From the NCBI GenBank assembly GCA_017848965.1, contig JAFIHA010000040.1, forward strand, positions 18,560 to 82,559: a stretch of 64,000 nucleotides of DNA, in the 5' to 3' direction. Positions 1-64,000 of this stretch are shown here, piece after piece. Source of the stretch: Dechloromonas aromatica (nom. nud.). GTDB taxonomy: Bacteria; Pseudomonadota; Gammaproteobacteria; Burkholderiales; Rhodocyclaceae. A model generated the notes under the pieces. It did not search any database, was not told where the DNA came from, and saw only the letters and a program-made list of their open reading frames with translations. Position numbers and translations under genes: made by a program. Positions within the stretch are counted from its first letter, which is position 1. Each line of letters opens with the position of its first letter.

Positions 1-669
1 CGAATGCCCCAGGCGGATGTCGGTTTCCGGACTGCTGACCTGCGGACAGGCGCCCAATACCTGGTCGCGGAAGCAGTTGCCGGCCTTGAGCAGCAGTACC
101 TCGTCGCCGGCAACTTCCTCGGGGGCGATGGCGGCGCGCTTCTCCCAGGGATGGCCGCGCGGCACGATGACCTTGAAACGCTCGTCGTAGAGGGGGCGGG
201 TCAGCACCCCGGGAAGGTCGAAAGGCAGCGCGATGATGGCGACATCGATGTCGTTGTCGCGCAGCATGTCAGCCAGGTTGGCCGTCATGTTCTCTTCGAT
301 CGCCAGCGGCATGTTCGGCGCGATCGCCTTCAGCGAATGGATCAATTGCGGCAGCAGGTAGGGGCCTATCGTATGGATGATCCCCAGGCGCAGGTGGCCG
401 TCGAGCTGATCGCGGCCGCTCTGGGCAATCTGCCGCACCTTCTCTGCCTCACCGAGAGCCAGTTGCGCCTGTTCGACCACCTTGCTGCCGACCAGGCTGG
501 GGCTGACGAAGCCCTTGCCGCGCTCGAAAAGTTGCACGCCAAGCTCATCCTCGAGGCGGGCAATGGCCACGCTCAGGGTCGGCTGGCTGACGGAACAGCG
601 CTCGGCGGCACGGCTGAAATTCTTTTCCTGGGCAAGCGCCACGATGTAACGCAGTTCGGTCAGGGTCAT
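1..669 (-). CDS. oxyR: OxyR-like LysR-family regulator (3' end outside window)
   Basis: LysR-type transcription factor of the OxyR class, cut by the window edge; about 223 N-terminal residues are present. The first ~60 residues form the winged HTH (MTLTELRYIVALAQEKNFSRAA, then a segment containing SVSQPTLSVAI). The ligand domain follows. Around residue 200 it reads KAGNCFRDQVLGACP, which aligns with the redox region of E. coli OxyR: two cysteines nine residues apart, at the Cys199/Cys208 positions. It should therefore sense peroxide through a disulfide. It diverges from the cytochrome c peroxidase gene, and an OxyR-pattern site lies between them. The start is the ATG at 667-669 on the reverse strand. 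Confidence 0.88.
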   Translation of the reverse strand, partial: MTLTELRYIVALAQEKNFSRAAERCSVSQPTLSVAIARLEDELGVQLFERGKGFVSPSLVGSKVVEQAQLALGEAEKVRQIAQSGRDQLDGHLRLGIIHTIGPYLLPQLIHSLKAIAPNMPLAIEENMTANLADMLRDNDIDVAIIALPFDLPGVLTRPLYDERFKVIVPRGHPWEKRAAIAPEEVAGDEVLLLKAGNCFRDQVLGACPQVSSPETDIRLGHS

Positions 670-711
670 GCCGGTTTCCTCCTAAGACTGGGGATCATAC
701 CCTCATGATTT

Positions 712-748
712 ATAGGGGATACCTATGGTTACTATAGGGAAATCCCAT
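712..748. promoter_or_regulatory. OxyR-pattern binding site
   Basis: Four tetramers lie at 7-bp spacing: ATAG (712-715), CTAT (723-726), ATAG (734-737) and CCAT (745-748). This is the ATAG-N7-CTAT-N7-ATAG-N7-CTAT pattern of OxyR tetramer sites with one mismatch in the last block. It sits between oxyR and the peroxidase gene, so it could serve OxyR autoregulation and peroxidase control together. Confidence 0.8.
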
Positions 749-756
749 AAAAACCA

Positions 757-770
757 TTGATTTGGATCAA
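757..770. promoter_or_regulatory. Perfect FNR/ANR box upstream of the peroxidase
   Basis: TTGAT-TTGG-ATCAA matches the FNR consensus TTGAT-N4-ATCAA exactly. Its centre is about 41 bp upstream of the start site expected from a -10-like GAGAAT at 792-797. That is the class II activator position. It implies induction of the downstream peroxidase at low oxygen. The box starts 8 bp after the OxyR-pattern site. Confidence 0.8.
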
Positions 771-831
771 ATTTGCAAATTTCTCAAGGGTGAGAATGGT
801 CCGGCAAATTTCACAACGAGGGAGATCAATA

Positions 832-1830
832 ATGAAACGTACCGTCCTTTCCGCCGCCATCCTCCTGCTCTCTGGCATGGCCCTGCAGGGTGCCGCGCAG
901 GCCGCCAGCGACGAACCGATCCAGCCGATCAAGCCGCCCGCCAGCATCAATGTCGGCATGGTCGAACTGGGCAAGAAACTGTACTTCGACCCGCGCCTGT
1001 CCAAATCCGGCATCATGTCCTGCAACACCTGCCACAACCTGTCGATGGGCGGGACCGACAACATTCCGACCTCGGTTGGTGACCACTGGCAGCAAGGCCC
1101 GATCAACGCACCGACGGTACTCAACTCCAGCCTCAACCTGGCCCAGTTCTGGGACGGCCGCGCTGCCGACCTGAAGGCGCAGGCTGGCGGTCCGATCGCC
1201 AACCCGGGGGAAATGGCTTTCACACACACCTTGGCGGTCAACGTGCTGCAGTCGATTCCGGGCTATGTCCGCGAATTCAAGATGGTCTTCGGCAAGGACA
1301 AGATCGATATCGACCAGGTGACGCTGGCCATTGCCGAATTCGAGAAGACCCTGGTGACGCCGAACTCGCGCTTCGACCAGTGGCTGCTTGGCAAGAAGGA
1401 TGCGCTGAGCAAGGACGAGTTGGAAGGCTACGCGCTGTTCAAGGACAGCGGCTGCGTCGCCTGTCACAATGGCGAAGCCGTTGGCGGCAATTCCTTCCAG
1501 AAGATGGGCATCGTCGAGCCGTACAAGGGCAAGATGTCGGATGGTCGCGCCGCCGTCACCGGCAAGGATGAAGATCGCTTCAACTTCAAGGTGCCGACCT
1601 TGCGCAACGTCGAAATGACCTATCCGTACTTCCATGACGGTGCCGCCAACACGCTGACCGAGGCGGTCGACGTGATGGGCCGCCTGCAACTGGGCAAGAA
1701 GTTCACCAAGGACGAAAACGCCAAGGTCGTTGCCTTCCTGAAGACCCTGACCGGCGACCAGCCGAACTTCACGATGCCGATCCTGCCGCCGTCCTCCGAC
1801 GCGACACCGCGTCCGACGCCGTTCAAATAA
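832..1830 (+). CDS. ccpA: Di-haem cytochrome c peroxidase, periplasmic
   Basis: Bacterial cytochrome c peroxidase (CcpA/MauG family) of 332 residues. It reduces H2O2 to water in the periplasm with electrons from c-type cytochromes. A Sec signal peptide spans residues ~1-24, ending near GAAQAAS. Two haem-binding motifs are present: CNTCH near residue 64, which is the low-potential peroxidatic haem in this family, and CVACH near residue 210, the electron-entry haem. The ATG at 832 was chosen because it gives a clean signal peptide and follows a GGGAG ribosome site; an in-frame start at 757 would add residues before the signal peptide. The OxyR-pattern and FNR sites upstream suggest combined peroxide and anoxia control. 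The ccm operon downstream makes the machinery that attaches its haems. Confidence 0.93.
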   Translation: MKRTVLSAAILLLSGMALQGAAQAASDEPIQPIKPPASINVGMVELGKKLYFDPRLSKSGIMSCNTCHNLSMGGTDNIPTSVGDHWQQGPINAPTVLNSSLNLAQFWDGRAADLKAQAGGPIANPGEMAFTHTLAVNVLQSIPGYVREFKMVFGKDKIDIDQVTLAIAEFEKTLVTPNSRFDQWLLGKKDALSKDELEGYALFKDSGCVACHNGEAVGGNSFQKMGIVEPYKGKMSDGRAAVTGKDEDRFNFKVPTLRNVEMTYPYFHDGAANTLTEAVDVMGRLQLGKKFTKDENAKVVAFLKTLTGDQPNFTMPILPPSSDATPRPTPFK

Positions 1831-1853
1831 GCGCTAATACCGCCTCTCGATTT

Positions 1854-1879
1854 CCGGGGGCTGCGGCCCCCGTTTTTTT
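1854..1879 (+). terminator. Rho-independent terminator after ccpA
   Basis: A GC-rich hairpin (CGGGGGC, short loop, GCCCCCG at about 1855-1872) is followed by seven Ts (1873-1879). Confidence 0.9.
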
Positions 1880-1883
1880 CGAT

Positions 1884-1911
1884 TTGATTCACCGCAAACT
1901 GCCGGTACACT
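1884..1911 (+). promoter_or_regulatory. Candidate sigma-70 promoter for the ccm operon
   Basis: TTGATT (1884-1889) and TACACT (1906-1911) are separated by 16 bp, between the ccpA terminator and ccmA. Each hexamer matches the consensus at four positions. Confidence 0.45.
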
Positions 1912-1954
1912 GGCGCGTCCATAATACGTGCCGGATAAATCCCGGGCCCTGACC

Positions 1955-2569
1955 ATGCTGGAAGCCGACAATCTGGAATGCGTGCGCGGCGAGCGCCGCC
2001 TGTTCGCAGGCCTGAGCTTCAAGCTGGAAGCCGGAGAATTGCTCTATCTGCAGGGCCGTAACGGTGCCGGCAAGACCAGCCTCTTGCGCATGTTGATCGG
2101 CCTGCTGCCACCAGAGGCCGGCGACATCCGCTGGCAGGGCGAAGCGATCCGCCGCCGCCGCGACGACTACCACGCCGCCCTCTGCTATCTCGGTCACCTC
2201 AACGCGATCAAGGAAGAACTGACGCCGCTCGAGAACCTGCTGGCTGGCGCGCGCCTGGCCGGCGAAACCTTGTCCGAGGACGACGCGATCGATGCTCTGG
2301 AACAGGTCGGCCTCGCCGGCCGCGAGGATCTCGCCTGCAAGTATTTGTCGCAGGGACAGAAGCGGCGCGTCGCGCTGGCTCGCCTGGTGATCGACCGGCG
2401 GCCGCTGTGGATTCTCGACGAACCTTTCGTCGCTCTCGACGTCGGCGCGGTCGACTGGCTGGCCGGGGTGATCTCGGCGCACCTGCAGCGCGGCGGCATG
2501 GCGGTGATGACGACGCATCAGCCGGTGGCGATTCCCGCCGGCACGGTGCGCGAACTGCGCATCGGCTGA
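1955..2569 (+). CDS. ccmA: Haem exporter ATPase CcmA
   Basis: ATP-binding subunit of the CcmABCD complex, which releases haem-loaded CcmE in System I cytochrome c maturation. 204 residues, normal for CcmA. The Walker A motif GRNGAGKTS is near residue 32, the ABC signature LSQGQKRRVALARL near 130, and Walker B LWILDEPF near 150. An upstream in-frame GTG at 1928 would add nine residues. The ATG at 1955 (MLEADNLECVRG) was preferred because it begins the standard ABC fold. It is the first gene of the ccm operon. Confidence 0.95.
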   Translation: MLEADNLECVRGERRLFAGLSFKLEAGELLYLQGRNGAGKTSLLRMLIGLLPPEAGDIRWQGEAIRRRRDDYHAALCYLGHLNAIKEELTPLENLLAGARLAGETLSEDDAIDALEQVGLAGREDLACKYLSQGQKRRVALARLVIDRRPLWILDEPFVALDVGAVDWLAGVISAHLQRGGMAVMTTHQPVAIPAGTVRELRIG

Positions 2570-2578
2570 GGCTCATAG

Positions 2579-3247
2579 ATGTTCGATATCGTCTTCACCG
2601 TGATCGCCCGCGACCTGAAACTGGCCATGCGCCGCCAGGCCGACATCGTCTCCGCGCTCTTTTTCTTCATCATCGTCGTCAGCCTCTTTCCGCTCGGCAT
2701 CGGTCCGGAACTCGATCTGCTGCGCCAGCTGGCGCCCGGCGTGCTGTGGGTTGCCGCTCTGCTGGCGACGATGCTGTCGTTGCCCCGTCTGTTCGCCGAT
2801 GACTTGCGCGACGGCACGCTGGAGCAGTTAGCCCTGTCGCCACACCCGCTGGGCCTCGTGGTGACCGGCAAGGTGATCGCTCACTGGCTGGTTTCCGGCC
2901 TGCCGCTGGCGCTGATCGCGCCGGTGCTCGGCATTCAGTTCGATCTCGCCGGCGATGCCCTGTTCGTGCTCACCGCCGCCATCCTGCTCGGTACCCCGGC
3001 ACTGTCCGGCATCGGCGCCATTGGTGCGGCGCTGACCCTGGGTCTGCGCGGCGGTGGCGTACTTTTGTCGTTACTGGTTCTCCCTCTTTACATTCCGGTG
3101 CTAATATTCGGCGCTGGCGCAGTTGATGCGACGGTGTCCGGTCTCGGGGGGGAAGGACACTTATCACTGCTCGCTGCCATGACCATCGCCGCAATCGGTT
3201 TCGCCCCCTGGGCGTCGGCTGCGGCCCTGAAGATCGCCCTCGAATGA
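2579..3247 (+). CDS. ccmB: Haem exporter permease CcmB
   Basis: Six-helix inner-membrane permease that pairs with CcmA. 222 residues, with a short cytoplasmic N-terminus (MFDIVFTVIARDLKLAMRRQ) characteristic of CcmB and then long hydrophobic segments, e.g. SALFFFIIVVSLFPLGIG. It lies 9 bp after ccmA, and its stop overlaps the ccmC start by 4 bp, which indicates translational coupling. Confidence 0.95.
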   Translation: MFDIVFTVIARDLKLAMRRQADIVSALFFFIIVVSLFPLGIGPELDLLRQLAPGVLWVAALLATMLSLPRLFADDLRDGTLEQLALSPHPLGLVVTGKVIAHWLVSGLPLALIAPVLGIQFDLAGDALFVLTAAILLGTPALSGIGAIGAALTLGLRGGGVLLSLLVLPLYIPVLIFGAGAVDATVSGLGGEGHLSLLAAMTIAAIGFAPWASAAALKIALE

Positions 3248-3996
3248 ACGACCGCTTCAATCTTTACCGATTCGCTTCGCCAGCCACCTTCTACCCGCTG
3301 GCCGGCAAGATGATCCCCTGGTTTGTCGCCCTCGCCGTCCTGTTCGGGATCGCCGGGCTTTACATCGGGATGCTCGTTGCACCGACCGACTTCCAGCAGG
3401 GCGAGGGCTACCGGATCATCTTCATCCACGTGCCGACCTCCTGGCTGAGCATGTTCATCTACCTGGTGATGGCCTTCTGGGCGGCAATCGGCCTGGCCTT
3501 CAACACCCGCCTGTCGGGAATGATGGCGCGGGCGCTGGCGCCGACCGGCGCGCTGATGGCCTTCCTCTCGTTGTGGACCGGCGCCCTCTGGGGCAAGCCG
3601 ATGTGGGGGACGTGGTGGGTCTGGGACGCGCGCCTGACCTCGGAACTGATCCTCCTCTTCCTCTACATCGGCTATCTGGCGCTGGTCGCCGCGATCGACG
3701 ACCCGCGCCGCGCCGACAAGGCCGGCGGCATCCTGCTGCTGGTCGGCGTGGTCAACGTGCCGATCATCTATTTTTCGGTCAAATGGTGGAACACGCTGCA
3801 CCAGGGTTCCAGCGTCAATTTCGCCAAGTCGTCGATGGCCGAGGTCATGTTGTGGGGGATGCTGCTGATGGCCCTGTCGTTCTGGATGTACAGCATCGCC
3901 GTTGCGCTGGCCCGGGTCCGTACCCTGATGCTCGAACGCGAGCGCAATACCGACTGGGTCCGGGCAGAGCTGACGCGGACCGGGGAAATGCAATGA
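3244..3996 (+). CDS. ccmC: Haem handling protein CcmC
   Basis: Inner-membrane protein that presents haem to CcmE. 250 residues with about six membrane helices. It carries the tryptophan-rich periplasmic WWD signature ([14 protein letters not shown], residues ~121-134) and flanking histidines (IFIHVPTSW and [10 protein letters not shown]) that ligate haem in this family. It overlaps ccmB and ccmD by 4 bp on either side. Confidence 0.95.
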
Positions 3997-4181
3997 TCTA
4001 CTGGAACAGTTTCGCCGATTTCATCGCCATGGGCGGCTACGGATTCTATGTCTGGGGCTCCTTTGGCGTCACCGCGCTGGTCATGCTGATCGAACCGATA
4101 GTCGTCGGTCGCTCGCGCAAGACGACCATCGCCCGCCTGAAGCGCCAGTTGCGCGCAGAATCCCGGAGCAAGGAAGCATGA
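3993..4181 (+). CDS. ccmD: Haem exporter accessory protein CcmD
   Basis: Small single-helix inner-membrane protein of 62 residues needed to release haem-loaded CcmE from CcmABC. The membrane segment ([20 protein letters not shown]) is followed by a basic cytoplasmic tail ([17 protein letters not shown]), the usual CcmD design. The start ATG overlaps the ccmC stop and the end overlaps ccmE. Position and design identify it despite weak sequence conservation in this family. Confidence 0.9.
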
Positions 4182-4669
4182 AGTCCCGCCACAAGAAAAT
4201 GGCCCTGATCGTCGGGGCGCTGGCGCTCGTCGGCGTCATTTCGGCCCTGGTGCTGAACGCGCTGAACAGCAACATCGCCCTTTACATCTCGCCGACCGAC
4301 GTCGCCCAGGGCAAGGCCCCGCAGGACAAGCTGTTCCGTATCGGCGGCCTGGTCAAGGAAGCCAGCATCCAGCGGCAGGCTGACGGGGTGACCATCCGTT
4401 TCATCGTCACCGATACCGAGCACGATATCGTCGTCGACTACGTCGGCATCCTTCCCGACCTCTTCGTGGAAGGCAAGGGGGCGGTTGCCCAGGGGCGCCT
4501 GCTGCCGGACGGCACGTTCAAGGCGCAGGAAGTTCTGGCCAAGCACGACGAGAACTACATGCCGCCGGAAGCGGCCAAGGCGCTCAACGACGCGCACGAG
4601 CGCGGCGTCCAGAAGGCCGCCGCGCAGGGACAACCGGCGGCGACGGCACCGCAACCCGCGAGTAACTGA
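4178..4669 (+). CDS. ccmE: Periplasmic haem chaperone CcmE
   Basis: Membrane-anchored haem chaperone of 163 residues. A basic N-terminus and one signal anchor ([18 protein letters not shown]) precede an OB-fold domain. The covalent haem-binding histidine lies in [12 protein letters not shown] (about residues 124-135), matching the HxxxY signature. The proline/alanine-rich C-terminal tail is typical. It overlaps ccmD and lies 2 bp before ccmF. Confidence 0.95.
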
Positions 4670-4671
4670 GC

Positions 4672-6669
4672 ATGATTCCTGAACTTGGCCATTTCGCCCT
4701 GATCCTGGCGGCGCTGGTTGCGCTCCTGCTGGGCACCCTTCCCCTGATTGGCGCCCATAACGGCAATCAACCCTGGACCGCCATCTGCCGGCCGGCGGCC
4801 GGCGCCTTCTCCCTGCTGGTTACGGTTTCCTTTGCCTGCCTGACCTGGGCCTTCGTCGCCAACGATTTTTCCGTTGCCTATGTCGCCCAGCATTCCAATT
4901 CCCTGCTACCGCTTCCCTATCGCATCGCCGCGGTGTGGGGCGGCCACGAGGGCTCGTTGCTGTTGTGGATGCAGATGCTCGCCTGCTGGCTGCTGGCGGT
5001 ACGCCTTTTCTCGCGGCAATTGCCGGAGGTGATGCTGGCCCGCGTGCTCGGCTCCCTGGGGCTGGTGTCCTTCGGTTTCCTGCTCTTCATCCTGATCACC
5101 TCGAATCCCTTCGAACGCCTGTTACCTGGCGTTGCCGAGGGGCGCGACCTGAATCCCCTGCTCCAGGATCCGGGCATGGTCATCCACCCGCCGCTGCTCT
5201 ACATGGGTTACGTCGGTTTCTCGGTGGCCTACGCCTTCGCCATCGCCGCCCTCCTCTCCGGTAAGCTCGATGCCGCCTGGGCGCGCTGGTCGCGGCCGTG
5301 GACGACGGGGGCGTGGATCTTCCTGACCCTCGGCATCGCCATGGGCTCGTGGTGGGCCTATTACGAACTGGGCTGGGGCGGCTGGTGGTTCTGGGATCCG
5401 GTCGAAAACGCTTCCTTCATGCCCTGGCTGGTCGGCACGGCGCTGATCCACTCTCTGGCAGTCACCGAAAAACGCGGCAGTTTCAAGAATTGGACAGTGC
5501 TGCTGGCGATTTCGGCGTTCTCGCTGTCGCTGCTCGGCACCTTCCTGGTCCGTTCCGGCGTCCTGACCTCGGTGCATGCCTTCGCCACCGATCCGACGCG
5601 CGGCGTCTTCATCCTGGTCTTCCTGGTCGCCGTGATCGGCACTTCGCTCGCCCTGTTCGCCTGGCGCGCGCCGTCGGTCGGTCTGGGCGGTCGTTTCGGC
5701 CTGATTTCCCGGGAGTCGCTGCTGCTCACCAACAACGTGCTGCTGGTCGTCGCCTGCGCCACCGTCCTGCTCGGCACGCTCTACCCGCTGCTGATCGACG
5801 CCCTCGGTATCGGCAAGATCTCGGTCGGGCCGCCGTATTTCGACACGGTCTTTTTCCCGGTCATGATGCCGGTGCTGTTCCTGATGGGGATCGGCCCCTT
5901 CGCCCGCTGGAAGGAAGCGTCGCTGGGCGAGATCGCGCGCCTCCTGCGCTGGGCTTTTGCCGTCGCCGTCGTGGTGGCGATCGCCGTGCCGCTGCTCTAT
6001 GGCCAGTGGAAGGTACTGACCGCGCTCGGTCTGCTGCTGGCGGCGTGGATCGTCGTCACGGCGCTGATCCACTTCGTCCGTCGCGTCAATCAGACCCGCG
6101 GCGGCCGCGGCTTCGTCGCCGCCGCGCTGGATCAGCCGGCGAGCTTCGTCGGCATGCATGTCGCGCATATCGGTATCGCCGTTTTTGTCGTCGGCGTCAG
6201 CATGGTCAGTACCTATGAAGAGGAAAAGGACGTCAAGATGGGGCCGGGGGATGTCGTCGATGTTGGCGGCTACCAGTTCCGTTTCAACGGCGTCCAGTCT
6301 TTGCAGGGGCCGAACTACCAGGCGGCGCAGGGCGATTTCGACCTGCTTCTGGGCGGCAAGCTGGAGCGCAAGCTGTTCCCGGAAAAACGCAACTACTTCT
6401 CGTCGTCGATGCCGATGACCGAGGCGGCGATCGACGCCGGTCTGCTGCGCGACGTCTATGTCTCGCTCGGCGAGCCGATCGATCCCGACCGGCCGCAAGC
6501 GGAGTGGGCGGTGCGCGTCTATTACAAGCCCTATGTCGACTGGATCTGGGGCGGCTGCGCGATCATGGCGCTGGGCGGCTTGCTGGCCATCCTTGACCGC
6601 CGCTACCGCAGCCGGCGCAAGCCCGCCGCTGATGTCGCCGCGAACGTGCTTGGGGGAAATCAGGGATGA
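4672..6669 (+). CDS. ccmF: Cytochrome c haem lyase subunit CcmF
   Basis: Large polytopic inner-membrane protein of 665 residues that with CcmH ligates haem to apocytochrome c. The WWD domain is clear near residues 235-250 (GGWWFWDPVENASFMPWL). Conserved periplasmic histidines and a membrane-rich architecture fit CcmF/NrfE, and the length is normal. It overlaps ccmG by 4 bp. Confidence 0.96.
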   Translation: MIPELGHFALILAALVALLLGTLPLIGAHNGNQPWTAICRPAAGAFSLLVTVSFACLTWAFVANDFSVAYVAQHSNSLLPLPYRIAAVWGGHEGSLLLWMQMLACWLLAVRLFSRQLPEVMLARVLGSLGLVSFGFLLFILITSNPFERLLPGVAEGRDLNPLLQDPGMVIHPPLLYMGYVGFSVAYAFAIAALLSGKLDAAWARWSRPWTTGAWIFLTLGIAMGSWWAYYELGWGGWWFWDPVENASFMPWLVGTALIHSLAVTEKRGSFKNWTVLLAISAFSLSLLGTFLVRSGVLTSVHAFATDPTRGVFILVFLVAVIGTSLALFAWRAPSVGLGGRFGLISRESLLLTNNVLLVVACATVLLGTLYPLLIDALGIGKISVGPPYFDTVFFPVMMPVLFLMGIGPFARWKEASLGEIARLLRWAFAVAVVVAIAVPLLYGQWKVLTALGLLLAAWIVVTALIHFVRRVNQTRGGRGFVAAALDQPASFVGMHVAHIGIAVFVVGVSMVSTYEEEKDVKMGPGDVVDVGGYQFRFNGVQSLQGPNYQAAQGDFDLLLGGKLERKLFPEKRNYFSSSMPMTEAAIDAGLLRDVYVSLGEPIDPDRPQAEWAVRVYYKPYVDWIWGGCAIMALGGLLAILDRRYRSRRKPAADVAANVLGGNQG

Positions 6670-7250
6670 ATCGCTATTACTGGATACTTGGCGCCTTTGC
6701 CGCGCTGGTCGTGCTGCTCGCCGTCGGTCTCAACCTGAATCCGCGCGAGGTGCCGTCGCCGCTCGTCGGCAAGCCGGCGCCGGCGTTCCGCCTGGCCGTC
6801 CTGGGCAAGGAGGGCGCGACGATGGGGCCGGAAGACATGAAGGGCAAGGTCTGGCTGCTCAATGTCTGGTCCACCTGGTGCGTCTCCTGCCGCCAGGAAC
6901 ACCCGGTGCTCGTCGAGTTCTCGCGCAACGGCCAGGTGCCGGTGGTCGGCCTGAACTACAAGGAACTGCGCGGCGACGGCGAGATCGACATGCGCCGCGT
7001 GCCGCCCGAGCAGGAAGTGCCGCTCGCCGTCAAACGGGCGCAGGGCTGGTTGACCGAGCACGGCAACCCCTATCTGCTGACAGTGATGGACATCGACGGC
7101 CGGGTCGGCATCGATTACGGCGTCTATGGCGTTCCGGAAACCTACGTCATCGACAAGACGGGCGTGATCCGCATGAAGCATACCGGGCCGATCAGCCCGC
7201 AGGTGCTCAAGGACAAGATCCTGCCCCTGGTCGCGGAGCTGAATCGATGA
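6666..7250 (+). CDS. ccmG: Thiol:disulfide oxidoreductase CcmG (DsbE)
   Basis: Membrane-anchored periplasmic thioredoxin-like reductase that keeps apocytochrome CxxCH thiols reduced. 194 residues: an N-terminal anchor (WILGAFAALVVLLAVGL), then the active site WCVSC near residues 77-81 within NVWSTWCVSCRQEHP, and the family cis-proline region GVPETYVID. It overlaps its neighbours on both sides by 4 bp. Confidence 0.95.
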   Translation: MNRYYWILGAFAALVVLLAVGLNLNPREVPSPLVGKPAPAFRLAVLGKEGATMGPEDMKGKVWLLNVWSTWCVSCRQEHPVLVEFSRNGQVPVVGLNYKELRGDGEIDMRRVPPEQEVPLAVKRAQGWLTEHGNPYLLTVMDIDGRVGIDYGVYGVPETYVIDKTGVIRMKHTGPISPQVLKDKILPLVAELNR

Positions 7251-7726
7251 ATTGCGCCCGTATCCTGTTCCTGGTCCTCAGCCTGCTGTCGACGGCGGCC
7301 TACGCCTCGCGCACCAACGAAGCGGCGGTGGCCGACGACCCGGTCGCCGAAAAGCGCCTGCAGGAGTTGTCCAAGGAGCTGCGTTGCCTGGTCTGCCAGA
7401 ACGAGACGATCGCCGACTCCAACGCCGAGCTGGCCGTCGATCTGCGGCGGGAAATCCGCGGCATGATCCATGACGGCAAATCCAACGCCGAGATTCTCGA
7501 TTTCATGGTCAGCCGTTACGGCGATTTCGTGCTCTACCGGCCGCCGGTCAAGGGCATCACCATGCTGCTCTGGGGCGGTCCGCTGGCCCTGCTGCTGATC
7601 GCCATCCTGGCCATGCGCTCCTATCTCAAGCGGCGCAGCCAGCAGACCGCCGCCCAGGCCAAGCCGCTGACGGCCGAGGAAATCCGCCGCGCCGAAGCGT
7701 TGCTCAAGGAAAACGAAGAGAAATGA
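7247..7726 (+). CDS. ccmH: Cytochrome c maturation protein CcmH (CcmL)
   Basis: Periplasmic thiol protein of 159 residues that reduces apocytochrome c or resolves mixed disulfides with it. It has a signal peptide (residues ~1-20), the signature LRCLVCQNETIADSNAELA near residues 46-64 and a C-terminal membrane anchor (GITMLLWGGPLALLLIAILAM). The ATG at 7247 overlaps the ccmG stop, which settles the start; the open frame extends far upstream. It corresponds to the short form (N-terminal half of E. coli CcmH), and ccmI encodes the other half. Confidence 0.94.
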   Translation: MNCARILFLVLSLLSTAAYASRTNEAAVADDPVAEKRLQELSKELRCLVCQNETIADSNAELAVDLRREIRGMIHDGKSNAEILDFMVSRYGDFVLYRPPVKGITMLLWGGPLALLLIAILAMRSYLKRRSQQTAAQAKPLTAEEIRRAEALLKENEEK

Positions 7727-8553
7727 CCCAGTTCGCCCTTTTTGCCACCCTGCTCGTCGTCGTCACGGCGCTGCTGATCATTCCCGGTCTCTGGTTCGGG
7801 CGTCGTCGCCCCAGCGACGCCGACCGCAAGGCCGCCAACCTGGCAATCTTCCGCGATCAACTGGCCGACCTCGAACGCGAACGTCTCGAGGGCAATCTTG
7901 GCGAGGCCGATTTTGCGCAGGCCAAGGTGGAGCTGCAGAAGCGCCTGCTTGAGGAAGTGGGCGAAACCCAGGAGAGCGATGGCGGGCCGGCCACCAGCCG
8001 CAAGACTGCGCTGCTGGTATTGTTCCTGCTGCCGCTGACGGCGGTGGCGGGCTACCTCCTGCTCGGCAATCCGCAGGCGATCGATCCGGCGGCAACCGCG
8101 CCGCAAAAGCAGATGACGGCGGCCGACATCGACGCCATGGTCGCCAAGCTGGCGGCCCGCATGCAGGAGAACCCGGACGACATGAACGGCTGGCTGATGC
8201 TGGCGCGCTCGTACAAGATGCTGGGGCGCTATGGCGAGGCGGTCGACGCCTATGCCAAGGCCGAGCCGGCCATCGAGAAGGATCCGGAATTGCTGGCGAG
8301 CTACGCCGAAACGCTGGCGATGGCGAACGGCAAGGGATTGACCGGCAAGGCCAAGGAGCTGATCGACCAGGCGCTCAAGCTCGATCCCAAGCACGCCCAT
8401 ACCCTCTTCCTGGCCGGTGCCGCGGCAATGGAAGCCGGTGACCGCAAGAACGGCATCGCCTACTGGGAAGCTTTGCTGCCGCAGGTCGAAGCCGGTTCCG
8501 AACTCGACCAGATGCTGCGCAAGGGCATCGAGGAAATGAAGAAGGGCGGCTGA
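7723..8553 (+). CDS. ccmI: Cytochrome c maturation protein CcmI (CycH)
   Basis: TPR-containing apocytochrome chaperone of 276 residues. Two membrane helices (residues ~3-25 and ~92-112) flank a leucine-zipper-like cytoplasmic segment rich in charged residues (FRDQLADLERERLEG). A periplasmic TPR region follows (NGWLMLARSYKMLGRYGEAVDAYAK). It is the last gene of the ccm operon and ends 10 bp before a convergent gene. Confidence 0.92.
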   Translation: MTQFALFATLLVVVTALLIIPGLWFGRRRPSDADRKAANLAIFRDQLADLERERLEGNLGEADFAQAKVELQKRLLEEVGETQESDGGPATSRKTALLVLFLLPLTAVAGYLLLGNPQAIDPAATAPQKQMTAADIDAMVAKLAARMQENPDDMNGWLMLARSYKMLGRYGEAVDAYAKAEPAIEKDPELLASYAETLAMANGKGLTGKAKELIDQALKLDPKHAHTLFLAGAAAMEAGDRKNGIAYWEALLPQVEAGSELDQMLRKGIEEMKKGG

Positions 8554-8563
8554 GCCACCCGCC

Positions 8564-8827
8564 TCAGTTCTGCCCGGTCGCCGCCGGCAGCAAGGGCGGC
8601 GGCAGCATGCCCAGTTCGATCATTTCCGTTTCCACCTTGAGGCGGAGCACGAGCAGGCCGCGCAACGATTCCCTGGCCTTGTCGCCGGCCCAGTCGTCGT
8701 GGTGCTCGGCGAGGCAGGCCTCGATCTCGTAGCGCTTGCTCAGGTCGACTCCGCAAAGCTGGGCGTACTTGTGGATTTCGTGATCCAGCGCGCCGATTTC
8801 CTGATGGTAGTGCTCGAATCCGCTCAT
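8564..8827 (-). CDS. Small conserved-looking protein of unknown function
   Basis: 87 residues, acidic and probably helical, with no signal peptide or membrane segment (starts MSGFEHYHQEIGALDHEIHK). A GGAAACGGG ribosome site precedes the ATG. It lies between the convergent ccm operon and the bidirectional hairpin at 8845-8876, so it is probably transcribed alone. I recognise no family. The cysteine and histidines (YAQLCGVDL, EHHDDW) do not form an obvious metal motif. Confidence 0.6.
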   Translation of the reverse strand: MSGFEHYHQEIGALDHEIHKYAQLCGVDLSKRYEIEACLAEHHDDWAGDKARESLRGLLVLRLKVETEMIELGMLPPPLLPAATGQN

Positions 8828-8844
8828 TTTCCCGTTTCCTGAAG

Positions 8845-8876
8845 AAAAAGGGCCTGTTCGAGAACAGGCCCTTTTT
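8845..8876. terminator. Bidirectional terminator hairpin downstream of pccA
   Basis: A perfect stem pairs AAAAAGGGCCTGTTC (8846-8860 region) with GAACAGGCCCTTTTT. It has A/T runs on both sides, so it can end minus-strand pccA transcripts and shield the small gene at 8564-8827. Confidence 0.88.
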
Positions 8877-8900
8877 GCTGCTCGATTGTCTGGCGACAGT

Positions 8901-10913
8901 TTATTCGAACTCGATGATGACCTGGTCGACCGACAGGCTTTCGCCGACGGCAGCGGAGATCTTCTTCACCTTGCAGTCCTGCTCGGCCTTGAGGATGTTT
9001 TCCATCTTCATCGCTTCGATCACCGCCAGCTTCTCGCCGGCCTTCACTTCCTGGCCAACCGAGACGGCAACTTCGCGCAGCAGGCCGGGCATCGGCGAGA
9101 GCAGGAACTTCGACAGATCGGGCGCCGGCTTCTCCGGCATCAGTGCCAGCAGTTCGGCGGCGCGCGCGCTCATCACCATGAAGTCGGCGCGCGTGCCCCA
9201 GTGGAATAGCGAGTACTTGGTCTTGTGCCGCTCGACCTGCAGCGTGAACTCCTGACCGTTGCAGGTGCCGGTGAACAGCGACTCGCCGAGTTTCCAGTCG
9301 GACAGGATCTCGTAGGGCTGGCCGGCGTATTCGACGTGATAGCCGCCCGGGATCGGCCGCGCCGTGACCGGGTGGTTCTCCTTCTGCTCGCCGTTCAGGC
9401 GCACCACCATCCACTGGTCGCCGACGATGCGTTCGTGGCCTTGCAACTGGCCGGTGATCGAGGCGGAACGGTCGGTGAAGGCGCGATAGACGTAGGCGGC
9501 AACCGAGACCAGCAGCGCCGGGTCGTCGTGCGGCACCATCGAGGCGTCAAAGCCGGTCGGGTAGTGCTTGGGGATGAAGCCGGTGTCGAAGATGCCGGAA
9601 TGGAACACCGGGTGCTGCATCAGCGCGGCCTGGAACGGGATGTTCGAGGAAATGCCGCGGATCACGAAGCCGTTCAGCGCATCGCGCATGCGGGCGATGG
9701 CGGCGTTGCGATCCTTGCCGTGCACGATCAGCTTGGCGATCATCGAGTCGTAGAACATCGAGATTTCGCCGCCGTCGTAGACGCCGGTGTCGACGCGGGT
9801 CGTGCCCTGGGCGTCGGTCGATTCGGCCGGCGGCAGGAACTTGACCAGACGGCCGGTGGAAGGCAGGAAGCCGCGGAACGGGTCTTCCGCGTTGATCCGG
9901 CATTCCATCGCCCAGCCGTCGATCTTGACGTCGGCCTGGGTCAGCGGCAGCTTCTCGCCGTAGGCGACGCGGATCATCTGCTCGACCAGGTCGAGGCCGG
10001 TGATCAGTTCGGTGACCGGGTGTTCCACCTGCAGGCGGGTGTTCATTTCCAGGAAGTAGAATTCCTTGGTCGCACCGGAGACAACGAACTCGACCGTACC
10101 GGCCGACTCGTAATTCACCGCACGGGCCAGGGCCACGGCCTGCTCGCCCATTGCCTTGCGCATTTCCGGATCGACGAAGGGGCTCGGCGCTTCTTCGATG
10201 ACCTTCTGGTGACGACGCTGGATCGAGCAGTCGCGCTCGTTCAGGTACACGTAGTTGCCGTGGCTGTCGCCGAGCACCTGGATTTCGATGTGGCGCGGCT
10301 CGAGCACGTACTTTTCGATGAAGACGCGGTCGTCGCCGAAGGAGTTGCGCGCTTCGTTGACGCAGGAGGAGAAGCCTTCGTGCGCTTCGGCGTCGTTGTA
10401 GGCGACGCGCAGACCCTTGCCGCCGCCGCCGGCGGAGGCCTTGATCATCACCGGGTAGCCGATCTTCCTGGCGATTTCCACGGCGGCGTCAGGACCGTCG
10501 ATGGCGTCGTTGTGGCCGGGGATGGTGTTGACCTTGGCTTCGATGGCCAGCTTCTTGGACTCGATCTTGTCACCCATCTTGGCGATCGAGTAGTGCTTCG
10601 GCCCGATGAACTTGATGCCTTCTTCTTCCAGGCGGCGCTAGAATTCGGCGGTTTCCGACAGGAAGCCGTAGCCCGGGTGCACCGCTTCAGCGCCGGTCTG
10701 CTTGCAGGCGGCGATGATCTTGTCGGCAACCAGATAGGATTCCTTGGAAGCCGCCGGGCCGATGCAGACACCCTCGTCGGCCATATCGACGAACAGGGCG
10801 TCCTTGTCGGCCTCGGAATAGACGGCGACAGTCTTGATGCCCATCTTGCGGGCGGTCTTGATGACGCGGCAGGCAATTTCACCGCGGTTGGCGATCAGCA
10901 TTTTGTTGCACAT
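8901..10913 (-). pseudogene. pccA: Propionyl-CoA carboxylase alpha (biotin) subunit, interrupted by in-frame TAG
   Basis: Biotin carboxylase plus biotin carrier subunit of an acyl-CoA carboxylase, probably propionyl-CoA. The N-terminal part starts at 10913 ([18 protein letters not shown]) and reaches [14 protein letters not shown]. It then meets TAG at 10638-10640. The same frame resumes immediately (RRLEEEGIKFIGPKHYSIAKMGDKI) and runs to 8901 with all later motifs: the ATP-grasp glycine loop (SAGGGGKGLRVAY), MNTRLQVEHPVTE and the biotinylation motif EAMKMENIL near the C-terminus. Nothing else is disturbed, and full length would be about 670 codons, normal for PccA. A CAG to TAG change would explain it. 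It is either a true nonsense mutation, an assembly error or a suppressed stop. A restart at the ATG at 10577 would lack the N-terminal ~110 residues of the carboxylase domain. It follows pccB by 21 bp. Confidence 0.9.
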
Positions 10914-10934
10914 GTTCCTTTCTCTCCCTGCCGC

Positions 10935-12470
<1,536 letters not shown>

Positions 12471-12498
12471 GGAAAAACTCCCTCAATGGAACGGGTGA

Positions 12499-13509
12499 TC
12501 AGTGTTTCAGATAGTCGAGCAGCGCATACGCGGCGGCAGCCGGCGTCGTATAACCTGCTTCGACGGAACGGGTCAGCGCGGGCAGGTTTTCCTGCACGCG
12601 CGGATGATTGCGGAAATGCTGGCGCAGGCCGGCATCGATCAGTTGCCACATCCAGGCCAGCGACTGGTGCTGGCGCTTGGCGGCGAACTCGCCGGTCGGC
12701 TTGAGCGCCGCCTGGTATTTCTCGACTTCGCTCCAGAAATCGGCGATGCCCTGCTTGTGCAGCGCCGACAGCGCAATGACCGGTGGTGCCCAGTTGGGCG
12801 AGGCCGGACGCAGCATGTGCAACGCATTGCGCCACTGGGCACGGACAACGGCGGTAGCCTGCTTGTCAATGTCGGCCTTGTTGATGACCACCATGTCGGC
12901 GATCTCGACGATGCCCTTCTTGATCGCCTGCAGGTCGTCGCCGGCATTCGGCAACTGCAGCAGGCAAAACATGTCGACCATGCCGGCGACCGTCGTTTCC
13001 GACTGGCCAACCCCCACGGTCTCGATGATGATTACGTCGTAGCCCGCCGCTTCGCAGAGCAGCATGGCTTCGCGCGTCTTCTCGGCGACGCCGCCGAGCG
13101 AACCGGCCGACGGACTGGGGCGGATGAAGGCTTCCTCGCGCTGCGAGAGCTGCTCCATGCGCGTCTTGTCGCCGAGGATGGAACCGCCAGAGACCGACGA
13201 CGAAGGATCAACGGCGAGCACGGCGAGTTTCTTGCCCCGTTCGATCAGCCAGACGCCAAGGGCTTCGATGAAGGTCGACTTGCCGGCGCCGGGCACGCCG
13301 GAAATGCCGATCCGGATCGCCCCGCCAGTCTTCGGCAGCAGCGCGGTCAGCACTTGCTGCGCACGCTGCTGGTGATCGGCGCGGGTCGATTCGATCAGCG
13401 TGATCGCCTTGGCCAGCGCGCGGCGCTGGCCTTTGAGCACGCCATCGACCAGTTGCCGGTCGGCGTCGGAGAGAAGATTCGCCTTCACCGGCGCCTCGTC
13501 CAGTTTCAT
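12499..13509 (-). CDS. meaB: Methylmalonyl-CoA mutase-associated GTPase MeaB (ArgK family)
   Basis: G3E P-loop GTPase of 336 residues that protects and gates cofactor loading of the B12-dependent mutase. Walker A is GISGVPGAGKST near residue 63. A switch region reads VDPSSSVSGGSILGDKTRM, and the base-recognition motif NKAD is in VVINKADIDKQ. The C-terminal dimerisation region follows. The ATG at 13509 (MKLDEAPVKANLL) was chosen; it lies 7 bp after the mutase stop. An upstream frame start would run inside the mutase gene. Confidence 0.93.
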   Translation of the reverse strand: MKLDEAPVKANLLSDADRQLVDGVLKGQRRALAKAITLIESTRADHQQRAQQVLTALLPKTGGAIRIGISGVPGAGKSTFIEALGVWLIERGKKLAVLAVDPSSSVSGGSILGDKTRMEQLSQREEAFIRPSPSAGSLGGVAEKTREAMLLCEAAGYDVIIIETVGVGQSETTVAGMVDMFCLLQLPNAGDDLQAIKKGIVEIADMVVINKADIDKQATAVVRAQWRNALHMLRPASPNWAPPVIALSALHKQGIADFWSEVEKYQAALKPTGEFAAKRQHQSLAWMWQLIDAGLRQHFRNHPRVQENLPALTRSVEAGYTTPAAAAYALLDYLKH

Positions 13510-13516
13510 CCCGGCC

Positions 13517-15667
<2,151 letters not shown>

Positions 15668-15742
15668 GAAACACCTCTCGCCGATTCGATTTTTTCGGGC
15701 CGATGATGCAGAATTCAAAATTCTACGCTTTCAGGGCCCAGC

Positions 15743-15771
15743 TTGACATGGTCAGCCCTACATAATACTTT
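15743..15771 (+). promoter_or_regulatory. Candidate promoter of the GntR gene, overlapping a short palindrome
   Basis: TTGACA (15743-15748) has perfect -35 agreement. A weak -10 TACTTT lies 17 bp downstream (15766-15771). The -35 overlaps the palindrome TGAC-ATG-GTCA (15744-15754), a possible operator for the adjacent GntR regulator. The region separates that regulator from the divergent mutase operon. Confidence 0.4.
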
Positions 15772-15834
15772 ATCCATAATTACGGAGGCAAGCCGGCGAC
15801 GTACCGGCCTGTCCGGCTCACAACTCTCGAGACA

Positions 15835-16506
15835 ATGAACCGCATCGCTCCCACCGCGCTTTACCAGGAAGTCGCCGAACGTCTGCGACAACGCATCTAC
15901 GCCCACGAACTGCCGCCAGGCACCTGGATCGACGAACAGAAGCTGGCCGAGCAGTATGGCATCTCGCGCACGCCCTTGCGCGAAGCCCTGAAAGTGCTTG
16001 CCTCGGAAGGCCTGGTCGAACTGAAGCCGCGTCGCGGTTGCTACGTCACCGAAATCTCCCGCCAGGATCTCGACGACATCTTTCCGCTGATTGCCCTCCT
16101 CGAAGGCCGCTGCGCGGCGGAGGCCGTGAAGCGGGCCAAGGCGGCGGATCTGACGGCGCTCCGGACGATCCACGAGAAGCTCGAAGCGGCGGCGCGCGAC
16201 GCGCGCGTCGATGCCTTCTTCGAGGCCAATCAGGAATTCCACCGCAAGATCCAGGAGTTGTCCGGCAACCGCTGGCTGCTGTCGGTGATCCAGGATTTGC
16301 GCAAGGTGCTGAAGCGTTCCCGTCTGCATTCCCTGTCGCTCGAAGGCCGCCTGCAGCAGTCGCTGGAAGAGCACCGGGCGATCCTCGCCCGCATGCTGGC
16401 CGGTGATGCGACCGGCGCCGAGCGGCAGATGTACGAGCACTTGCTGTCCGGACGCGAGGCACTGGCCAGAATTGACGAGCAACCTGGGGGTGGCAAGGCC
16501 GCCTGA
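15835..16506 (+). CDS. GntR-family regulator, FCD (FadR) subfamily
   Basis: 223 residues. The winged HTH covers residues ~8-75 (LYQEVAERLRQRIYAHELPPG, then ISRTPLREALKVLASEGLVEL). The all-helical FCD ligand domain has the metal-ligand pattern: Asp/Glu in the early helices and histidines in FHRKIQEL and EEHRAIL. It diverges from the mutase operon, so control of propionyl-CoA/methylmalonyl-CoA metabolism is likely. The ligand cannot be read from sequence. Confidence 0.88.
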   Translation: MNRIAPTALYQEVAERLRQRIYAHELPPGTWIDEQKLAEQYGISRTPLREALKVLASEGLVELKPRRGCYVTEISRQDLDDIFPLIALLEGRCAAEAVKRAKAADLTALRTIHEKLEAAARDARVDAFFEANQEFHRKIQELSGNRWLLSVIQDLRKVLKRSRLHSLSLEGRLQQSLEEHRAILARMLAGDATGAERQMYEHLLSGREALARIDEQPGGGKAA

Positions 16507-16519
16507 GCCGGGGCGGCGT

Positions 16520-17224
16520 TCAGTCGCCCAGTTGGCGCCAGAGTTTCTCGAACTGCGCCGAAAATTCCCCGACCAGTTGCCGGTCGTTGCTGAGTACCAG
16601 ATTTTCCTCGTTGTACTGGCCGGCGCTGCGCGTCCAGTTGTAGCTGCCGTTGAGCAGCTTTTCGCCGTCGAAGATGGAGAACTTGTGGTGCATGTGCGCC
16701 TCGGTGCGGTCGACGACGACGGCGATCCCGGCATCGCGCAGGCGGGCGATGTCGCTGCCGGCGTCGTACTCCTTGTCGTTGTCGGTGACGATGCGCACCG
16801 CAACGCCGCGCCGATGGGCGGCCAGGACTTCTTTGGCGATGCGGTCGTCGGACAGCGTGAACACGCAGATGTCGATGCGCTGGCGGGCGTGGCGCAGGCA
16901 TCGCTGGATCGTCTGCAGGCAGTCGGCGCCGGGGCTGAAGCTGGCTTCCTGGACAATTTGCGCGCTCGGCAGGCGCTGGGCGTCAAGGCTGCGGACGACG
17001 CCTTCCAGCCATTTCAGCAGCGCTAGTTGCAGCGGGTCGGCAAGGCGTTCCCGGACCAGATCGAAGGAATGGTTGCGCAAGCGGCGCAGGTCCTCGTCGC
17101 GCAGCGCGGCGGCATCCAGGGCGGCGGCCAGTGCGCGTTTCTCGTCGTCGCTCAGGCGGCCGTCGGCGATGCCGCCGGCGAGCAAGGCCAGGATGTCCTC
17201 GATGCTGATTGCCGCGTCGCTCAT
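16520..17224 (-). CDS. Phospholipase D-like (HKD) protein, end of the PspA/flotillin operon
   Basis: 234 residues. The N-terminal ~80 residues are helical and acidic (IEDILALLAGGIADGRLSDDEKRAL). A single PLD domain follows, with one HKD motif at about residues 183-200 (HHKFSIFDGEKLLNGSYNWT), the pattern of Nuc-type nucleases and mitochondrial PLD6, which dimerise to build one active site. No signal peptide is seen. The ATG at 17224 overlaps the stop of the giant ATPase gene, so it is translationally coupled to it. Whether it cuts nucleic acid or phospholipid cannot be told from sequence. A position at the end of a membrane-stress operon makes either plausible. Confidence 0.82.
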   Translation of the reverse strand: MSDAAISIEDILALLAGGIADGRLSDDEKRALAAALDAAALRDEDLRRLRNHSFDLVRERLADPLQLALLKWLEGVVRSLDAQRLPSAQIVQEASFSPGADCLQTIQRCLRHARQRIDICVFTLSDDRIAKEVLAAHRRGVAVRIVTDNDKEYDAGSDIARLRDAGIAVVVDRTEAHMHHKFSIFDGEKLLNGSYNWTRSAGQYNEENLVLSNDRQLVGEFSAQFEKLWRQLGD

Positions 17225-20200
17225 GGTTTGCTCCGGGGTTTGGGTTTTTCCGGTGGCGGGTTGCCGCCGGCTTCCTTGTCGAGCTTGTCGAGGTAGGTGC
17301 TGACCCGCTTCATTTCGTCCCACATCGAGTGGTCGAGACGGATCTTGTGGTAGGTCGCGGTGACCAGCGGCAGCAGGACCTTTTCGTAGGCCTTGACCAT
17401 GTCGCCGACGACGCCGGCGAATTGCGAGAGGTCGCCGGGCTCGACATGGACGCTCGGCCTGACCGCGCGCAGCCCGGCCTCGATGCGGTCGAGACCGTCG
17501 CCCAGGCGGTCGGCGAGCGCGCTGTCGGGCTTCAGGCCGTCGACGGCGCGGGCGACATCGAGCAGCGAGGCGGCGATGCGCGTGCCGGGGTCGCTGTCGT
17601 CGCCGCCCAGCTTGCGCTGGCGGACGAAGGCTTCCTTGATCGCGGTCCACCGCGCCCGCTCGTCGGCGCTCGGGGTGCCGAGCAGTTCGGCGAGCTTGAG
17701 CAGGTTTTCCTCGGCACCGGTGGTCAGCGTCTGCGCTTCGCCGCGGTAATGGTCGCGCAGCAGGGCGTCGATTTCCTCGTCGCGCATGATCGCGGTGACC
17801 TTGCCGGCGAGTTTGGTCATGTTGCGGTAGCTGCCCTGCAGCTTGAACGGCGGCTCGGTCCGGTAGCTGTCCTTCTGCGCCGCCGAGTCGATGTAGGCCA
17901 GGTTGACCTTGAGCAGCAGGTCGCGGATGCGGAACAGGCGCTGCATCAGCGCGACCAGCTCCTCCTGTTCGAGGGCGCTGTAGGGATGGCTGAAGGCGCT
18001 GCCGGGGATTTCCTCGCCCTCGGCGAGGCGGACCAGGAGTTGAACGTCCTTCGGATCGCGCGAAGCCAGCGGCAGCAGCGCCGGGTTGGCGGTCAGGCTG
18101 TTCTCGATGTAGGACAGCGCGAACAGCGCTTCGCGGCCGTCGAGGACGTCGCCCAGGTTGTAGATGTCGGCGCGGTTGGCCAGCATGTCTGGGATCTTGA
18201 AGACGTCGCCGGACTCGGTGTAGGGGTTGCCGGCCATGACCACGGCGAAACGCTTGCCGCGCATGTCGTAGGTGCGCGCCTCGCCCTTCCAGACGCCTTC
18301 GATGCGCCGCGTACCGTCGGCCAGGGCGATGAACTTCTGCAGGAACTCCGGGCTGGTGTGCTGGATGTCGTCGAGGTAGAGCATCACGTTGCTGCCCATG
18401 GCCAGACCGAGGTTGAGCTTCTCCAGCTCCTGGCGGGCGGCGCCGTGGGCGGCAGCAGCGGGGTCGAGGGCGGTGACGTCGTGGCCGAGGACCGGGCAGT
18501 TGATGCGCACGAAAACCAGGCCGAGACGGTCGGCGACGTATTCCATCAGCGTCGTCTTGCCGTAGCCGGGCGGCGAGATCAGCAGCAGCAGACCCATGCG
18601 GTCGGTGCGATTGCCGGCGCCGGCGGTGCCGAGTTGCTTGGCCAGGTTATCGCCGAGCAGTGGCAGGTAGACTTCGTCGATCAGCCGGTTGCGCACGAAG
18701 GTGGACAAGGGCTTGGCCTGGAACTGGGCGATGCCCAGCCGGGCCTTCTCGGCGGCGAGCAGATCGTGGCGGCACTGCTGGAACTGCTCGAAAGCTGGCA
18801 CGATCCGGTTGCGGTGATCGTCGAAGCGCTGCCAGAAATCGTTGAGGTTGAGCGCCAGGCGGCCGTCGACGATGCGTGGATGTTCGCTGCGCAGGCCGTC
18901 GACCACGGTGGCGAGGCTGGCGTTGACGCGTCGGCGCGGCAGCGCCACGGCCAGGCGCCCGGCGGCGTCGTCGATCCAGTCGACGGCGCCGGGCGCCTGG
19001 GTGACGGCAAAGGCCGCCACCCAGGCGCGCACCAGATGCCAGCGTTCGGCGGGCTCGGCGCTGTCGAGATCGCGCTGCCAGTCGCCATGTTGCTGCGTGC
19101 GTTCGAGTTCCTTGACCAGCGCGTCGGCGAGGTCGTCAGCCGGGCCGGCGATCACCCAGTGGGCGTCGGCGCGCTCGGCAGCCAGTTGGCGAATCAGGTA
19201 AGCCGCCGCCTGTGCGCAAAGTACCGGCAGGTGCTCGCCGTCGGTGGCGAAGGCGCCTTCGCCGTCTGCTGCCGGGTCGAATTCCCGGGCAAAGTGTTGC
19301 AAGGCGTGTGCCGTGTTGGCTTCGAGCCGGGTCAGTGCGTCACTGGCGGCGAATTGCAGTTGCAGTTGCAGGGCAGTGCGCGCCTGGCGCTGCAAGGCCT
19401 CGCGGGCGGCGAGGAAGCAGCCGTGCTGCCAGTAGAGCAGGGCCAGCACCCGCTGCTTCGGCCCCCAGGCGAGGAGGCCGGCTTCGCCCTGCATGCGGAT
19501 CAGGGCGGCGAGCAGGCGCGCCGCGTCGTCGTCGTGGATGCCTTTCTGATAACCCTCGCGGTAACGCGTCGCCGCGTACTGGCGGACCAGTCCGGGCAGG
19601 GCTGGGCTGTCGCCGCTCGCCGCCTGCTGCAGTTCGGTCCACGACATGCCGTCCTGCCCGTTGAGCGCGGCGTACAGCAGACTGCCGGCGAGGTATTCGG
19701 CGCGGGCCAGCGCCGGCGTTTCGGAAATCAGCGGTTGTTCCCAGAGCGCCCGGAAGGGGTCGAGGCGAGTGTCGTCGACGCTGGCGTAGTAGTCGGTACC
19801 GGTGAGGTGCCAGGCCAGTTTTTCGTCGCGCGGTACCAGCGTCAGGTCGAGCGCCTGTTGGCTGACGGTGAAGGCATGGCGGCCGAAGCGCAGCGTGTTG
19901 CCGTCGTCGCCGAGCAGTTCGCGGCGGTCGCGGACGCTGCGCAGGGCCTGGTCGCGGGCGGTCTTGATGCGGGTGTCGAGGTCGTCGGCGGCGACGCCGT
20001 CGCCCAGCGCACGCAGGTCTTCGACCAGCTTCTGCAATTTGCCGATCAGCGGATCGGCGGCGAAATAGCCATGAACTTCGGCGATTTCCTGGAACTTGGC
20101 GACGCGCCGGGGAATACCGTCGAGGATGCGGGCGGCGGCATCGTTGAGCGAACGGACGCGGCGCTGGCGGGCGTCGAGCAGACTCTGCCGACGCGCCGAC

Positions 20201-22512
20201 AGGGCTTCGTAGACGGCTTCGCGCTGGCTGGCGATGTCGGCGAGGAAGTTCTCCTGTTCGGCAAAGCGCCCTTCCAGTTCCTCCAGTCGGGCGAGCAGGC
20301 GGGTCAGCGCTTCGTCGCATTTCTCCGGCGTGTCGGCGAATTCCAGCGCGCTTTCGACGGTCTGGCCGAAGAGTTTGAACTGGGCGCCGAATTCGGCGGC
20401 GGCTTCGGCGCTGCCCAGATTGCGGCGCCGATTGCGGGCTTCCGCGCGCAGGCGGTTGGTCTCGGCGTAAAGCACGGAAATGCGGTCGAGGATGTCGGTG
20501 CGCAGGACCGCATCGCCGCCGGGCAGGTTGCCCAACTGTTCGCTCAACAGGTCGAGACCGCCGGCGACGGCGTCGAGTTCGCCAAGAATCTGCTCGAGCG
20601 CCTGAGCCGTCGCCGCCTGCGGGATGCGAGCGGCGAGCGCGTCGAGCAGGTGGCGCTGCCCGGCGAAGGCGTCCGGCGTCGCGAGAAACTGCATGGCGCG
20701 CTCGCCGACCCGGTTCTGTTCTTCGGCCAGTGCCTGATCCATCGCCTCGATGCGCGGCAGATCGGCGTAGCGCAGTTCCTTCAGCGTCTGCAGGCGGCCG
20801 CGCCGCTCGCGCAACAAGTTGAGGGCGCTGACGAATTCGTCGGAACTGCGCCACAGCATGCCGGCGATCCGGGTCAGCAACTCGCGCTGTTCGGTTTCGG
20901 CGGCAGCCAGGGCCTGTGCCGTCTCGCGGCGGATGCTGTCGACCTTTTCGAACTCGGCCAGGGTCAGGCGGGCGCCTTCGCCGATCGCCCGCAGTTCGTC
21001 GCCGAGTCCGCCGGCTTCTGCTTCGCCGATCCAGAAATAGGCATCCTGGGCGCGGCTGCACTGGCGGATCAGGTCTTCGTAGGCGGTTCGGGTTGGCACC
21101 TGTTCGCGCACGGCGCGGGCGATTGCGTTCAATTCGGAGATGCCGCGTACCAGTTCGGCGTTGCCGATGCGGCCGAAGAAACCCTGACCGGCGCTCTGCT
21201 GGCCGGCGTGTTCGTCGCTGCTGAACGGCGTCTGCCACAGCTGCATCGGGTGTACCCGGGTCGGCTCGCCGCCGTCGGCCTGGAAGACCAGGATGCGGCC
21301 GTCCGGGAAGCGGGCGTAGCCGTTGCCGAGGATCGGCGCGCCGAGGGTCTTGTCGATCAGGTTGTAGGTGAACAGCGCGTAATGGCCAAGGCCGGGCTGG
21401 TAGAAGACGTAGAGCACGTCCTCGCCGTTCGGCGAGCGCAGGACGCGCTTGAAACGCAAGTTGTCGAGCATCGCTTCCGGCAGGTCGAAACGCTTGTGCT
21501 CGCCGGACTGAAGGTAGTAGCCGCCGGGGAAGATGACGCCGTGGTCTTCCGGCAACTGGATGCAGGAGACGCCGATGGCGTCGATGCGGGTGACGCTCTG
21601 CGTGCGCGTGTTGTAGACCAGGTAGCGCACCGTCTGCTCGCGGTAGGGCTTGATGCGCAGCAGGATCAGCAGGCCGAGCCGGGCGTAGGCGACTTCGGCG
21701 TCGTCCAGCGACTGCGTCTTGTCCTCGACCGCTTCGCTGTAGATGCCGAGCCCGCTCTCGGTGTTGTTCTCGATCTTGACCGTCAGGTCGCCGCCGATGG
21801 TTTCGACGAAGACCGTGTCGAGAATGTTGATGTGCGGATGACGGCCGCCGACCTGGTCCTCGCGCCGGGTCGGCGTCCATTCGAAATCATGGCTCGGCGG
21901 CAGCGCCATGTCGCGTTCGCCGCGATTGTCGATGTAGCGCAGGCTGCCGTCGTTTTCCAGGCTCCAGCGGAAAACGCGCAGGTCGTGCAGTTGCTGGCCG
22001 ATCTGGAAGGCGGCGAGCAGCTTGTCCTGGGTGACGCGCAACTGGGTCAGCGTCGCCTGCTTGTAATAGGCGTGCAGTTCACGGAAATCGGAAACGAAGC
22101 GCTGGTCCTCGAGGAAGCTGCCGGCCAGTGGCAGGGCTTCGAGTTCGTCGCCGCCGCCCGTCTCGGCCAGCCGGTAGAGGGCGAAGACGTCGCCGACGGC
22201 GGTTTCCTTGCGCAACCCGATGAAGACGTTGTAGCCGAAGAGCAGGCGGTCGCCGATGCGGACGATGTCGCGGGCGACGCAGTTGTTTTCGGTGCGGGCC
22301 CGGGTGCGCAGGATCAGCGACTGCTCGTTGCGGCCGAATTCGGCAACGCGCGCCGCGTTCAGCGCCTGGGTCCGGGTCAGCAGCGCGTCGCCGTGACCGG
22401 CGAGGCGTTTCTTCAGCAGCTCGTAACTGCCGCTGTCGCCGACCATGGCGTCAGTCGGGTCGGTCGTCGCGGTAGCCGGGATTTCAGGTGCAGGCGTATT
22501 CGTGGAAGCCAT
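17221..22512 (-). CDS. Giant AAA ATPase (DUF3686-type, annotated elsewhere as 'DNA repair ATPase')
   Basis: 1763 residues, cytoplasmic, with no membrane segment. The N-terminal ~600 residues look like a repeat-rich domain with beta-strand character (RDIVRIGDRLLFGYNVFIG, the segment containing VYNTRTQSVTRIDAIG). Long helical coiled-coil stretches occupy roughly 500-1000 (e.g. around ERRGRLQTLKELRYADLPR). The AAA module is near residues 1300-1480, with Walker A LISPPGYGKTTLMEYV, Walker B MLYLDDIQHTSPEF and sensor-like VVMAGNPYTES, resembling MoxR-class ATPases. The DUF3686/'DNA repair ATPase' label is from memory, and the repair role is not supported here. The neighbours (PspA, flotillin) suggest an ATP-driven remodeller of membrane-associated assemblies. 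It overlaps the PLD-like gene by 4 bp. Confidence 0.85.
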   Translation of the reverse strand: MASTNTPAPEIPATATTDPTDAMVGDSGSYELLKKRLAGHGDALLTRTQALNAARVAEFGRNEQSLILRTRARTENNCVARDIVRIGDRLLFGYNVFIGLRKETAVGDVFALYRLAETGGGDELEALPLAGSFLEDQRFVSDFRELHAYYKQATLTQLRVTQDKLLAAFQIGQQLHDLRVFRWSLENDGSLRYIDNRGERDMALPPSHDFEWTPTRREDQVGGRHPHINILDTVFVETIGGDLTVKIENNTESGLGIYSEAVEDKTQSLDDAEVAYARLGLLILLRIKPYREQTVRYLVYNTRTQSVTRIDAIGVSCIQLPEDHGVIFPGGYYLQSGEHKRFDLPEAMLDNLRFKRVLRSPNGEDVLYVFYQPGLGHYALFTYNLIDKTLGAPILGNGYARFPDGRILVFQADGGEPTRVHPMQLWQTPFSSDEHAGQQSAGQGFFGRIGNAELVRGISELNAIARAVREQVPTRTAYEDLIRQCSRAQDAYFWIGEAEAGGLGDELRAIGEGARLTLAEFEKVDSIRRETAQALAAAETEQRELLTRIAGMLWRSSDEFVSALNLLRERRGRLQTLKELRYADLPRIEAMDQALAEEQNRVGERAMQFLATPDAFAGQRHLLDALAARIPQAATAQALEQILGELDAVAGGLDLLSEQLGNLPGGDAVLRTDILDRISVLYAETNRLRAEARNRRRNLGSAEAAAEFGAQFKLFGQTVESALEFADTPEKCDEALTRLLARLEELEGRFAEQENFLADIASQREAVYEALSARRQSLLDARQRRVRSLNDAAARILDGIPRRVAKFQEIAEVHGYFAADPLIGKLQKLVEDLRALGDGVAADDLDTRIKTARDQALRSVRDRRELLGDDGNTLRFGRHAFTVSQQALDLTLVPRDEKLAWHLTGTDYYASVDDTRLDPFRALWEQPLISETPALARAEYLAGSLLYAALNGQDGMSWTELQQAASGDSPALPGLVRQYAATRYREGYQKGIHDDDAARLLAALIRMQGEAGLLAWGPKQRVLALLYWQHGCFLAAREALQRQARTALQLQLQFAASDALTRLEANTAHALQHFAREFDPAADGEGAFATDGEHLPVLCAQAAAYLIRQLAAERADAHWVIAGPADDLADALVKELERTQQHGDWQRDLDSAEPAERWHLVRAWVAAFAVTQAPGAVDWIDDAAGRLAVALPRRRVNASLATVVDGLRSEHPRIVDGRLALNLNDFWQRFDDHRNRIVPAFEQFQQCRHDLLAAEKARLGIAQFQAKPLSTFVRNRLIDEVYLPLLGDNLAKQLGTAGAGNRTDRMGLLLLISPPGYGKTTLMEYVADRLGLVFVRINCPVLGHDVTALDPAAAAHGAARQELEKLNLGLAMGSNVMLYLDDIQHTSPEFLQKFIALADGTRRIEGVWKGEARTYDMRGKRFAVVMAGNPYTESGDVFKIPDMLANRADIYNLGDVLDGREALFALSYIENSLTANPALLPLASRDPKDVQLLVRLAEGEEIPGSAFSHPYSALEQEELVALMQRLFRIRDLLLKVNLAYIDSAAQKDSYRTEPPFKLQGSYRNMTKLAGKVTAIMRDEEIDALLRDHYRGEAQTLTTGAEENLLKLAELLGTPSADERARWTAIKEAFVRQRKLGGDDSDPGTRIAASLLDVARAVDGLKPDSALADRLGDGLDRIEAGLRAVRPSVHVEPGDLSQFAGVVGDMVKAYEKVLLPLVTATYHKIRLDHSMWDEMKRVSTYLDKLDKEAGGNPPPEKPKPRSKP

Positions 22513-22541
22513 GGCGGGGCGCCCCTAGAGGTGGTTCACAG

Positions 22542-22567
22542 CGCTCCGCCCGGCGGCGGGCGGAGCG
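22542..22567. other. GC-rich intercistronic hairpin between flotillin and ATPase genes
   Basis: CGCTCCGCCCG and CGGGCGGAGCG form an 11-bp perfect stem with a 4-base loop in the 78-bp gap. No T-run follows on the minus strand, so attenuation or mRNA end protection is more likely than full termination. Confidence 0.6.
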
Positions 22568-22590
22568 TTTCCGGAGAATCGCGCCGGTCG

Positions 22591-24702
22591 TCAGTCGGCG
22601 CGCTTGCCGATGCCGGCGAGCAGGGTGCGCAAGGCTGCCTGCTGTTCGGCGCTGCCGTCGCGCATGACCTTGGTCAGCAAGGCGGCGACCGAGAGATTCT
22701 GCAGTTCGCCGGCCGAACCGCCGAGGGCGCCGACGATGTCGCGGACGTCGCCGACCAGGTCGCGGTCGCCGCTCAGGTGATCCTTGAGCGCCACCTGCAG
22801 CGTGCTGCTCTTGCCGATCGTCGCGTCGATGCCCTTGCCGATCGACAGCGCGTTGACGAAGCGGTCGAAGTAGTCGCCCTCGCCGCCGACGATGTCGATC
22901 TTCGCGTTGGCCAGCGCGGTGCCGAGCACTTCGGCCTGCTGGCGGGCGATCGAGGTCTGGGCGTCGATCGCCTTCAGGGTGGCGATCTGCGCGTTGTCGA
23001 GGCGCATGCGGAACTCTTCGTGTTCGCGCGTCGCCGGGTTCATCGCCTGCATCGCTTCGAACTTCTCGCGCAGGCCCTTGGCTTCGGCCTGGAAGCGGGC
23101 TTCGACGACTTCCGCCTCGGCGTGGCCGGTCTTGGCGATGACCTCGGCGTCGGCGGCGCGCACCGTGACCTGGGCCAGGCCGAGCTTTTCCTTGCCCTGG
23201 GCTTCGGCTTCGAGCTTGGCGCGCAGCGCCTCGGCCTCGGCCAGACCGAACTTGCTGACGGCGTCGGCGTCGGCCATCTTGACCTTGGCGGCGACCATGC
23301 CCTGCTTTTCCTCGGCGTCGGCGGTGACCATCATCACCTTGGCCTGGGCCAGGCCGGTGGCGGCAGCCAGCGCCTCGACGCCTTCGGCTTCGCGCTTCTT
23401 GGCTTCGGCTTCCTTCTCGGCGACCTTGAGGTGGGCTTCGGCCAGCGTCTGTTCCTCGGCCGCCTTGTGCCGCGCCTTGCGCTCCTGGGCTTCTGCCGCC
23501 TTGACTTCGAGCACCAGTTTTTCTTCCGCCTGGCCCTCGGCCAGGATGACGACCGATTTCTTGGTGCGGTCGGCCTCGGCGACGACGCGTACTTCCTTGA
23601 TCGCCTCTTCCTGTTCGGCAACCGTGCGCTCGACGATCACCCGTTCGCGGATGACGTCGGCGATCGCCTTCTTCTGCACTTCGACGGCGCGGTCCTTGTC
23701 GATGCGCTGCAGGGTGACTTCCTTCTCGCGGTCGACGATTTCCAGTTCGCGGGCGCGGGTGACCTTTTCTTCCTCGACGGCGACCGCCCGTTTGCGGTTG
23801 TTTTCCGCGACTTCCTTCTCGCGCTGGGCGTTTTCCTGTTGTACTGCGATCGCCTGTTCGGAGAGTAGACGGGCCAGCTCGGCCTTGGTGTGTTCCTCGG
23901 CCTGGATCTTCGCCGTTTCCGCCTGTTCGCGGGCACGCACCGAGGCGACCTCGCGCTGCTGGCGCGACTGGGCGTCGGCCTGCTGGCGTTCCAGTTCGAG
24001 CAGCGCTTCCTGGGTTTCGACGTCCTTCTTCTTGATCTGCATTTCCTCGTTGCGGCGCAGCTCGTTGGTGCGCACCCGTTCGACGGCGGTCAGTTCGGTG
24101 ATCTTCTTGATCCCCTGGGCGTCGAGGATGTTGTGGGTGTCGAGTTTCTGCAGCGGGGTTTGTTCCAGGTAATCGATGGCGGCATCTTCGAGCACGTAAC
24201 CGGAAAGATCGTCGCCGATCTGGCGGACGATCTCGTCGCGGAAACGGTCGCGCGCCTGATACAGCTCGATGAAATCCATCGACTTGCCGACCGTCTTCAG
24301 CGCTTCGGAGAACTTCGCCGAGAACAGGTCTTCGAGGATTTCCGGGCTTGAGGCGCGATCGCAACCGATGCCCTGCGCCACCTTGAGGACGTCCTCGGCG
24401 GTCTTGTTGACGCGGACGAAGAACTTGACCTTGATGTCGGCGCGGATGTTGTCCTGGCAGATCAGGCCTTCGCTACCGGAGCGGTCGATTTCGATCGTCT
24501 TCAGCGAGATTTCCATCAGCTCGGCCTTGTGGATGATCGGATAGACCATGCGGCCGGTGAAGGTGACTTCGGGTTCGGCGCGCAGCGTGTTGACGATCAT
24601 TGCGTAGCCCTGTTCGACCTTGTGATAGAACTTGGCGAACAGCGCAATCATGCCGAGGCTGAGTAAGACCAGCACCGCGACGGCGATTATTACCGGCTCC
24701 AT
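22591..24702 (-). CDS. Flotillin-family protein (YqiK-like), SPFH/Band 7 domain
   Basis: 703 residues. One N-terminal membrane helix (IIAVAVLVLLSLGMIALFAKF) precedes the SPFH domain (~residues 25-210, including IRADIKVKFFVRV). A very long charged coiled coil rich in Glu/Ala/Lys spans about 210-560, followed by a C-terminal flotillin tail. It should oligomerise at the inner membrane and organise lipid domains. The length exceeds E. coli YqiK (about 550). It follows the YqiJ-like gene by 40 bp, the same pairing as yqiJ-yqiK. An AAGGGG ribosome site precedes the ATG. Confidence 0.92.
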   Translation of the reverse strand: MEPVIIAVAVLVLLSLGMIALFAKFYHKVEQGYAMIVNTLRAEPEVTFTGRMVYPIIHKAELMEISLKTIEIDRSGSEGLICQDNIRADIKVKFFVRVNKTAEDVLKVAQGIGCDRASSPEILEDLFSAKFSEALKTVGKSMDFIELYQARDRFRDEIVRQIGDDLSGYVLEDAAIDYLEQTPLQKLDTHNILDAQGIKKITELTAVERVRTNELRRNEEMQIKKKDVETQEALLELERQQADAQSRQQREVASVRAREQAETAKIQAEEHTKAELARLLSEQAIAVQQENAQREKEVAENNRKRAVAVEEEKVTRARELEIVDREKEVTLQRIDKDRAVEVQKKAIADVIRERVIVERTVAEQEEAIKEVRVVAEADRTKKSVVILAEGQAEEKLVLEVKAAEAQERKARHKAAEEQTLAEAHLKVAEKEAEAKKREAEGVEALAAATGLAQAKVMMVTADAEEKQGMVAAKVKMADADAVSKFGLAEAEALRAKLEAEAQGKEKLGLAQVTVRAADAEVIAKTGHAEAEVVEARFQAEAKGLREKFEAMQAMNPATREHEEFRMRLDNAQIATLKAIDAQTSIARQQAEVLGTALANAKIDIVGGEGDYFDRFVNALSIGKGIDATIGKSSTLQVALKDHLSGDRDLVGDVRDIVGALGGSAGELQNLSVAALLTKVMRDGSAEQQAALRTLLAGIGKRAD

Positions 24703-24742
24703 GGATTTCCCCTTGCTTGAGTTTGAGTGAATTGAAAACAGG

Positions 24743-25384
24743 TCAGTCGATCTGGTCGTCGGCGGCGATCAGGTAGCGGGCGCCGGCCGCGTCGTAGTCG
24801 AGGATGCGGGCAGTAGAACCCTTGCCCAGGGTGTTCGGCGTTTCCGCCCACACCCGGATATTGACCGGCGCGCCGCGGGTGGCGACTTCTGCGCGGCCGA
24901 ATTTCTCATCCACCGTCGCCGTCAGCACCTTGCATTCCTGACCGACCAGCGCCGCGTTGGAGATCGCGCTGTGGGTGACGAAGAGGCCGCGCAGCGGGCG
25001 GATCAGCCTGGCGGTGACGGGAATCGCCAGGGCCAGCGCGACCAGCATGACGGCCAGTCCGGCAATGCCGCGCAGCAGGCTGGTCGGCACCAGCGGCAGC
25101 AGCCACATCGCCGCCAGGCAGGTGACGGTCCACGAGACCAGCACGAGCAGGCTGAGGACGACCGAGAATGGCACGCCGTTCAGCCCCATGGCGACCAGGT
25201 AGCTGGCCAGATCGCCGATTTCGTCGACATCGGCGTCGGTGTGCAGCTCGGCCTCGATGACCGGCCCCGAATCGATGTCGACGATGCCGATCAGCGACAG
25301 CAGCCAATAGACGAGGACGACGCCGAGCAGCACCGTGTAGATGACGCTGGGAAAGGAGGTCGCTGCGTCGAGGAAAGCGATCAT
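24743..25384 (-). CDS. YqiJ-like inner-membrane protein with OB-fold (NfeD-related)
   Basis: 213 residues. Three membrane helices (near residues 14-36, 76-98 and 105-128) are followed by a C-terminal OB-fold-like beta domain (ALVGQECKVLTATVDEKFGRA, then VNIRVWAE), as in NfeD/YqiJ partners of flotillins. It overlaps the upstream RHH-like gene by 4 bp and precedes the flotillin gene, consistent with a membrane complex. Confidence 0.87.
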   Translation of the reverse strand: MIAFLDAATSFPSVIYTVLLGVVLVYWLLSLIGIVDIDSGPVIEAELHTDADVDEIGDLASYLVAMGLNGVPFSVVLSLLVLVSWTVTCLAAMWLLPLVPTSLLRGIAGLAVMLVALALAIPVTARLIRPLRGLFVTHSAISNAALVGQECKVLTATVDEKFGRAEVATRGAPVNIRVWAETPNTLGKGSTARILDYDAAGARYLIAADDQID

Positions 25385-25722
25385 GGGGCCGTTCTTTCTG
25401 TCCTGGCGTTGGCGAAGTCGATCAGTACGCGGGTCACCCTTTCCTTGATCGCCAGCCGGTCATCCGCCGCCAGCCCGTAGCGTTCGGCGAGCAGTGCGTA
25501 GTCGGCGGCGGTCAGCGAGACGGTCAGGCGCGGGCGCTTCGGCCGGCTGGCAGTGGGCAGGCCGAGCAGGTGGCGGATCTGGTCGGAGGTCGAGCGGTTG
25601 GCCTCGAAAGCGGTGCGGCGCACCGTTTCGAGCACCTTCTCCTCGACGTCGAAGGCCACCTGGACGGCCTTGATCGCCGCGTCCGAGCTTTGCCAGCGTG
25701 CCGGTTTGCGGGTGACGCTCAT
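25381..25722 (-). CDS. Small RHH-like protein within the PspA/flotillin operon
   Basis: 113 residues, basic. The segment AIKAVQVAFDVEEKVLETVR followed by TAFEANRSTSDQIRHLLGLP reads like a ribbon-helix-helix unit (strand, helix, NRSTSDQIRHLL helix). A second half with LTVSLTAADYALLAERYG may repeat the pattern. It overlaps pspA and the YqiJ-like gene by 4 bp on each side. A DNA-binding role, perhaps at the operon's inverted-repeat operator, is inference. I do not recognise a named family. Confidence 0.65.
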   Translation of the reverse strand: MSVTRKPARWQSSDAAIKAVQVAFDVEEKVLETVRRTAFEANRSTSDQIRHLLGLPTASRPKRPRLTVSLTAADYALLAERYGLAADDRLAIKERVTRVLIDFANARTERTAP

Positions 25723-26426
25723 GCGTCGCCGGTCGGTTTTGCCAGGCGGGCGCGGATGCGCTCCATGACCTTGCGCTGGCGGTCGGCGTCCTGGCCGATG
25801 CCGGCCTCGGCGAGCTTGGTCGCCAGCGCCTTCTCGCCGAGTTCGCGGTCGAGCTGGTCGGCCGCCTGCATGCGGTCGGCCAGATGTTCGTGGCGCTGCT
25901 TGATGCGTTCCAGCGATTCGCGGGCGCTGGCCAGCCGCGAGCCGCTGCTGCCGATGTTGTCGGAGATCGACTGAGTCGCCTTATAGACGCTTTCGGTGGT
26001 CTTGGCGATGGCGATTTCCCGCTCATGTTCGCGGATCTTCGCTTCCGACGCCTTGATCAGTTCCTTCAGCTTGCTCACCTGGGCGGCGAACGAGGTCTGT
26101 GCCTTGCGCTGTTCCTCAAGCTCCAGTTCGATTGCCGCCACCTTGCCGGCGACTTCCTCGGCCAGCGCTTCCTGGGACTTCTCCAGGGCTTCCAGCGCCA
26201 GACCTTCGTAGCGCGCCATCTCGCCTTCCAGGCGGGTGACCGCCCGGGCGCTCTGCATTTCCCTGGCCATCACGTCGGCCAGACTGCTGCGCGCTTCGAG
26301 GATGCTCTGCTTGGCGTCGATGATTTCCTGCTCGTAGATGCGCGTGGCGTTGGCATCGACGACGTTCTCGGCCAGTTCGCGGGCGCTGCCGCGCAACAGG
26401 GTCACCACTTTCTTGATCACGGACAT
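25719..26426 (-). CDS. PspA/IM30 (ESCRT-III-like) protein, YjfJ type
   Basis: 235 residues, almost entirely helical coiled coil. The N-terminal amphipathic helix (MSVIKKVVTLLRGSARELAEN) would bind membrane. The C-terminus LATKLAEAGIGQDADRQRKV matches the LAEAGIG tail of E. coli YjfJ rather than classical PspA. Such proteins assemble into membrane-bound rods or helical scaffolds. The ATG at 26426 was chosen because it begins the amphipathic helix; upstream in-frame residues are not PspA-like. It lies 11 bp after the YjfI gene. Confidence 0.9.
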   Translation of the reverse strand: MSVIKKVVTLLRGSARELAENVVDANATRIYEQEIIDAKQSILEARSSLADVMAREMQSARAVTRLEGEMARYEGLALEALEKSQEALAEEVAGKVAAIELELEEQRKAQTSFAAQVSKLKELIKASEAKIREHEREIAIAKTTESVYKATQSISDNIGSSGSRLASARESLERIKQRHEHLADRMQAADQLDRELGEKALATKLAEAGIGQDADRQRKVMERIRARLAKPTGDA

Positions 26427-26437
26427 GTTCGTCTCCT

Positions 26438-26857
26438 TCAGTGCAGAAATTCGGACAGGGCGTCCAGTGCATCGAGCGCGTTGTCGCTCAGGGCGGCGAC
26501 GTCCTGGGCGATGTCCTCGCCGCGCGCGTCGCGCGCCAGGGCGCCGGACAGCACGTAGCGCTCGCCGATGCGGCCGAACGAGGAAAGCGGCACCGACGGG
26601 TTGAGGTCGAGCAGCGTTTCGAGCAGTTCGGTGCGGCGTTCCGGCAAGACCTCGCTGTCGCTCCACAGGTAGCACAGGCACAGGATCTGCGAATCCGAAC
26701 AGGTGATGAAGATCGGCAGTTCTTCGCGCGTCTCGATGCTGACCTGGACCACCGGCACCGGTCCGGCAATCGGATGCAACTGTACCGCGAGGCCGCCCAT
26801 CAGGCCGCCGACCAGCTTGTCCAGCCCATCCAGCTTTTCCTTCAGTGTGTTTTCCAT
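26438..26857 (-). CDS. yjfI: YjfI-family protein (DUF2170)
   Basis: 139 residues, soluble. The C-terminal part (VPLSSFGRIGERYVLSGALA, then ALSDNALDALDALSEFLH) aligns closely with E. coli YjfI (PLSSVGI..., LVDNALDLAEI). YjfI also sits directly before the pspA homologue yjfJ in E. coli. The molecular role is unknown to me. It is the first gene of the seven-gene operon, with an AGGA ribosome site, downstream of the operator-bearing promoter at 26888-26929. Confidence 0.88.
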   Translation of the reverse strand: MENTLKEKLDGLDKLVGGLMGGLAVQLHPIAGPVPVVQVSIETREELPIFITCSDSQILCLCYLWSDSEVLPERRTELLETLLDLNPSVPLSSFGRIGERYVLSGALARDARGEDIAQDVAALSDNALDALDALSEFLH

Positions 26858-26887
26858 GTTGTCCTCGTTATGGTTCGTGTGGCATCC

Positions 26888-26916
26888 AGACTAGAAGTGG
26901 AGACATAAAATGTCAA
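26888..26916 (-). promoter_or_regulatory. Sigma-70 promoter of the yjfI-pspA-flotillin operon
   Basis: On the minus strand, a perfect -35 TTGACA (26911-26916) is followed after 17 bp by TAGTCT (26888-26893). It is placed correctly for the yjfI start at 26857. The -35 lies inside the inverted repeat at 26902-26929. Confidence 0.65.
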
Positions 26917-26929
26917 GACATTTTATGTC
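26902..26929. promoter_or_regulatory. Perfect 13+2+13 bp inverted-repeat operator
   Basis: GACATAAAATGTC (26902-26914) and GACATTTTATGTC (26917-26929) are exact reverse complements separated by AA. Each arm is also a small palindrome (GACAT-N3-ATGTC), so the site could hold two dimers. A further GACATTT lies nearby at about 26954-26960. The repeat covers the -35 of the operon promoter, the position of a repressor site. Confidence 0.75.
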
Positions 26930-26995
26930 GGACGACGCATGTCGCTATGATATGACATTTGCCGGTGGTTCATGACCTGGGTGTGACGCGAAGAC

Positions 26996-27031
26996 AATAA
27001 AAAACCCCGACCGGCGAACCGGTCGGGGTTT
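26996..27031 (-). terminator. Terminator of the actP operon
   Basis: AACCCCGACCGG and CCGGTCGGGGTT form a 12-bp stem (27003-27030). On the minus strand it is followed by a T-rich run (complement of AATAAAAA). Confidence 0.88.
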
Positions 27032-27052
27032 CGGGTGAAAGCCGCAGCGGGT

Positions 27053-28717
27053 TTAGTGCTTGGCTGCGCCAGCAGCGCCGTAGCCGGTCTGGGCACGGAC
27101 GTACTGGTCGTCGAAAGCTTCGATTTCGCTCTTGGCGCGGACGCTGGCGTCGCTCTTCGAGAAGATGAAGGCGAGCAGGAAGGCGACCGGCATCGCGAAC
27201 AGCGCCGGCTGGGTGTAGGGGAAGAGCGGGGCGGCGTTGCCCAGCACGTCGACCCACACCGACTTCGAGAAGAGCACGAACAGCACCGCCGAGATCAGGC
27301 CGCCGTAACCGCCCCACAGCGCGCCGCGCGTGGTCAGGCCCTTCCAGTACATGGAGAGGATCAGCACCGGGAAGTTGGCCGCGGCGGCAACGCCGAAAGC
27401 GAGGCCGACCATGAAGGCGATGTTCTGCTTCTCGAAGGCGATGCCGAGGATGATGGCGACGAAGCCGAGGGCGATGGTGGCCATCTTGGAGACGCGGATT
27501 TCCGCAGCTTCGGAAGCCGTACCCTTCTTGATCACGCGAGCGTAGATGTCGTGCGAGATCGCCGAGGCGCCGGCCAGGGCGAGACCGGAAACCACCGCCA
27601 GGATGGTGGCGAAGGCAACCGCGGCGAGGAAGCCGAGCAGCATGTCGCCACCGACCGCCTTGGCCAGGTGCATGGCAACCATGTTGCCGCCGCCGATCAG
27701 CTTCTTGCCGATTTCACCGCCTTCGAAGAACTCGGGGTTCTGGCCGACGATGATGATGCCGGCGAGGCCCATCAGGAAGATGACGTTGAAGAAGTAGGCG
27801 ACGAAGCCGGAAGCGTAGAGCACCGACTTGCGGGCTTCCTTGGCGTCGGTGACGGTGAAGAAGCGCATCAGGATGTGCGGCAGGCCGGCGGTACCGAACA
27901 TCAGGCCGAGGCCGAGCGAGATCGCGGTGACCGGGTCGGCGAGCAGGCTGCCCGGGTGCATCAGCTTTTCACCCAGGGTGTGGACCGACATCGCCTGATC
28001 GACCAGGGCGCCGAACGAGAAGCCGAACTGGCTCATCGCCAGCACCATGACCAGCGTGCCACCGGCCAGCAGCATGCAGGCCTTGATGATCTGCACCCAG
28101 GTGGTGGCAACCATGCCGCCGAAGGTGACATAGACCATCATCAGGATGCCGACGGCGAAGATCGCGACGTTGTATTCGAGGCCGAAAAGCAGCTTGATCA
28201 GCTGACCGGCGCCGACCATCTGGGCGATCAGGTAGAAACAGACGACGACCAGCGAGGAAACCGCGGCCATGGTGCGCACCTTGCCTTGATCCAGGCGGTA
28301 GGCGGTGATGTCGGAGAAGGTGAACTTGCCCAGGTTGCGCAGACGTTCGGCCATCAGGAAGAGGATGATCGGCCAGCCGGCGAAGAAGCACAGCATGTAG
28401 ATGTAGCCGTCGTAGCCCTTGCTGTAGACCATCGCTGTCAGACCGAGCAGGGTGGCGGCGGACATGTAGTCACCGGCGATCGCCAGGCCGTTCTGGAAAC
28501 CGGTGATGCCACCACCGGCGGCGTAGCAGTTGGACGTCGACTTGGTGCGGCTAGCCGCGCCGGAGGTGATGCCCATCGTCATCGCGACGAACAGGCAGAA
28601 CATGATGATGGCGTGCCAGTTGGTGGCTTGCTGTTCCGTCGGGCCGAGGGCGTCGCCGGCGGCAAAGGCCAGAGTGCTCAGGCCGAGCAGCCCGAGCGCG
28701 GGAATGATCTTGCGCAT
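27053..28717 (-). CDS. actP: Cation/acetate symporter ActP
   Basis: Sodium:solute symporter of 554 residues with about 13-14 membrane helices and an apparent N-terminal signal segment ([21 protein letters not shown]). Family marks are [23 protein letters not shown] (cation site region, helix 1) and the long cytoplasmic end. It should import acetate and perhaps other short carboxylates. The start overlaps the stop of the DUF485 gene by 1 bp (TAATG), the usual yjcH-actP arrangement. Confidence 0.93.
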
Positions 28718-29037
28718 TATTTGTTCTCCTTCCAGGCGTCACGCACCACTTCCTGGGAAAGGGCGTCGAATTCGGTATTGGCGCGGCGGACATAGACCGC
28801 GGTCAGCACCCAGAAGAAAATGAACATGAAAAGTTCGGCGACGACGCCAACGGTCCATCGCGAACCTTCGGCAATCGGCTGGCCGAGCGACGCGGGCGCG
28901 AACGCCACGATCATCACGAAGCCGTAGAACATGGTCAAAACGATCGCGGCCAGGGTCCAGGCGAAACGTCCCCTCTTTGCGACCAGCTCCTGGAATTTGG
29001 GATTTCCCCGCATCCTTTCGTACATCACGCTGCTCAT
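28717..29037 (-). CDS. yjcH: DUF485 membrane protein (YjcH family), ActP partner
   Basis: 106 residues. Two membrane helices ([20 protein letters not shown] and [20 protein letters not shown]) join short charged ends. Genes of this family almost always precede actP, as here. The function is unclear; a role in ActP assembly or activity is assumed from linkage. Confidence 0.92.
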
Positions 29038-29079
29038 AGTTGTTCTCCTTATTAATAATTACCGCTAAGCGGCGTGCGC

Positions 29080-29138
29080 ATTGTATCTTATATAAGACCC
29101 GATAACCTTACAGTGTATGTAAGTTTACGCATGCGTAA
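29080..29138. promoter_or_regulatory. Divergent control region with two palindromes (actP side and echA side)
   Basis: Two symmetric elements lie side by side: CTTACA-N5-TGTAAG (29107-29123) and the perfect 14-bp palindrome TTACGCATGCGTAA (29125-29138). A -10-like TACAAT for the minus-strand yjcH-actP operon is at 29080-29085, which places the first palindrome at its -35. The second ends 15 bp before the enoyl-CoA hydratase ATG. A dimeric regulator shared by both genes is inferred. Confidence 0.55.
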
Positions 29139-29153
29139 TTTTGGACATGGAAC

Positions 29154-29930
29154 ATGAGCAGCATTGACCTGAAAATTGACGGTGAAATCGCCACCCTGAC
29201 CCTGAACAATCCCGCCAAGCTGAATGCCATCGACCTGGCGATGTGGCGCGCCTTGAGCCACCACATGGCGACGCTGGCCGCCGATTCCAGCGTCCGTTGC
29301 ATCGTCCTGCGCGGTGCTGGCGAGGCCGCTTTCGCCGCCGGCGGCGATCTCGAGGAATTCGTCAGTGCCCGGACCACGCTCGATCAGGCGCTGCTCTATC
29401 ACGGCGAAGTTGCCGCCGCGCTGAATGCCATCGCCGATTCGCCGCACCCGACGGTGGCACTGATCCAGGGCGCCTGCATCGGCGGCGGGCTGGAGATCGC
29501 CGGCGCCTGCGACCTGCGTATTGCCGGCGAAGGTGCGAAGTTCGGCGCGCCGATCAACAAGCTCGGCTTTTCGATGTATCCGGGGGAGATGGAAGGCCTG
29601 CTGCGTCTCGCCGGTGCTGCCGTGGTCAAGGAAATCCTGCTCGAAGGGCGCATCCTCGGTGCCCGCGAGGCTTACGAAAAAGGCCTGCTGACGCGCGTCG
29701 TGCCCGACCTCCAGGTCGCCGACGAAGCTTATGCCAGCGCCCGCCGTATCTGCCAGGGGGCGCCGCTCGTCGCTGGCTGGCACAAGCAGTGGATCTGTCG
29801 TCTGCAGGATGGCCGGCCGTTGACCGACGCGGAAAAGGCCGCCTCCTTCGCCTTTCTCGACACCGAGGATTACCGCGAGGGGCTGGCCGCCTTCCTGGAA
29901 AAGCGCAAGCCGCAGTTCAAGGCGCGCTGA
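29154..29930 (+). CDS. Enoyl-CoA hydratase/isomerase family protein
   Basis: Crotonase-fold enzyme of 258 residues. Oxyanion-hole segments are present: AFAAGGDLEEF near residue 62 and GACIGGGLEIAGACDLRIA near 105-123. The acid/base Glu region reads YPGEMEGLLRLAG. The C-terminal helices are normal. It adds water to, or isomerises, an acyl-CoA; the exact substrate cannot be assigned. It diverges from yjcH-actP across a palindromic control region, suggesting co-regulation in short-chain carboxylate use. Confidence 0.88.
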   Translation: MSSIDLKIDGEIATLTLNNPAKLNAIDLAMWRALSHHMATLAADSSVRCIVLRGAGEAAFAAGGDLEEFVSARTTLDQALLYHGEVAAALNAIADSPHPTVALIQGACIGGGLEIAGACDLRIAGEGAKFGAPINKLGFSMYPGEMEGLLRLAGAAVVKEILLEGRILGAREAYEKGLLTRVVPDLQVADEAYASARRICQGAPLVAGWHKQWICRLQDGRPLTDAEKAASFAFLDTEDYREGLAAFLEKRKPQFKAR

Positions 29931-29940
29931 AGCGCCGGAC

Positions 29941-30747
29941 TCAGGGGGCGAACAGGTTCCACAGCATCTTCGCCGAAAGCAGCAGCAACAGCCCGGCGAA
30001 GATGCCGCGCAGCAGGCGCACCGGTAGCTGGTGCGTGAGCCGCGCGCCGAGCGGCGCGACCAGCACGCTGGCGACGAGGATGACGGCCAGCGCCGGCAGA
30101 TAGACGAAGCCGAGACTGCCCGGCGGCAGCCCGGCATGCCCCCAGCCATGCCAGACATAGCCGCAGGTGCCGCCGATGGCGATCGGCAGGCCGACCGCGG
30201 CCGAGGTGCCGATCGCCTGCTGGGGGCGAACGCCGCACCAGATCAGGAAAGGTACCGTCAGGGCGCCACCGCCGATCGCCACCAGACTCGAGAAAGCGCC
30301 GATCACGCCGCCCGCCAGGCTCAGGCCGAGCGCTCCGGGCAGGCTGCGGCCGGCTCGCGGACGTCGTTGAGCGATCATCTGGCCGGCGACGAAGAGCATG
30401 AAGGCAGCGAAGATCAAGGCCAGGAGCCGCGACGAGACGAAAGTCGCGAGATAGGCGCCGCACAAGGTACCGAGCAGGATGCCCGGGGTCAGTCGACGTA
30501 CCGTTGGCCAGAGCACGGCCCGGTGGGCATGGTGGGCGCGCAGACTGGAAGCCGCAGTGAACAGGATGGTCGCCATTGAGGTGCCGAGCGCCAGATGCAG
30601 TATTTCGTTTTCCGGGAAGCCTTGTCCGGCGAACAGCAAGGCCAGCATCGGCACCACCACGACGCCGCCGCCGACGCCGAGCAGGCCGGCGAAAAAGCCG
30701 GCGACCGCACCAGTCGCCAGATAGGCGGCAAGCAGCATCAGCGACAT
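29941..30747 (-). CDS. TauE/SafE (DUF81) permease, copy 1
   Basis: 268 residues with about eight membrane helices and the duplicated family motif: GAVAGFFAGLLGVGGGVVVVP near the start and GVIGAFSSLVAIGGGALTVP in the middle. Members move sulfite, sulfoacetate or other small anions. The ATG at 30747 was chosen; the open frame extends much further upstream but runs into mdcH in another frame. It lies 10 bp after mdcH and closes the malonate operon, so a small organic anion such as malonate or acetate is conceivable. A paralogue sits at 40716-41516. Confidence 0.87.
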   Translation of the reverse strand: MSLMLLAAYLATGAVAGFFAGLLGVGGGVVVVPMLALLFAGQGFPENEILHLALGTSMATILFTAASSLRAHHAHRAVLWPTVRRLTPGILLGTLCGAYLATFVSSRLLALIFAAFMLFVAGQMIAQRRPRAGRSLPGALGLSLAGGVIGAFSSLVAIGGGALTVPFLIWCGVRPQQAIGTSAAVGLPIAIGGTCGYVWHGWGHAGLPPGSLGFVYLPALAVILVASVLVAPLGARLTHQLPVRLLRGIFAGLLLLLSAKMLWNLFAP

Positions 30748-30757
30748 CAAGCCAGCC

Positions 30758-31672
30758 TCAACCGGCGCATGACGCCAGCCAGGCGACGATACCGTCGCTG
30801 CTCCGAAAATCGTCGCTGGCCCGTACCGGAATCTCCGGCGCCATTTCTCCGAACAGTCGCGCCAGGGCATTGCCCGGCCCGATCTCAAGAACCGCATCCG
30901 GCTGCATCTCGCGAATTGCCTGCAGGCAGGCTGCCCAATCGAGCGGCTCGGCCAACTGGCGGGCCAGTGCGCCAAGCGCTGGTGCAACCCGGCGTGCTGC
31001 CGTCGCATCGACAGCACTGAACACGGGGAAAGACAAACGGGCATCGGGCAATGCCAGCAGATGTTCCGCGAAAGCATTCGTAGCAGACAAGAGCCGCGCC
31101 GTATGCGAAGGGGTGCGAATCGGTAGTGCCACCAGGCGCGTCGCACCGGCCGCCGCCAGCGTGCTGGCGAGCGCAGCCTGACCTGCCTGTGGACCGGCGA
31201 GTACCAGATGGCGCGGCGCGTTGCGGATGGCGATGGCGAACCCGGCTGCGCTCGCTAGCTGGGCAACCCGCGCTTCCTCCAGACCGAGCACGGCGAGCAT
31301 GCCGTACTCGCCAGGCGCCGCCTGATCCATCAAGGCTGCCCGCGTTGCGCACAAGCCGACTCCCTGGATCGGCGAAAAGGCACCGGCAACGCAGCAGGCG
31401 GCCATTTCGCCAAGCGAATAGCCGGCGGCACAAATCGGTTGTGGCAGGCGATCACGCAACTTGCCCCATAACGCCATCTGCTGGGCGAAAATCAGAGGCT
31501 GCGCGACCTTGTTTTCGGCCAGCCATTCAGATCGTGGTGGGTTGTGCGAACACAGTTCGGGCACCACTGCCGACACCGCCGAAAGCAAACCGGCGTTGCC
31601 GGTTTCGACAAGTTGCCGCCAGTGCGCCGCCGTCTGCCCGCCCTGGCCGCTGAACAGGAGCGCCAGCCGCAT
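30758..31672 (-). CDS. mdcH: Malonyl-CoA:ACP transacylase MdcH
   Basis: Acyltransferase of 304 residues that primes malonate decarboxylase by loading malonyl onto the MdcC prosthetic group. It has an FSGQGGQ N-terminus, the nucleophile elbow GYSLGEM near residue 88, the QMALWG motif and a downstream catalytic His in TPSHTARL. The ATG at 31672 lies 1 bp after the mdcB stop; a TTG three codons upstream also lies in frame. Confidence 0.9.
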   Translation of the reverse strand: MRLALLFSGQGGQTAAHWRQLVETGNAGLLSAVSAVVPELCSHNPPRSEWLAENKVAQPLIFAQQMALWGKLRDRLPQPICAAGYSLGEMAACCVAGAFSPIQGVGLCATRAALMDQAAPGEYGMLAVLGLEEARVAQLASAAGFAIAIRNAPRHLVLAGPQAGQAALASTLAAAGATRLVALPIRTPSHTARLLSATNAFAEHLLALPDARLSFPVFSAVDATAARRVAPALGALARQLAEPLDWAACLQAIREMQPDAVLEIGPGNALARLFGEMAPEIPVRASDDFRSSDGIVAWLASCAG

Positions 31673-31673
31673 C

Positions 31674-32552
31674 TCAGGCAAGCCCGTCGAGTTCGGCCAG
31701 GAACAAGGTCACCCCGAGCAGGTCGGCGCTACCGCCGGGGCTCAGGCGGCGGGCGACGAAGGCCGCATCGATTGCCTGCGCCCGCTCGCGCCAATCGCTG
31801 GCCAGGACACCGCCGGCGGCAAGAAAATCGGCCGCCTGCCGGCGTCCGAAGGCGAGCCCGTCCGGACCGCCGCGCCATAGGAGATTGCTGTCCTCGACTT
31901 CGGCGATCAGTGCAAAGAGGGCTTGTTCAGCCGCCAGTTCGGGATCGCCGGTGGCGGCCAGGATGCGGCGGTAGGCTGGCAAACCGATCGCCAGCGCCGC
32001 CGGGAAACCGGCCGCCGCTTCCTGACGGGCGCCGCCGCTCCCGTAACGCCGGGCGACGAGCAGCCCATGGCTGTCCGCCGGTGTTTGCAGCAGATCGGCC
32101 AGAATGCCCTCGCCCCAGCGCTCGGCCACGCAGCGACAGGCGCTGGCCGCTGTCAGCGTCTGGCTGCTGGCGAGCAGGTAGCCGCTGGCGGCACAAAGCA
32201 AGCCGAGATTGAAGATCGCACCGCGGTGCGTGTTGATGCCGCCAGTCGCCGCCAGCATGCGCCGCTCGGCGGCGATCCCCAGCGTTTGCAGCGAAGCCAG
32301 TGCGGGATCGTGGCGGCCGCAATCGGCGATTGCCGGAAAATAGTCGCGCAGCGCCTGCAGACTGCGCACGAAACTGGTGAAATCCATGTCGGCATGGCTG
32401 CCCTGGCTTCCCGGGCAGACCAGCCCGGGTTTCAGCGGCAGGGCCACCTCGCGGTAGAGGCTGCGGATCACCAGGCGGCCGACATATCCGAGCGACGGGG
32501 CCTGGCCCGGAAAGCCGGGGGCAATCGATGCACGCGTGGCAATTTCAGGCAT
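31674..32552 (-). CDS. mdcB: Triphosphoribosyl-dephospho-CoA synthase MdcB
   Basis: CitG/MdcB-family enzyme of 292 residues that makes 2'-(5''-triphosphoribosyl)-3'-dephospho-CoA, the prosthetic-group precursor for MdcC. Signature segments are EVALPLKPGLVCPGSQGSHADMDF (residues ~33-56 region) and AATGGINTHRGAIFNLGLL. It overlaps mdcG by 8 bp. Confidence 0.9.
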   Translation of the reverse strand: MPEIATRASIAPGFPGQAPSLGYVGRLVIRSLYREVALPLKPGLVCPGSQGSHADMDFTSFVRSLQALRDYFPAIADCGRHDPALASLQTLGIAAERRMLAATGGINTHRGAIFNLGLLCAASGYLLASSQTLTAASACRCVAERWGEGILADLLQTPADSHGLLVARRYGSGGARQEAAAGFPAALAIGLPAYRRILAATGDPELAAEQALFALIAEVEDSNLLWRGGPDGLAFGRRQAADFLAAGGVLASDWRERAQAIDAAFVARRLSPGGSADLLGVTLFLAELDGLA

Positions 32553-33213
32553 GACAGTGCTCCGGCGACAAGGTCGCGATCAGGCGCGCCAGCGGCAGAA
32601 GGGCGACATCGCGCTGGCCTTTTGCCAATACCGGCGTCTCCGGGGTCGGTAGATGGGCAAGAATTTCCCGCCAGGCAACGGCATTGCCGTCGGGAAAACG
32701 GATTTCGCCGTCGAGACGACAAGGCACCCGGGCCGCCGTCCGCTCCAGTTCGCCAAGCATGGCAATCAACTGCCTCTCGCTGGCGACATCGCAGATCAGG
32801 TCGATATCGGACGCCTGATGGCGATAGGGCTCGCCGCTGATCGCTTCCCAGGCCAGCGAGCCGTAGACGCCAAGCGCGATTGCGCCGGCCCGCGCCCGTT
32901 CGGCCAGCGAGCCGAGTTCCAGGGCGTGCGCGGCCGGCAGGCGATGCAGGCATTGCTCGATTTGCAGCGGCGGCCGGCAGCGCTCAATCGCCTCTGGCTC
33001 GACGCGGATCGCCAGGCGTTGCCGTCCCTGTGCCGTCGGCAGCGTCAGACCGAGCACCAGCATCTCCTCATCGGCTGGCTGGCGCGCCGCCACCAATGGC
33101 CGGCCAGCGGCAAGCCAGCGCTGCGCAGCCTGCGCCAGCGGGCTGCCGGGCGCCGCGCAAGGCGATTGCCAGGCTGCCTCCGGCTGCAGATAAACCAAGT
33201 CGTGGCGCAACAT
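32545..33213 (-). CDS. mdcG: Phosphoribosyl-dephospho-CoA transferase MdcG
   Basis: Nucleotidyltransferase-fold enzyme (222 residues from this start) that attaches the dephospho-CoA-derived group to MdcC. The catalytic pattern GSLAWEAISG ... SDIDLICD (about residues 118-143) carries the paired aspartates. The ATG at 33213 (MLRHDLVYL) matches the RHDL-type N-terminus of the family. An upstream ATG at 33237 would overlap mdcE by 20 bp and remains possible. Confidence 0.85.
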   Translation of the reverse strand: MLRHDLVYLQPEAAWQSPCAAPGSPLAQAAQRWLAAGRPLVAARQPADEEMLVLGLTLPTAQGRQRLAIRVEPEAIERCRPPLQIEQCLHRLPAAHALELGSLAERARAGAIALGVYGSLAWEAISGEPYRHQASDIDLICDVASERQLIAMLGELERTAARVPCRLDGEIRFPDGNAVAWREILAHLPTPETPVLAKGQRDVALLPLARLIATLSPEHCHA

Positions 33214-33217
33214 GCTG

Positions 33218-33940
33218 TCAGCCGGCGAACACCGCATGCTGCACCTGTCCGCTCACGCCGGCCGCCAGTTGCCGCCCGCCACGCGCCGTGCCGAGGGTTT
33301 GGCGTTGGTCGCCGCCATCCCGGCTCTGAGCGACTTCGCGCAATGCCTCGAGCAATAGTATCGCCGTCGGTGCCGGCCAGATCGCCGCGATCGCGCCCAT
33401 CTTCTGGTAGCTCGCTGCTCCCGGGGCGAAGATCGGCGAACTCGCCGCCAGTTCGACCAGTCGTTCGTGAGCGATCTTGGTCACCCGCGCCATCGCCCGC
33501 AAGTCCATCACCCGAACCTGGGCATCGGCCAGCGCATAGGCCTGGTCGGCCATCAGGCCGAAGGACAGGAAACCGCCGCTGACCGCGTTGGCGGTCACCA
33601 GGGCGAGCGAGGGATGCCCCTGGCGACGGGCGAAATCGACACAACTGGCGAGATGCGCCAGCGAACCGTTCAGGCAGAGCAGTTCCTGAATGCGCGACAG
33701 CGCCTGACCGCTGGTGTCGACCAGGAAGACCAGCGGCCGTCCCGGATGCTGCTCGACCGTATCGAGAACCGTGCCGGCCAGCGCCAGCGCCATCGCATGA
33801 TCGATCGCCGCCGCGTCGGTGGTGCCAAGCACCGCGACCGGGCCCTGGGCAGTCTGCGCCTCGCCGGCAAGCACCTGGTTGGCCACGGCGACCGCGTGGC
33901 CGGCCGGGAATAGCGCATCGAGAATGGTATTCAGCGTCAT
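33218..33940 (-). CDS. mdcE: Malonate decarboxylase gamma subunit MdcE
   Basis: 240 residues, carboxyltransferase fold. With MdcD it forms the malonyl-ACP decarboxylase. Crotonase-like features: LVFLVDTSGQALSRIQELLCLNGSLA and the oxyanion region VTANAVSGGFLSFGLMADQAYA. The ATG at 33940 overlaps the mdcD stop by 4 bp; the open frame upstream is a shadow of mdcD. Confidence 0.9.
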   Translation of the reverse strand: MTLNTILDALFPAGHAVAVANQVLAGEAQTAQGPVAVLGTTDAAAIDHAMALALAGTVLDTVEQHPGRPLVFLVDTSGQALSRIQELLCLNGSLAHLASCVDFARRQGHPSLALVTANAVSGGFLSFGLMADQAYALADAQVRVMDLRAMARVTKIAHERLVELAASSPIFAPGAASYQKMGAIAAIWPAPTAILLLEALREVAQSRDGGDQRQTLGTARGGRQLAAGVSGQVQHAVFAG

Positions 33941-34833
33941 GTCGGCAATCCTTCCTTCAAGGCAATCAGCTCGTCGCAGTCGAGCAGCGGTACGCGTGCC
34001 GGCTCGGCGACGCCGAGCGCCGCCCAGACTTCGAGGCCGTCGCGGCAACCGGCGTAGGTGGCCAGTCGGCCTTGCAGACGCACCTGTTCGGCGCGCAGGC
34101 TGGCCAGCGTGTTCGGCCTTTCCTGCCAGCCGGCGAGGAGCGCGCTGGCGCCGTTGCGGAAAGCGGCGATATCGTCGTCGACCAGCGCCGCGCAATCGTC
34201 CATCAGGTAGCGGTGCTTGCCACCGGTGACGCGCCAGACCAGGGCACGGTCCTTGGCATCGAATTCCTCGACGCCGGCTACCGTTTCGATGACCTCCGGG
34301 CCGGACAGCGCCAGCCGCCCCTCTTCAGACATGACCACCGCCGAACACAGCTTGGCGACGATGCCCATGCCGCCGAAGGCGCCGCAACTACCGCCGACCA
34401 GGGCAATGACCGGGACGCCGGCAGCCCGTGCGGCAAGCACGGCGCGCATGATTTCGGAGATGGCGATCAGCCCGGCGTTGGCCTCGTGCAAGCGGACGCC
34501 ACCGGAATCGATGAGAAACAGCAGGGCTGCTGGTTTTTCGGCAACGGCGCGGCGCAGCAGGCCGACAATCTTGGCGCCGTGGATTTCGCCGACGGCACCG
34601 CCCATGAACTGGCCTTCCTGGGCGGCGACCAGGACCAGCCGGCCGCCAAGTTGCCCCGCACCAACGACGACACCGTCGTCGAAAGCACCGGGCAACTCAA
34701 GCTGGGCCAGGTGCGGACTCGGTTGCGCAACAGCCGGTGGCAGGAATTCGCAAAAGCTGCCGGGGTCGAGCAGGCCGGCCAGACGCTGGCGGGCGGTGGC
34801 CTCGAACCAGCTATGACGGATGGACAGACTCAT
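33937..34833 (-). CDS. mdcD: Malonate decarboxylase beta subunit MdcD
   Basis: 298 residues, carboxyltransferase fold resembling the AccD superfamily. It has FMGGAVGEIHGAKIVGLLRRA, the conserved LIDSGGVRLHEANAG acyl-CoA loop and ALVGGSCGAFGGMGIVA. It works with MdcE to decarboxylate malonyl-S-MdcC to acetyl-S-MdcC. It overlaps mdcC and mdcE by 4 bp each. Confidence 0.92.
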   Translation of the reverse strand: MSLSIRHSWFEATARQRLAGLLDPGSFCEFLPPAVAQPSPHLAQLELPGAFDDGVVVGAGQLGGRLVLVAAQEGQFMGGAVGEIHGAKIVGLLRRAVAEKPAALLFLIDSGGVRLHEANAGLIAISEIMRAVLAARAAGVPVIALVGGSCGAFGGMGIVAKLCSAVVMSEEGRLALSGPEVIETVAGVEEFDAKDRALVWRVTGGKHRYLMDDCAALVDDDIAAFRNGASALLAGWQERPNTLASLRAEQVRLQGRLATYAGCRDGLEVWAALGVAEPARVPLLDCDELIALKEGLPT

Positions 34834-35144
34834 TGCGCACCTCCGCGATAGTCGGCCAGCGCCTGCGCCAGGCGCAGGCTGACGACCGCCGGGGTCGCCC
34901 CCATGTCGTTGATGGCGATGCTCGTCCCGCCGACTGCCTGGCTGGCGGCGAAGGTCGCCAGCACGGCGCGCCAGGTTTCGCCGAAACCGCGTGCCGAGGT
35001 GTTAACGCTGATTTCGCAAATCTGACGGTCGACGCCCGAACGGACCAGAATTTCGAGATTGCCGGAGCCGACCACGCCGCATAGCGCGGGTGGCGCAGCG
35101 GCGAGCAGGGCTTGCGAGGGAAACTTGAATTCGAGTTTTTCCAT
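34830..35144 (-). CDS. mdcC: Malonate decarboxylase acyl carrier protein MdcC
   Basis: Delta subunit of 104 residues carrying the phosphoribosyl-dephospho-CoA group. The serine that receives it lies in the conserved GVVGSGNLEILV segment (about residue 27). ISVNTSARGFGETW follows. The ATG at 35144 sits 5 bp after the mdcA stop; the longer open frame upstream is an mdcA shadow. The length is close to known MdcC proteins (about 100). Confidence 0.9.
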   Translation of the reverse strand: MEKLEFKFPSQALLAAAPPALCGVVGSGNLEILVRSGVDRQICEISVNTSARGFGETWRAVLATFAASQAVGGTSIAINDMGATPAVVSLRLAQALADYRGGAQ

Positions 35145-35149
35145 GGCAT

Positions 35150-36814
35150 TCACCAATTGCGGAAACGGGAAGGCGGCGCGTAGAGACCGCCCGACCAGCG
35201 CACCAGGTCCTTGACCGAGCGCGCCGCGAGCAGGCCGCGGCTGGCCTGCCGGGGGTTGATGCCGAGGTCTTCGGGACGACGGACGATGCCGCGGTCGCGC
35301 AGGTTCTCGACCATCGCCTTGTCGCGCGCCATGCCCACCGGAGTGAAACCGGCGACGCCGCGGATCGCCTGCTCGCGCTCTTCCGGCGTCCGGCAAAGCA
35401 GCAGGTTGGCGATCCCTTCCTCGGTCACGATGTGGCTGACGTCGTCGCCGTGAATCATGATCGGCGGCAGCTCGGCGCCCATGCTGTGCTGCAGTTGCCA
35501 GGCGTCGAGTTCCTCGACGAAGACCGGTGCCATGTGTTCGCGGAAGGTCTCGACCATCTGCACGACCAGCTTGCGCCCGCGCGTCGCCTGCGGCCCGTAG
35601 GCCTCGCGGCCGGCCTTGAGCCAGGCCGGGCTGGCATGACGGCGGCCGTGCGGGTCGGAACCCATGTTCGGCGCGCCGCCGAAACCGGTGATCCGGCCCA
35701 GCGTCGCCGTCGAACTGTTGCCGGCCAGATCCATCTGCAGGGTGGAGCCGATGAACATGTCGCAGGCGTACAGCCCGGCTGTCTGGCAGAAGGCGCGATT
35801 GGAACGCATGCTGCCGTCGGCACCGGTGAAGAAGACGTCGGAGCGGGCCGCGATATAGGGATCCATGCCAACTTCCGAGCCGAAGCAATGCACCGATTCG
35901 ACGAAACCGGATTCGATCGCCGGGATCAGCGTCGGATGCGGATTCAGCGCCCAGTGCGTGCAGATCTTGCCCTTCAGGCCAAGCTCGGCGGCGTAGGTCG
36001 GCAGCAGCAGCTCGATCGCCGCCGTGTCGAAACCGATGCCGTGGTTCAGCCGGGTGACGCCGTACTCGGCGTAGATGCCCTTGATCGCCATCATCGCCAT
36101 CAGCACCTGGACCTCGGTAATCTGCGCCGGGTCGCGGGTGAACAAGGGCTCGATGTAGTTCGGCTTGGGCGCCAGCACGGTGAAATCGACCCAGTCGGCC
36201 GGCACATCGACGCGCGGCAACTGATCGAGGCGCTCGTTGACCTGGGCGATGACGATGCCGCCCTTGAACGCGGTCGCCTCGACGATGGCCGGCGTGTCCT
36301 CGGTGTTCGGCCCGAGGTAGAGATTGCCCTGGGCATCCGCCGCCTGCGCCGCGATCAGCGCGACGTTCGGCGTCAGGTCGAGGAAGTAGCGGCCGAACAA
36401 TTCGAGATAGGTGTGGATGGCGCCGATCTCGATGCGCTGCTGCTGGACCAGCTTGGCCAGCCGGGCGCCCTGCGGGCCGCTGAAGGAAAAGTCGAGGCGG
36501 CTGGCCAGGCCGCGCTCGAAAAGGTCCACATGGCTCGGTAGCGCCAGGACAGACTGGACCATCTGGAGGTGATTGATGCGCGCCGGATCGCAGTCGGCCA
36601 GCGACTCGGCGAGGAAATCGGCCTGCTTCTGGTTGTTGCCTTCGAGGCAGACGCGGTCGCCCCGCTCGATGACGGCTTCGAGCAGGTCGATGATGCGGTC
36701 GGCCGGAATTTCCTTGCCGTTCTTGCCATGCAAGCCCAGGCTGGCCGCTCGTTCGAGGCGCTTGCCGCGGCTCTGGCGCAGGGAATCCCAGGCACGGGGA
36801 AGGGGGGCGTTCAT
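35150..36814 (-). CDS. mdcA: Malonate decarboxylase alpha subunit MdcA
   Basis: Acetyl-S-ACP:malonate ACP transferase of 554 residues. It swaps malonate for acetate on MdcC, releasing acetate. It belongs to the CoA-transferase superfamily. Recognisable segments are SLGLHGKNGKEIPADR, RLNHGIGFDTAAIELLLP and GRITGFGGAPNMGSDPHGRR. A GGAG ribosome site precedes the ATG. It lies 19 bp downstream of the TRAP large permease gene. Confidence 0.94.
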   Translation of the reverse strand: MNAPLPRAWDSLRQSRGKRLERAASLGLHGKNGKEIPADRIIDLLEAVIERGDRVCLEGNNQKQADFLAESLADCDPARINHLQMVQSVLALPSHVDLFERGLASRLDFSFSGPQGARLAKLVQQQRIEIGAIHTYLELFGRYFLDLTPNVALIAAQAADAQGNLYLGPNTEDTPAIVEATAFKGGIVIAQVNERLDQLPRVDVPADWVDFTVLAPKPNYIEPLFTRDPAQITEVQVLMAMMAIKGIYAEYGVTRLNHGIGFDTAAIELLLPTYAAELGLKGKICTHWALNPHPTLIPAIESGFVESVHCFGSEVGMDPYIAARSDVFFTGADGSMRSNRAFCQTAGLYACDMFIGSTLQMDLAGNSSTATLGRITGFGGAPNMGSDPHGRRHASPAWLKAGREAYGPQATRGRKLVVQMVETFREHMAPVFVEELDAWQLQHSMGAELPPIMIHGDDVSHIVTEEGIANLLLCRTPEEREQAIRGVAGFTPVGMARDKAMVENLRDRGIVRRPEDLGINPRQASRGLLAARSVKDLVRWSGGLYAPPSRFRNW

Positions 36815-36833
36815 GATCTTCGCTCCGTTCGCT

Positions 36834-38174
36834 TCAGGAACCGCTGTACTGCGATGGCAGCCAGGTGGCGATTTCCGGGAAGATGCACAGCAGGACGATG
36901 CCGAGCACCATCAGCAGCAGGAAAGGCACCGTCCCCCACATGATTTCCTTCAACTTGATGTCCGGCGCGATGCCGCTGATGACGAACAGGTTGAGGCCAA
37001 CCGGCGGGTGGATCAGGCCCATTTCCATCAGGATGGTCATGATCACGCCGAACCAGATCAGGTCGATGCCGAGCGCGTTCAGGGCGGGCAGGATGATCGG
37101 CGTCACCATCAGGATGATGGCCACCGGCGGCAGGAAGAAGCCGAGCACGATGAGCAGGATGTTGACCCAGAAGAAGAAGGCCCACTTGCTCAGTTCCAGC
37201 GAGATCATCCAGGCCGCTGCCGACTGCGTGATGTGCAGGTAGCTCATCACGTAGGTGTAGAGGAAGGACATGGCGATGATCAGCATGATCATCGACGACT
37301 CGCGGGCGGTACCGGAAAGGATGACCTTGAGGTCGCTCCAGCGCCAGCAACCGTAGATTCCCATCACCATCAGCAGGGCGCCGAAGGCACCGATGCCGGC
37401 GACTTCCGACGGCGTCGCCCAACCACCATAGAGGGCGACCATGACGACGATGATCAGGCCGAGGAAAGGCGCCAGCCGCGGCAGGGTCTCGAGGCGTTCC
37501 TTCCAGCTGTAAAACTCGTCGACCGGCGGCGCGCTCGCCGTCGCCTTGCTGAGTGCGATCTTCTCGTTCTTTTCGGCCCAAGACTTGTACATCACCCAGA
37601 TCGAGAACAGCGCCGTCAGCAGCAGACCCGGACCGACGCCGGCCATGAACAGCTTGCCGATCGACTGCTCGGTGGCGAGGCCATAAAGGATCAGCGTCAG
37701 CGACGGCGGGATCAGGATACCCAGGGTGCCGCCGGCGGCGATCAGGCCGGTCGCCAGGCGTTCGGAATAGCCGCGCTTGCGCATTTCCGGGATGCCCGAG
37801 GAACCGATCGCCGAACAGGTCGCTGGCGAGGAGCCGCACATTGCCGCGAACACCGAGCAGGCCAGCGTGTTGGCCAGGCCCAGGCCGCCCGGCACCTTGT
37901 ACAGCCAGCGATTCAAGGAGTTGTACAAATCCGAGCCGGCGCGCGACTTGCCGATCGCCGCGCCCATCATGATGAACAGCGGAATGGTCAGCAGTGTGAA
38001 GCTGTTCAGTTCGGAAAAGATGGTCTCGGCGATGATCGACAATTGCGCCGCCGGCATGAAGAAATACATGAAGATCAGGGCGACCGAGCCGACGGCGAAG
38101 GCGATCGGCATGCCCGAGAAGAGGAAGATGAAGGTGGCGGCCGCATAGAGCAGGCCCAGGGTTCCGACGCTCAT
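36834..38174 (-). CDS. dctM: TRAP transporter large permease (DctM type)
   Basis: 446 residues, about 12 membrane helices, DctM family: [22 protein letters not shown], the [19 protein letters not shown] segment and [13 protein letters not shown]. It is the channel subunit of a secondary, sodium-driven high-affinity importer. It overlaps dctQ by 4 bp. Malonate is the probable substrate from its position ahead of mdcA in the same operon. Confidence 0.92.
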
Positions 38175-38755
38175 TTGCGTTCTCCTTCGTCATCGCGCTG
38201 GATGCGTTCGATGGCCACCTGGATGGCGGCGTTGTGCTGGGGTGGCGGCTGATGCGAGCGCATCGCTTCCGGCAGGGAATCTTCGATGAACTGGACGAAG
38301 ATCTGCAGCGCCAGGGAAGTCATGCCGACCGCCATGGTGGCGAAAACCGGCCACATCTTCGGCGCCCACGAGGTGTCGCTCATGCGTCCCTCGTCCCAGG
38401 CCTCGTAGAAGAGATGCCAGCAATGCCAGGCGACGAAGGCGCAGAACAGAAAGGACAGCAGGTCGGACAGGGCCATCCGCCACTGCGTCCAGCTATGCGG
38501 CGTGACCTCGTCGAGAATCTCGATCGTTACGTGGCCGCGATTCAACTGGGTGTGGGCGGCGGCCAGGAAACTGGAAGCGATGAGCAACATGACGCACAGC
38601 TCGATTTCCCAGTCGGTCGGCCAGGCAAAGAAATAACGGACGGCAACCTCGAACACGAGAATGCCGGTGGCGGCGACGATCAGAAAGGCCGACAGGTAAC
38701 CCGTGGCGATGTTGAAGGCCTTGACCGCGCGGCTGATGAAAACTCCGGGGCTCAT
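38171..38755 (-). CDS. dctQ: TRAP transporter small permease (DctQ type)
   Basis: 194 residues with four membrane helices, including [21 protein letters not shown], and the family signature [19 protein letters not shown]. The C-terminus is hydrophilic and extended ([14 protein letters not shown]). It couples the binding protein to DctM. Confidence 0.9.
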
Positions 38756-38782
38756 GATTCACCTCAAGAAGAAGGAGGAGGA

Positions 38783-38799
38783 GCCGGGCCCTGCCCGGC
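38783..38799. other. Intercistronic hairpin between dctP and dctQ
   Basis: GCCGGGC and GCCCGGC form a 7-bp stem with a 3-base loop just after the dctP stop. No T-run follows. Such hairpins often stabilise the upstream message so that binding protein exceeds permease. Confidence 0.5.
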
Positions 38800-38807
38800 C
38801 CCGGGGA

Positions 38808-39833
38808 TCACTTGACCGACAGCGCCATGTCGAGCAGCTCGCGGCCGCCCTTGATGTTCTCGGCAAAATCCTTGAACGAGGTCTGTTCGGCAATGGCGCG
38901 CCAGGCCGCGAAAGCCTTGTCGTCCATGTCGGCGACCTTGGCGCCGGCCTTGGCGTAGACCTCGGCCATGCGCGCATCGTCCTTCTTCGATTCTTCGACG
39001 CCGAACTGCTCCAGGCTGGCGCCAACCTCGCTGACGATCTTCTGCTGTTCCGGCGTCAGCGAGTCGTACAGGCCCTTGGAAATGAGCAGTGGTTCGAACA
39101 TGAACCAGAAGCTCCTGTTACGCGCACTGGTCGCGAACTTGGTGAACTCCTGCAGGCGGAAACTGATCAGCGAGGTGCTCGAGGTCAGCGCCGCATCGAG
39201 CACACCCGACTGCATCGCCGAGTAGATTTCCGACGACGGCATGCCGGTCACCGCGGCACCGGCGCCCTTCAGCATCTGATCCATTTCCTTGCTGCCGCCG
39301 CGGAACTTCAGGCCTTTGGCGTCGTCCGGCACGACCACGGTCTTCTTGGTCGAGGCGATGCCGCCGGCCTGCCAGATCCAGGTGACGATCTTGATGTTCT
39401 TGTCGGCCAGGATGCGGTCGAGCTCCTTGCCGACCGGCGCATTCTTCCAGCGCATGCCCTGTTCGTAGCTGCTGACCAGGGTCGGCATCAGGGTGATGTT
39501 TACCTGCGGAATTTCGCCACCGCCGTAGGCCAGGGGCACCAGACTCATGTCCAGCGCGCTCTTGCGCAGGGCGCCGATCTGGCTGTTGGTCTTCATCAGC
39601 GAGCTGCCCGGATAGATCTCGAACTTCAGGCTGCCTTTGCTCCGCTTTTCGACCTCGGCGGCGAAGCGACGGACCAGGCGGTCACGGAAATCGCCGTCTT
39701 CGGTCGTTGCCGCCGGGAACTGGTGTGAAATCTTGATAACGCGCGGCGCCTGGGCATGGGCGGCAGGCAGGGCAAAGCTCAGGGTGGCGGCGGCAATCGC
39801 CAGGCTAAGGTAGCGCTTGGTCTTGCTGATCAT
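38808..39833 (-). CDS. dctP: TRAP transporter periplasmic substrate-binding protein (DctP type)
   Basis: 341 residues. A signal peptide (residues ~1-27, ending AAHAQA) precedes the DctP fold. The conserved arginine that grips a substrate carboxylate lies in GLKFRGGSKEMDQML. The ATG at 39833 has a strong AGGAGG ribosome site; an in-frame ATG nine codons upstream is less well placed. It is the first gene of the TRAP-mdc operon, so it defines the likely malonate specificity. Confidence 0.92.
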   Translation of the reverse strand: MISKTKRYLSLAIAAATLSFALPAAHAQAPRVIKISHQFPAATTEDGDFRDRLVRRFAAEVEKRSKGSLKFEIYPGSSLMKTNSQIGALRKSALDMSLVPLAYGGGEIPQVNITLMPTLVSSYEQGMRWKNAPVGKELDRILADKNIKIVTWIWQAGGIASTKKTVVVPDDAKGLKFRGGSKEMDQMLKGAGAAVTGMPSSEIYSAMQSGVLDAALTSSTSLISFRLQEFTKFATSARNRSFWFMFEPLLISKGLYDSLTPEQQKIVSEVGASLEQFGVEESKKDDARMAEVYAKAGAKVADMDDKAFAAWRAIAEQTSFKDFAENIKGGRELLDMALSVK

Positions 39834-39941
39834 GGATGTCTCCTCCTGGGTTGATGACATAGGAACGGTGACCCCTCGCTGACCGGCTGGCTTATCCTAG
39901 ATTCAGGAATGCCGCACTATTTGTGTTCAAAAGTCACCGTC

Positions 39942-39953
39942 TTGTATACACAA
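39942..39953. promoter_or_regulatory. Putative operator of the malonate GntR regulator
   Basis: TTGTATACACAA contains the perfect palindrome TGTATACA. From memory it closely resembles operators of malonate GntR repressors (MdcY, MatR), which centre on TTGTATACA. It overlaps the -10 of the minus-strand operon promoter. Confidence 0.65.
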
Positions 39954-39977
39954 TATCAGAGATTGAATACTGGTCAA
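39950..39977 (-). promoter_or_regulatory. Candidate promoter of the TRAP-mdc operon
   Basis: On the minus strand, TTGACC (39972-39977), a 16-bp spacer and TATTGT (39950-39955). The -10 overlaps the palindromic operator, so bound repressor would block it. Confidence 0.5.
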
Positions 39978-39992
39978 CTAATTTCGTATAAT
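39963..39992 (+). promoter_or_regulatory. Candidate promoter of the GntR regulator gene
   Basis: TTGAAT (39963-39968), an 18-bp spacer and a perfect TATAAT (39987-39992). It lies 30 bp before the GTG start with its GGAG ribosome site. Confidence 0.6.
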
Positions 39993-40022
39993 TTAATAAC
40001 TACCAATCGTTGGAGCACTATC

Positions 40023-40709
40023 GTGAACAGTCCCACCGAAATTCCTGCCGTGACACGCCAGTCCGAACGCCTCGGGGAACTGATCGAGGAACGCATCGTC
40101 ACCGGGGTTTATCCGCCGGGGACGCGGCTCGATGAGCAGGAGCTTGCCAATACCTTCGGAGTCTCGCGAACGCCGGTGCGCGAAGCGCTGATTCAGCTAT
40201 CTTCGGCCGGTCTGATCGAGATTCGTCCACGGCGCGGCGCCACCGTTCCGGAGGTGGGGGCCGATCGGGTCTGCGAGATGTTCGAGGTGATGGCCGAGCT
40301 GGAGGCGATGTGCGGGCGTCTGGCTGCCCGGCGGATCACCGCGGACGAGCAACTGGCCTTGCAGGAGGCACATCGTGCCTGCGAAGCGGCGCGCGATGCC
40401 AACACGCCGGATGTCTATTACCAGTTGAACGAGGTGTTTCACCAGCGTATCTACGAAGCCAGCCACAACAGTTTTCTGGTCGAGCAGGCGACGGCCCTGC
40501 ACCGTCGCCTGCGTCCCTACCGACGGCTGCAATTGCGCGTCAGGAACCGCATGGCGACATCATTCAACGAGCATCAGGCGATCGTCGACGCCATCGTCAA
40601 GGGCGACAGCGACCTCGCTTCGGCGCAGTTGCGAGCCCACGTGACGGTGCAGGGTGAGCGCTTTGCCGATCTCGTCGCCACCTTGCGCGATTTCAAGGCT
40701 GGCGGTTGA
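40023..40709 (+). CDS. GntR-family (FCD) regulator of malonate use, MdcY/MatR-like
   Basis: 228 residues. The HTH is at ~residues 14-80 (FGVSRTPVREALIQLSSAGLIEI) and the helical FCD domain has FHQRIYEASHNSF and SFNEHQAIVDAI histidines. The start is GTG at 40023 with GGAG upstream. An ATG at 39909 in the same frame would run through the promoter and operator and is rejected. It diverges from the TRAP-mdc operon, which with the operator supports malonate-responsive repression. Confidence 0.87.
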   Translation: MNSPTEIPAVTRQSERLGELIEERIVTGVYPPGTRLDEQELANTFGVSRTPVREALIQLSSAGLIEIRPRRGATVPEVGADRVCEMFEVMAELEAMCGRLAARRITADEQLALQEAHRACEAARDANTPDVYYQLNEVFHQRIYEASHNSFLVEQATALHRRLRPYRRLQLRVRNRMATSFNEHQAIVDAIVKGDSDLASAQLRAHVTVQGERFADLVATLRDFKAGG

Positions 40710-40715
40710 GCCGTT

Positions 40716-41512
40716 TCAGCCGATCAGGCTGTGCAGCATCTTGGTGGCAAGCAAGGCGAGAAAGGCGCCGAAAGCCCGCTTCAGCTGTTTGACCGGTAGT
40801 TTGTGCGCCAGTCTGGCGCCAACTGGCGCCATCGATATGCTCATCACGACGATGCCGAAAAACGCCGGCAGGTAGATATAGCCCAGCGTATAGGCCGGCA
40901 ATCCGCTATCGTTCAAACCGGCAACGATATAGCCGACCGCTCCGGCGACGGCAATCGGAAAACCCAACGCCGATGAAGTGCCGACAGCATTGTGGATGGC
41001 GACGTTGCAGAACAGCATGAACGGCACCGAAAGGAAGCCTCCGCCAGCGGCGACCAGGCTGGAAATGACGCCGATGACGCTGCCGGCGACGAAACGTCCC
41101 AGGGCATTCGGCATCTGGCGATGGGCGTGCGGCTTGAAGTCGAGCATCATCTGGGCTGATGCGTAATAGACGATGACGACGAAAATCGCCGTCATCGGTC
41201 CGGTCGGTACCTGGCCGGCGACCAGCGAACCGCCGAAGGTGCCGAGCACCAATCCCGGTGCCATCGTCCGAACTATGTCCCAGCGCACGGCGCCGTGGGA
41301 ATGATGAGCGCGCATGCTGGAAATCGAAGTGAATACGATGGTCGCCATCGAGGTGCCGAGCGCCAGATGCATCAGGTGCTCGGGCGGGAAGTTCTGGGCG
41401 ACGAACAGCATGTACATGAACGGTACCAGCGTCAGGCCGCCACCAACACCGAACAGACCGGCGACAAAACCGCCGAAAATTCCCAGCAGAGGGTAAGTGA
41501 GCCACCAAAGCG

Positions 41513-41516
<4 letters not shown>
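40716..41516 (-). CDS. TauE/SafE (DUF81) permease, copy 2
   Basis: 266 residues, about eight membrane helices, with both family motifs: GGFVAGLFGVGGGLTLVPFMYML and SVIGVISSLVAAGGGFLSVPF. It is clearly paralogous to the protein at 29941-30747 (both have the LHLALGTSMATI and LRAHH / MRAHHSHGAV segments). It converges on the GntR gene with a 6-bp gap and overlaps the EVE-domain gene by 4 bp. The anion transported is unknown. Confidence 0.87.
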
Positions 41517-41980
<464 letters not shown>

Positions 41981-41992
41981 CTTCCGGTCACA

Positions 41993-42027
41993 AAATGAAA
42001 ACAGGTGGCAGACCAGCTGCCACCTGT
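41993..42027 (-). terminator. Terminator after 6S RNA
   Basis: ACAGGTGGCAG (42001-42011) pairs with CTGCCACCTGT (42017-42027). On the minus strand it is followed by a T-rich stretch (complement of CAAAATGAAA). Confidence 0.75.
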
Positions 42028-42036
42028 CAAAAAAAA

Positions 42037-42222
42037 GCCCCCGCGAGTGCCGTCAGGCCGGCATCCTGAACCTGGGTTCAGAGTGGCTGCTTTCCTTCCG
42101 CATCAGGCACGTTCGACGAAGAACGCGCACAACAGCGGGTTTCTGGTCCGCAACCGATGCCAATCAGCATTGGTTCAAGGAATATATGGCCTTAACAAAC
42201 ACCGCAGGGGACACTCGGCGGG
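42037..42222 (-). ncRNA. ssrS: 6S RNA
   Basis: About 186 nt immediately downstream of zapA, the usual place. The 5' strand CCGCCGAGTGTC pairs with the 3' strand GGCACTCGCGG to close the molecule. The 3' arm contains CTGAACCCAGGTTCAG and GATGCCGGCCTGACGGC, which correspond to the TTGAACC...GGTTCAA and GCCTGCGGCGGC region of E. coli 6S RNA. A T8 run follows the 3' end. It sequesters sigma-70 RNA polymerase. The ends are estimated from the terminal pairing. Confidence 0.88.
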
Positions 42223-42237
42223 CCACCCCGCAACCGG

Positions 42238-42564
42238 TCAGAAGTCCAGTTGCTGCTGGGGTGCCAGCACGGCATCCAACCGTGCTCCCATGGCTTCGAT
42301 TCTACGCTTCGTTTCCGGCGACGCAACCGTTTCTTGGTTGTCGTCCGGCACGGGCTGGCCCAGGTGCTCGTGGGCAATGTTGAGCGCTGCCATCACCGCG
42401 ACGCGTTCGGCGATCGTGCTGCGCGTGCGCTGGGCGATGTCGCGCATCTTGCCGTCGACCATGTCGACCGCCGCCAGCAGGGCATCACGTTCTTCGGGCA
42501 GGCAGGCAACGCGGTACTCGCGGCCCATGATCTTGACGTCGAGAAAATTCTGCTCGCCGCTCAT
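42238..42564 (-). CDS. zapA: Cell division protein ZapA
   Basis: FtsZ-ring stabiliser of 108 residues. The N-terminal LDVKIMGREYRVACLPEER is the conserved ZapA head, followed by VDMVDGKMRDIAQRTRS and a helical tail. It overlaps the zapB-like stop by 1 bp and precedes 6S RNA. Confidence 0.92.
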   Translation of the reverse strand: MSGEQNFLDVKIMGREYRVACLPEERDALLAAVDMVDGKMRDIAQRTRSTIAERVAVMAALNIAHEHLGQPVPDDNQETVASPETKRRIEAMGARLDAVLAPQQQLDF

Positions 42565-42761
42565 CAGGCATCCTCGGGAATCTGTTCGATCAGGCCTTCG
42601 AGGCGTTCGCGGGCGGCCGTCATGGTCGAGCGCAAATGCAGGCGTTCCGCTTCGGCAGCGGCGATCTGGTTTTTCAAGACTTCGTTTTCGGCGCGCAACT
42701 GGTGCACCAGGGCGACGACCTGATCGATCTTGGTTTCGAGCGCTTCGAGTTCGCTATTCAT
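42564..42761 (-). CDS. ZapB-like coiled-coil protein
   Basis: 65 residues, entirely coiled coil (LEALETKIDQVVALVHQLRA, then ENEVLKNQIAAAEAERL). Proteins of this type lie directly before zapA in many beta- and gammaproteobacteria and are thought to act with ZapA. The ATG at 42761 was chosen; an in-frame GTG three codons upstream is possible. Confidence 0.82.
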   Translation of the reverse strand: MNSELEALETKIDQVVALVHQLRAENEVLKNQIAAAEAERLHLRSTMTAARERLEGLIEQIPEDA

Positions 42762-42887
42762 GGGCCGCACTATAGAGGGATAAATGTAGTCTGGTCAAGG
42801 ACTAAGCGGCTATTTTCAAAGTGATTTATCGCTTTTGCGCAGAGGCCGGCTCGCGCTGCTTGAAGCGGCGATGTAGAATGCCCCGCT

Positions 42888-43068
42888 TGTCAGGTGCCGT
42901 AAGCGAATTTTATTCCATACGGTTAAACGGGAAAGCGGTGCGTCTCTCCGAGACCAAGCCGCTGCTGCCCCCGCAACGGTAAGCAAGTGCGGGCGCATCA
43001 CGAAGCCACTGGGGAAACCTGGGAAGGCGATGCGTCAAGACTTGCGAGCCCGGATACCGGCCTGCCAT
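42888..43068 (+). promoter_or_regulatory. Cobalamin riboswitch upstream of btuB
   Basis: Read in order: CAGGTGCC start of P1, TACGGTTAAACGGGAAAGC, GCTGCTGCCCCCGCAACGG, GCCACTGGGGAAACC and the B12 box GGGAAGGCG, closing with GGCCTGCC. It controls btuB-btuC-btuD-cobO-cobB, probably by shutting off translation or transcription when adenosylcobalamin is abundant. Boundaries are approximate. Confidence 0.93.
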
Positions 43069-43184
43069 GCCTCACGGAAATGCCACGGGGTGGTGGCGCC
43101 GGTTTCCCGACCTGCGCCCTGCCCGTGCGTTTCCTTTTCAACGCATTCCGGCATGCGGGGACGCCTGCCGGGAAAGGGAAAACC

Positions 43185-45014
43185 ATGTCCATCCGTTTCA
43201 GGCCCCTGCTGGGCTTGGTGCCGGCCGCTTGCATCGCAGTCGCTGGCGCCGCCGAAACCGTCAAGCTCGACGATGTCGTCGTCACCGCCACCCGTCAGGC
43301 CATGCGCGCCGACGAAGTCCTCACCGATACGACCGTCCTCGAACGCGCCGAGATCGAGGCTGCCGGCCATTCCAGCCTGGAACAGATCCTCGCCGCGCAA
43401 CCCGGCATCCAGATGGCGGCCAACGGCAGCCCGGGCGCAGCGTCCTACTTGTACGTCCGCGGCGCCAATCCCAAACACGTCCTGTTGCTGATCGACGGCA
43501 TGCGCGTCGGCTCGGCGACTTCCGGCGAGCCGACCTGGTCGCGCATCCCGGCGGCGCAGATCGAGCGCATCGAGATCGTCCGCGGGTCGGCGTCGTCGCT
43601 CTACGGCAGCGATGCGATCGGCGGCGTGGTCCAGGTATTTACCCGGCGTGGCAGCGGGCCGCTGAAGTTTTCAGCTACCGCTGGCGGCGGTAGCGATAGC
43701 GCCCGCTCGGCCAGCGCCGGGCTGGCCGGCAGCCAGGGTAGCTGGCGCTACGCGCTGAACCTGAGCGAAGACGCGAGCGACGGCTTCAACAGCAAGCCGA
43801 AGGACCCGAAAGCCAATCCCGACCGCGACGGCTTCCGCAACCGGGCGGCGGCCGGCAGCCTGGGTTACCAGTTCGCGCCCGGCCACGAACTCGGCCTGAC
43901 TTTCCTGCATGCCGAGGGGCGCAGCCGCTATGACGGTTCCGGCGCCAAGGTGAACTGGGTCAACAGCACGCGCAACGGCGCGGCCAGCCTGGTCTTGCAG
44001 AACGCCCTGAGCGATCAATGGACCAGTCGCCTGAGCGTCGGTCGCAGCATCGACGATTCGAGCAACCTCAAGGACGGCATCCGTAACAGCCGTTTCAACA
44101 CCGAACAGCGGCAATACGCCTGGCAGCACGACATCCAGGGCCGCCTCGGCAATTTCCTGGTCGGCGTCGAGCGTCTCGAACAGGAAATCGACACCAGCGG
44201 CAACTATGCCCGCGACGAACGCCGCAACGATGCCGTGCAGCTCGGCTGGAATCGCGGCTTCGGTGCGCACCGGCTGCAGGCGTCGGTTCGCCATGACGAC
44301 GATTCGCTGTTCGGTGACAAGACTTCCGGCTCGCTCGCCTATGGCTACCGCTTCTCGCCGAACTGGCGGGCCAGCCTGAGTGCCGGTACGGCTTTCAAGG
44401 CGCCGACCTTCAACGAACTCTACTATCCGGCGAGCGGCAGCTATGCCGGCAACCCGGACCTGCGCCCGGAGTCGTCGCGCAACCGGGAAGCGGCGTTGCA
44501 TTACGAGAATGGCAGCCAGCACGTCTCGCTGACCTGGTACCTCAACCGGATCGAGGACATGATCGTGTGGACCAAGGTCGGCGCGTTGAATCAGCCGACC
44601 AACGTCGAAAACGCCCGCATCGAGGGAACGACGCTCGCCTGGCAAGGGCGGCTGGCCGGTTTCGACCTGCAGGCCAGCCACGACTGGCTCGACGCCGAGG
44701 ACCGCAGCAACCACCGCCAGTTGCCGCGTCGGGCCCGGCACACGGTGGCGGCGGCGGTCGCCCGCAGCGTCGGCGACTGGGACTGGCGCTTCGAGCTGAC
44801 GGCGAGCGGCAAGCGCTACGAGTACAAATCGAATGCGCGCGTCGGCCTGAGCGGCTACACTCTCGCCAACCTTTACGCCGCCTACCGTTTTTCGCCGGAC
44901 TGGGCCGTCTTCGCCCGCATCAACAACCTGTTCGACCGCGACTACACGCTTGCCGACGGTTATGCGACGGCGGGACGCAACGCCTTCATCGGCATCCGCT
45001 ACAGTCCGAAGTAA
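43185..45014 (+). CDS. btuB: TonB-dependent vitamin B12 receptor BtuB
   Basis: Outer-membrane beta-barrel of 609 residues. It has a signal peptide (residues ~1-24), TonB box VKLDDVVVTATR near residues 25-36, and a plug domain (residues ~45-155) with YLYVRGANPKHVLLLIDGMR and IEIVRGSASSLYGSDAIGGV. The barrel ends RNAFIGIRYSPK, without the usual final aromatic residue. The ATG at 43185 follows the riboswitch leader and an AAAGGGAAA ribosome site; the longer open frame crosses the riboswitch and is rejected. Confidence 0.92.
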   Translation: MSIRFRPLLGLVPAACIAVAGAAETVKLDDVVVTATRQAMRADEVLTDTTVLERAEIEAAGHSSLEQILAAQPGIQMAANGSPGAASYLYVRGANPKHVLLLIDGMRVGSATSGEPTWSRIPAAQIERIEIVRGSASSLYGSDAIGGVVQVFTRRGSGPLKFSATAGGGSDSARSASAGLAGSQGSWRYALNLSEDASDGFNSKPKDPKANPDRDGFRNRAAAGSLGYQFAPGHELGLTFLHAEGRSRYDGSGAKVNWVNSTRNGAASLVLQNALSDQWTSRLSVGRSIDDSSNLKDGIRNSRFNTEQRQYAWQHDIQGRLGNFLVGVERLEQEIDTSGNYARDERRNDAVQLGWNRGFGAHRLQASVRHDDDSLFGDKTSGSLAYGYRFSPNWRASLSAGTAFKAPTFNELYYPASGSYAGNPDLRPESSRNREAALHYENGSQHVSLTWYLNRIEDMIVWTKVGALNQPTNVENARIEGTTLAWQGRLAGFDLQASHDWLDAEDRSNHRQLPRRARHTVAAAVARSVGDWDWRFELTASGKRYEYKSNARVGLSGYTLANLYAAYRFSPDWAVFARINNLFDRDYTLADGYATAGRNAFIGIRYSPK

Positions 45015-45020
45015 TCCCGC

Positions 45021-45998
45021 ATGCCGACCCGCCGCCGCGCCTTCCTGATTCTTGCCTCGCTCGCCTTGCTCAGCCTGGCCAGTTTCGCGCTGGCGCTGGC
45101 GGCCGGCAGCCTGCGCGTGGCGCCAGCGGAAATCGTCGCCGCCCTGTTCGGCCAGGGCGACGGGACCGGTGCCATGGTCGTCCAGTTGCGTCTGCCGCGC
45201 GCGCTCGCCGGCTTTGCCTGCGGCGGCCTGCTGGCGCTGGCCGGCGCGTTGATGCAGGTGCTGCTGCGCAATCCGCTGGCCGATCCCTACGTGCTGGGAA
45301 TTTCCGGCGGCGCCGGGGTTGGCGCGATGTTCGCGATGCTGCTTGGGCTGCCGCTGCTGGCTGTCGACGGACTCGCCTTTGCCGGCGCCTTCGGCGCCAT
45401 GTTCCTGGTTTTCGGGCTGGCGCACGGCGACGGCAGCTGGACCCAGACCCGCCTGCTGCTCACCGGCGTCATCGTCGCCGCCGGCTGCGGCGCGCTGATC
45501 GCGCTGATGCTGTCGATCGCCGAAGAGAGCAAGCTGCACGGCATGCTGTTCTGGCTGATGGGCGATCTCGGCCAGACCTATACCTGGTGGCCGACGCTGC
45601 TGGTGCTGATCCTGGCCCTGGCAGTGGCGATGCCTTTTGCCCGCGAACTCAACCTGCTGTCGCGTGGCCTGATGCAGGCGCAGGCGCTGGGGGTGGCGAT
45701 CGACCGCCTGCGCGTCGCCATTTACCTGCTCGCTTCGCTCGCCACCGCCGCTTCGGTGACCACCGCCGGCTCGATCGGCTTCGTCGGGCTGGTCGTGCCG
45801 CACCTGGTGCGGCTGGCGCTCGGCAACGACCAGCGCCTGCTGCTGCCGGCCGCGGTGCTGGCTGGCGGCTCGTTGCTGGTCTTTGCCGACACCGCGGCGC
45901 GCACCGTGATCGCCCCGCAGCAGTTGCCGGTCGGCGTCCTCACCGCGCTGATCGGCGTGCCGGTCTTCCTCTTCCTGCTGTCGAGGCAGCCGAAGTGA
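45021..45998 (+). CDS. btuC: B12 ABC transporter permease BtuC (FecCD family)
   Basis: 325 residues, about ten membrane helices. FecCD signatures include RLPRALAGFACGGLLALAGA, NPLADPYVLGISGGAGVGA and the C-terminal IGFVGLVVPHLVRLALG coupling helix region. It lies 6 bp after btuB and overlaps btuD by 4 bp. B12 specificity rests on the riboswitch and btuB; no btuF binding-protein gene is present here. Confidence 0.92.
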   Translation: MPTRRRAFLILASLALLSLASFALALAAGSLRVAPAEIVAALFGQGDGTGAMVVQLRLPRALAGFACGGLLALAGALMQVLLRNPLADPYVLGISGGAGVGAMFAMLLGLPLLAVDGLAFAGAFGAMFLVFGLAHGDGSWTQTRLLLTGVIVAAGCGALIALMLSIAEESKLHGMLFWLMGDLGQTYTWWPTLLVLILALAVAMPFARELNLLSRGLMQAQALGVAIDRLRVAIYLLASLATAASVTTAGSIGFVGLVVPHLVRLALGNDQRLLLPAAVLAGGSLLVFADTAARTVIAPQQLPVGVLTALIGVPVFLFLLSRQPK

Positions 45999-46768
45999 GC
46001 GCCCCCTTGCTTGAAGCCCGGCAGCTCGGCGTCGATATCGGCGGCAAGACCGTTGTCGACCGTCTGAACCTGAGCCTGCAGCCGGGCGAAAGCCTGGCCA
46101 TCCTTGGCCGCAACGGTGCCGGCAAGTCGACGCTGCTGTCCACGCTGGCCGGCCTGCGTCCGCCGCGAGCCGGCGCCGTGCTGCTCGATGGCGAAGATTG
46201 CGCCCTGCTGCCGCCGCGTCAGGCGGCCTTGCGCCGGGGCTGGCTAGGCCAGTTCCAGAGCGACCCCTTCGGTTCGACCGTGCTCGAAACCGCGCTCACC
46301 GGTCGCCATCCTCACCTCGGCCGCTGGGACTGGGAATCGAAGCGCGACGCCGAACTGGCGCGCGGCGCGCTCAAGGCGCTGGGCTTGGCCGGCATGGAGG
46401 CGCGCCAGGTGCATACGCTGTCCGGCGGCGAACGCCAGCGCCTCTCCATCGCCACCTTGCTGACCCAGGCGCCACCGCTCTACCTGCTCGACGAACCGCT
46501 GTCGCATCTCGACCTCAACCACCAGATGGCCGTCCTCGAACTGTTTGCCAGCGCCGCCCGCGATTGCGGCGCCGCCGTCGTCATGGTCCTGCACGACCCG
46601 GCGCTGGCCCACCGCTTCTGCGACCGGGCGCTGCTGGTCTACGGCGACGGCCGTTGCGCACAGGGTACGGTCGATACCGTCCTGACTGCGGCAACGCTGT
46701 CCGGACTCTACGGCTACGGGCTGCGGCAGATCGAAGACCACGGCCAGCGCTGTTTCATTCCGGAGTAA
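45995..46768 (+). CDS. btuD: B12 ABC transporter ATPase BtuD
   Basis: 257 residues. Walker A LGRNGAGKSTLL is near residue 42, the signature LSGGERQRLSIATLL near 144, Walker B LYLLDEPLSHLD near 165 and the switch histidine in VLHDPALAH. The start is GTG at 45995, overlapping the btuC stop (GTGA); the longer open frame upstream is a shadow of btuB/btuC. Confidence 0.92.
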   Translation: MSAPLLEARQLGVDIGGKTVVDRLNLSLQPGESLAILGRNGAGKSTLLSTLAGLRPPRAGAVLLDGEDCALLPPRQAALRRGWLGQFQSDPFGSTVLETALTGRHPHLGRWDWESKRDAELARGALKALGLAGMEARQVHTLSGGERQRLSIATLLTQAPPLYLLDEPLSHLDLNHQMAVLELFASAARDCGAAVVMVLHDPALAHRFCDRALLVYGDGRCAQGTVDTVLTAATLSGLYGYGLRQIEDHGQRCFIPE

Positions 46769-46772
46769 GCCC

Positions 46773-47363
46773 ATGACGATCAGCCACGAACAACGCATGC
46801 AGAAGAAAAAGGCCGTGATCGACGGCAAGATCGACGCCGCCCAACAGGAACGCGGCGTGCTGGTGATCAACACCGGCAACGGCAAGGGCAAGTCCTCGGC
46901 CGCCTTCGGCGTCGTCGCCCGGGCGCTCGGCCATGGCTTCAAGGTCGGCGTCGTCCAGTTCGTCAAGGGCCGCTCGGACACCGGCGAGGAAGCCTTCTTC
47001 CGCCAGCAGCCCAACGTCGCCTGGCATGTCGGCGGCGAAGGCTTCACCTGGGAAACCCAGGACAAGGAGCGCGATGCCAGGGCCGCCCAGGCCGCCTGGG
47101 ACGTTGCCTGCCAGCACCTGGCCGACCCCGACATCGGCCTGGTCGTCCTCGACGAAATGACCTACGCCTTCAAGTATGGCTGGCTCGACCTTGACGCGGT
47201 GATCGCCAGGTTGCTCTCGCGTCCGGCCCTGCAGCACGTCATCGTCACCGGCCGCGCCGCGCCGCAGGCCTTGCGCGACGCCGCCGACACGGTGAGCGAG
47301 ATCGGCATGGAAAAGCACGCCTTTCAGGCCGGCGTGAAAGCCATGCCCGGACTGGAATACTGA
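46773..47363 (+). CDS. cobO: Cob(I)yrinic acid a,c-diamide adenosyltransferase
   Basis: CobO/BtuR-type corrinoid adenosyltransferase of 196 residues that adds the 5'-deoxyadenosyl group from ATP. It has the characteristic P-loop NTGNGKGKSSAAFG near residue 36, VVQFVKGRSDTGEE, LVVLDEMTYAFKYGWLD and VIVTGRAAPQAL. It ends overlapping the cobB ATG by 1 bp. Confidence 0.94.
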   Translation: MTISHEQRMQKKKAVIDGKIDAAQQERGVLVINTGNGKGKSSAAFGVVARALGHGFKVGVVQFVKGRSDTGEEAFFRQQPNVAWHVGGEGFTWETQDKERDARAAQAAWDVACQHLADPDIGLVVLDEMTYAFKYGWLDLDAVIARLLSRPALQHVIVTGRAAPQALRDAADTVSEIGMEKHAFQAGVKAMPGLEY

Positions 47364-48643
47364 TGCCCGCCTGCCCGGCCCTGCTTGTCGCCGCGCCCGC
47401 TTCCGGCCAGGGCAAGACCACCGTCACCGCCGCGCTGGCCCGCCTGCATGCGCGGCAGGGGCGGCGCGTCACCGTCTTCAAGTGCGGGCCGGATTTCCTC
47501 GATCCGCAGATTCATGCCTTCGCCAGCGGTCGACCGTGCCAGAACCTCGATCTCGGCATGTGCGGCGAGGACGACGCGCGTTGGCGACTGGCCCGCGCGG
47601 CGGCGGAGTCCGACCTGATCCTGGTCGAGGGCGTCATGGGGCTGTTCGACGGCAGGCCGTCGGCGGCCTACATCGCCGAGCGTTTCGCCATTCCGGTCAT
47701 GGCGCTGATCGACGCCGGGGCCATGGCCCAGACCTTCGGCGCCGTCGCGCACGGCCTGGCGACATACCGCCCGGCGCTGCCGTTTGGCGGCGTGCTCGCC
47801 AATCGTGTTGCCAGCCCGCGCCACGCCGCCATGCTCCAGGAAAGCCTGAAACCCGGCATGGGCTGGTTCGGTGCCCTGCCGAAGAGTGGCGACAGCCTGC
47901 CCGAGCGCCATCTTGGCTTGCTCCAGGCGGCCGAGATCGACGACCTCGCAAGCCGCCTCGACAAGCTGGCCGACGCGCTCGCCGCGAGTGCCACGGTCGA
48001 CTTGCCCAAAGCGGTAAATTTCACCGCCGCCCCGCCGCCGGCCCTGCCGCCCTTGCTTGCCGGCCGGCGCATCGCCATCGCCCGCGACGCGGCCTACGGC
48101 TTCATCTACCCGGCGAACCTGGAAACCCTGTTCGGGCTCGGCGCCGAATTGCGCTTCTTCTCGCCGCTGGCCGGCGATCCGCTGCCCGAGTGCGACGCCG
48201 TCTGGCTGCCCGGCGGCTACCCGGAACTGCACGCTACCGCGCTGAGCGCCAATGTCGGCCTGTGGCAGGCGCTGCACGCCCACGTCGACGCCGGCAAGCC
48301 GCTGCTCGCCGAGTGCGGCGGCATGATGAGCCTGTTCGAGGAAGTGGTGGACAAGGCCGGCCAGACGTACCGCTTCGCCGGTCTGCTGCCCGGGCGGGCG
48401 GTCATGCAGCCGCGCCTGGCGGCGCTCGGCACGCAGTTCGCCGACTTGCCGGAAGGCCGGCTGGCTGGCCACACCTTCCATTACTCGAAGAGCGAGACGC
48501 CGCTGTCGCCGCTGTGTCGCGCTGTCACTGCCGAAGGCCGCGAGGGCGAGGCGATCTTCCGCCGGCAGCGGCTGACCGCCTCCTACGTGCATTTCTATTT
48601 CCCGTCGCAGCCGCAGGCAGCGGCAGCGCTGTTTGGTGCTTGA
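47363..48643 (+). CDS. cobB: Cobyrinate a,c-diamide synthase
   Basis: CobB/CbiA amidotransferase of 426 residues. The N-terminal ATPase part begins LLVAAPASGQGKTTVTAAL and includes FKCGPDFLDP and LVEGVMGLFDG. The C-terminal class I glutaminase has its nucleophile in LAECGGMMSLFEE (about residue 317) and the catalytic histidine in GHTFHYSKSE. It amidates the a and c side chains. It ends the rightward B12 operon. Confidence 0.93.
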   Translation: MPACPALLVAAPASGQGKTTVTAALARLHARQGRRVTVFKCGPDFLDPQIHAFASGRPCQNLDLGMCGEDDARWRLARAAAESDLILVEGVMGLFDGRPSAAYIAERFAIPVMALIDAGAMAQTFGAVAHGLATYRPALPFGGVLANRVASPRHAAMLQESLKPGMGWFGALPKSGDSLPERHLGLLQAAEIDDLASRLDKLADALAASATVDLPKAVNFTAAPPPALPPLLAGRRIAIARDAAYGFIYPANLETLFGLGAELRFFSPLAGDPLPECDAVWLPGGYPELHATALSANVGLWQALHAHVDAGKPLLAECGGMMSLFEEVVDKAGQTYRFAGLLPGRAVMQPRLAALGTQFADLPEGRLAGHTFHYSKSETPLSPLCRAVTAEGREGEAIFRRQRLTASYVHFYFPSQPQAAAALFGA

Positions 48644-48741
48644 ATTTCCGGTTTTTTCGGATCGTCAATTAGCGTCACCCTGTTTTTTGGAAGGCGTTGG
48701 CTGCGTACAATGCCCCCACTTGTTCCCCAAAGGAGACATTC

Positions 48742-49614
48742 ATGAACAAATTCATCGCCATGGCGGCGGCCGTCATCCTCGGCCTGACGCTCAACATCAA
48801 CGACGCCGAAGCCAAACGCCTGGGTGGTGGTAGCTCGTTCGGCATGCAGCGCCAGGCCACGCCGCCGAGCCGTAACGTCCAGCAAGCGCCGCATCAGGCA
48901 CCCGCTGCGGCGCCGCAGGCGCAGCCGAAGCGCTCATGGATGGGGCCGATTGCCGGTCTCGCCGCCGGTCTCGGTCTGGCCGCGCTGGCTTCGCACTTCG
49001 GTTTCGGCGAAGGACTGGCCAACTTCATGATGATCGCCCTGCTGGCTTTCGCCGTGATCGCCGCCATCGGCTTCTTCATGCGCAAGAAGGCCGGCGCTCA
49101 GGCGCAGGGCATGCAGTACGCCGGCGCTGGTGCCAACTACGGCGGCCAGCCGGGCAATGTGGCGCGGCCGGATTTCACGCCGGCAGGTGGTTCGTCCTTC
49201 ACGTCGGCGGCCCAGGCCGTTGAATCGACTGGCGGCAACATTCCGGCCGACTTCGACGTCGAAGCCTTCGTGCGCAACGCCAAGGTCAATTTCATCCGCC
49301 TGCAGGCGGCCAACGATGCCGGCAACCTCGACGACATCCGTGAATTCACCGCGCCGGAAATGTTCGCCGAAATCAAGATGGCGATCGAGGAACGCAAGGG
49401 TGCCAGCCAGGAGACTGATGTCGTTCATCTCGATGCCCAGGTCATCGACGTCGTCGAGGAAGCCAGCCGTTACATTGTCAGCGTGCACTTCAGCGGCCAG
49501 ATCCGCGAGGAGCGTAACGGCCCGGTCGAGAATTTCTCGGAAATCTGGCACATGACCAAACCCCTCAGCGGCAACCGCGGCTGGGTCATCGCCGGCATCC
49601 AGCAAGTTCAGTAA
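48742..49614 (+). CDS. Tim44-like domain membrane protein
   Basis: 290 residues. A signal peptide spans residues ~1-24 (MNKFIAMAAAVILGLTLNIN). A Gln/Pro/Ala-rich linker and two hydrophobic segments follow (MGPIAGLAAGLGLAALASHF, FMMIALLAFAVIAAIGFFM). The C-terminal Tim44-like domain spans about 170-290 (FDVEAFVRNAKVNFIRLQAA, and ISVHFSGQIREE in variant form). The function of bacterial members is not established. AGGAG precedes the ATG, and a TACAAT -10-like hexamer lies at 48706-48711. It sits between the two convergent cobalamin operons and is not obviously part of either. Confidence 0.85.
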   Translation: MNKFIAMAAAVILGLTLNINDAEAKRLGGGSSFGMQRQATPPSRNVQQAPHQAPAAAPQAQPKRSWMGPIAGLAAGLGLAALASHFGFGEGLANFMMIALLAFAVIAAIGFFMRKKAGAQAQGMQYAGAGANYGGQPGNVARPDFTPAGGSSFTSAAQAVESTGGNIPADFDVEAFVRNAKVNFIRLQAANDAGNLDDIREFTAPEMFAEIKMAIEERKGASQETDVVHLDAQVIDVVEEASRYIVSVHFSGQIREERNGPVENFSEIWHMTKPLSGNRGWVIAGIQQVQ

Positions 49615-49639
49615 GCGCTGCCGCGCCAGGAGGCAAAAG

Positions 49640-49669
49640 CCGACCGGGGCCACCCGGTCGGTTTTTTTT
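49640..49669 (+). terminator. Terminator after the Tim44-like gene
   Basis: CCGACCGGG and CCCGGTCGG (49640-49661) with a 4-base loop, then eight Ts. Confidence 0.92.
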
Positions 49670-49672
49670 CGC

Positions 49673-50422
49673 TCAGGGATTCTCCGCCAGGGCGACGACA
49701 TCGCCGATGACGAGCAGGGCCGGCGGCGCGACCGCGTGGCGCCGGGCGACTTCCGGTAGCGTCGCCAGTGTCGCCGGATAGATCTTCTGGTTCGGCCAGG
49801 TGGCGCGGTAGATCAGCGCTGCCGGCGTCGTTCCGGGCAGCCCGTGCGCCTGCAACTGCCGGGCGATGATGTCGAGCCCCTTGACGCCCATGTAGATCGC
49901 GATCGTCTGCTGCGGCTGGGCGAGCGCCTGCCAGTTCAGGTCGATGCTGTGATCCTTGTAGTGTCCGGTGACGAAGACGCAGCTCTGGGCATGGTCGCGG
50001 TGCGTCAGCGGAAAGCCGAAGGCGGCAGCGGCGCCGAGTGCGGCGGTGATGCCGGGGACGATCTCGACTTCGATGCCGTGCTCGACGAGCAGCGCCATCT
50101 CCTCGCCGCCGCGCCCGAAAACGAAGGGATCGCCGCCTTTCAGCCGGACCACGCGGCGGCCGGCGCGGGCTAGGTCGAGCAGGCGCCGGCTGATTTCCTC
50201 CTGCGGCAGCGTGTGGTTGCCGGCCGATTTGCCGACGTAGATGCGCTCCACGGTCGACGGGCAGAAATCGACGATTTCCGGGCTGACCAGGTTGTCGTAG
50301 AGCATCACCTCGGCCTGCTGCAGGCGCCGGTAGGCCTTCAGCGTCAGCAGCTCGGGGTCGCCGGGGCCGGCGCCGATCAGCGCGACGCGCCCGGCCGGGA
50401 ATTCGCTACCGCGGCTCAACAT
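49673..50422 (-). CDS. cobA: Uroporphyrinogen-III C-methyltransferase
   Basis: SAM-dependent enzyme of 249 residues making precorrin-2, the first committed corrinoid step. SUMT signatures are VALIGAGPGDPELLTLKA at the start, VRLKGGDPFVFGRGGEE and EIVPGITAALGAAA. It lacks the siroheme-synthase CysG half. The ATG at 50422 overlaps the ferredoxin stop by 7 bp. It is the last gene of the leftward B12 operon. Confidence 0.93.
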   Translation of the reverse strand: MLSRGSEFPAGRVALIGAGPGDPELLTLKAYRRLQQAEVMLYDNLVSPEIVDFCPSTVERIYVGKSAGNHTLPQEEISRRLLDLARAGRRVVRLKGGDPFVFGRGGEEMALLVEHGIEVEIVPGITAALGAAAAFGFPLTHRDHAQSCVFVTGHYKDHSIDLNWQALAQPQQTIAIYMGVKGLDIIARQLQAHGLPGTTPAALIYRATWPNQKIYPATLATLPEVARRHAVAPPALLVIGDVVALAENP

Positions 50423-50790
50423 GCTTCGTCTCCGCCGCCGTTGCGGTGAAAGACCAGGTCTTCGACGACCGCGCCGCCCTTCAGGTGCTGCTCGACGATG
50501 CGGTCGATGTTCGCGTCGCTGATGTTGTAATACCAGACGCCGTCCGGCTGCACGGCGACAATCGGCCCGCCCTGGCAGGCAGCGACGCAGCCGGTGCGCG
50601 TGCGCTTGACCCGCGCTGGGCCGGCATCGACGCCGAGGCCGGCGGCGCGCAGCTTGCCTTGGAGCGCGTTGAACAGCGCTTCGCCCTCGCCGTTCTGCGT
50701 ACAGCGCGGGCCGGTGCACACCAGGATCTGCCGGCTGTAGTCGCGGATCTTCGGCTTGATGATCTCGCTCTCGTCGTGCTCAGCCTTCAA
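50416..50790 (-). CDS. (2Fe-2S) thioredoxin-like ferredoxin within the cob operon
   Basis: 124 residues. Four cysteines in the Shethna/thioredoxin-like ferredoxin pattern: CTGPRC in the N-terminal third, and CVAAC followed by QGGP in the middle. The best start is TTG at 50790, six bases after a perfect GAGGAGG; it overlaps cobJ by 11 bp. A longer frame upstream is a cobJ shadow. It is placed between cobJ and cobA, so an electron-transfer role in corrin synthesis is possible but unproven. Confidence 0.8.
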   Translation of the reverse strand: MKAEHDESEIIKPKIRDYSRQILVCTGPRCTQNGEGEALFNALQGKLRAAGLGVDAGPARVKRTRTGCVAACQGGPIVAVQPDGVWYYNISDANIDRIVEQHLKGGAVVEDLVFHRNGGGDEAC

Positions 50791-51766
50791 TTTCGGCCTC
50801 CTCGTTTTCCGGCGGCAGTTCGCTCTGCAATGCGGCGGCGATGTAGTCCTCCGGCAGGCCATAGTCGGCGGCCAGTTCGGCGGCGCTGCGGCCGCTCGCC
50901 TGGATCGTCGCCAGCCAGCCGTTGAGGCCGGTGGACAAGGAACGCCCGGCCTGTTCGCCGGCATGCGTGTTGCGCTCGCCGGCCTCCACCGCGTACTTGT
51001 TGGCGTAGCCGCGCGGCGTCACCATCAGGCCGTGCTTGATGAAGGTGTTGGAATTGCCGATCAGTACCGTCGACAGCATGCCGATCTCGGCCTCGGCCAT
51101 GCGCTCCAGCGTCGTCAGCTCGATGCGCTGCTTCGGGCGGTGGCCGGACTTGACGATGGCCACCGGCGTCTGCGGGTCGCGATGGCGCAGGAACAGGCGC
51201 TGCGCTTCGACGATCTGCTGCGTGCGCCGACCGCTCTTCGGGTTGTACAGCGCGACGACGAAATCGGCATAGGCCACCGCGTCGAGCCGGCGGGCGATGG
51301 TCGGCCAGGGCGTCAGCAGGTCGGACAGCGAAATGGCGCAGAAATCGTGGGTCAGCGGCGCACCGACCAGCGCCGCGCAGGTGTTGATCGCCGAGGCGCC
51401 GGGGACGATCTCGACCTCGATATCGGCGTCCGGCGTCCACCCGGCCTGGAACAGCACCTCGAAGGTCGGCCCGGCCATGCCGTAGACGCCGGCATCGCCC
51501 GAGGAAATCAGCGCCACCTTCTTGCCCTGGCGGGCGCGGTCGAGCGCTTCGACGGCGCGGTCCAGTTCTTCGGTCATCGACTTCTTGATCACCTCCTTGC
51601 CTTCGACCAGGTCGGCGATCAGGCGGATGTAGGTGACGTAGCCGATGATCGTGTCGGCCTCGGCAATCGCCGCGCGGGCGCGCGCCGTCAGGTGGTCGTG
51701 GCTGCCCGGGCCGAGGCCGACGAGCATGATCTTGCCTTGGGCGGCGGGATGGTCAGGTGCGTTCAT
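50780..51766 (-). CDS. cobJ: Precorrin-3B/cobalt-factor-III C17-methyltransferase with C-terminal extension
   Basis: 328 residues. The methyltransferase covers ~1-250: IMLVGLGPGSHDHLTARAR, SSGDAGVYGMAG, EIVPGASAINTCAALVGAPL and YNPKSGRR. Family members are usually about 240-260 residues. The extra ~75 at the C-terminus (AGRSLSTGLNGWLATIQASG, then ADYGLPEDYIAAAL) is helical. CobJ/CbiH methylates C17 with ring contraction. It overlaps cobE by 14 bp upstream and the ferredoxin by 11 bp downstream. Confidence 0.9.
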   Translation of the reverse strand: MNAPDHPAAQGKIMLVGLGPGSHDHLTARARAAIAEADTIIGYVTYIRLIADLVEGKEVIKKSMTEELDRAVEALDRARQGKKVALISSGDAGVYGMAGPTFEVLFQAGWTPDADIEVEIVPGASAINTCAALVGAPLTHDFCAISLSDLLTPWPTIARRLDAVAYADFVVALYNPKSGRRTQQIVEAQRLFLRHRDPQTPVAIVKSGHRPKQRIELTTLERMAEAEIGMLSTVLIGNSNTFIKHGLMVTPRGYANKYAVEAGERNTHAGEQAGRSLSTGLNGWLATIQASGRSAAELAADYGLPEDYIAAALQSELPPENEEAEIEG

Positions 51767-52157
51767 GGGGAATCCTGGCAATGGAGACGGTGGCGTTGCG
51801 GCCGTCCGGGCCGCGCAGCCGATGTTTTTCGATGAGTAGGTGACTTTTGTCGGCGCCGGCAGCGAGCAGCGCCGCCGCTTCCGAGACGGAAGGCGTGCCG
51901 GTGTACTTGCGTACCGTTTCCGACGGATTGGCCACGTCGACCGCGGCCAGTTCGCTGGCCGGGTAGAACAGCGCCGGCCAGCCGTGGCGGGCAATGACTT
52001 CAAGGAGGCCGGGTTCGTCGGCCTTGAGGTCGATACTGGCTGCCGCTCGCACGTCGGCCGGGGTACGTCCGCAGGCCGCGAGCGCTTCTTCGATGCAGCG
52101 GGCGATGGTGCTGGCGGGGGTGTTGCGGTCGCAGCCGAGGCCGAGGGTGATTTTCAA
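51753..52157 (-). CDS. cobE: CobE/CbiG C-terminal domain protein
   Basis: 134 residues matching the CbiG C-terminal/CobE domain: LGLGCDRNTPASTIARCIEE, then SIDLKADEPGLLEVIARHG and VSEAAALLAAGADKSHLL. The likely start is TTG at 52157 (MKITLGLGCDRN), with AAGGGA upstream. No ATG is available before the domain except in repeat-derived sequence. In many genomes this domain is fused to the C-terminus of CbiG. Here it is separated from cbiG by about 580 bp of tandem repeat. Confidence 0.82.
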   Translation of the reverse strand: MKITLGLGCDRNTPASTIARCIEEALAACGRTPADVRAAASIDLKADEPGLLEVIARHGWPALFYPASELAAVDVANPSETVRKYTGTPSVSEAAALLAAGADKSHLLIEKHRLRGPDGRNATVSIARIPHERT

Positions 52158-52244
52158 GATTTCGTTCCCTTCACCTGTGCCGAGCGGTGCGTGTCGGGCT
52201 GTAACGAGCGGCGTTCCGTTTCGACCGCCGTTTTCCGCCGTTGA

Positions 52245-52492
52245 CCGGCGTCTTCCTTTCTTTGCTTCGCCAAAGAAAGGAAGCAAAGAAAGGCGACCCC
52301 CACGTTCGCGCCGGGCCGTCGGCCCGGTTCCCTGCGCTGCTCGACCGGCCGGGCGGTTCGCAAAACTCGCCTGCGGCTCAAACATTGCGAACCGACTGCC
52401 CCCGGCCGGCCTGCGCTGCTCGGCGCTTGCGAGGGGGGAAGTGGCGCTCCGTGGTTGCGCATGCGGTGGTTTTTCATGGGCGATAGATCACG
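52245..52492. repeat. Tandem repeat unit, copy 1 (248 bp)
   Basis: Near-identical to the adjacent unit at 52494-52753, from CCGGCGT through CGATAGATCACG, with a period of 249 bp and a handful of substitutions. It contains a hairpin-forming CGGGCCGTCGGCCCG. No credible protein is encoded. Its last bases (minus strand CGTGATCTATCGCCC then ATGA) duplicate the final codons of cbiG. Confidence 0.9.
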
Positions 52493-52493
52493 C

Positions 52494-52753
52494 CCGGCGT
52501 CTCTCGCATTTTGCTTCGTCAAAAAACGGAAGCAAAAAAAGCTGACTCCTACGTTCGCGCCGGGCCGTCGGCCCGGTTCCCTGCGCTGCTCGACCGGCCG
52601 GGCGGTTCGCAAAACTCGCCTGCGGCTCGGACATTGCGAACCGACTGCCCCCGGCCGATCTGCGCTGCTCGGCGCTCGCGAGGGGGGAAGTGGCGCTCCG
52701 TGGCTGCGTATGCGGTTGCGCATGCGGTGGCCTTTCATGGGCGATAGATCACG
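52494..52753. repeat. Tandem repeat unit, copy 2 (260 bp), ending inside cbiG
   Basis: Same unit as copy 1 plus a 12-bp internal insertion, a short local duplication around TGCGTATGCGG/TTGCGCATGCGG. It overlaps the last 19 bases of cbiG (codons HVIYRP and stop). Confidence 0.9.
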
Positions 52754-53466
52754 TGGCGGCCGGCCAGTTGTGCGGCGTAGCTTGCCGGCATTGCCCGTTT
52801 GCTGATCCACAGTACGGCAGCGAAACGCTCGGGATCGACGTCTTCGAGACGGGCGAACAAGCTCACGTTGGCCGGCAGCGGGCCGTTGCGGCCGTTGGCG
52901 TGGTTTGCCCACCAGTCCGGCGAGCCGGCTTCCTGGATCAGGGCGACCGGCTCGTCGTTGACCATCGCCGCACTGCAGCGCACCAGTTCGTCGTGCGTGG
53001 CCTCGAAGGTCCAGCCGAGTTCGCGGCCGAGGATGTCGACGCCGATGGTTTCGCGCGCGTCGGACGCGGTGGTCAGCACTGCCTGGGCGCCGAGCGCGGC
53101 GGCGAGGTGGCCGGCCAACTGGTTGGCGCCGCCGAGGTGGCCGGAGAGGACCGGGATGGCGAACTTGCCGGCTTCGTCGATGACGACCACGGCCGGGTCG
53201 ACTTCCTTGCCCTTGAGATGCGGCGCGATCAGGCGGACGACGGCGCCGAGCGAGACGATGGCGACGATGCCGTCGAAGGCGGCGAACAGCGCCGGCACCT
53301 GCTCGCCGACCTTGCCGGCGTAACAGTGGGCGGCGCCGGGCGCGGCGGCGTCGGCTTCAGCACGGAATTTTTCCGGTGCGAACAGTTGTGCACCGGGAAG
53401 CGCAGCGACCACCCGGCCGGCCAGCGCGATGCCGTGTTTGGTGATGGAGACGACGGCAATCTTCAT
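52735..53466 (-). CDS. cbiG: Cobalt-precorrin-5A hydrolase CbiG (N-terminal and central domains)
   Basis: 243 residues that open the delta-lactone ring releasing acetaldehyde in the early-cobalt pathway. It starts MKIAVVSITKHGIALAGRV; the central signature is LSGHLGGANQLAGHLAAALG (near residue 118), then TTASDARETIGVDILG. It ends HVIYRP and stop, exactly where fused CbiG proteins continue into the CobE-like domain. The stop lies within a duplicated repeat unit. Confidence 0.9.
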   Translation of the reverse strand: MKIAVVSITKHGIALAGRVVAALPGAQLFAPEKFRAEADAAAPGAAHCYAGKVGEQVPALFAAFDGIVAIVSLGAVVRLIAPHLKGKEVDPAVVVIDEAGKFAIPVLSGHLGGANQLAGHLAAALGAQAVLTTASDARETIGVDILGRELGWTFEATHDELVRCSAAMVNDEPVALIQEAGSPDWWANHANGRNGPLPANVSLFARLEDVDPERFAAVLWISKRAMPASYAAQLAGRHVIYRP

Positions 53467-53498
53467 TTTTTGCTCATTTTTCCGGTCGACCGCAGGAT

Positions 53499-54281
53499 TT
53501 ACGCCACCGCCGCGACTTGGCGCTTGCGGCAGCCGCGGCGCAGTTCGCCGCGCACGCGTTTGGGGTTCTGCACCAGCAGCAGCGACAGGTAATTGACCTT
53601 CTCGCCCTTCAGGCTGGCGATGTCGCGGACGATGCGCTCCGCGGGCGAGCCGACTTTCTCGATGAACACCGAGGTCGCCAGCAGCTCGCGGCCTTCGAGC
53701 AGGTCGATGACCTCGTCGAGCAGCGGCTTCACTTTCAGCAGCGCCAGCGTGTCGAACTCGTCGAGCAGGTGGTTGATGACCTCAACGCCGTAGGCGGCCG
53801 GGATGATGGCGAAGGTTTCGTCTTCTTCGGCCAGCGTGACATCGGCGCTGGCGGCAGCGGCGGCGAAGGACGAGACGCCGGGAATGGTCTCGACCTCGAC
53901 TTCCGGAGCCAGTTCGCGCACGACGCGGGCGAGGTGGCCGAAGGTGGCGAAGGTCGAGGCGTCGCCTTCGACCAGGAAAACGAGGTCGCGCCCTTCGGCG
54001 AGCAGTTCGACGGTTTGCGTCGCGGCGCGCGCCCAGGCCTTGGCCAGGATCTCGGCGTCGCGCGTCATCGGGAAGACCAGTTCGACGGCGTCGGCCGGCA
54101 CGGCAATGCCGCCGCGCTCGACGATGGCCAGCGCGTAGGACAATTCCTCGGCCTTCTTCACCGGGTACAGCCAGCGCGCGCCGGATTGCAGCGCAGCCCA
54201 GGCGCGGCGGGTGATCAGTTCGGGGTCGCCGGGGCCGAGCGAGGCGCCGATGAGTTTGCCGTAGCATTTGGATTCGGTCAT
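53499..54281 (-). CDS. cobI: Precorrin-2/cobalt-factor-II C20-methyltransferase
   Basis: SAM-dependent methyltransferase of 260 residues, CobI/CbiL type: KLIGASLGPGDPELITRRAW, then VFLVEGDASTFATFGHLARV, VETIPGVSSFAAAAA and NYLSLLLV. The ATG at 54281 overlaps the cobL stop by 4 bp; an upstream in-frame start would lie in cobL. Confidence 0.9.
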   Translation of the reverse strand: MTESKCYGKLIGASLGPGDPELITRRAWAALQSGARWLYPVKKAEELSYALAIVERGGIAVPADAVELVFPMTRDAEILAKAWARAATQTVELLAEGRDLVFLVEGDASTFATFGHLARVVRELAPEVEVETIPGVSSFAAAAASADVTLAEEDETFAIIPAAYGVEVINHLLDEFDTLALLKVKPLLDEVIDLLEGRELLATSVFIEKVGSPAERIVRDIASLKGEKVNYLSLLLVQNPKRVRGELRRGCRKRQVAAVA

Positions 54282-55561
54282 GCGTTTTCCTTGTTCTGAA
54301 CCCAGGCGGTGACAATCCACACCGGGTTTTGTGCCGCCATGCGGTGCATGTCGAGTATCGGCTGGCTGCGGCTGGCTTGCAGTTGCACCACGTCCCAGCC
54401 GGCGCCGAGGGCCTTGAGCGTGCTCGTCGCCGTCGCCAGGTTTTCCAAGGTGACGAAATTCATCACCAGCCGGCCGCCGGGTTTCAAACGGGCGAGGATC
54501 AGGCGGATCAGTTCGTCCAGTTCGCCGCCGGAGCCGCCGATGAACACCGCGTCCGGGTCCGGCCAGGTGTCGAGCAGCGCCGGCGCCTTGCCTTCGCCCA
54601 GCGTGTAGTTGCCGATGCGGAAGCGCTCGGCGTTGGCGCGCGTGTTGGCGGCGTCGGCGGCGTTCTTCTCGATCGCCCAGACGTGACCCAGCGGCGCCAG
54701 CCCGGCGGCTTCGAGGCCGACCGAACCGGAACCGGCGCCGATGTCCCAGACCACACTGTCGGCCTTCAGCCGCAGTTTGGCCAGCGACAGCGCGCGCGCC
54801 TCCTGCTTGGTGATCAGGCCCTTTTCCGGCGAACGCTGGAGGTAGTCGAGGTCGTCGCGGCCGAAGACCGGCGCGGCGTCCGGCGAACGCTCAATCAGCA
54901 CGACGCTGGGGTCGGAAAATTGCCGATGGGCGACGTCGACCGCCGACAAATCGCAGGCCACCATTTCATCCGCCCGCAGCAAGCGGCTGGCCACCGACAG
55001 GCGGACTTCGTCGCCGTAGCCAGCGGTGATCAGCGCCCGCGCCAGCCGCGCCGGGTCGTTGTCCGGGCCGGTGAAGGCGAAAACGCGGCGGTTCAATGCG
55101 ACCGCCCGCAGCAAGGGGTAAAGCCCGTGCGCCGGCGTCGCGCCCCACTGCCATTCGCCGGCATCCTGGCTGTGGCAGGATGCGATGGCCACGTCCTGCC
55201 AGGGTTTCTGCCAGCGGGCGAAAGCGATCTGCAGTGTCGATGGCGCCGGCAACACGCGGACGCCGGCGCCGCCCAGCTGACCGAGCAGGTAGCCGCCAAT
55301 GCCGTGGCAGAGCGGGTCGCCGGTCGCCAGCACGGCGACCGTCCGGCCGGCAGCGCGCGCCTCGGCAATCCAGCCCGGCACACGCGCGAGCGCGCCGTCC
55401 ATGGCGCGCACTTCGGCGCCCGCCAACTGCGTTTTCAGCAAGTCGAGCGTGCGGCCGACGCCGATCACCAGCCCGGCGCCGCTCAGCGCCGTGCGGGCGG
55501 CGTCGCCGAGGCCGGCCCAGCCGTCGTCGAGGATGCCAACGATGAAAACCTCAGCACTCAT
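54278..55561 (-). CDS. cobL: Precorrin-6Y C5,15-methyltransferase (decarboxylating), CbiE-CbiT fusion
   Basis: 427 residues. The N-terminal CbiE-like methyltransferase (~1-205) has EVFIVGILDDGWAGL, VLATGDPLCHGIGGYL and VLPAPSTLQIAF. The C-terminal CbiT domain has the Rossmann SAM motif VVWDIGAGSGSVGLEAA near 270 and VFIGGSGGELDELI. It methylates C5 and C15 and removes the C12 acetate carboxyl. The ATG at 55561 shares a base with the cbiD stop (TGATG). Confidence 0.92.
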   Translation of the reverse strand: MSAEVFIVGILDDGWAGLGDAARTALSGAGLVIGVGRTLDLLKTQLAGAEVRAMDGALARVPGWIAEARAAGRTVAVLATGDPLCHGIGGYLLGQLGGAGVRVLPAPSTLQIAFARWQKPWQDVAIASCHSQDAGEWQWGATPAHGLYPLLRAVALNRRVFAFTGPDNDPARLARALITAGYGDEVRLSVASRLLRADEMVACDLSAVDVAHRQFSDPSVVLIERSPDAAPVFGRDDLDYLQRSPEKGLITKQEARALSLAKLRLKADSVVWDIGAGSGSVGLEAAGLAPLGHVWAIEKNAADAANTRANAERFRIGNYTLGEGKAPALLDTWPDPDAVFIGGSGGELDELIRLILARLKPGGRLVMNFVTLENLATATSTLKALGAGWDVVQLQASRSQPILDMHRMAAQNPVWIVTAWVQNKENA

Positions 55562-56706
55562 CACACTGCCTCCTCATCGACGCGGCAGATGAAATTGCCG
55601 TCGAAATCGCAGACCAGCACGGCCAGCCGGTAACTGCCGGGGTATTGGCCCTTGAGGGCGCGGATCGCCTTCTTCGCCAGTTGTTCATGGAAAGCGACCG
55701 ACAGGCCGAGCGTCGCCAGGCGTTCGGCGGCGAAGCGGGCGGTTTCGGCGGCGCGGATTTCCTCGACCAGTTCGTCCGGCGCGCCGACTTCGCGCGCCGA
55801 GTCGGCGAGGATGTCGCGGTCGACCTCGGCCTTCCAGGCGTGCGTCACCGCCAGGCCCTGGCACATCTTGGTCAGCTTGCCGACCATGGCGCCGATGTAC
55901 ACCTGCGGCAGCTTGCGCTTGAGCGCGCTGGCGAAAGCCGCCTTGACGAAGTCGCCCATCTGCACGAAGCAGGATTCGTCGAGCTCGGGCAACTGGCGCA
56001 TGGCGAACTTCTCGGTGCGCCCCCCCGTCGTGAACACCACGCTGGTCTGCCCCTGCTTCGCGGCGACATCGACCGCCTGCACGACGCTGGCGCGGAAGGC
56101 GGCAGTCGAGTACGGGCGGACGATGCCGGTGGTGCCGAGGATGGAAATGCCGCCGAGGATGCCGAGGCGGGCGTTCAGCGTCTTCTTCGCCATCTCGTCG
56201 CCGCCGGGCACCGAAATGCTCACTTCCAGGCCATCGTGTTCGAGCAGTTCGCCGGCCACGGCGCGCACGTTGTCGAGGATGTTGCGGCGCGGTACCGGGT
56301 TGATCGCCGGCCCGCCGACCTCCAGCCCCAGCCCTTCCTTGGTCACCACGCCGACGCCAACGCCGCCCTTGAGCACGATCTCGCCGGCGCGGTGCGGCAG
56401 CAGGCGAACGTCGGCGGTCAGGTGGGCGCCGTTGGTCGCGTCGGGGTCGTCGCCGGCATCCTTGACGACGACGGCGTGCGCCAGCCCGGCGGCTTCCTCG
56501 ACGCTGCCGTCGAGCACTGGGAAGGCCTGGTCCTGGCCGTTGGGCAGGCGGCTGACGATGGTCTCCGGCACTTCGCTCAGTAGCAGCCCGAGGCTGGCAG
56601 CGCGCGCCGCAGCGGCGGCACAGGCGCCGGTGGTGAAACCGGTGCGGTTGCCGCGCGCGCGCTTGCCATCGCCCTTGCGAACCTTGGCGGGTTCAACCTC
56701 AGTCAT
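55561..56706 (-). CDS. cbiD: Cobalt-precorrin-5B C1-methyltransferase
   Basis: CbiD of 381 residues: RTGFTTGACAAAAARAASLG near the start, then GGVGVGVVTKEGLGLEVGGPAINPVPRRNI with a duplicated glycine-rich pattern, and LGTTGIVRPYSTAAFRASVV. The ATG at 56706 overlaps the upstream nuclease-like gene by 4 bp. CbiD together with CbiG and CbiX marks the anaerobic-type (early cobalt) route. Confidence 0.93.
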   Translation of the reverse strand: MTEVEPAKVRKGDGKRARGNRTGFTTGACAAAAARAASLGLLLSEVPETIVSRLPNGQDQAFPVLDGSVEEAAGLAHAVVVKDAGDDPDATNGAHLTADVRLLPHRAGEIVLKGGVGVGVVTKEGLGLEVGGPAINPVPRRNILDNVRAVAGELLEHDGLEVSISVPGGDEMAKKTLNARLGILGGISILGTTGIVRPYSTAAFRASVVQAVDVAAKQGQTSVVFTTGGRTEKFAMRQLPELDESCFVQMGDFVKAAFASALKRKLPQVYIGAMVGKLTKMCQGLAVTHAWKAEVDRDILADSAREVGAPDELVEEIRAAETARFAAERLATLGLSVAFHEQLAKKAIRALKGQYPGSYRLAVLVCDFDGNFICRVDEEAV

Positions 56707-57143
56707 GCACTGAAGTCTCGTATTTTCGACCATTGGTTCTCGAAGGGCAGCAACGCATCCTTGACTTGATATACCTTATTGCGCTGCTGGCTCAGGCCCA
56801 AAAGACTCGTTGTTCCCTTGATTGCAAAAGCCTCATCCCGAGTGAGTATGAAAAACCGGGAGCGCTGCTGCACTTCTGAATCATCACTGTTGGGCGTTGT
56901 GATTGGCTCAATAATTACTGCCACCAAAAAATCGTATTCACGGTCTATATCAAATGGGTTATTGGTCGCTTTATTGGCAAGCACCGCAGTCTTTACCTGA
57001 ATACGCACAACTTTCTTTGCCGACGTGATTACGGTGATGTCGTAGTCGCTTTGGTTGTGCCGAAGTGCCAAGTAGGCCTCCATATCTCTTTCCAGAAGCT
57101 TGGCTAGCACACGATATTCACCATATTTGCCACTGAACTTCAT
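56703..57143 (-). CDS. PD-(D/E)XK nuclease-like protein inserted in the cobalamin operon
   Basis: 146 residues. The N-terminus has the pattern of restriction-endonuclease-fold proteins: KYGEYRVLAKLLERD (Glu9), SDYDITVITSA (Asp35) and VVRIQVKTAVLA (Gln49-x-Lys51). A segment YDFLVAVIIEPI follows, as in this fold's core. No related cobalamin enzyme is known to me. The gene is visibly AT-richer than its neighbours, suggesting recent acquisition. It nevertheless overlaps cobH and cbiD by exactly 4 bp (ATGA) at both ends, so it is translated as part of the operon. Nuclease activity is inference from motif only. Confidence 0.78.
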   Translation of the reverse strand: MKFSGKYGEYRVLAKLLERDMEAYLALRHNQSDYDITVITSAKKVVRIQVKTAVLANKATNNPFDIDREYDFLVAVIIEPITTPNSDDSEVQQRSRFFILTRDEAFAIKGTTSLLGLSQQRNKVYQVKDALLPFENQWSKIRDFSA

Positions 57144-57820
57144 CGCTGTTTCTCCTTGTTTTTCTGTTCCACTTCGGCCAGCGAGAGCATGGCGTGGATG
57201 GCGGCGACAACCAGCGTCGAGCCGCCCTTGCGGCCCTTGATCGCCACCCAGGGCACTTCATCGACGGTCATCAGCAAGTCCTTTGATTCGGCCGCTGAGA
57301 CAAAGCCGACCGGCATGCCGATGACCAGCGCCGGGCGCACGCCCTCCTCGCGGATCAGGCGAACCAATTCGATCAGCGCGGTCGGCGCGTTGCCGATGCC
57401 GACGATGGCGCCGTCGAGCTGGCCCAGCCTCTGCGCCTTGCGCATCGCCTGCACGGCGCGCGTCGTGTCGGCGGCTTTCGCCGCTGCGATCACATCGACG
57501 TCGGAAATGTAGTGGTGGACGCTCAGGCCGAAATGCTGCAGCCGCGGCTGCGACAGGCCGACGCAGATCATCTCGACATCGGCGACGATGGGCGTGCCGC
57601 CTTTCAGCACGGCGCGCATGCCGGCCTGCATCGCGTCCGGGTGGAAGGCGGTGAGGCCGTTGAACTCGAAATCGGCGTTGGCGTGGATCATGCGGCGCAC
57701 CAGCGGCCACTGCTCGGCGCTGTAGGCGTGCGGACCGGCCTCGGCGTCGATGATGGCGAAGGAGTCGTGCTCGATGGCGCGGCCGGCGGCAGTCAGTTGT
57801 TCGGTGACGGTGTTGAACAT
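57140..57820 (-). CDS. cobH: Precorrin-8X methylmutase
   Basis: CobH/CbiC of 226 residues that moves the C11 methyl to C12. The catalytic histidine is in VRRMIHANADFEF (about residue 46), with VADVEMICVGLSQPRLQ and GNAPTALIELVRLI. It lies 12 bp after cbiX and overlaps the nuclease-like gene by 4 bp. Confidence 0.93.
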   Translation of the reverse strand: MFNTVTEQLTAAGRAIEHDSFAIIDAEAGPHAYSAEQWPLVRRMIHANADFEFNGLTAFHPDAMQAGMRAVLKGGTPIVADVEMICVGLSQPRLQHFGLSVHHYISDVDVIAAAKAADTTRAVQAMRKAQRLGQLDGAIVGIGNAPTALIELVRLIREEGVRPALVIGMPVGFVSAAESKDLLMTVDEVPWVAIKGRKGGSTLVVAAIHAMLSLAEVEQKNKEKQR

Positions 57821-57832
57821 GCGGCTTCCGGG

Positions 57833-58738
57833 TCAGGCGTTGCTGTGGGCGCAGCCGTGGTGGGCGTGGTCGTGGTGAGCATGGCCGTGCGCCGGGCTGG
57901 CGATGGCGGTGTGGCTGTGGTCGTGCAGGTGCTCGGCCTCGGCCAGTTCGCGGTACTTGCAGCCGTCGCATTCGAGCAGGCCGCCGGCCAGCGCGTCGGG
58001 CGCCACGCGGGCGTCGAGCAGCGCGAAGATGCCTTCGTCGAAACCGAAATGCTGGCCCAGTGCGAAAGCCAGTTGCGGGTACTGCTGGCGCAGGCGGGCG
58101 ACCTGCTCGCCGATGCGCTCGATCAGCACGCCGGTGAACAGATAGACCGGGATGATGGCGATCTGCATCATGCCCAGCCGCGCCTGCCGCTGCACGACGG
58201 TTTCCAGGCGCGGCCAGGTGACGCCGGTGAAAGCCAGGTCGACCAGTTCGTGCTCGTTTTCCTCATACAGCCAGCGCGCCATCTTGGCCAGTTCGCCGTT
58301 GGCGCCGACATCGGAAGAACCGCGGCCGAGCAGGACGACGCCGGTGGTCTGCGGGTCGGGCACGGCCAGTTGCTTCATCAGGCGGTCGAACTGGCCTTGC
58401 AGGACGGCGAACAGCTCGCGCCCCATGCCGAGGTGGCGGGTGACGATGAACTGGACCTGCGGATGCCGCGCGCGCGCCGCTTCCACCGCCGCCGGCAGTT
58501 CCATCTTGACGTGGCCGGCGGCGTTGAGGATGAAGGGAATGGCGACCACCGTGCCGGCCCCGGCGGCGGCGCGATCCAGCCCTTCGTCGAGCAGCACGTC
58601 GGCGTGTTCGATGAAACACACCTCGATGCGCCAGTCCGGGTGGCGGGCCTGCCACTGCGCGGCGAAGGCTAGTGTTTCCTTGTTGCCGTCGCGGCCGCGC
58701 GAGCCGTGCGCAACGAGCAGGTAGGTGGTGGATTTCAT
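57833..58738 (-). CDS. cbiX: Sirohydrochlorin cobaltochelatase CbiX with His-rich tail
   Basis: 301 residues, long (two-domain) CbiX form. The first half starts LLVAHGSRGRDGNKETL with metal-ligand histidines; the second half has VVLLGRGSSDVGANGELAKM. The last ~35 residues are histidine-rich (HDHSHTAIASPAHGHAHHDH), probably a cobalt store. It inserts cobalt early, which fits CbiG and CbiD in the same operon and the absence of cobN. It overlaps cobM by 4 bp. Confidence 0.92.
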   Translation of the reverse strand: MKSTTYLLVAHGSRGRDGNKETLAFAAQWQARHPDWRIEVCFIEHADVLLDEGLDRAAAGAGTVVAIPFILNAAGHVKMELPAAVEAARARHPQVQFIVTRHLGMGRELFAVLQGQFDRLMKQLAVPDPQTTGVVLLGRGSSDVGANGELAKMARWLYEENEHELVDLAFTGVTWPRLETVVQRQARLGMMQIAIIPVYLFTGVLIERIGEQVARLRQQYPQLAFALGQHFGFDEGIFALLDARVAPDALAGGLLECDGCKYRELAEAEHLHDHSHTAIASPAHGHAHHDHAHHGCAHSNA

Positions 58739-59544
58739 GAGCTGGACTCCGGAGAAAGTTCGGGGGAAAGGCTGGCGCGGCGGAAGCGGTGGGCAAAGGC
58801 CGGGTCGTAGAGCTTGGAGCGGATGAGGTCGGGCCAGTCGGCGGCGCCCAGCGTCGGGCTGGCGACGATCATCGCCTGGCTACCGATCTTCTCGGCCTGG
58901 CAGCGCTGCTTGATGTCGGCCAGGGTGCCGCGCACGATCTTTTCCTCGCCCGGCCAGCTCGCCTTCTGGACGACCAGCATCGGTGCGTCCTCGGCCCAGC
59001 CGGCGGCGCGCAGCGCCTCCTGCACCTTGTGCAAGAGCGTGATCGACAGGTAGATGCACAGCGTCGTCTGGTGCGTAGCCAGGGCTTCGAGTTCCTCGCC
59101 CGGCGGCATCGGCGTGCGCCCGGCGACGCGGGTGAGGATCACCGTCTGCGTCACTTCCGGCAGGGTCAGCGTCTCGCCGGCCGCCGCCATCGAGGCCATC
59201 GCCGACGAGACGCCGGGCACCACCGCCCATTCGATGCCGGCGGCGGTGAGCGGGCGCGTCATCTCGATCAGCGCGCCGTAGAGGCCGGGGTCGCCGGTTT
59301 GCAGGCGGACCACGGTCGAATGGCGGGCGGCGGCGGCGAGCAGCCAGTCGGTCATCTCTTCGAGGGTCATGTCCTTGGAGTCGCGGATGTCGCAGCCGGC
59401 CGGCGCGTACAGCGTCGCCGCCTGGTCGACCAGCGAACCGGCGAAGAGCACGGCGCCGGCCTGTTCGAGCAGCTTGCGCCCCTTGACGGTAATCAGGTCG
59501 GGATCGCCGGGGCCGGCGCCGACAAACCAGATTTTTCCGCTCAT
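58735..59544 (-). CDS. cobM: Precorrin-4/cobalt-precorrin-4 C11-methyltransferase
   Basis: CobM/CbiF of 269 residues: KIWFVGAGPGDPDLITVKGR, then RLQTGDPGLYGALIEM, VVPGVSSAMASMAAAGETL and VQKASWPGEEKIVRGTL. The ATG at 59544 lies 40 bp after the cbiO stop. The larger open frame upstream is a shadow of cbiO. Confidence 0.93.
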   Translation of the reverse strand: MSGKIWFVGAGPGDPDLITVKGRKLLEQAGAVLFAGSLVDQAATLYAPAGCDIRDSKDMTLEEMTDWLLAAAARHSTVVRLQTGDPGLYGALIEMTRPLTAAGIEWAVVPGVSSAMASMAAAGETLTLPEVTQTVILTRVAGRTPMPPGEELEALATHQTTLCIYLSITLLHKVQEALRAAGWAEDAPMLVVQKASWPGEEKIVRGTLADIKQRCQAEKIGSQAMIVASPTLGAADWPDLIRSKLYDPAFAHRFRRASLSPELSPESSS

Positions 59545-59584
59545 CGGCAAAATCCCGCGGTCAACCGCCAAAATCGGCCAAATT

Positions 59585-60415
59585 TCATCGAGCTTCCTCC
59601 AGGGAAAGTTGGGCCAGCAGCGCGTCCAGGCTGCGGGCCGGTGCGCCGGCGGCGATGCCGCGCGCGGCCAGCGCGCCTTGCAGCGCAACCACCGCCGGCA
59701 GCGGCTGCCCGGCCTGGCGCAGCGCCTCGGCCTGCGCCGGCAGTTCGGCGGCGGCGAAGGACGCGAGGCAGCGGCCGGCGGCAAGCAGATGGATGTCGTC
59801 GGCCCAGCGATAGGCGAAATCGACATCGTGCGTGGACAGCACGATGGTGATGCCCTGCCCCGCCAGGCGGTCGAGCACGGCCAGCAGCTCGTGCTGCATG
59901 GCGGCGTCGAGCCCGGCCATCGGCTCGTCGAGCAGCAGCACCTCCGGCTGCATGGCGAGCACGCCGGCAATGCACACCCGCTTTTTCTGGCCGAAGCTGA
60001 GGTGATGCACCGGGCGATTGGCCTGCTCGGCCATGCCGACCGCCGCCAGCGCCTCGTCGACGCGCCCGCGCACCGTCGCCTCGTCGAGGCCGAGATTGAG
60101 CGGGCCGAAGGACACATCCTCGACGACGCTGGCCGAAAACAACTGCCGGTCCGGGTTCTGGAAAACCAGCCCGACCCGGCGGCGCAAGGCAGCCAGCCCG
60201 GCGCGGCTCATGTCGAGCGGCGCACCGGCAAAGCGCAGGCTGCCGGCGCTCGGCTGCAGCAGGCCGTTGCAATGCATGAGCAAGGTGGTCTTGCCGGAAC
60301 CGTTGGCGCCGAGCAGCGCGTTGCGGCTGCCGCGGCGGATGGCCAGCGAACAGCCGTCGAGGCCGAGGCTGCCGTCGGCGTAGCGGTGGCTGAGCGAAAG
60401 CGCTTCGAGCAACAT
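59585..60415 (-). CDS. cbiO: Cobalt ECF transporter ATPase CbiO
   Basis: 276 residues. Walker A LGANGSGKTTLL is near 36, Q-loop VFQNPDRQLFS, signature LSFGQKKRVCIAGVL and Walker B VLLLDEPMAGLD. It has a C-terminal extension (~220-276) of unknown role. The start overlaps the cbiQ stop by 1 bp. Confidence 0.93.
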   Translation of the reverse strand: MLLEALSLSHRYADGSLGLDGCSLAIRRGSRNALLGANGSGKTTLLMHCNGLLQPSAGSLRFAGAPLDMSRAGLAALRRRVGLVFQNPDRQLFSASVVEDVSFGPLNLGLDEATVRGRVDEALAAVGMAEQANRPVHHLSFGQKKRVCIAGVLAMQPEVLLLDEPMAGLDAAMQHELLAVLDRLAGQGITIVLSTHDVDFAYRWADDIHLLAAGRCLASFAAAELPAQAEALRQAGQPLPAVVALQGALAARGIAAGAPARSLDALLAQLSLEEAR

Positions 60416-61146
60416 CAGGAGGCCCAGCGCGCCAAAACCAGCAGGCCGCCGCCGGCCAGCACGGCGAGCGCGGTATCGCGCCCGGCGTGGGCGAACTGCG
60501 GTGTCAGGAAGCGCAGGCTGCCGTCGCCGTTGCGCGCCAGCGCCGCCAGATGCAGGGCCAGCGCGCGCTGCCAGACCTGCAGCGCCAGGTTGGCCGTGAG
60601 TTGCCCAAGCGAGCGCAGGCTGTGGCGCAGCGTCGCATCGCCCAGGCGCGCCTGCTGCGCCGTGCGCACCTCATGCACCGCCTGCGAGAAGACGAAGAGC
60701 ATGCGGTAACAGAGCACCATCAGGTCGAGCAGCACGGCCGGGCAACGCAGGCGACGCAGCAGCGCGATCAGGTCGGACAGCGGCGTCGTCAGCACCAGCC
60801 CGAGCAAGGCCGCCAGCGCGGCGAGCGAACGGCCGGCCAGCGCGGCGACCTGCGGCCAGGCTTCCGGCGCCCAGCGCCAGCCGCTGTCGGGATCGACCGC
60901 CACCAGCAACCCGACGCAGGACAAGCCGAGAAAACCCACCGCCGGCGCCGCGACGCGCAGGTAGAGGCCCGCCGGCACGCCGGCACCGACGCAGGTCAGC
61001 ACGGCGGAACACAGGGCCAGGCGCAGCGCCGCGCCCGGCGACACTGCGGCAAAGGCCGCCAGCAACCCGGCCAGCGCGAACGCTGCCTTGGCCGCCGGGC
61101 TGACGCCGCGCCAGCGGTTGGCGTAGGCCGCCTGCTCAATCAGCAT
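60415..61146 (-). CDS. cbiQ: Cobalt ECF transporter transmembrane protein CbiQ
   Basis: 243 residues, about five membrane helices, with the family's cytoplasmic coupling motifs (LAGRSLAALAALLGLVLTTP and the ARG-like VWQRALALHLAALARNGDGS near 200). It couples CbiO to CbiMN. It overlaps cbiN by 11 bp. Confidence 0.9.
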   Translation of the reverse strand: MLIEQAAYANRWRGVSPAAKAAFALAGLLAAFAAVSPGAALRLALCSAVLTCVGAGVPAGLYLRVAAPAVGFLGLSCVGLLVAVDPDSGWRWAPEAWPQVAALAGRSLAALAALLGLVLTTPLSDLIALLRRLRCPAVLLDLMVLCYRMLFVFSQAVHEVRTAQQARLGDATLRHSLRSLGQLTANLALQVWQRALALHLAALARNGDGSLRFLTPQFAHAGRDTALAVLAGGGLLVLARWAS

Positions 61147-61468
61147 GCGGCGCCTGTGCTTCGCCTTGTTTGCGCAGCTTGTCGCGGGTCACCGCGCAGC
61201 CCAGCCAGTAACCGATGACGCCGGCCCCCAGCGCCGCCTGCAAGGCAAACAGCAAGGAGGCGATCTCGCCGCTGGCCGGTTCCAGCAGCGGCTCGAACCA
61301 GCGCTGGTAGCCCGGCGCGACGGTAGCGATGGCCTGTTGCGCCTTGTCGTCGGCGCCGCCGAACAGTTCGCCGTCGGCGCCGCCGATGCCCAGATAAGGC
61401 ACCAGCCACAGCGGCAGCACGGTCAACAGCACGACGGCGGCCAAAATCAACAGATTCTGCTTCTTCAT
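61136..61468 (-). CDS. cbiN: Cobalt transporter small subunit CbiN
   Basis: 110 residues, two membrane helices ([20 protein letters not shown] and [20 protein letters not shown]) with the periplasmic [12 protein letters not shown] and [17 protein letters not shown] between, as in CbiN. The ATG at 61468 overlaps the cbiM stop by 4 bp. Confidence 0.92.
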
Positions 61469-62142
61469 GCCTTGCCCCCGTTTCCGGCAAACAGCGGCAA
61501 GCCTTGCAGTTCCTGAGCGTTGAAGCGGGTCAGGGTATTGACCACCAGCACCGTCAGCAGCCCTTCGCTGATCGCCAGCGGAATCTGCGTGATCGCGAAG
61601 ATGCCGCCGAACTTGAGCAAGGAAGCGGCAAAACCGCCGGCCGGATCGGGAAAGGCCCAGGCCAGCTGGATCGCGGTGGTCAGATAGGTGGCGAGATCGC
61701 CCAGGCAGGCGGCGGCGAACACGCAGACGGCGAGCGACAGGCCGAAGCGGCGACCGAGGCGGAACAATCCAAAGGCGACGAAAGGCCCGACGATGGCCAT
61801 CGAAAACACGTTGGCGCCCAGCGTCGTCAGCCCGCCATGCGCCAGCAACAGCGCCTGGAACAGGAGGACGACGAAGCCGACCGGCACCATCGCCAGCGGC
61901 CCGAACAACAGCGCGCCGAGCCCGACGCCGGTGGGATGCGAGCAACTGCCGGTCACCGACGGCAGCTTGAGCGCGGAGAGGACAAAAGCAAAGGCGGCGG
62001 CAACGCCGAGCAACATGCGCTGCTCCGGCTGCGCCTGCAGTTGCCGGCGCACCGAATGCACGCCCCAGGCCAGAAACGGCGCCGACGCCAGCGACCAGCC
62101 GATGGCATGGTCCACCGGCAAAAAACCTTCCATGATGTGCAT
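61465..62142 (-). CDS. cbiM: Cobalt transporter substrate-binding subunit CbiM
   Basis: 225 residues, seven membrane helices. The N-terminal [16 protein letters not shown] supplies the metal site (Met1 amine and His2). It also has [29 protein letters not shown] ribosome site precedes the ATG. It is the first gene after the cobalamin riboswitch and begins a leftward operon of 15 genes. Confidence 0.94.
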
Positions 62143-62274
62143 GACTTCCTCCCCGAAGCGATGAAACCCCCGGGGAAAATCAGCACGAATCGGAGAAGGT
62201 CAGGGCGTGCCCAGCACGCGCGCATCTGTCTCAGAACCGCTCTCATCACCCCGGAGAATGGCACTACTTGGCTC

Positions 62275-62455
62275 AAAGGTCGGTCTTCTGGCTCGCCGTC
62301 ATCCTTCCCTGCACCTTCCCGTGTGCGAACACACAGTGGCAAAAACAGGGTCGTCAGGCTTACAGCAGCGGGGGCTGCGCCGGAATTGCCACACGAGGTG
62401 ACGCACCGGCTTCCCGTTTAAACCCGATCCGCAATGCGAAACGGGTACCTAAAAG
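62275..62455 (-). promoter_or_regulatory. Cobalamin riboswitch upstream of cbiM
   Basis: On the minus strand, in order: TTTTAGGTACCCG, TTTAAACGGGAAGCCGGTG, GCGCAGCCCCCGCTGCTGTAA, CCACTG, CGGGAAGG and GCGAGCCAGAAGACC. These are the conserved blocks of the adenosylcobalamin class. It governs the cobalt transport and cobalamin synthesis operon. Boundaries are approximate. Confidence 0.94.
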
Positions 62456-62768
62456 CGGAGGCGATTCTAACACCGGCATCATGGCGAAGGAAACCGCAAG
62501 CGGGGAAAAGCTGGGTTTGGGTCGGTTTCCGGAAAACGTACAAGGATTGCTGCGCTCATGGCCGAAATGAACAGCGGCGGCCTTCCGAGGAAGCCTCCCA
62601 TGCCGGATTTCAGCTCTGTCCGTATGATCGGCCATTGATAAGGCGACCCACTTTGGATAATCTCCTTGTCATTCATGGGTTTGGGGGCGATTCAACCGTG
62701 TCCGTATTATTGGCAATCATCCGGGCGTTTCTGCTCGTGAATAACTATTGGGCGTCTCAACAACACTC
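62456..62768. other. Intergenic stretch, no gene recognised
   Basis: Contains the expected promoter area of the cbiM operon at its left end. Reading frames here are short, start inside the riboswitch and lack a ribosome site. Composition becomes AT-richer towards the right. Confidence 0.5.
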
Positions 62769-63080
62769 ATGACCATTAACGAAGACATCCACTGGCACGA
62801 CTCATTGATCTTGAGCGTTCGCATTACACCCGAGAAAGATCTGATCGAAATGCGCCTCCTCTACCCGGAGGAATGGCGATCCAATTCTTATGCGGAACGC
62901 ACCGTGATTTTCGACAACGCATACGGATACAAAGAATTTGAGGGGCCGCTTGAAGGCTCTCCAACTATCTTGTCCGTTGCCGTTGTGGCAACGCATGACA
63001 GGTGGTCACAGCTTCGTATTGAAACGAACGCCGGTTATCGGGAGGTATTCTGTGTCGACGCTTACCTTAAGGCCCGGTAG
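62769..63080 (+). CDS. Unknown small protein
   Basis: 103 residues from the ATG at 62769 (MTINEDIHWHDSLILSVRI). Mixed strand/helix, soluble, no signal peptide. An in-frame non-ATG start lies 21 bp upstream. AT-rich relative to the cobalamin genes. It looks like accessory DNA, and small single-domain proteins of this kind include immunity proteins, but I cannot place it in a family. Confidence 0.5.
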   Translation: MTINEDIHWHDSLILSVRITPEKDLIEMRLLYPEEWRSNSYAERTVIFDNAYGYKEFEGPLEGSPTILSVAVVATHDRWSQLRIETNAGYREVFCVDAYLKAR

Positions 63081-63175
63081 TCCGCAAAGGCAAACATATC
63101 TACAGCGTCGTTAGGTCGCTCCGAATGCCGAGTGGCAACCGCCTTCATACCAATTAGCTATTTCTTGGAGAATAC

Positions 63176-63859
63176 ATGCGCTTTTTCCCAGCTTTTCTGA
63201 CAGTGAACGCATTCCTGTGCCTGTCTGGCTGTGCAACTGGACCGAACGTCCTTACTCAGCGCTTATCGGCGATTCCCGCGGAGAATCACTCATATATTGT
63301 TGGGACATATGTAGTTACCTGCGAGCCTCGTAGAGAACGATGCGATCAAGCATTCAATTCCATTTCAGCCTACTATCGAAGCAGTAGCGACAAAGACGCA
63401 AGCGGGCGGCTTAATTCGGTTACGGGCTCCATGTTTAGCAACGACACTGCCTACGATTTTGTGGATTTAACTCGGAAGGAGAAGGGGTTCCATTTCTGCA
63501 TTCCGCTTCCAGCTGGCGATTACGTGTTTTATACCTTCGATTTCTACAACTTTGCAGGGGGGGGGAGTGGGTATTCAATCCCGGAGAAAAATCAGTTCAA
63601 ACTGCCGCTTTCTCTGACCTCTGGCGAAGTGGCTTACGTAGGTAGGTTGAAACTGACAACAACGACCGGAAAAAACATATTTGGCTTGCCGCTTCCCGCC
63701 CCAGGCATCCTGCTGTTATCAAGCGATACGACAGAAATACAGAAAGCAGCTCTCTCCAAGTGCCCAGATATCGCTCGCTCAAGGCCAATCCGGGATGCAT
63801 CGTTGACGCCTGCAATGGCTAATGGCAACCCCCTCGTCCAAGCAGACAACGGACGATGA
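63176..63859 (+). CDS. Putative lipoprotein of unknown function
   Basis: 227 residues. A lipoprotein signal with lipobox LSGC (Cys20) is followed by a mature region with paired cysteines and a beta-rich centre (GDYVFYTFDFYNFAGGG). TGGAG precedes the ATG. AT-rich, next to an insertion sequence; probably accessory. Confidence 0.65.
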   Translation: MRFFPAFLTVNAFLCLSGCATGPNVLTQRLSAIPAENHSYIVGTYVVTCEPRRERCDQAFNSISAYYRSSSDKDASGRLNSVTGSMFSNDTAYDFVDLTRKEKGFHFCIPLPAGDYVFYTFDFYNFAGGGSGYSIPEKNQFKLPLSLTSGEVAYVGRLKLTTTTGKNIFGLPLPAPGILLLSSDTTEIQKAALSKCPDIARSRPIRDASLTPAMANGNPLVQADNGR

Positions 63860-63862
63860 CTA

Positions 63863-64000
63863 GGGGCTGTTCACATTTGCGGAATTGTGTTTACATCCTG
63901 TCTTTTGGATACAAGACATGGATCGCCGAATGCTCACCGATGACCAGTGGTCACGCATAGCGGATTTTCTGCCTGGGAAGTCCACAGACAGAGGACGCAC
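63863..64000 (+). mobile_element. Left end of an IS5-family insertion sequence (truncated by window)
   Basis: A GGGGCTGTTCACATTT-like terminus begins about 63863, directly after CTAG, and leads into a transposase start 55 bp later. The right end is outside the window, so the inverted repeat cannot be checked. Confidence 0.65.
63918..64000 (+). CDS. IS5-family transposase, N-terminal fragment
   Basis: 27 residues present (MDRRMLTDDQWSRIADFLPG), typical of the helix-turn-helix start of IS5/IS427-group transposases (LTDxQWxRIxxxLPG). It runs off the window. Confidence 0.82.
   Translation, partial: MDRRMLTDDQWSRIADFLPGKSTDRGR

Follow-up and report, generated by a model that had tools for sequence, protein, structure and literature searches.

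The seven-gene operon in the analyzed DNA (a stretch of 64,000 nucleotides from Dechloromonas aromatica, referred to as the window) is best read, with a probability of roughly 0.7, as an alternative phage shock protein (PSP) operon, i.e., an envelope-stress operon, that was gained in one piece at its site between gntR and actP and is auto-repressed by the product of its own third gene. In the working that we propose from the sequence, this product, a putative tandem ribbon-helix-helix (RHH) protein, would bind palindromes of the form GACATNNNATGTC lying over the -35 box in the promoter of yjfI; once bound, it would block transcription of all seven genes, its own included. A damaged membrane would draw in PspA, YjfI (CesT/Tir fold; its Pseudomonas counterpart is BacA) would relay the signal, and the repressor would release the DNA. 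The products would then act at the membrane, with PspA forming a scaffold, YqiJ and flotillin a microdomain, the large AAA+ protein serving as a remodeller, and the PLD protein cleaving lipid.

Gene organization and relatives of the operon

All seven open reading frames (ORFs) were found on the minus strand in the order given by the initial annotation (Table 1). Its count of five tight gene boundaries also held, but seven genes give six boundaries, hence five of six rather than five of seven. The 113-aa ORF overlaps both pspA and the yqiJ-like gene by 4 bp, the AAA and PLD genes are joined by an ATGA overlap, and gaps of 11 bp and 40 bp follow yjfI and the yqiJ-like gene, respectively, leaving the 78 bp between the flotillin and AAA genes as the one loose boundary. 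With real ORFs, the claimed order, and this spacing, the assignment to one operon was confirmed; a terminator-like hairpin sets actP apart from it. The earlier account had left the third gene unidentified and had not mentioned the promoter palindromes.

Table 1. Positions of the operon genes and associated sites in the window
Feature	Position	Strand	Basis
Terminator-like hairpin past upstream actP gene	27001..27032	-	14-pair stem, then T-rich tail
Operator copy 2, palindrome in reverse orientation, 15 bp upstream of copy 1	26917..26929		exact match
Operator copy 1, GACATAAAATGTC on + strand	26902..26914		exact match; palindrome GACATNNNATGTC
yjfI-like, DUF2170 (CesT/Tir-like), 139 aa	26857-26438	-	PF09938 E 1.3e-24
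pspA/yjfJ, 235 aa	26426-25719	-	PF04012 E 6.2e-34; E. coli YjfJ E 1.6e-19
Candidate tandem RHH protein, 113 aa	25722-25381	-	family alignment, model, fold comparison
yqiJ/yuaF-like membrane protein, 213 aa	25384-24743	-	family profile vs E. coli YqiJ E 1.2e-10
Band-7/flotillin protein, 703 aa	24702-22591	-	E. coli YqiK 30% over 446 aa, E 1e-39
DUF3686-DUF7902-AAA+ protein, 1763 aa	22512-17221	-	PF12458, PF25472, AAA/AAA_5
Single-HKD PLD-like protein, 234 aa	17224-16520	-	PF13091 E 6e-31

The earlier view that two E. coli modules, yjfI-yjfJ and yqiJ-yqiK, are united here was borne out: homology extends to all four proteins, but their genes lie in two separate loci (yjfIJKLMC and yqiJK) in E. 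coli K-12. The window YjfI matches E. coli YjfI with an E value of 9e-8, and its gene is adjacent to pspA, forming a DUF2170 (CesT/Tir)-PspA pair (PF09938 and PF04012). A single-sequence search with the yqiJ-like protein did not retrieve E. coli YqiJ, and Pfam gave no significant match for this protein and none for the flotillin protein. The classical psp operon has PspB and PspC, whereas neither is among the Pfam matches of the seven proteins. In E. coli pspF-pspABCDE, PspF is a sigma-54 activator restrained by PspA, and PspA feeds back on its own operon; PspA is common to both systems, whereas for the window operon we propose a repressor acting at a sigma-70-type promoter.

The initial description as a membrane-remodelling operon with PspA, YqiJ-flotillin, AAA, and PLD proteins is supported but not new, as passages of PMC11237479 already present the gene set as an alternative PSP operon. 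The first-group operon of these passages shares the DUF2170 (CesT/Tir)-PspA dyad and TM-band-7-flotillin, YqiJ/YuaF, and AAA+ proteins, with a PLD gene in some Proteobacteria members, and the general ESCRT-like analogy is also stated there. The same passages mention an RHH gene solely for the spermidine-synthase group, some operons of which end with one; for the first group they name no RHH gene, and they mention no operator. In the literature covered, chiefly the text of openly accessible papers, no description of the regulator for this operon was found. Judged from the sequence, the new part looks like the third gene, as a putative dedicated repressor acting via a conserved DNA site in the promoter.

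Within the genus, the operon is sporadic and inserted, the site being located between gntR and actP. We conclude that it was gained horizontally, as a single block. A plasmid search with the RHH protein gave no match, and one with the AAA protein gave 12 records, every one below 60% identity.

The third gene and its putative operator

The product of the third gene looks like a tandem RHH protein. The prediction draws on an alignment of 39 family members and on a model featuring two extended-helix-helix units (pTM, 0.40), whose closest folds are chains of the F relaxosome, single-chain Arc, and AvtR. The relaxosome chains are presumably those of TraY of the F plasmid, a relaxosome protein. Their identity to the RHH protein is 14 to 18% over 76 to 82 residues. 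When the model was searched by Foldseek alone, no match reached significance. Weak Pfam matches among the 39 family members were to NikA-like (2 members; best E value, 1.3e-4), RHH_1 (3 members; 0.0069), and FitA-like (2 members; 0.064) families, and unrelated families touch equally many; the window protein itself has no Pfam RHH match. Matches of the RHH profile to Vps4 MIT chains (E value, 0.17) and the lone match of a smaller profile (E value, 0.3) were taken as chance.

Ahead of yjfI, two 13-bp GACATNNNATGTC palindromes extend over the -35 box; on the minus strand, two T residues preceding copy 1 complete the -35 hexamer TTGACA. No further copies occur in the draft genome of the organism (4.24 Mb). 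The exact palindrome was present in all 23 comparable yjfI loci with an RHH gene (at least 100 bp upstream; window itself not counted) and in none of 32 loci with a long YjfI and no RHH gene, counts that are not independent, because the two regulator designs described here differ by a single evolutionary switch. Elsewhere in these loci, across 1.73 Mb, it was not found. The promoter layout is based on conservation across loci and not on a consensus scan, which returned no sigma-70 promoter in the operon region at its threshold. Specifically, TTGACA is exact in 22 of 24 loci, and TAnnnT follows at 16 to 18 bp in 16 of 24, compared with 4% in shuffles. From this sequence pattern, we propose that the RHH protein binds the GACATNNNATGTC palindromes.

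BacA-type YjfI as a proposed second regulator design

A six-gene relative, bacABCDEF of Pseudomonas aeruginosa, is described in PMC10948618; according to that paper, YjfI (BacA), PspA (BacB), and the following genes form one operon, on which BacA acts negatively. In a bacA transposon mutant, BacB to BacD and the next two proteins were increased 6.1- to 13.5-fold, and an interaction of BacA with BacB (PspA) is mentioned there as unpublished data. The main text proposes sigma-54 for the bac operon and contains no word beginning with "DNA-binding," "repress," or "palindrom."

Unlike the window, the Pseudomonas loci analyzed lack an RHH gene, and they differ further in their palindrome and in a BacA that is long and bears an N-terminal segment. 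Allowing one mismatch at most, this other palindrome, ATYACATGTRAT, occurs in 29 of 32 yjfI loci without an RHH gene and in none of 23 with one. A basic N-terminal segment is present in all 32 YjfI proteins of the former kind (BacA type) and in none of 26 of the latter; as judged by length and segment comparison, the window YjfI is a short form without this extension. It reaches 34.9 bits against the BacA equivalog NF050185, through the DUF2170 part only and below the curated full-length cut-off of 300 bits. In the E. coli yjfIJKLMC and yqiJK stretches, neither GACATNNNATGTC nor ATYACATGTRAT was found.

The lack of a separate RHH gene, the basic segment in YjfI, and the different promoter palindrome together make it likely that in this sister lineage BacA itself is the repressor. 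The solved DUF2170 structure does not include the basic segment, so that the negative effect of BacA gains a possible physical explanation which that structure missed; a profile of the segment gave no convincing PDB match (best E value, 0.44). Control of the RHH-free operons by sigma-54 (-24/-12) was considered and set aside, as a crude scan, in which a weak site could escape notice, gave no general enrichment in 32 loci without compared with 25 with an RHH gene (the table including the duplicates L022 and L115). At two RHH-free loci (L044 and L061), the sigma-54 sites were better than all 200 shuffles.

A shared operator in a genome with split modules

In one genome (G066), the PspA and flotillin-AAA modules lie on different contigs, and the GACATNNNATGTC operator is found on both, also preceding pspA-pspC, NfeD-band-7, and the separated yqiJ-flotillin-AAA operon. 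Seven sites there share the core A[AT]T, and each, one of them ambiguously, stands ahead of genes for PspA, PspA-PspC, band-7, flotillin-AAA, or spermidine synthase. The common operator on separate contigs argues that the two modules work together. Shared regulation, as the initial annotation had envisaged, is thus supported by the operator in this genome but not in two other split genomes (L083 and L050), whose AAA locus has no operator. Further operator sites at a TraB-like gene (L187, by eye) and inside ORFs (L188 and L189), as well as two extra ATYACATGTRAT sites in genome G228, are probably due to chance. One site lies at a sigma-factor gene (L185), and another, at a band-7 gene (L183), is part of a longer hairpin, perhaps a terminator.

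The AAA+ and PLD proteins

The AAA protein matches PF12458 (E value, 4.9e-197) and PF25472 (4.3e-23), with AAA and AAA_5 nearly tied (5.8e-6 and 7.6e-6); Walker A and a GNP motif are invariant in an eight-sequence alignment. Across 79 related AAA loci whose upstream sequence spans 6 kb or more, picked mostly by similarity to the query, flotillin and yqiJ genes accompany the AAA gene without exception, so the grouping is not a matter of chance. PspA was matched in 55 of these loci and not in the other 24, which ties the AAA protein to flotillin first and to PspA second. A PLD gene is present in 28 of 72 loci, 24 of these 28 also with PspA.

A role of the AAA protein as a Vps4-like disassembler of an ESCRT-III-like PspA scaffold would be compatible with the regulation proposed here, and the common operon, PspA at most AAA loci, and the shared operator of the split modules in G066 speak for it, as does the general ESCRT analogy in the passages of PMC11237479. 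We nevertheless consider this role doubtful. The constancy of flotillin and YqiJ, compared with the 24 loci lacking PspA, makes one of these two the better first substrate candidate; no MIT domain was found in the AAA protein at a Pfam E value of ≤0.1, so that by this feature it is not Vps4-like; and among the best 60 of 90 matches of a PDB profile search, the Walker region alone is covered.

The PLD protein has an intact HKD motif, with HxKx4D and NEEN invariant in five sequences. It shares sequence similarity with solved cardiolipin hydrolase/Zucchini-type single-HKD proteins, its nearest solved relatives being mitochondrial cardiolipin hydrolases (9lkx, E value, 2.6e-36; 4ggj, 5.3e-35), with Nuc (1byr) at 2.7e-16. 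The earlier suggestion that it cuts invading nucleic acid consequently finds no direct support. An antiphage defense system with the PLD protein as nuclease effector and the AAA protein as sensor is improbable. It would suit the sporadic, inserted occurrence of the operon, the increase of PA3728 to PA3732 that one study, calling them phage shock proteins, found in every phage-infected P. aeruginosa sample, and the weak similarity to DrmC and others that PADLOC shows for the PLD protein. However, a response of PSP genes to phage does not make them a defense system, the PLD gene is missing from 44 of 72 loci, and the NCBIfam scores stay far under their cut-offs (DISARM DrmC, 38.7 of 133 bits; Dpd DpdK, 30.5 of 100 bits; NucT, 55.6 of 297 bits), in addition to the kinship with cardiolipin hydrolases.

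Is the RHH protein the repressor?

The link between RHH gene and palindrome is one of co-occurrence; both are largely coinherited, and the palindrome is absent at some RHH loci. A real palindrome bound by another factor, with the RHH gene as a bystander linked by descent, would account for this. We hold it to be unlikely, as the pair also occurs in yjfI-pspA operons without an AAA gene in the stretch (operator exact in 9 of 12), and two AAA operons (L017 and L059) have the operator and no local RHH gene, the RHH gene being located elsewhere in the genome. Moreover, the RHH gene is absent from 15 of 21 AAA genomes tested, and the exact operator was found in none of the 14 of these that could be judged; of four AAA genomes that carry the RHH gene elsewhere, two have it.

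RHH proteins include activators and antitoxins, and the weak Pfam matches of the family include FitA-like ones. An activator or antitoxin-like cofactor in place of a repressor has little to recommend it, however, given that the palindrome covers the -35 box itself, as fits occlusion, that Pfam finds no toxin family among the other six products, and that BacA, the proposed counterpart, acts negatively according to PMC10948618.

Implications for the PSP family

Beyond the auto-repression proposed for the window, we lean slightly toward a wider reading, in which this alternative PSP family is under a repressor circuit of two designs that has not been described before: a free tandem RHH protein acting via GACATNNNATGTC, or BacA, a PspA-binding YjfI chaperone to which a DNA-binding segment is fused, acting via ATYACATGTRAT. 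The RHH design would, in some genomes, command a whole membrane-stress regulon comprising both PspA types, PspC, NfeD-band-7, flotillin-AAA, and a membrane spermidine synthase. How PspA-flotillin-AAA operons are switched on has so far been unclear, a proposed sigma-54 promoter being all that was available for bac. With a candidate regulator named, its sites located exactly, and a corresponding prediction made for BacA, the control of these operons becomes directly testable, and the common operator in G066 provides an independent link between the PspA and flotillin-AAA modules.

Gene content and setting of the operon

All seven open reading frames (ORFs) described in the initial annotation were found in place, on the minus strand and in the order yjfI, pspA, a gene for a 113-residue ribbon-helix-helix-like (RHH) protein, yqiJ, the flotillin gene, the AAA gene, and the PLD gene. 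The tight spacing claimed for them holds for five of the six boundaries, where neighbouring genes share 4 bp or lie no more than 40 bp apart; the flotillin-AAA gap is 78 bp. While Pfam assigned YjfI (DUF2170), PspA, the AAA protein (DUF3686-DUF7902-AAA), and the PLD protein, the scan of the window proteins gave no significant match for flotillin, YqiJ, or the 113-residue ORF; comparison with E. coli K-12 confirmed flotillin and YqiJ as homologues of YqiK and YqiJ, the latter via the family profile only. Mitochondrial cardiolipin hydrolases (E = 2.6e-36) match the PLD protein better than Nuc does (E = 2.7e-16), a likeness that would suit a membrane system; the PLD fold of cardiolipin hydrolases includes nucleases as well. 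Ahead of its HKD domain lies an N-terminal part of about 90 residues, partly conserved in five sequences, which resembles TerB-like domains by eye and has no Pfam match.

The operon is flanked by two convergent genes (see table). In 35 congeners, i.e., other genomes of the genus, the gntR-actP spacing is approximately 80 to 190 bp in 13, 2 kb in 11, and 18.8 kb in one (G008); in the remaining 10 the two genes are on separate contigs or were not both found. Flank homology ends near both gene ends in the two congeners compared. From this gap pattern and the ends of homology, the operon appears to have been placed as one block at a site of variable content. By eye, the 18.8-kb block of G008 (L216) contains two large ORFs resembling membrane enzymes, a two-component pair, and ORFs resembling transposition genes.

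Operator copies and genes mapped in and around the operon
Feature	Position	Arrangement	Basis
Operator copy (GACATAAAATGTC)	26902-26914	opposite in orientation to the second copy	exact match
Operator copy (GACATAAAATGTC)	26917-26929	opposite in orientation to the first copy	exact match
gntR	15835-16506	convergent with actP, flanks operon	name by eye
actP	27053-28717	convergent with gntR, flanks operon	name by eye
RHH gene	25381-25722	third gene of operon
PLD gene	16520-17224	last gene of operon

Distribution of AAA operons

DUF3686 is rare: it was found in 10 of the 397 phylum genomes surveyed, our own included, in 1 of 60 relatives (our own genome only), and in none of the 35 congeners. The set of AAA loci comprised the best 80 of 578 matches from named genomes, nine from the phylum survey, and seven reached via the RHH gene; removal of duplicates (L022, equal to L016, and L115, equal to L035) left 94. 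Since 80 were picked for similarity to the query and seven for the RHH gene, the shares given here do not describe the whole family. Flotillin and yqiJ accompany all 79 AAA loci with at least 6 kb upstream, a set chosen mostly by query similarity, and are the constant partners of the AAA protein. PspA and YjfI are present in 55 and the RHH gene in 23 of these 79 loci, and PLD in 28 of the 72 whose sequence extends a further 2 kb downstream of AAA.

Some operons differ in gene content. In L015, a 181-residue protein with a TFIIB-type zinc ribbon (PF13453; 10747-11292, minus strand) is encoded between flotillin and AAA, where the window has no such gene; flotillin-AAA gaps of similar size occur in several further Burkholderiales operons. 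L011 has a 182-residue multi-pass ORF, rhomboid-like by eye, between AAA and PLD (4946-5494, minus strand), and several more Pseudomonas loci have an AAA-PLD gap of similar size. At the expected pspA place of L018 (approximately 14480-14915, minus strand), a coiled-coil-like ORF missed by the PspA profile is possibly a worn or replaced PspA.

A putative palindromic operator accompanies the RHH gene

Upstream of yjfI, two adjacent copies of a 13-bp palindrome form the predicted RHH binding site. The pattern GACATNNNATGTC occurs in our own draft genome at those two places only, and the reversed control pattern nowhere. Twelve operon-less congeners hold eight copies in total, at most two per genome and far apart, which puts two neighbouring copies well outside what chance would give. 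Loci were scanned from -250 to +260 relative to the longest ORF, several starts being over-called. Where yjfI occurs with the RHH gene and has 100 bp or more before it, the exact operator lies near the yjfI start in 23 of 23 loci (window not counted; L041, with only 15 bp, excluded). It is present in 0 of 32 yjfI loci without the RHH gene and nowhere in the remaining 1.73 Mb of locus sequence; the sequences around it are otherwise widely different. At one mismatch, three yjfI loci without the RHH gene (L014, L066, and L074) match as GACATCACATGT plus one base, overlapping a second palindrome, ATYACATGTRAT. The last operator copy carries an exact TTGACA in 22 of 24 cases, followed at 16 to 18 bp by TAnnnT in 16 of 24 (4% in shuffles), which places the operator on the predicted -35 box.

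Of 21 genomes with AAA operons searched for the RHH gene, 15 lacked it, and none of the 14 of these with enough upstream DNA carries the exact operator (L031, with 62 bp, was left out). The gene lies within the AAA locus in two genomes (L018 and L087) and outside it in four, with the operator before the AAA operon in L017 and L059 and none in L083 and L050.

RHH genes also accompany yjfI-pspA operons lacking AAA in the fetched stretch (12 loci). An exact operator is present at yjfI in nine and a single-mismatch copy in one; the last two, both of the same genus, have no copy at that place. No site was found in three further RHH loci lacking yjfI, and the exact operator is nowhere in G861, a genome with the RHH gene. 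One other genome, G066, has 10 sites versus four for the reversed control. Seven share an A[AT]T core (gene names from Pfam): two precede yjfI-pspA, and the others precede a lipoprotein-like gene, DUF350, and spermidine synthase; a separated yqiJ-flotillin-AAA operon; a short ORF, a PspA gene, and a PspC gene; a short ORF, NfeD, and two band-7 genes; and a band-7 gene, but here within a longer hairpin. The remaining three have other cores, a number no higher than the control. G1150 also encodes the RHH regulator; an exact operator there (L185:4590) precedes a gene with Pfam sigma-70 regions that resembles rpoH, although this site may be due to chance (four reversed-control matches in the same genome).

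A second design with a BacA-type YjfI

All 32 YjfI proteins of loci without the RHH gene are long (at least 203 residues) and carry a conserved basic N-terminal segment of about 50 residues, found in none of the 26 from loci with it (both duplicate loci included). The Pfam MazE-like antitoxin model matches this segment in 15 of 29 members, with E = 0.013 at best and below the cut-off where shown. The alignment to the solved DUF2170 chain 8q8o, presumably the BacA structure described in PMC10948618, does not begin before residue 64 of 206. The ATYACATGTRAT palindrome, often in tandem, is present with at most one mismatch in 29 of the 32 loci (at least two copies in 17; missing in L056, L064, and L075), in none of 23 loci with the RHH gene, and six times elsewhere in 1.73 Mb. 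Genome-wide, eight genomes without the RHH gene hold eight exact copies, six at the operon by coordinates, and three of the eight have none; four RHH-type genomes have no exact copy, nor does the control. In a FastTree tree of the AAA protein, one change parts the two designs, which argues for one evolutionary switch rather than many.

A published gene set under a proposed new layer of regulation

The gene set is not new. PMC11237479 describes operons in which DUF2170-PspA is joined by a band-7/flotillin protein, YqiJ/YuaF, a large AAA+ protein, and, in some Proteobacteria, a PLD protein; it also discusses ESCRT-like analogies, as the initial annotation did for the AAA protein. In PMC10948618, bacA-F of P. 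aeruginosa is a single operon by RT-PCR, a BacA-BacB interaction is mentioned as unpublished, and disruption of bacA by a transposon raises BacB, BacC, and BacD 7.2-, 7.9-, and 13.5-fold and the next two proteins 8.9- and 6.1-fold; PMC12041424 reports PA3728-PA3732 raised in every phage-infected sample. Considering the protein rise in the bacA mutant together with the N-terminal segment and the palindrome, BacA is best read as the repressor of its operon.

The operon, operator, promoter overlap, RHH-operator co-distribution, and G066 regulon content are read from DNA; the negative effect of BacA and the phage induction in P. aeruginosa are taken from print (PMC10948618 and PMC12041424). In the proposed mechanism, the RHH protein would repress the operon, repression would be released through YjfI and PspA, and the operon products would act at the membrane. 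The locus is a known kind of operon to which a probable new regulatory layer is added.
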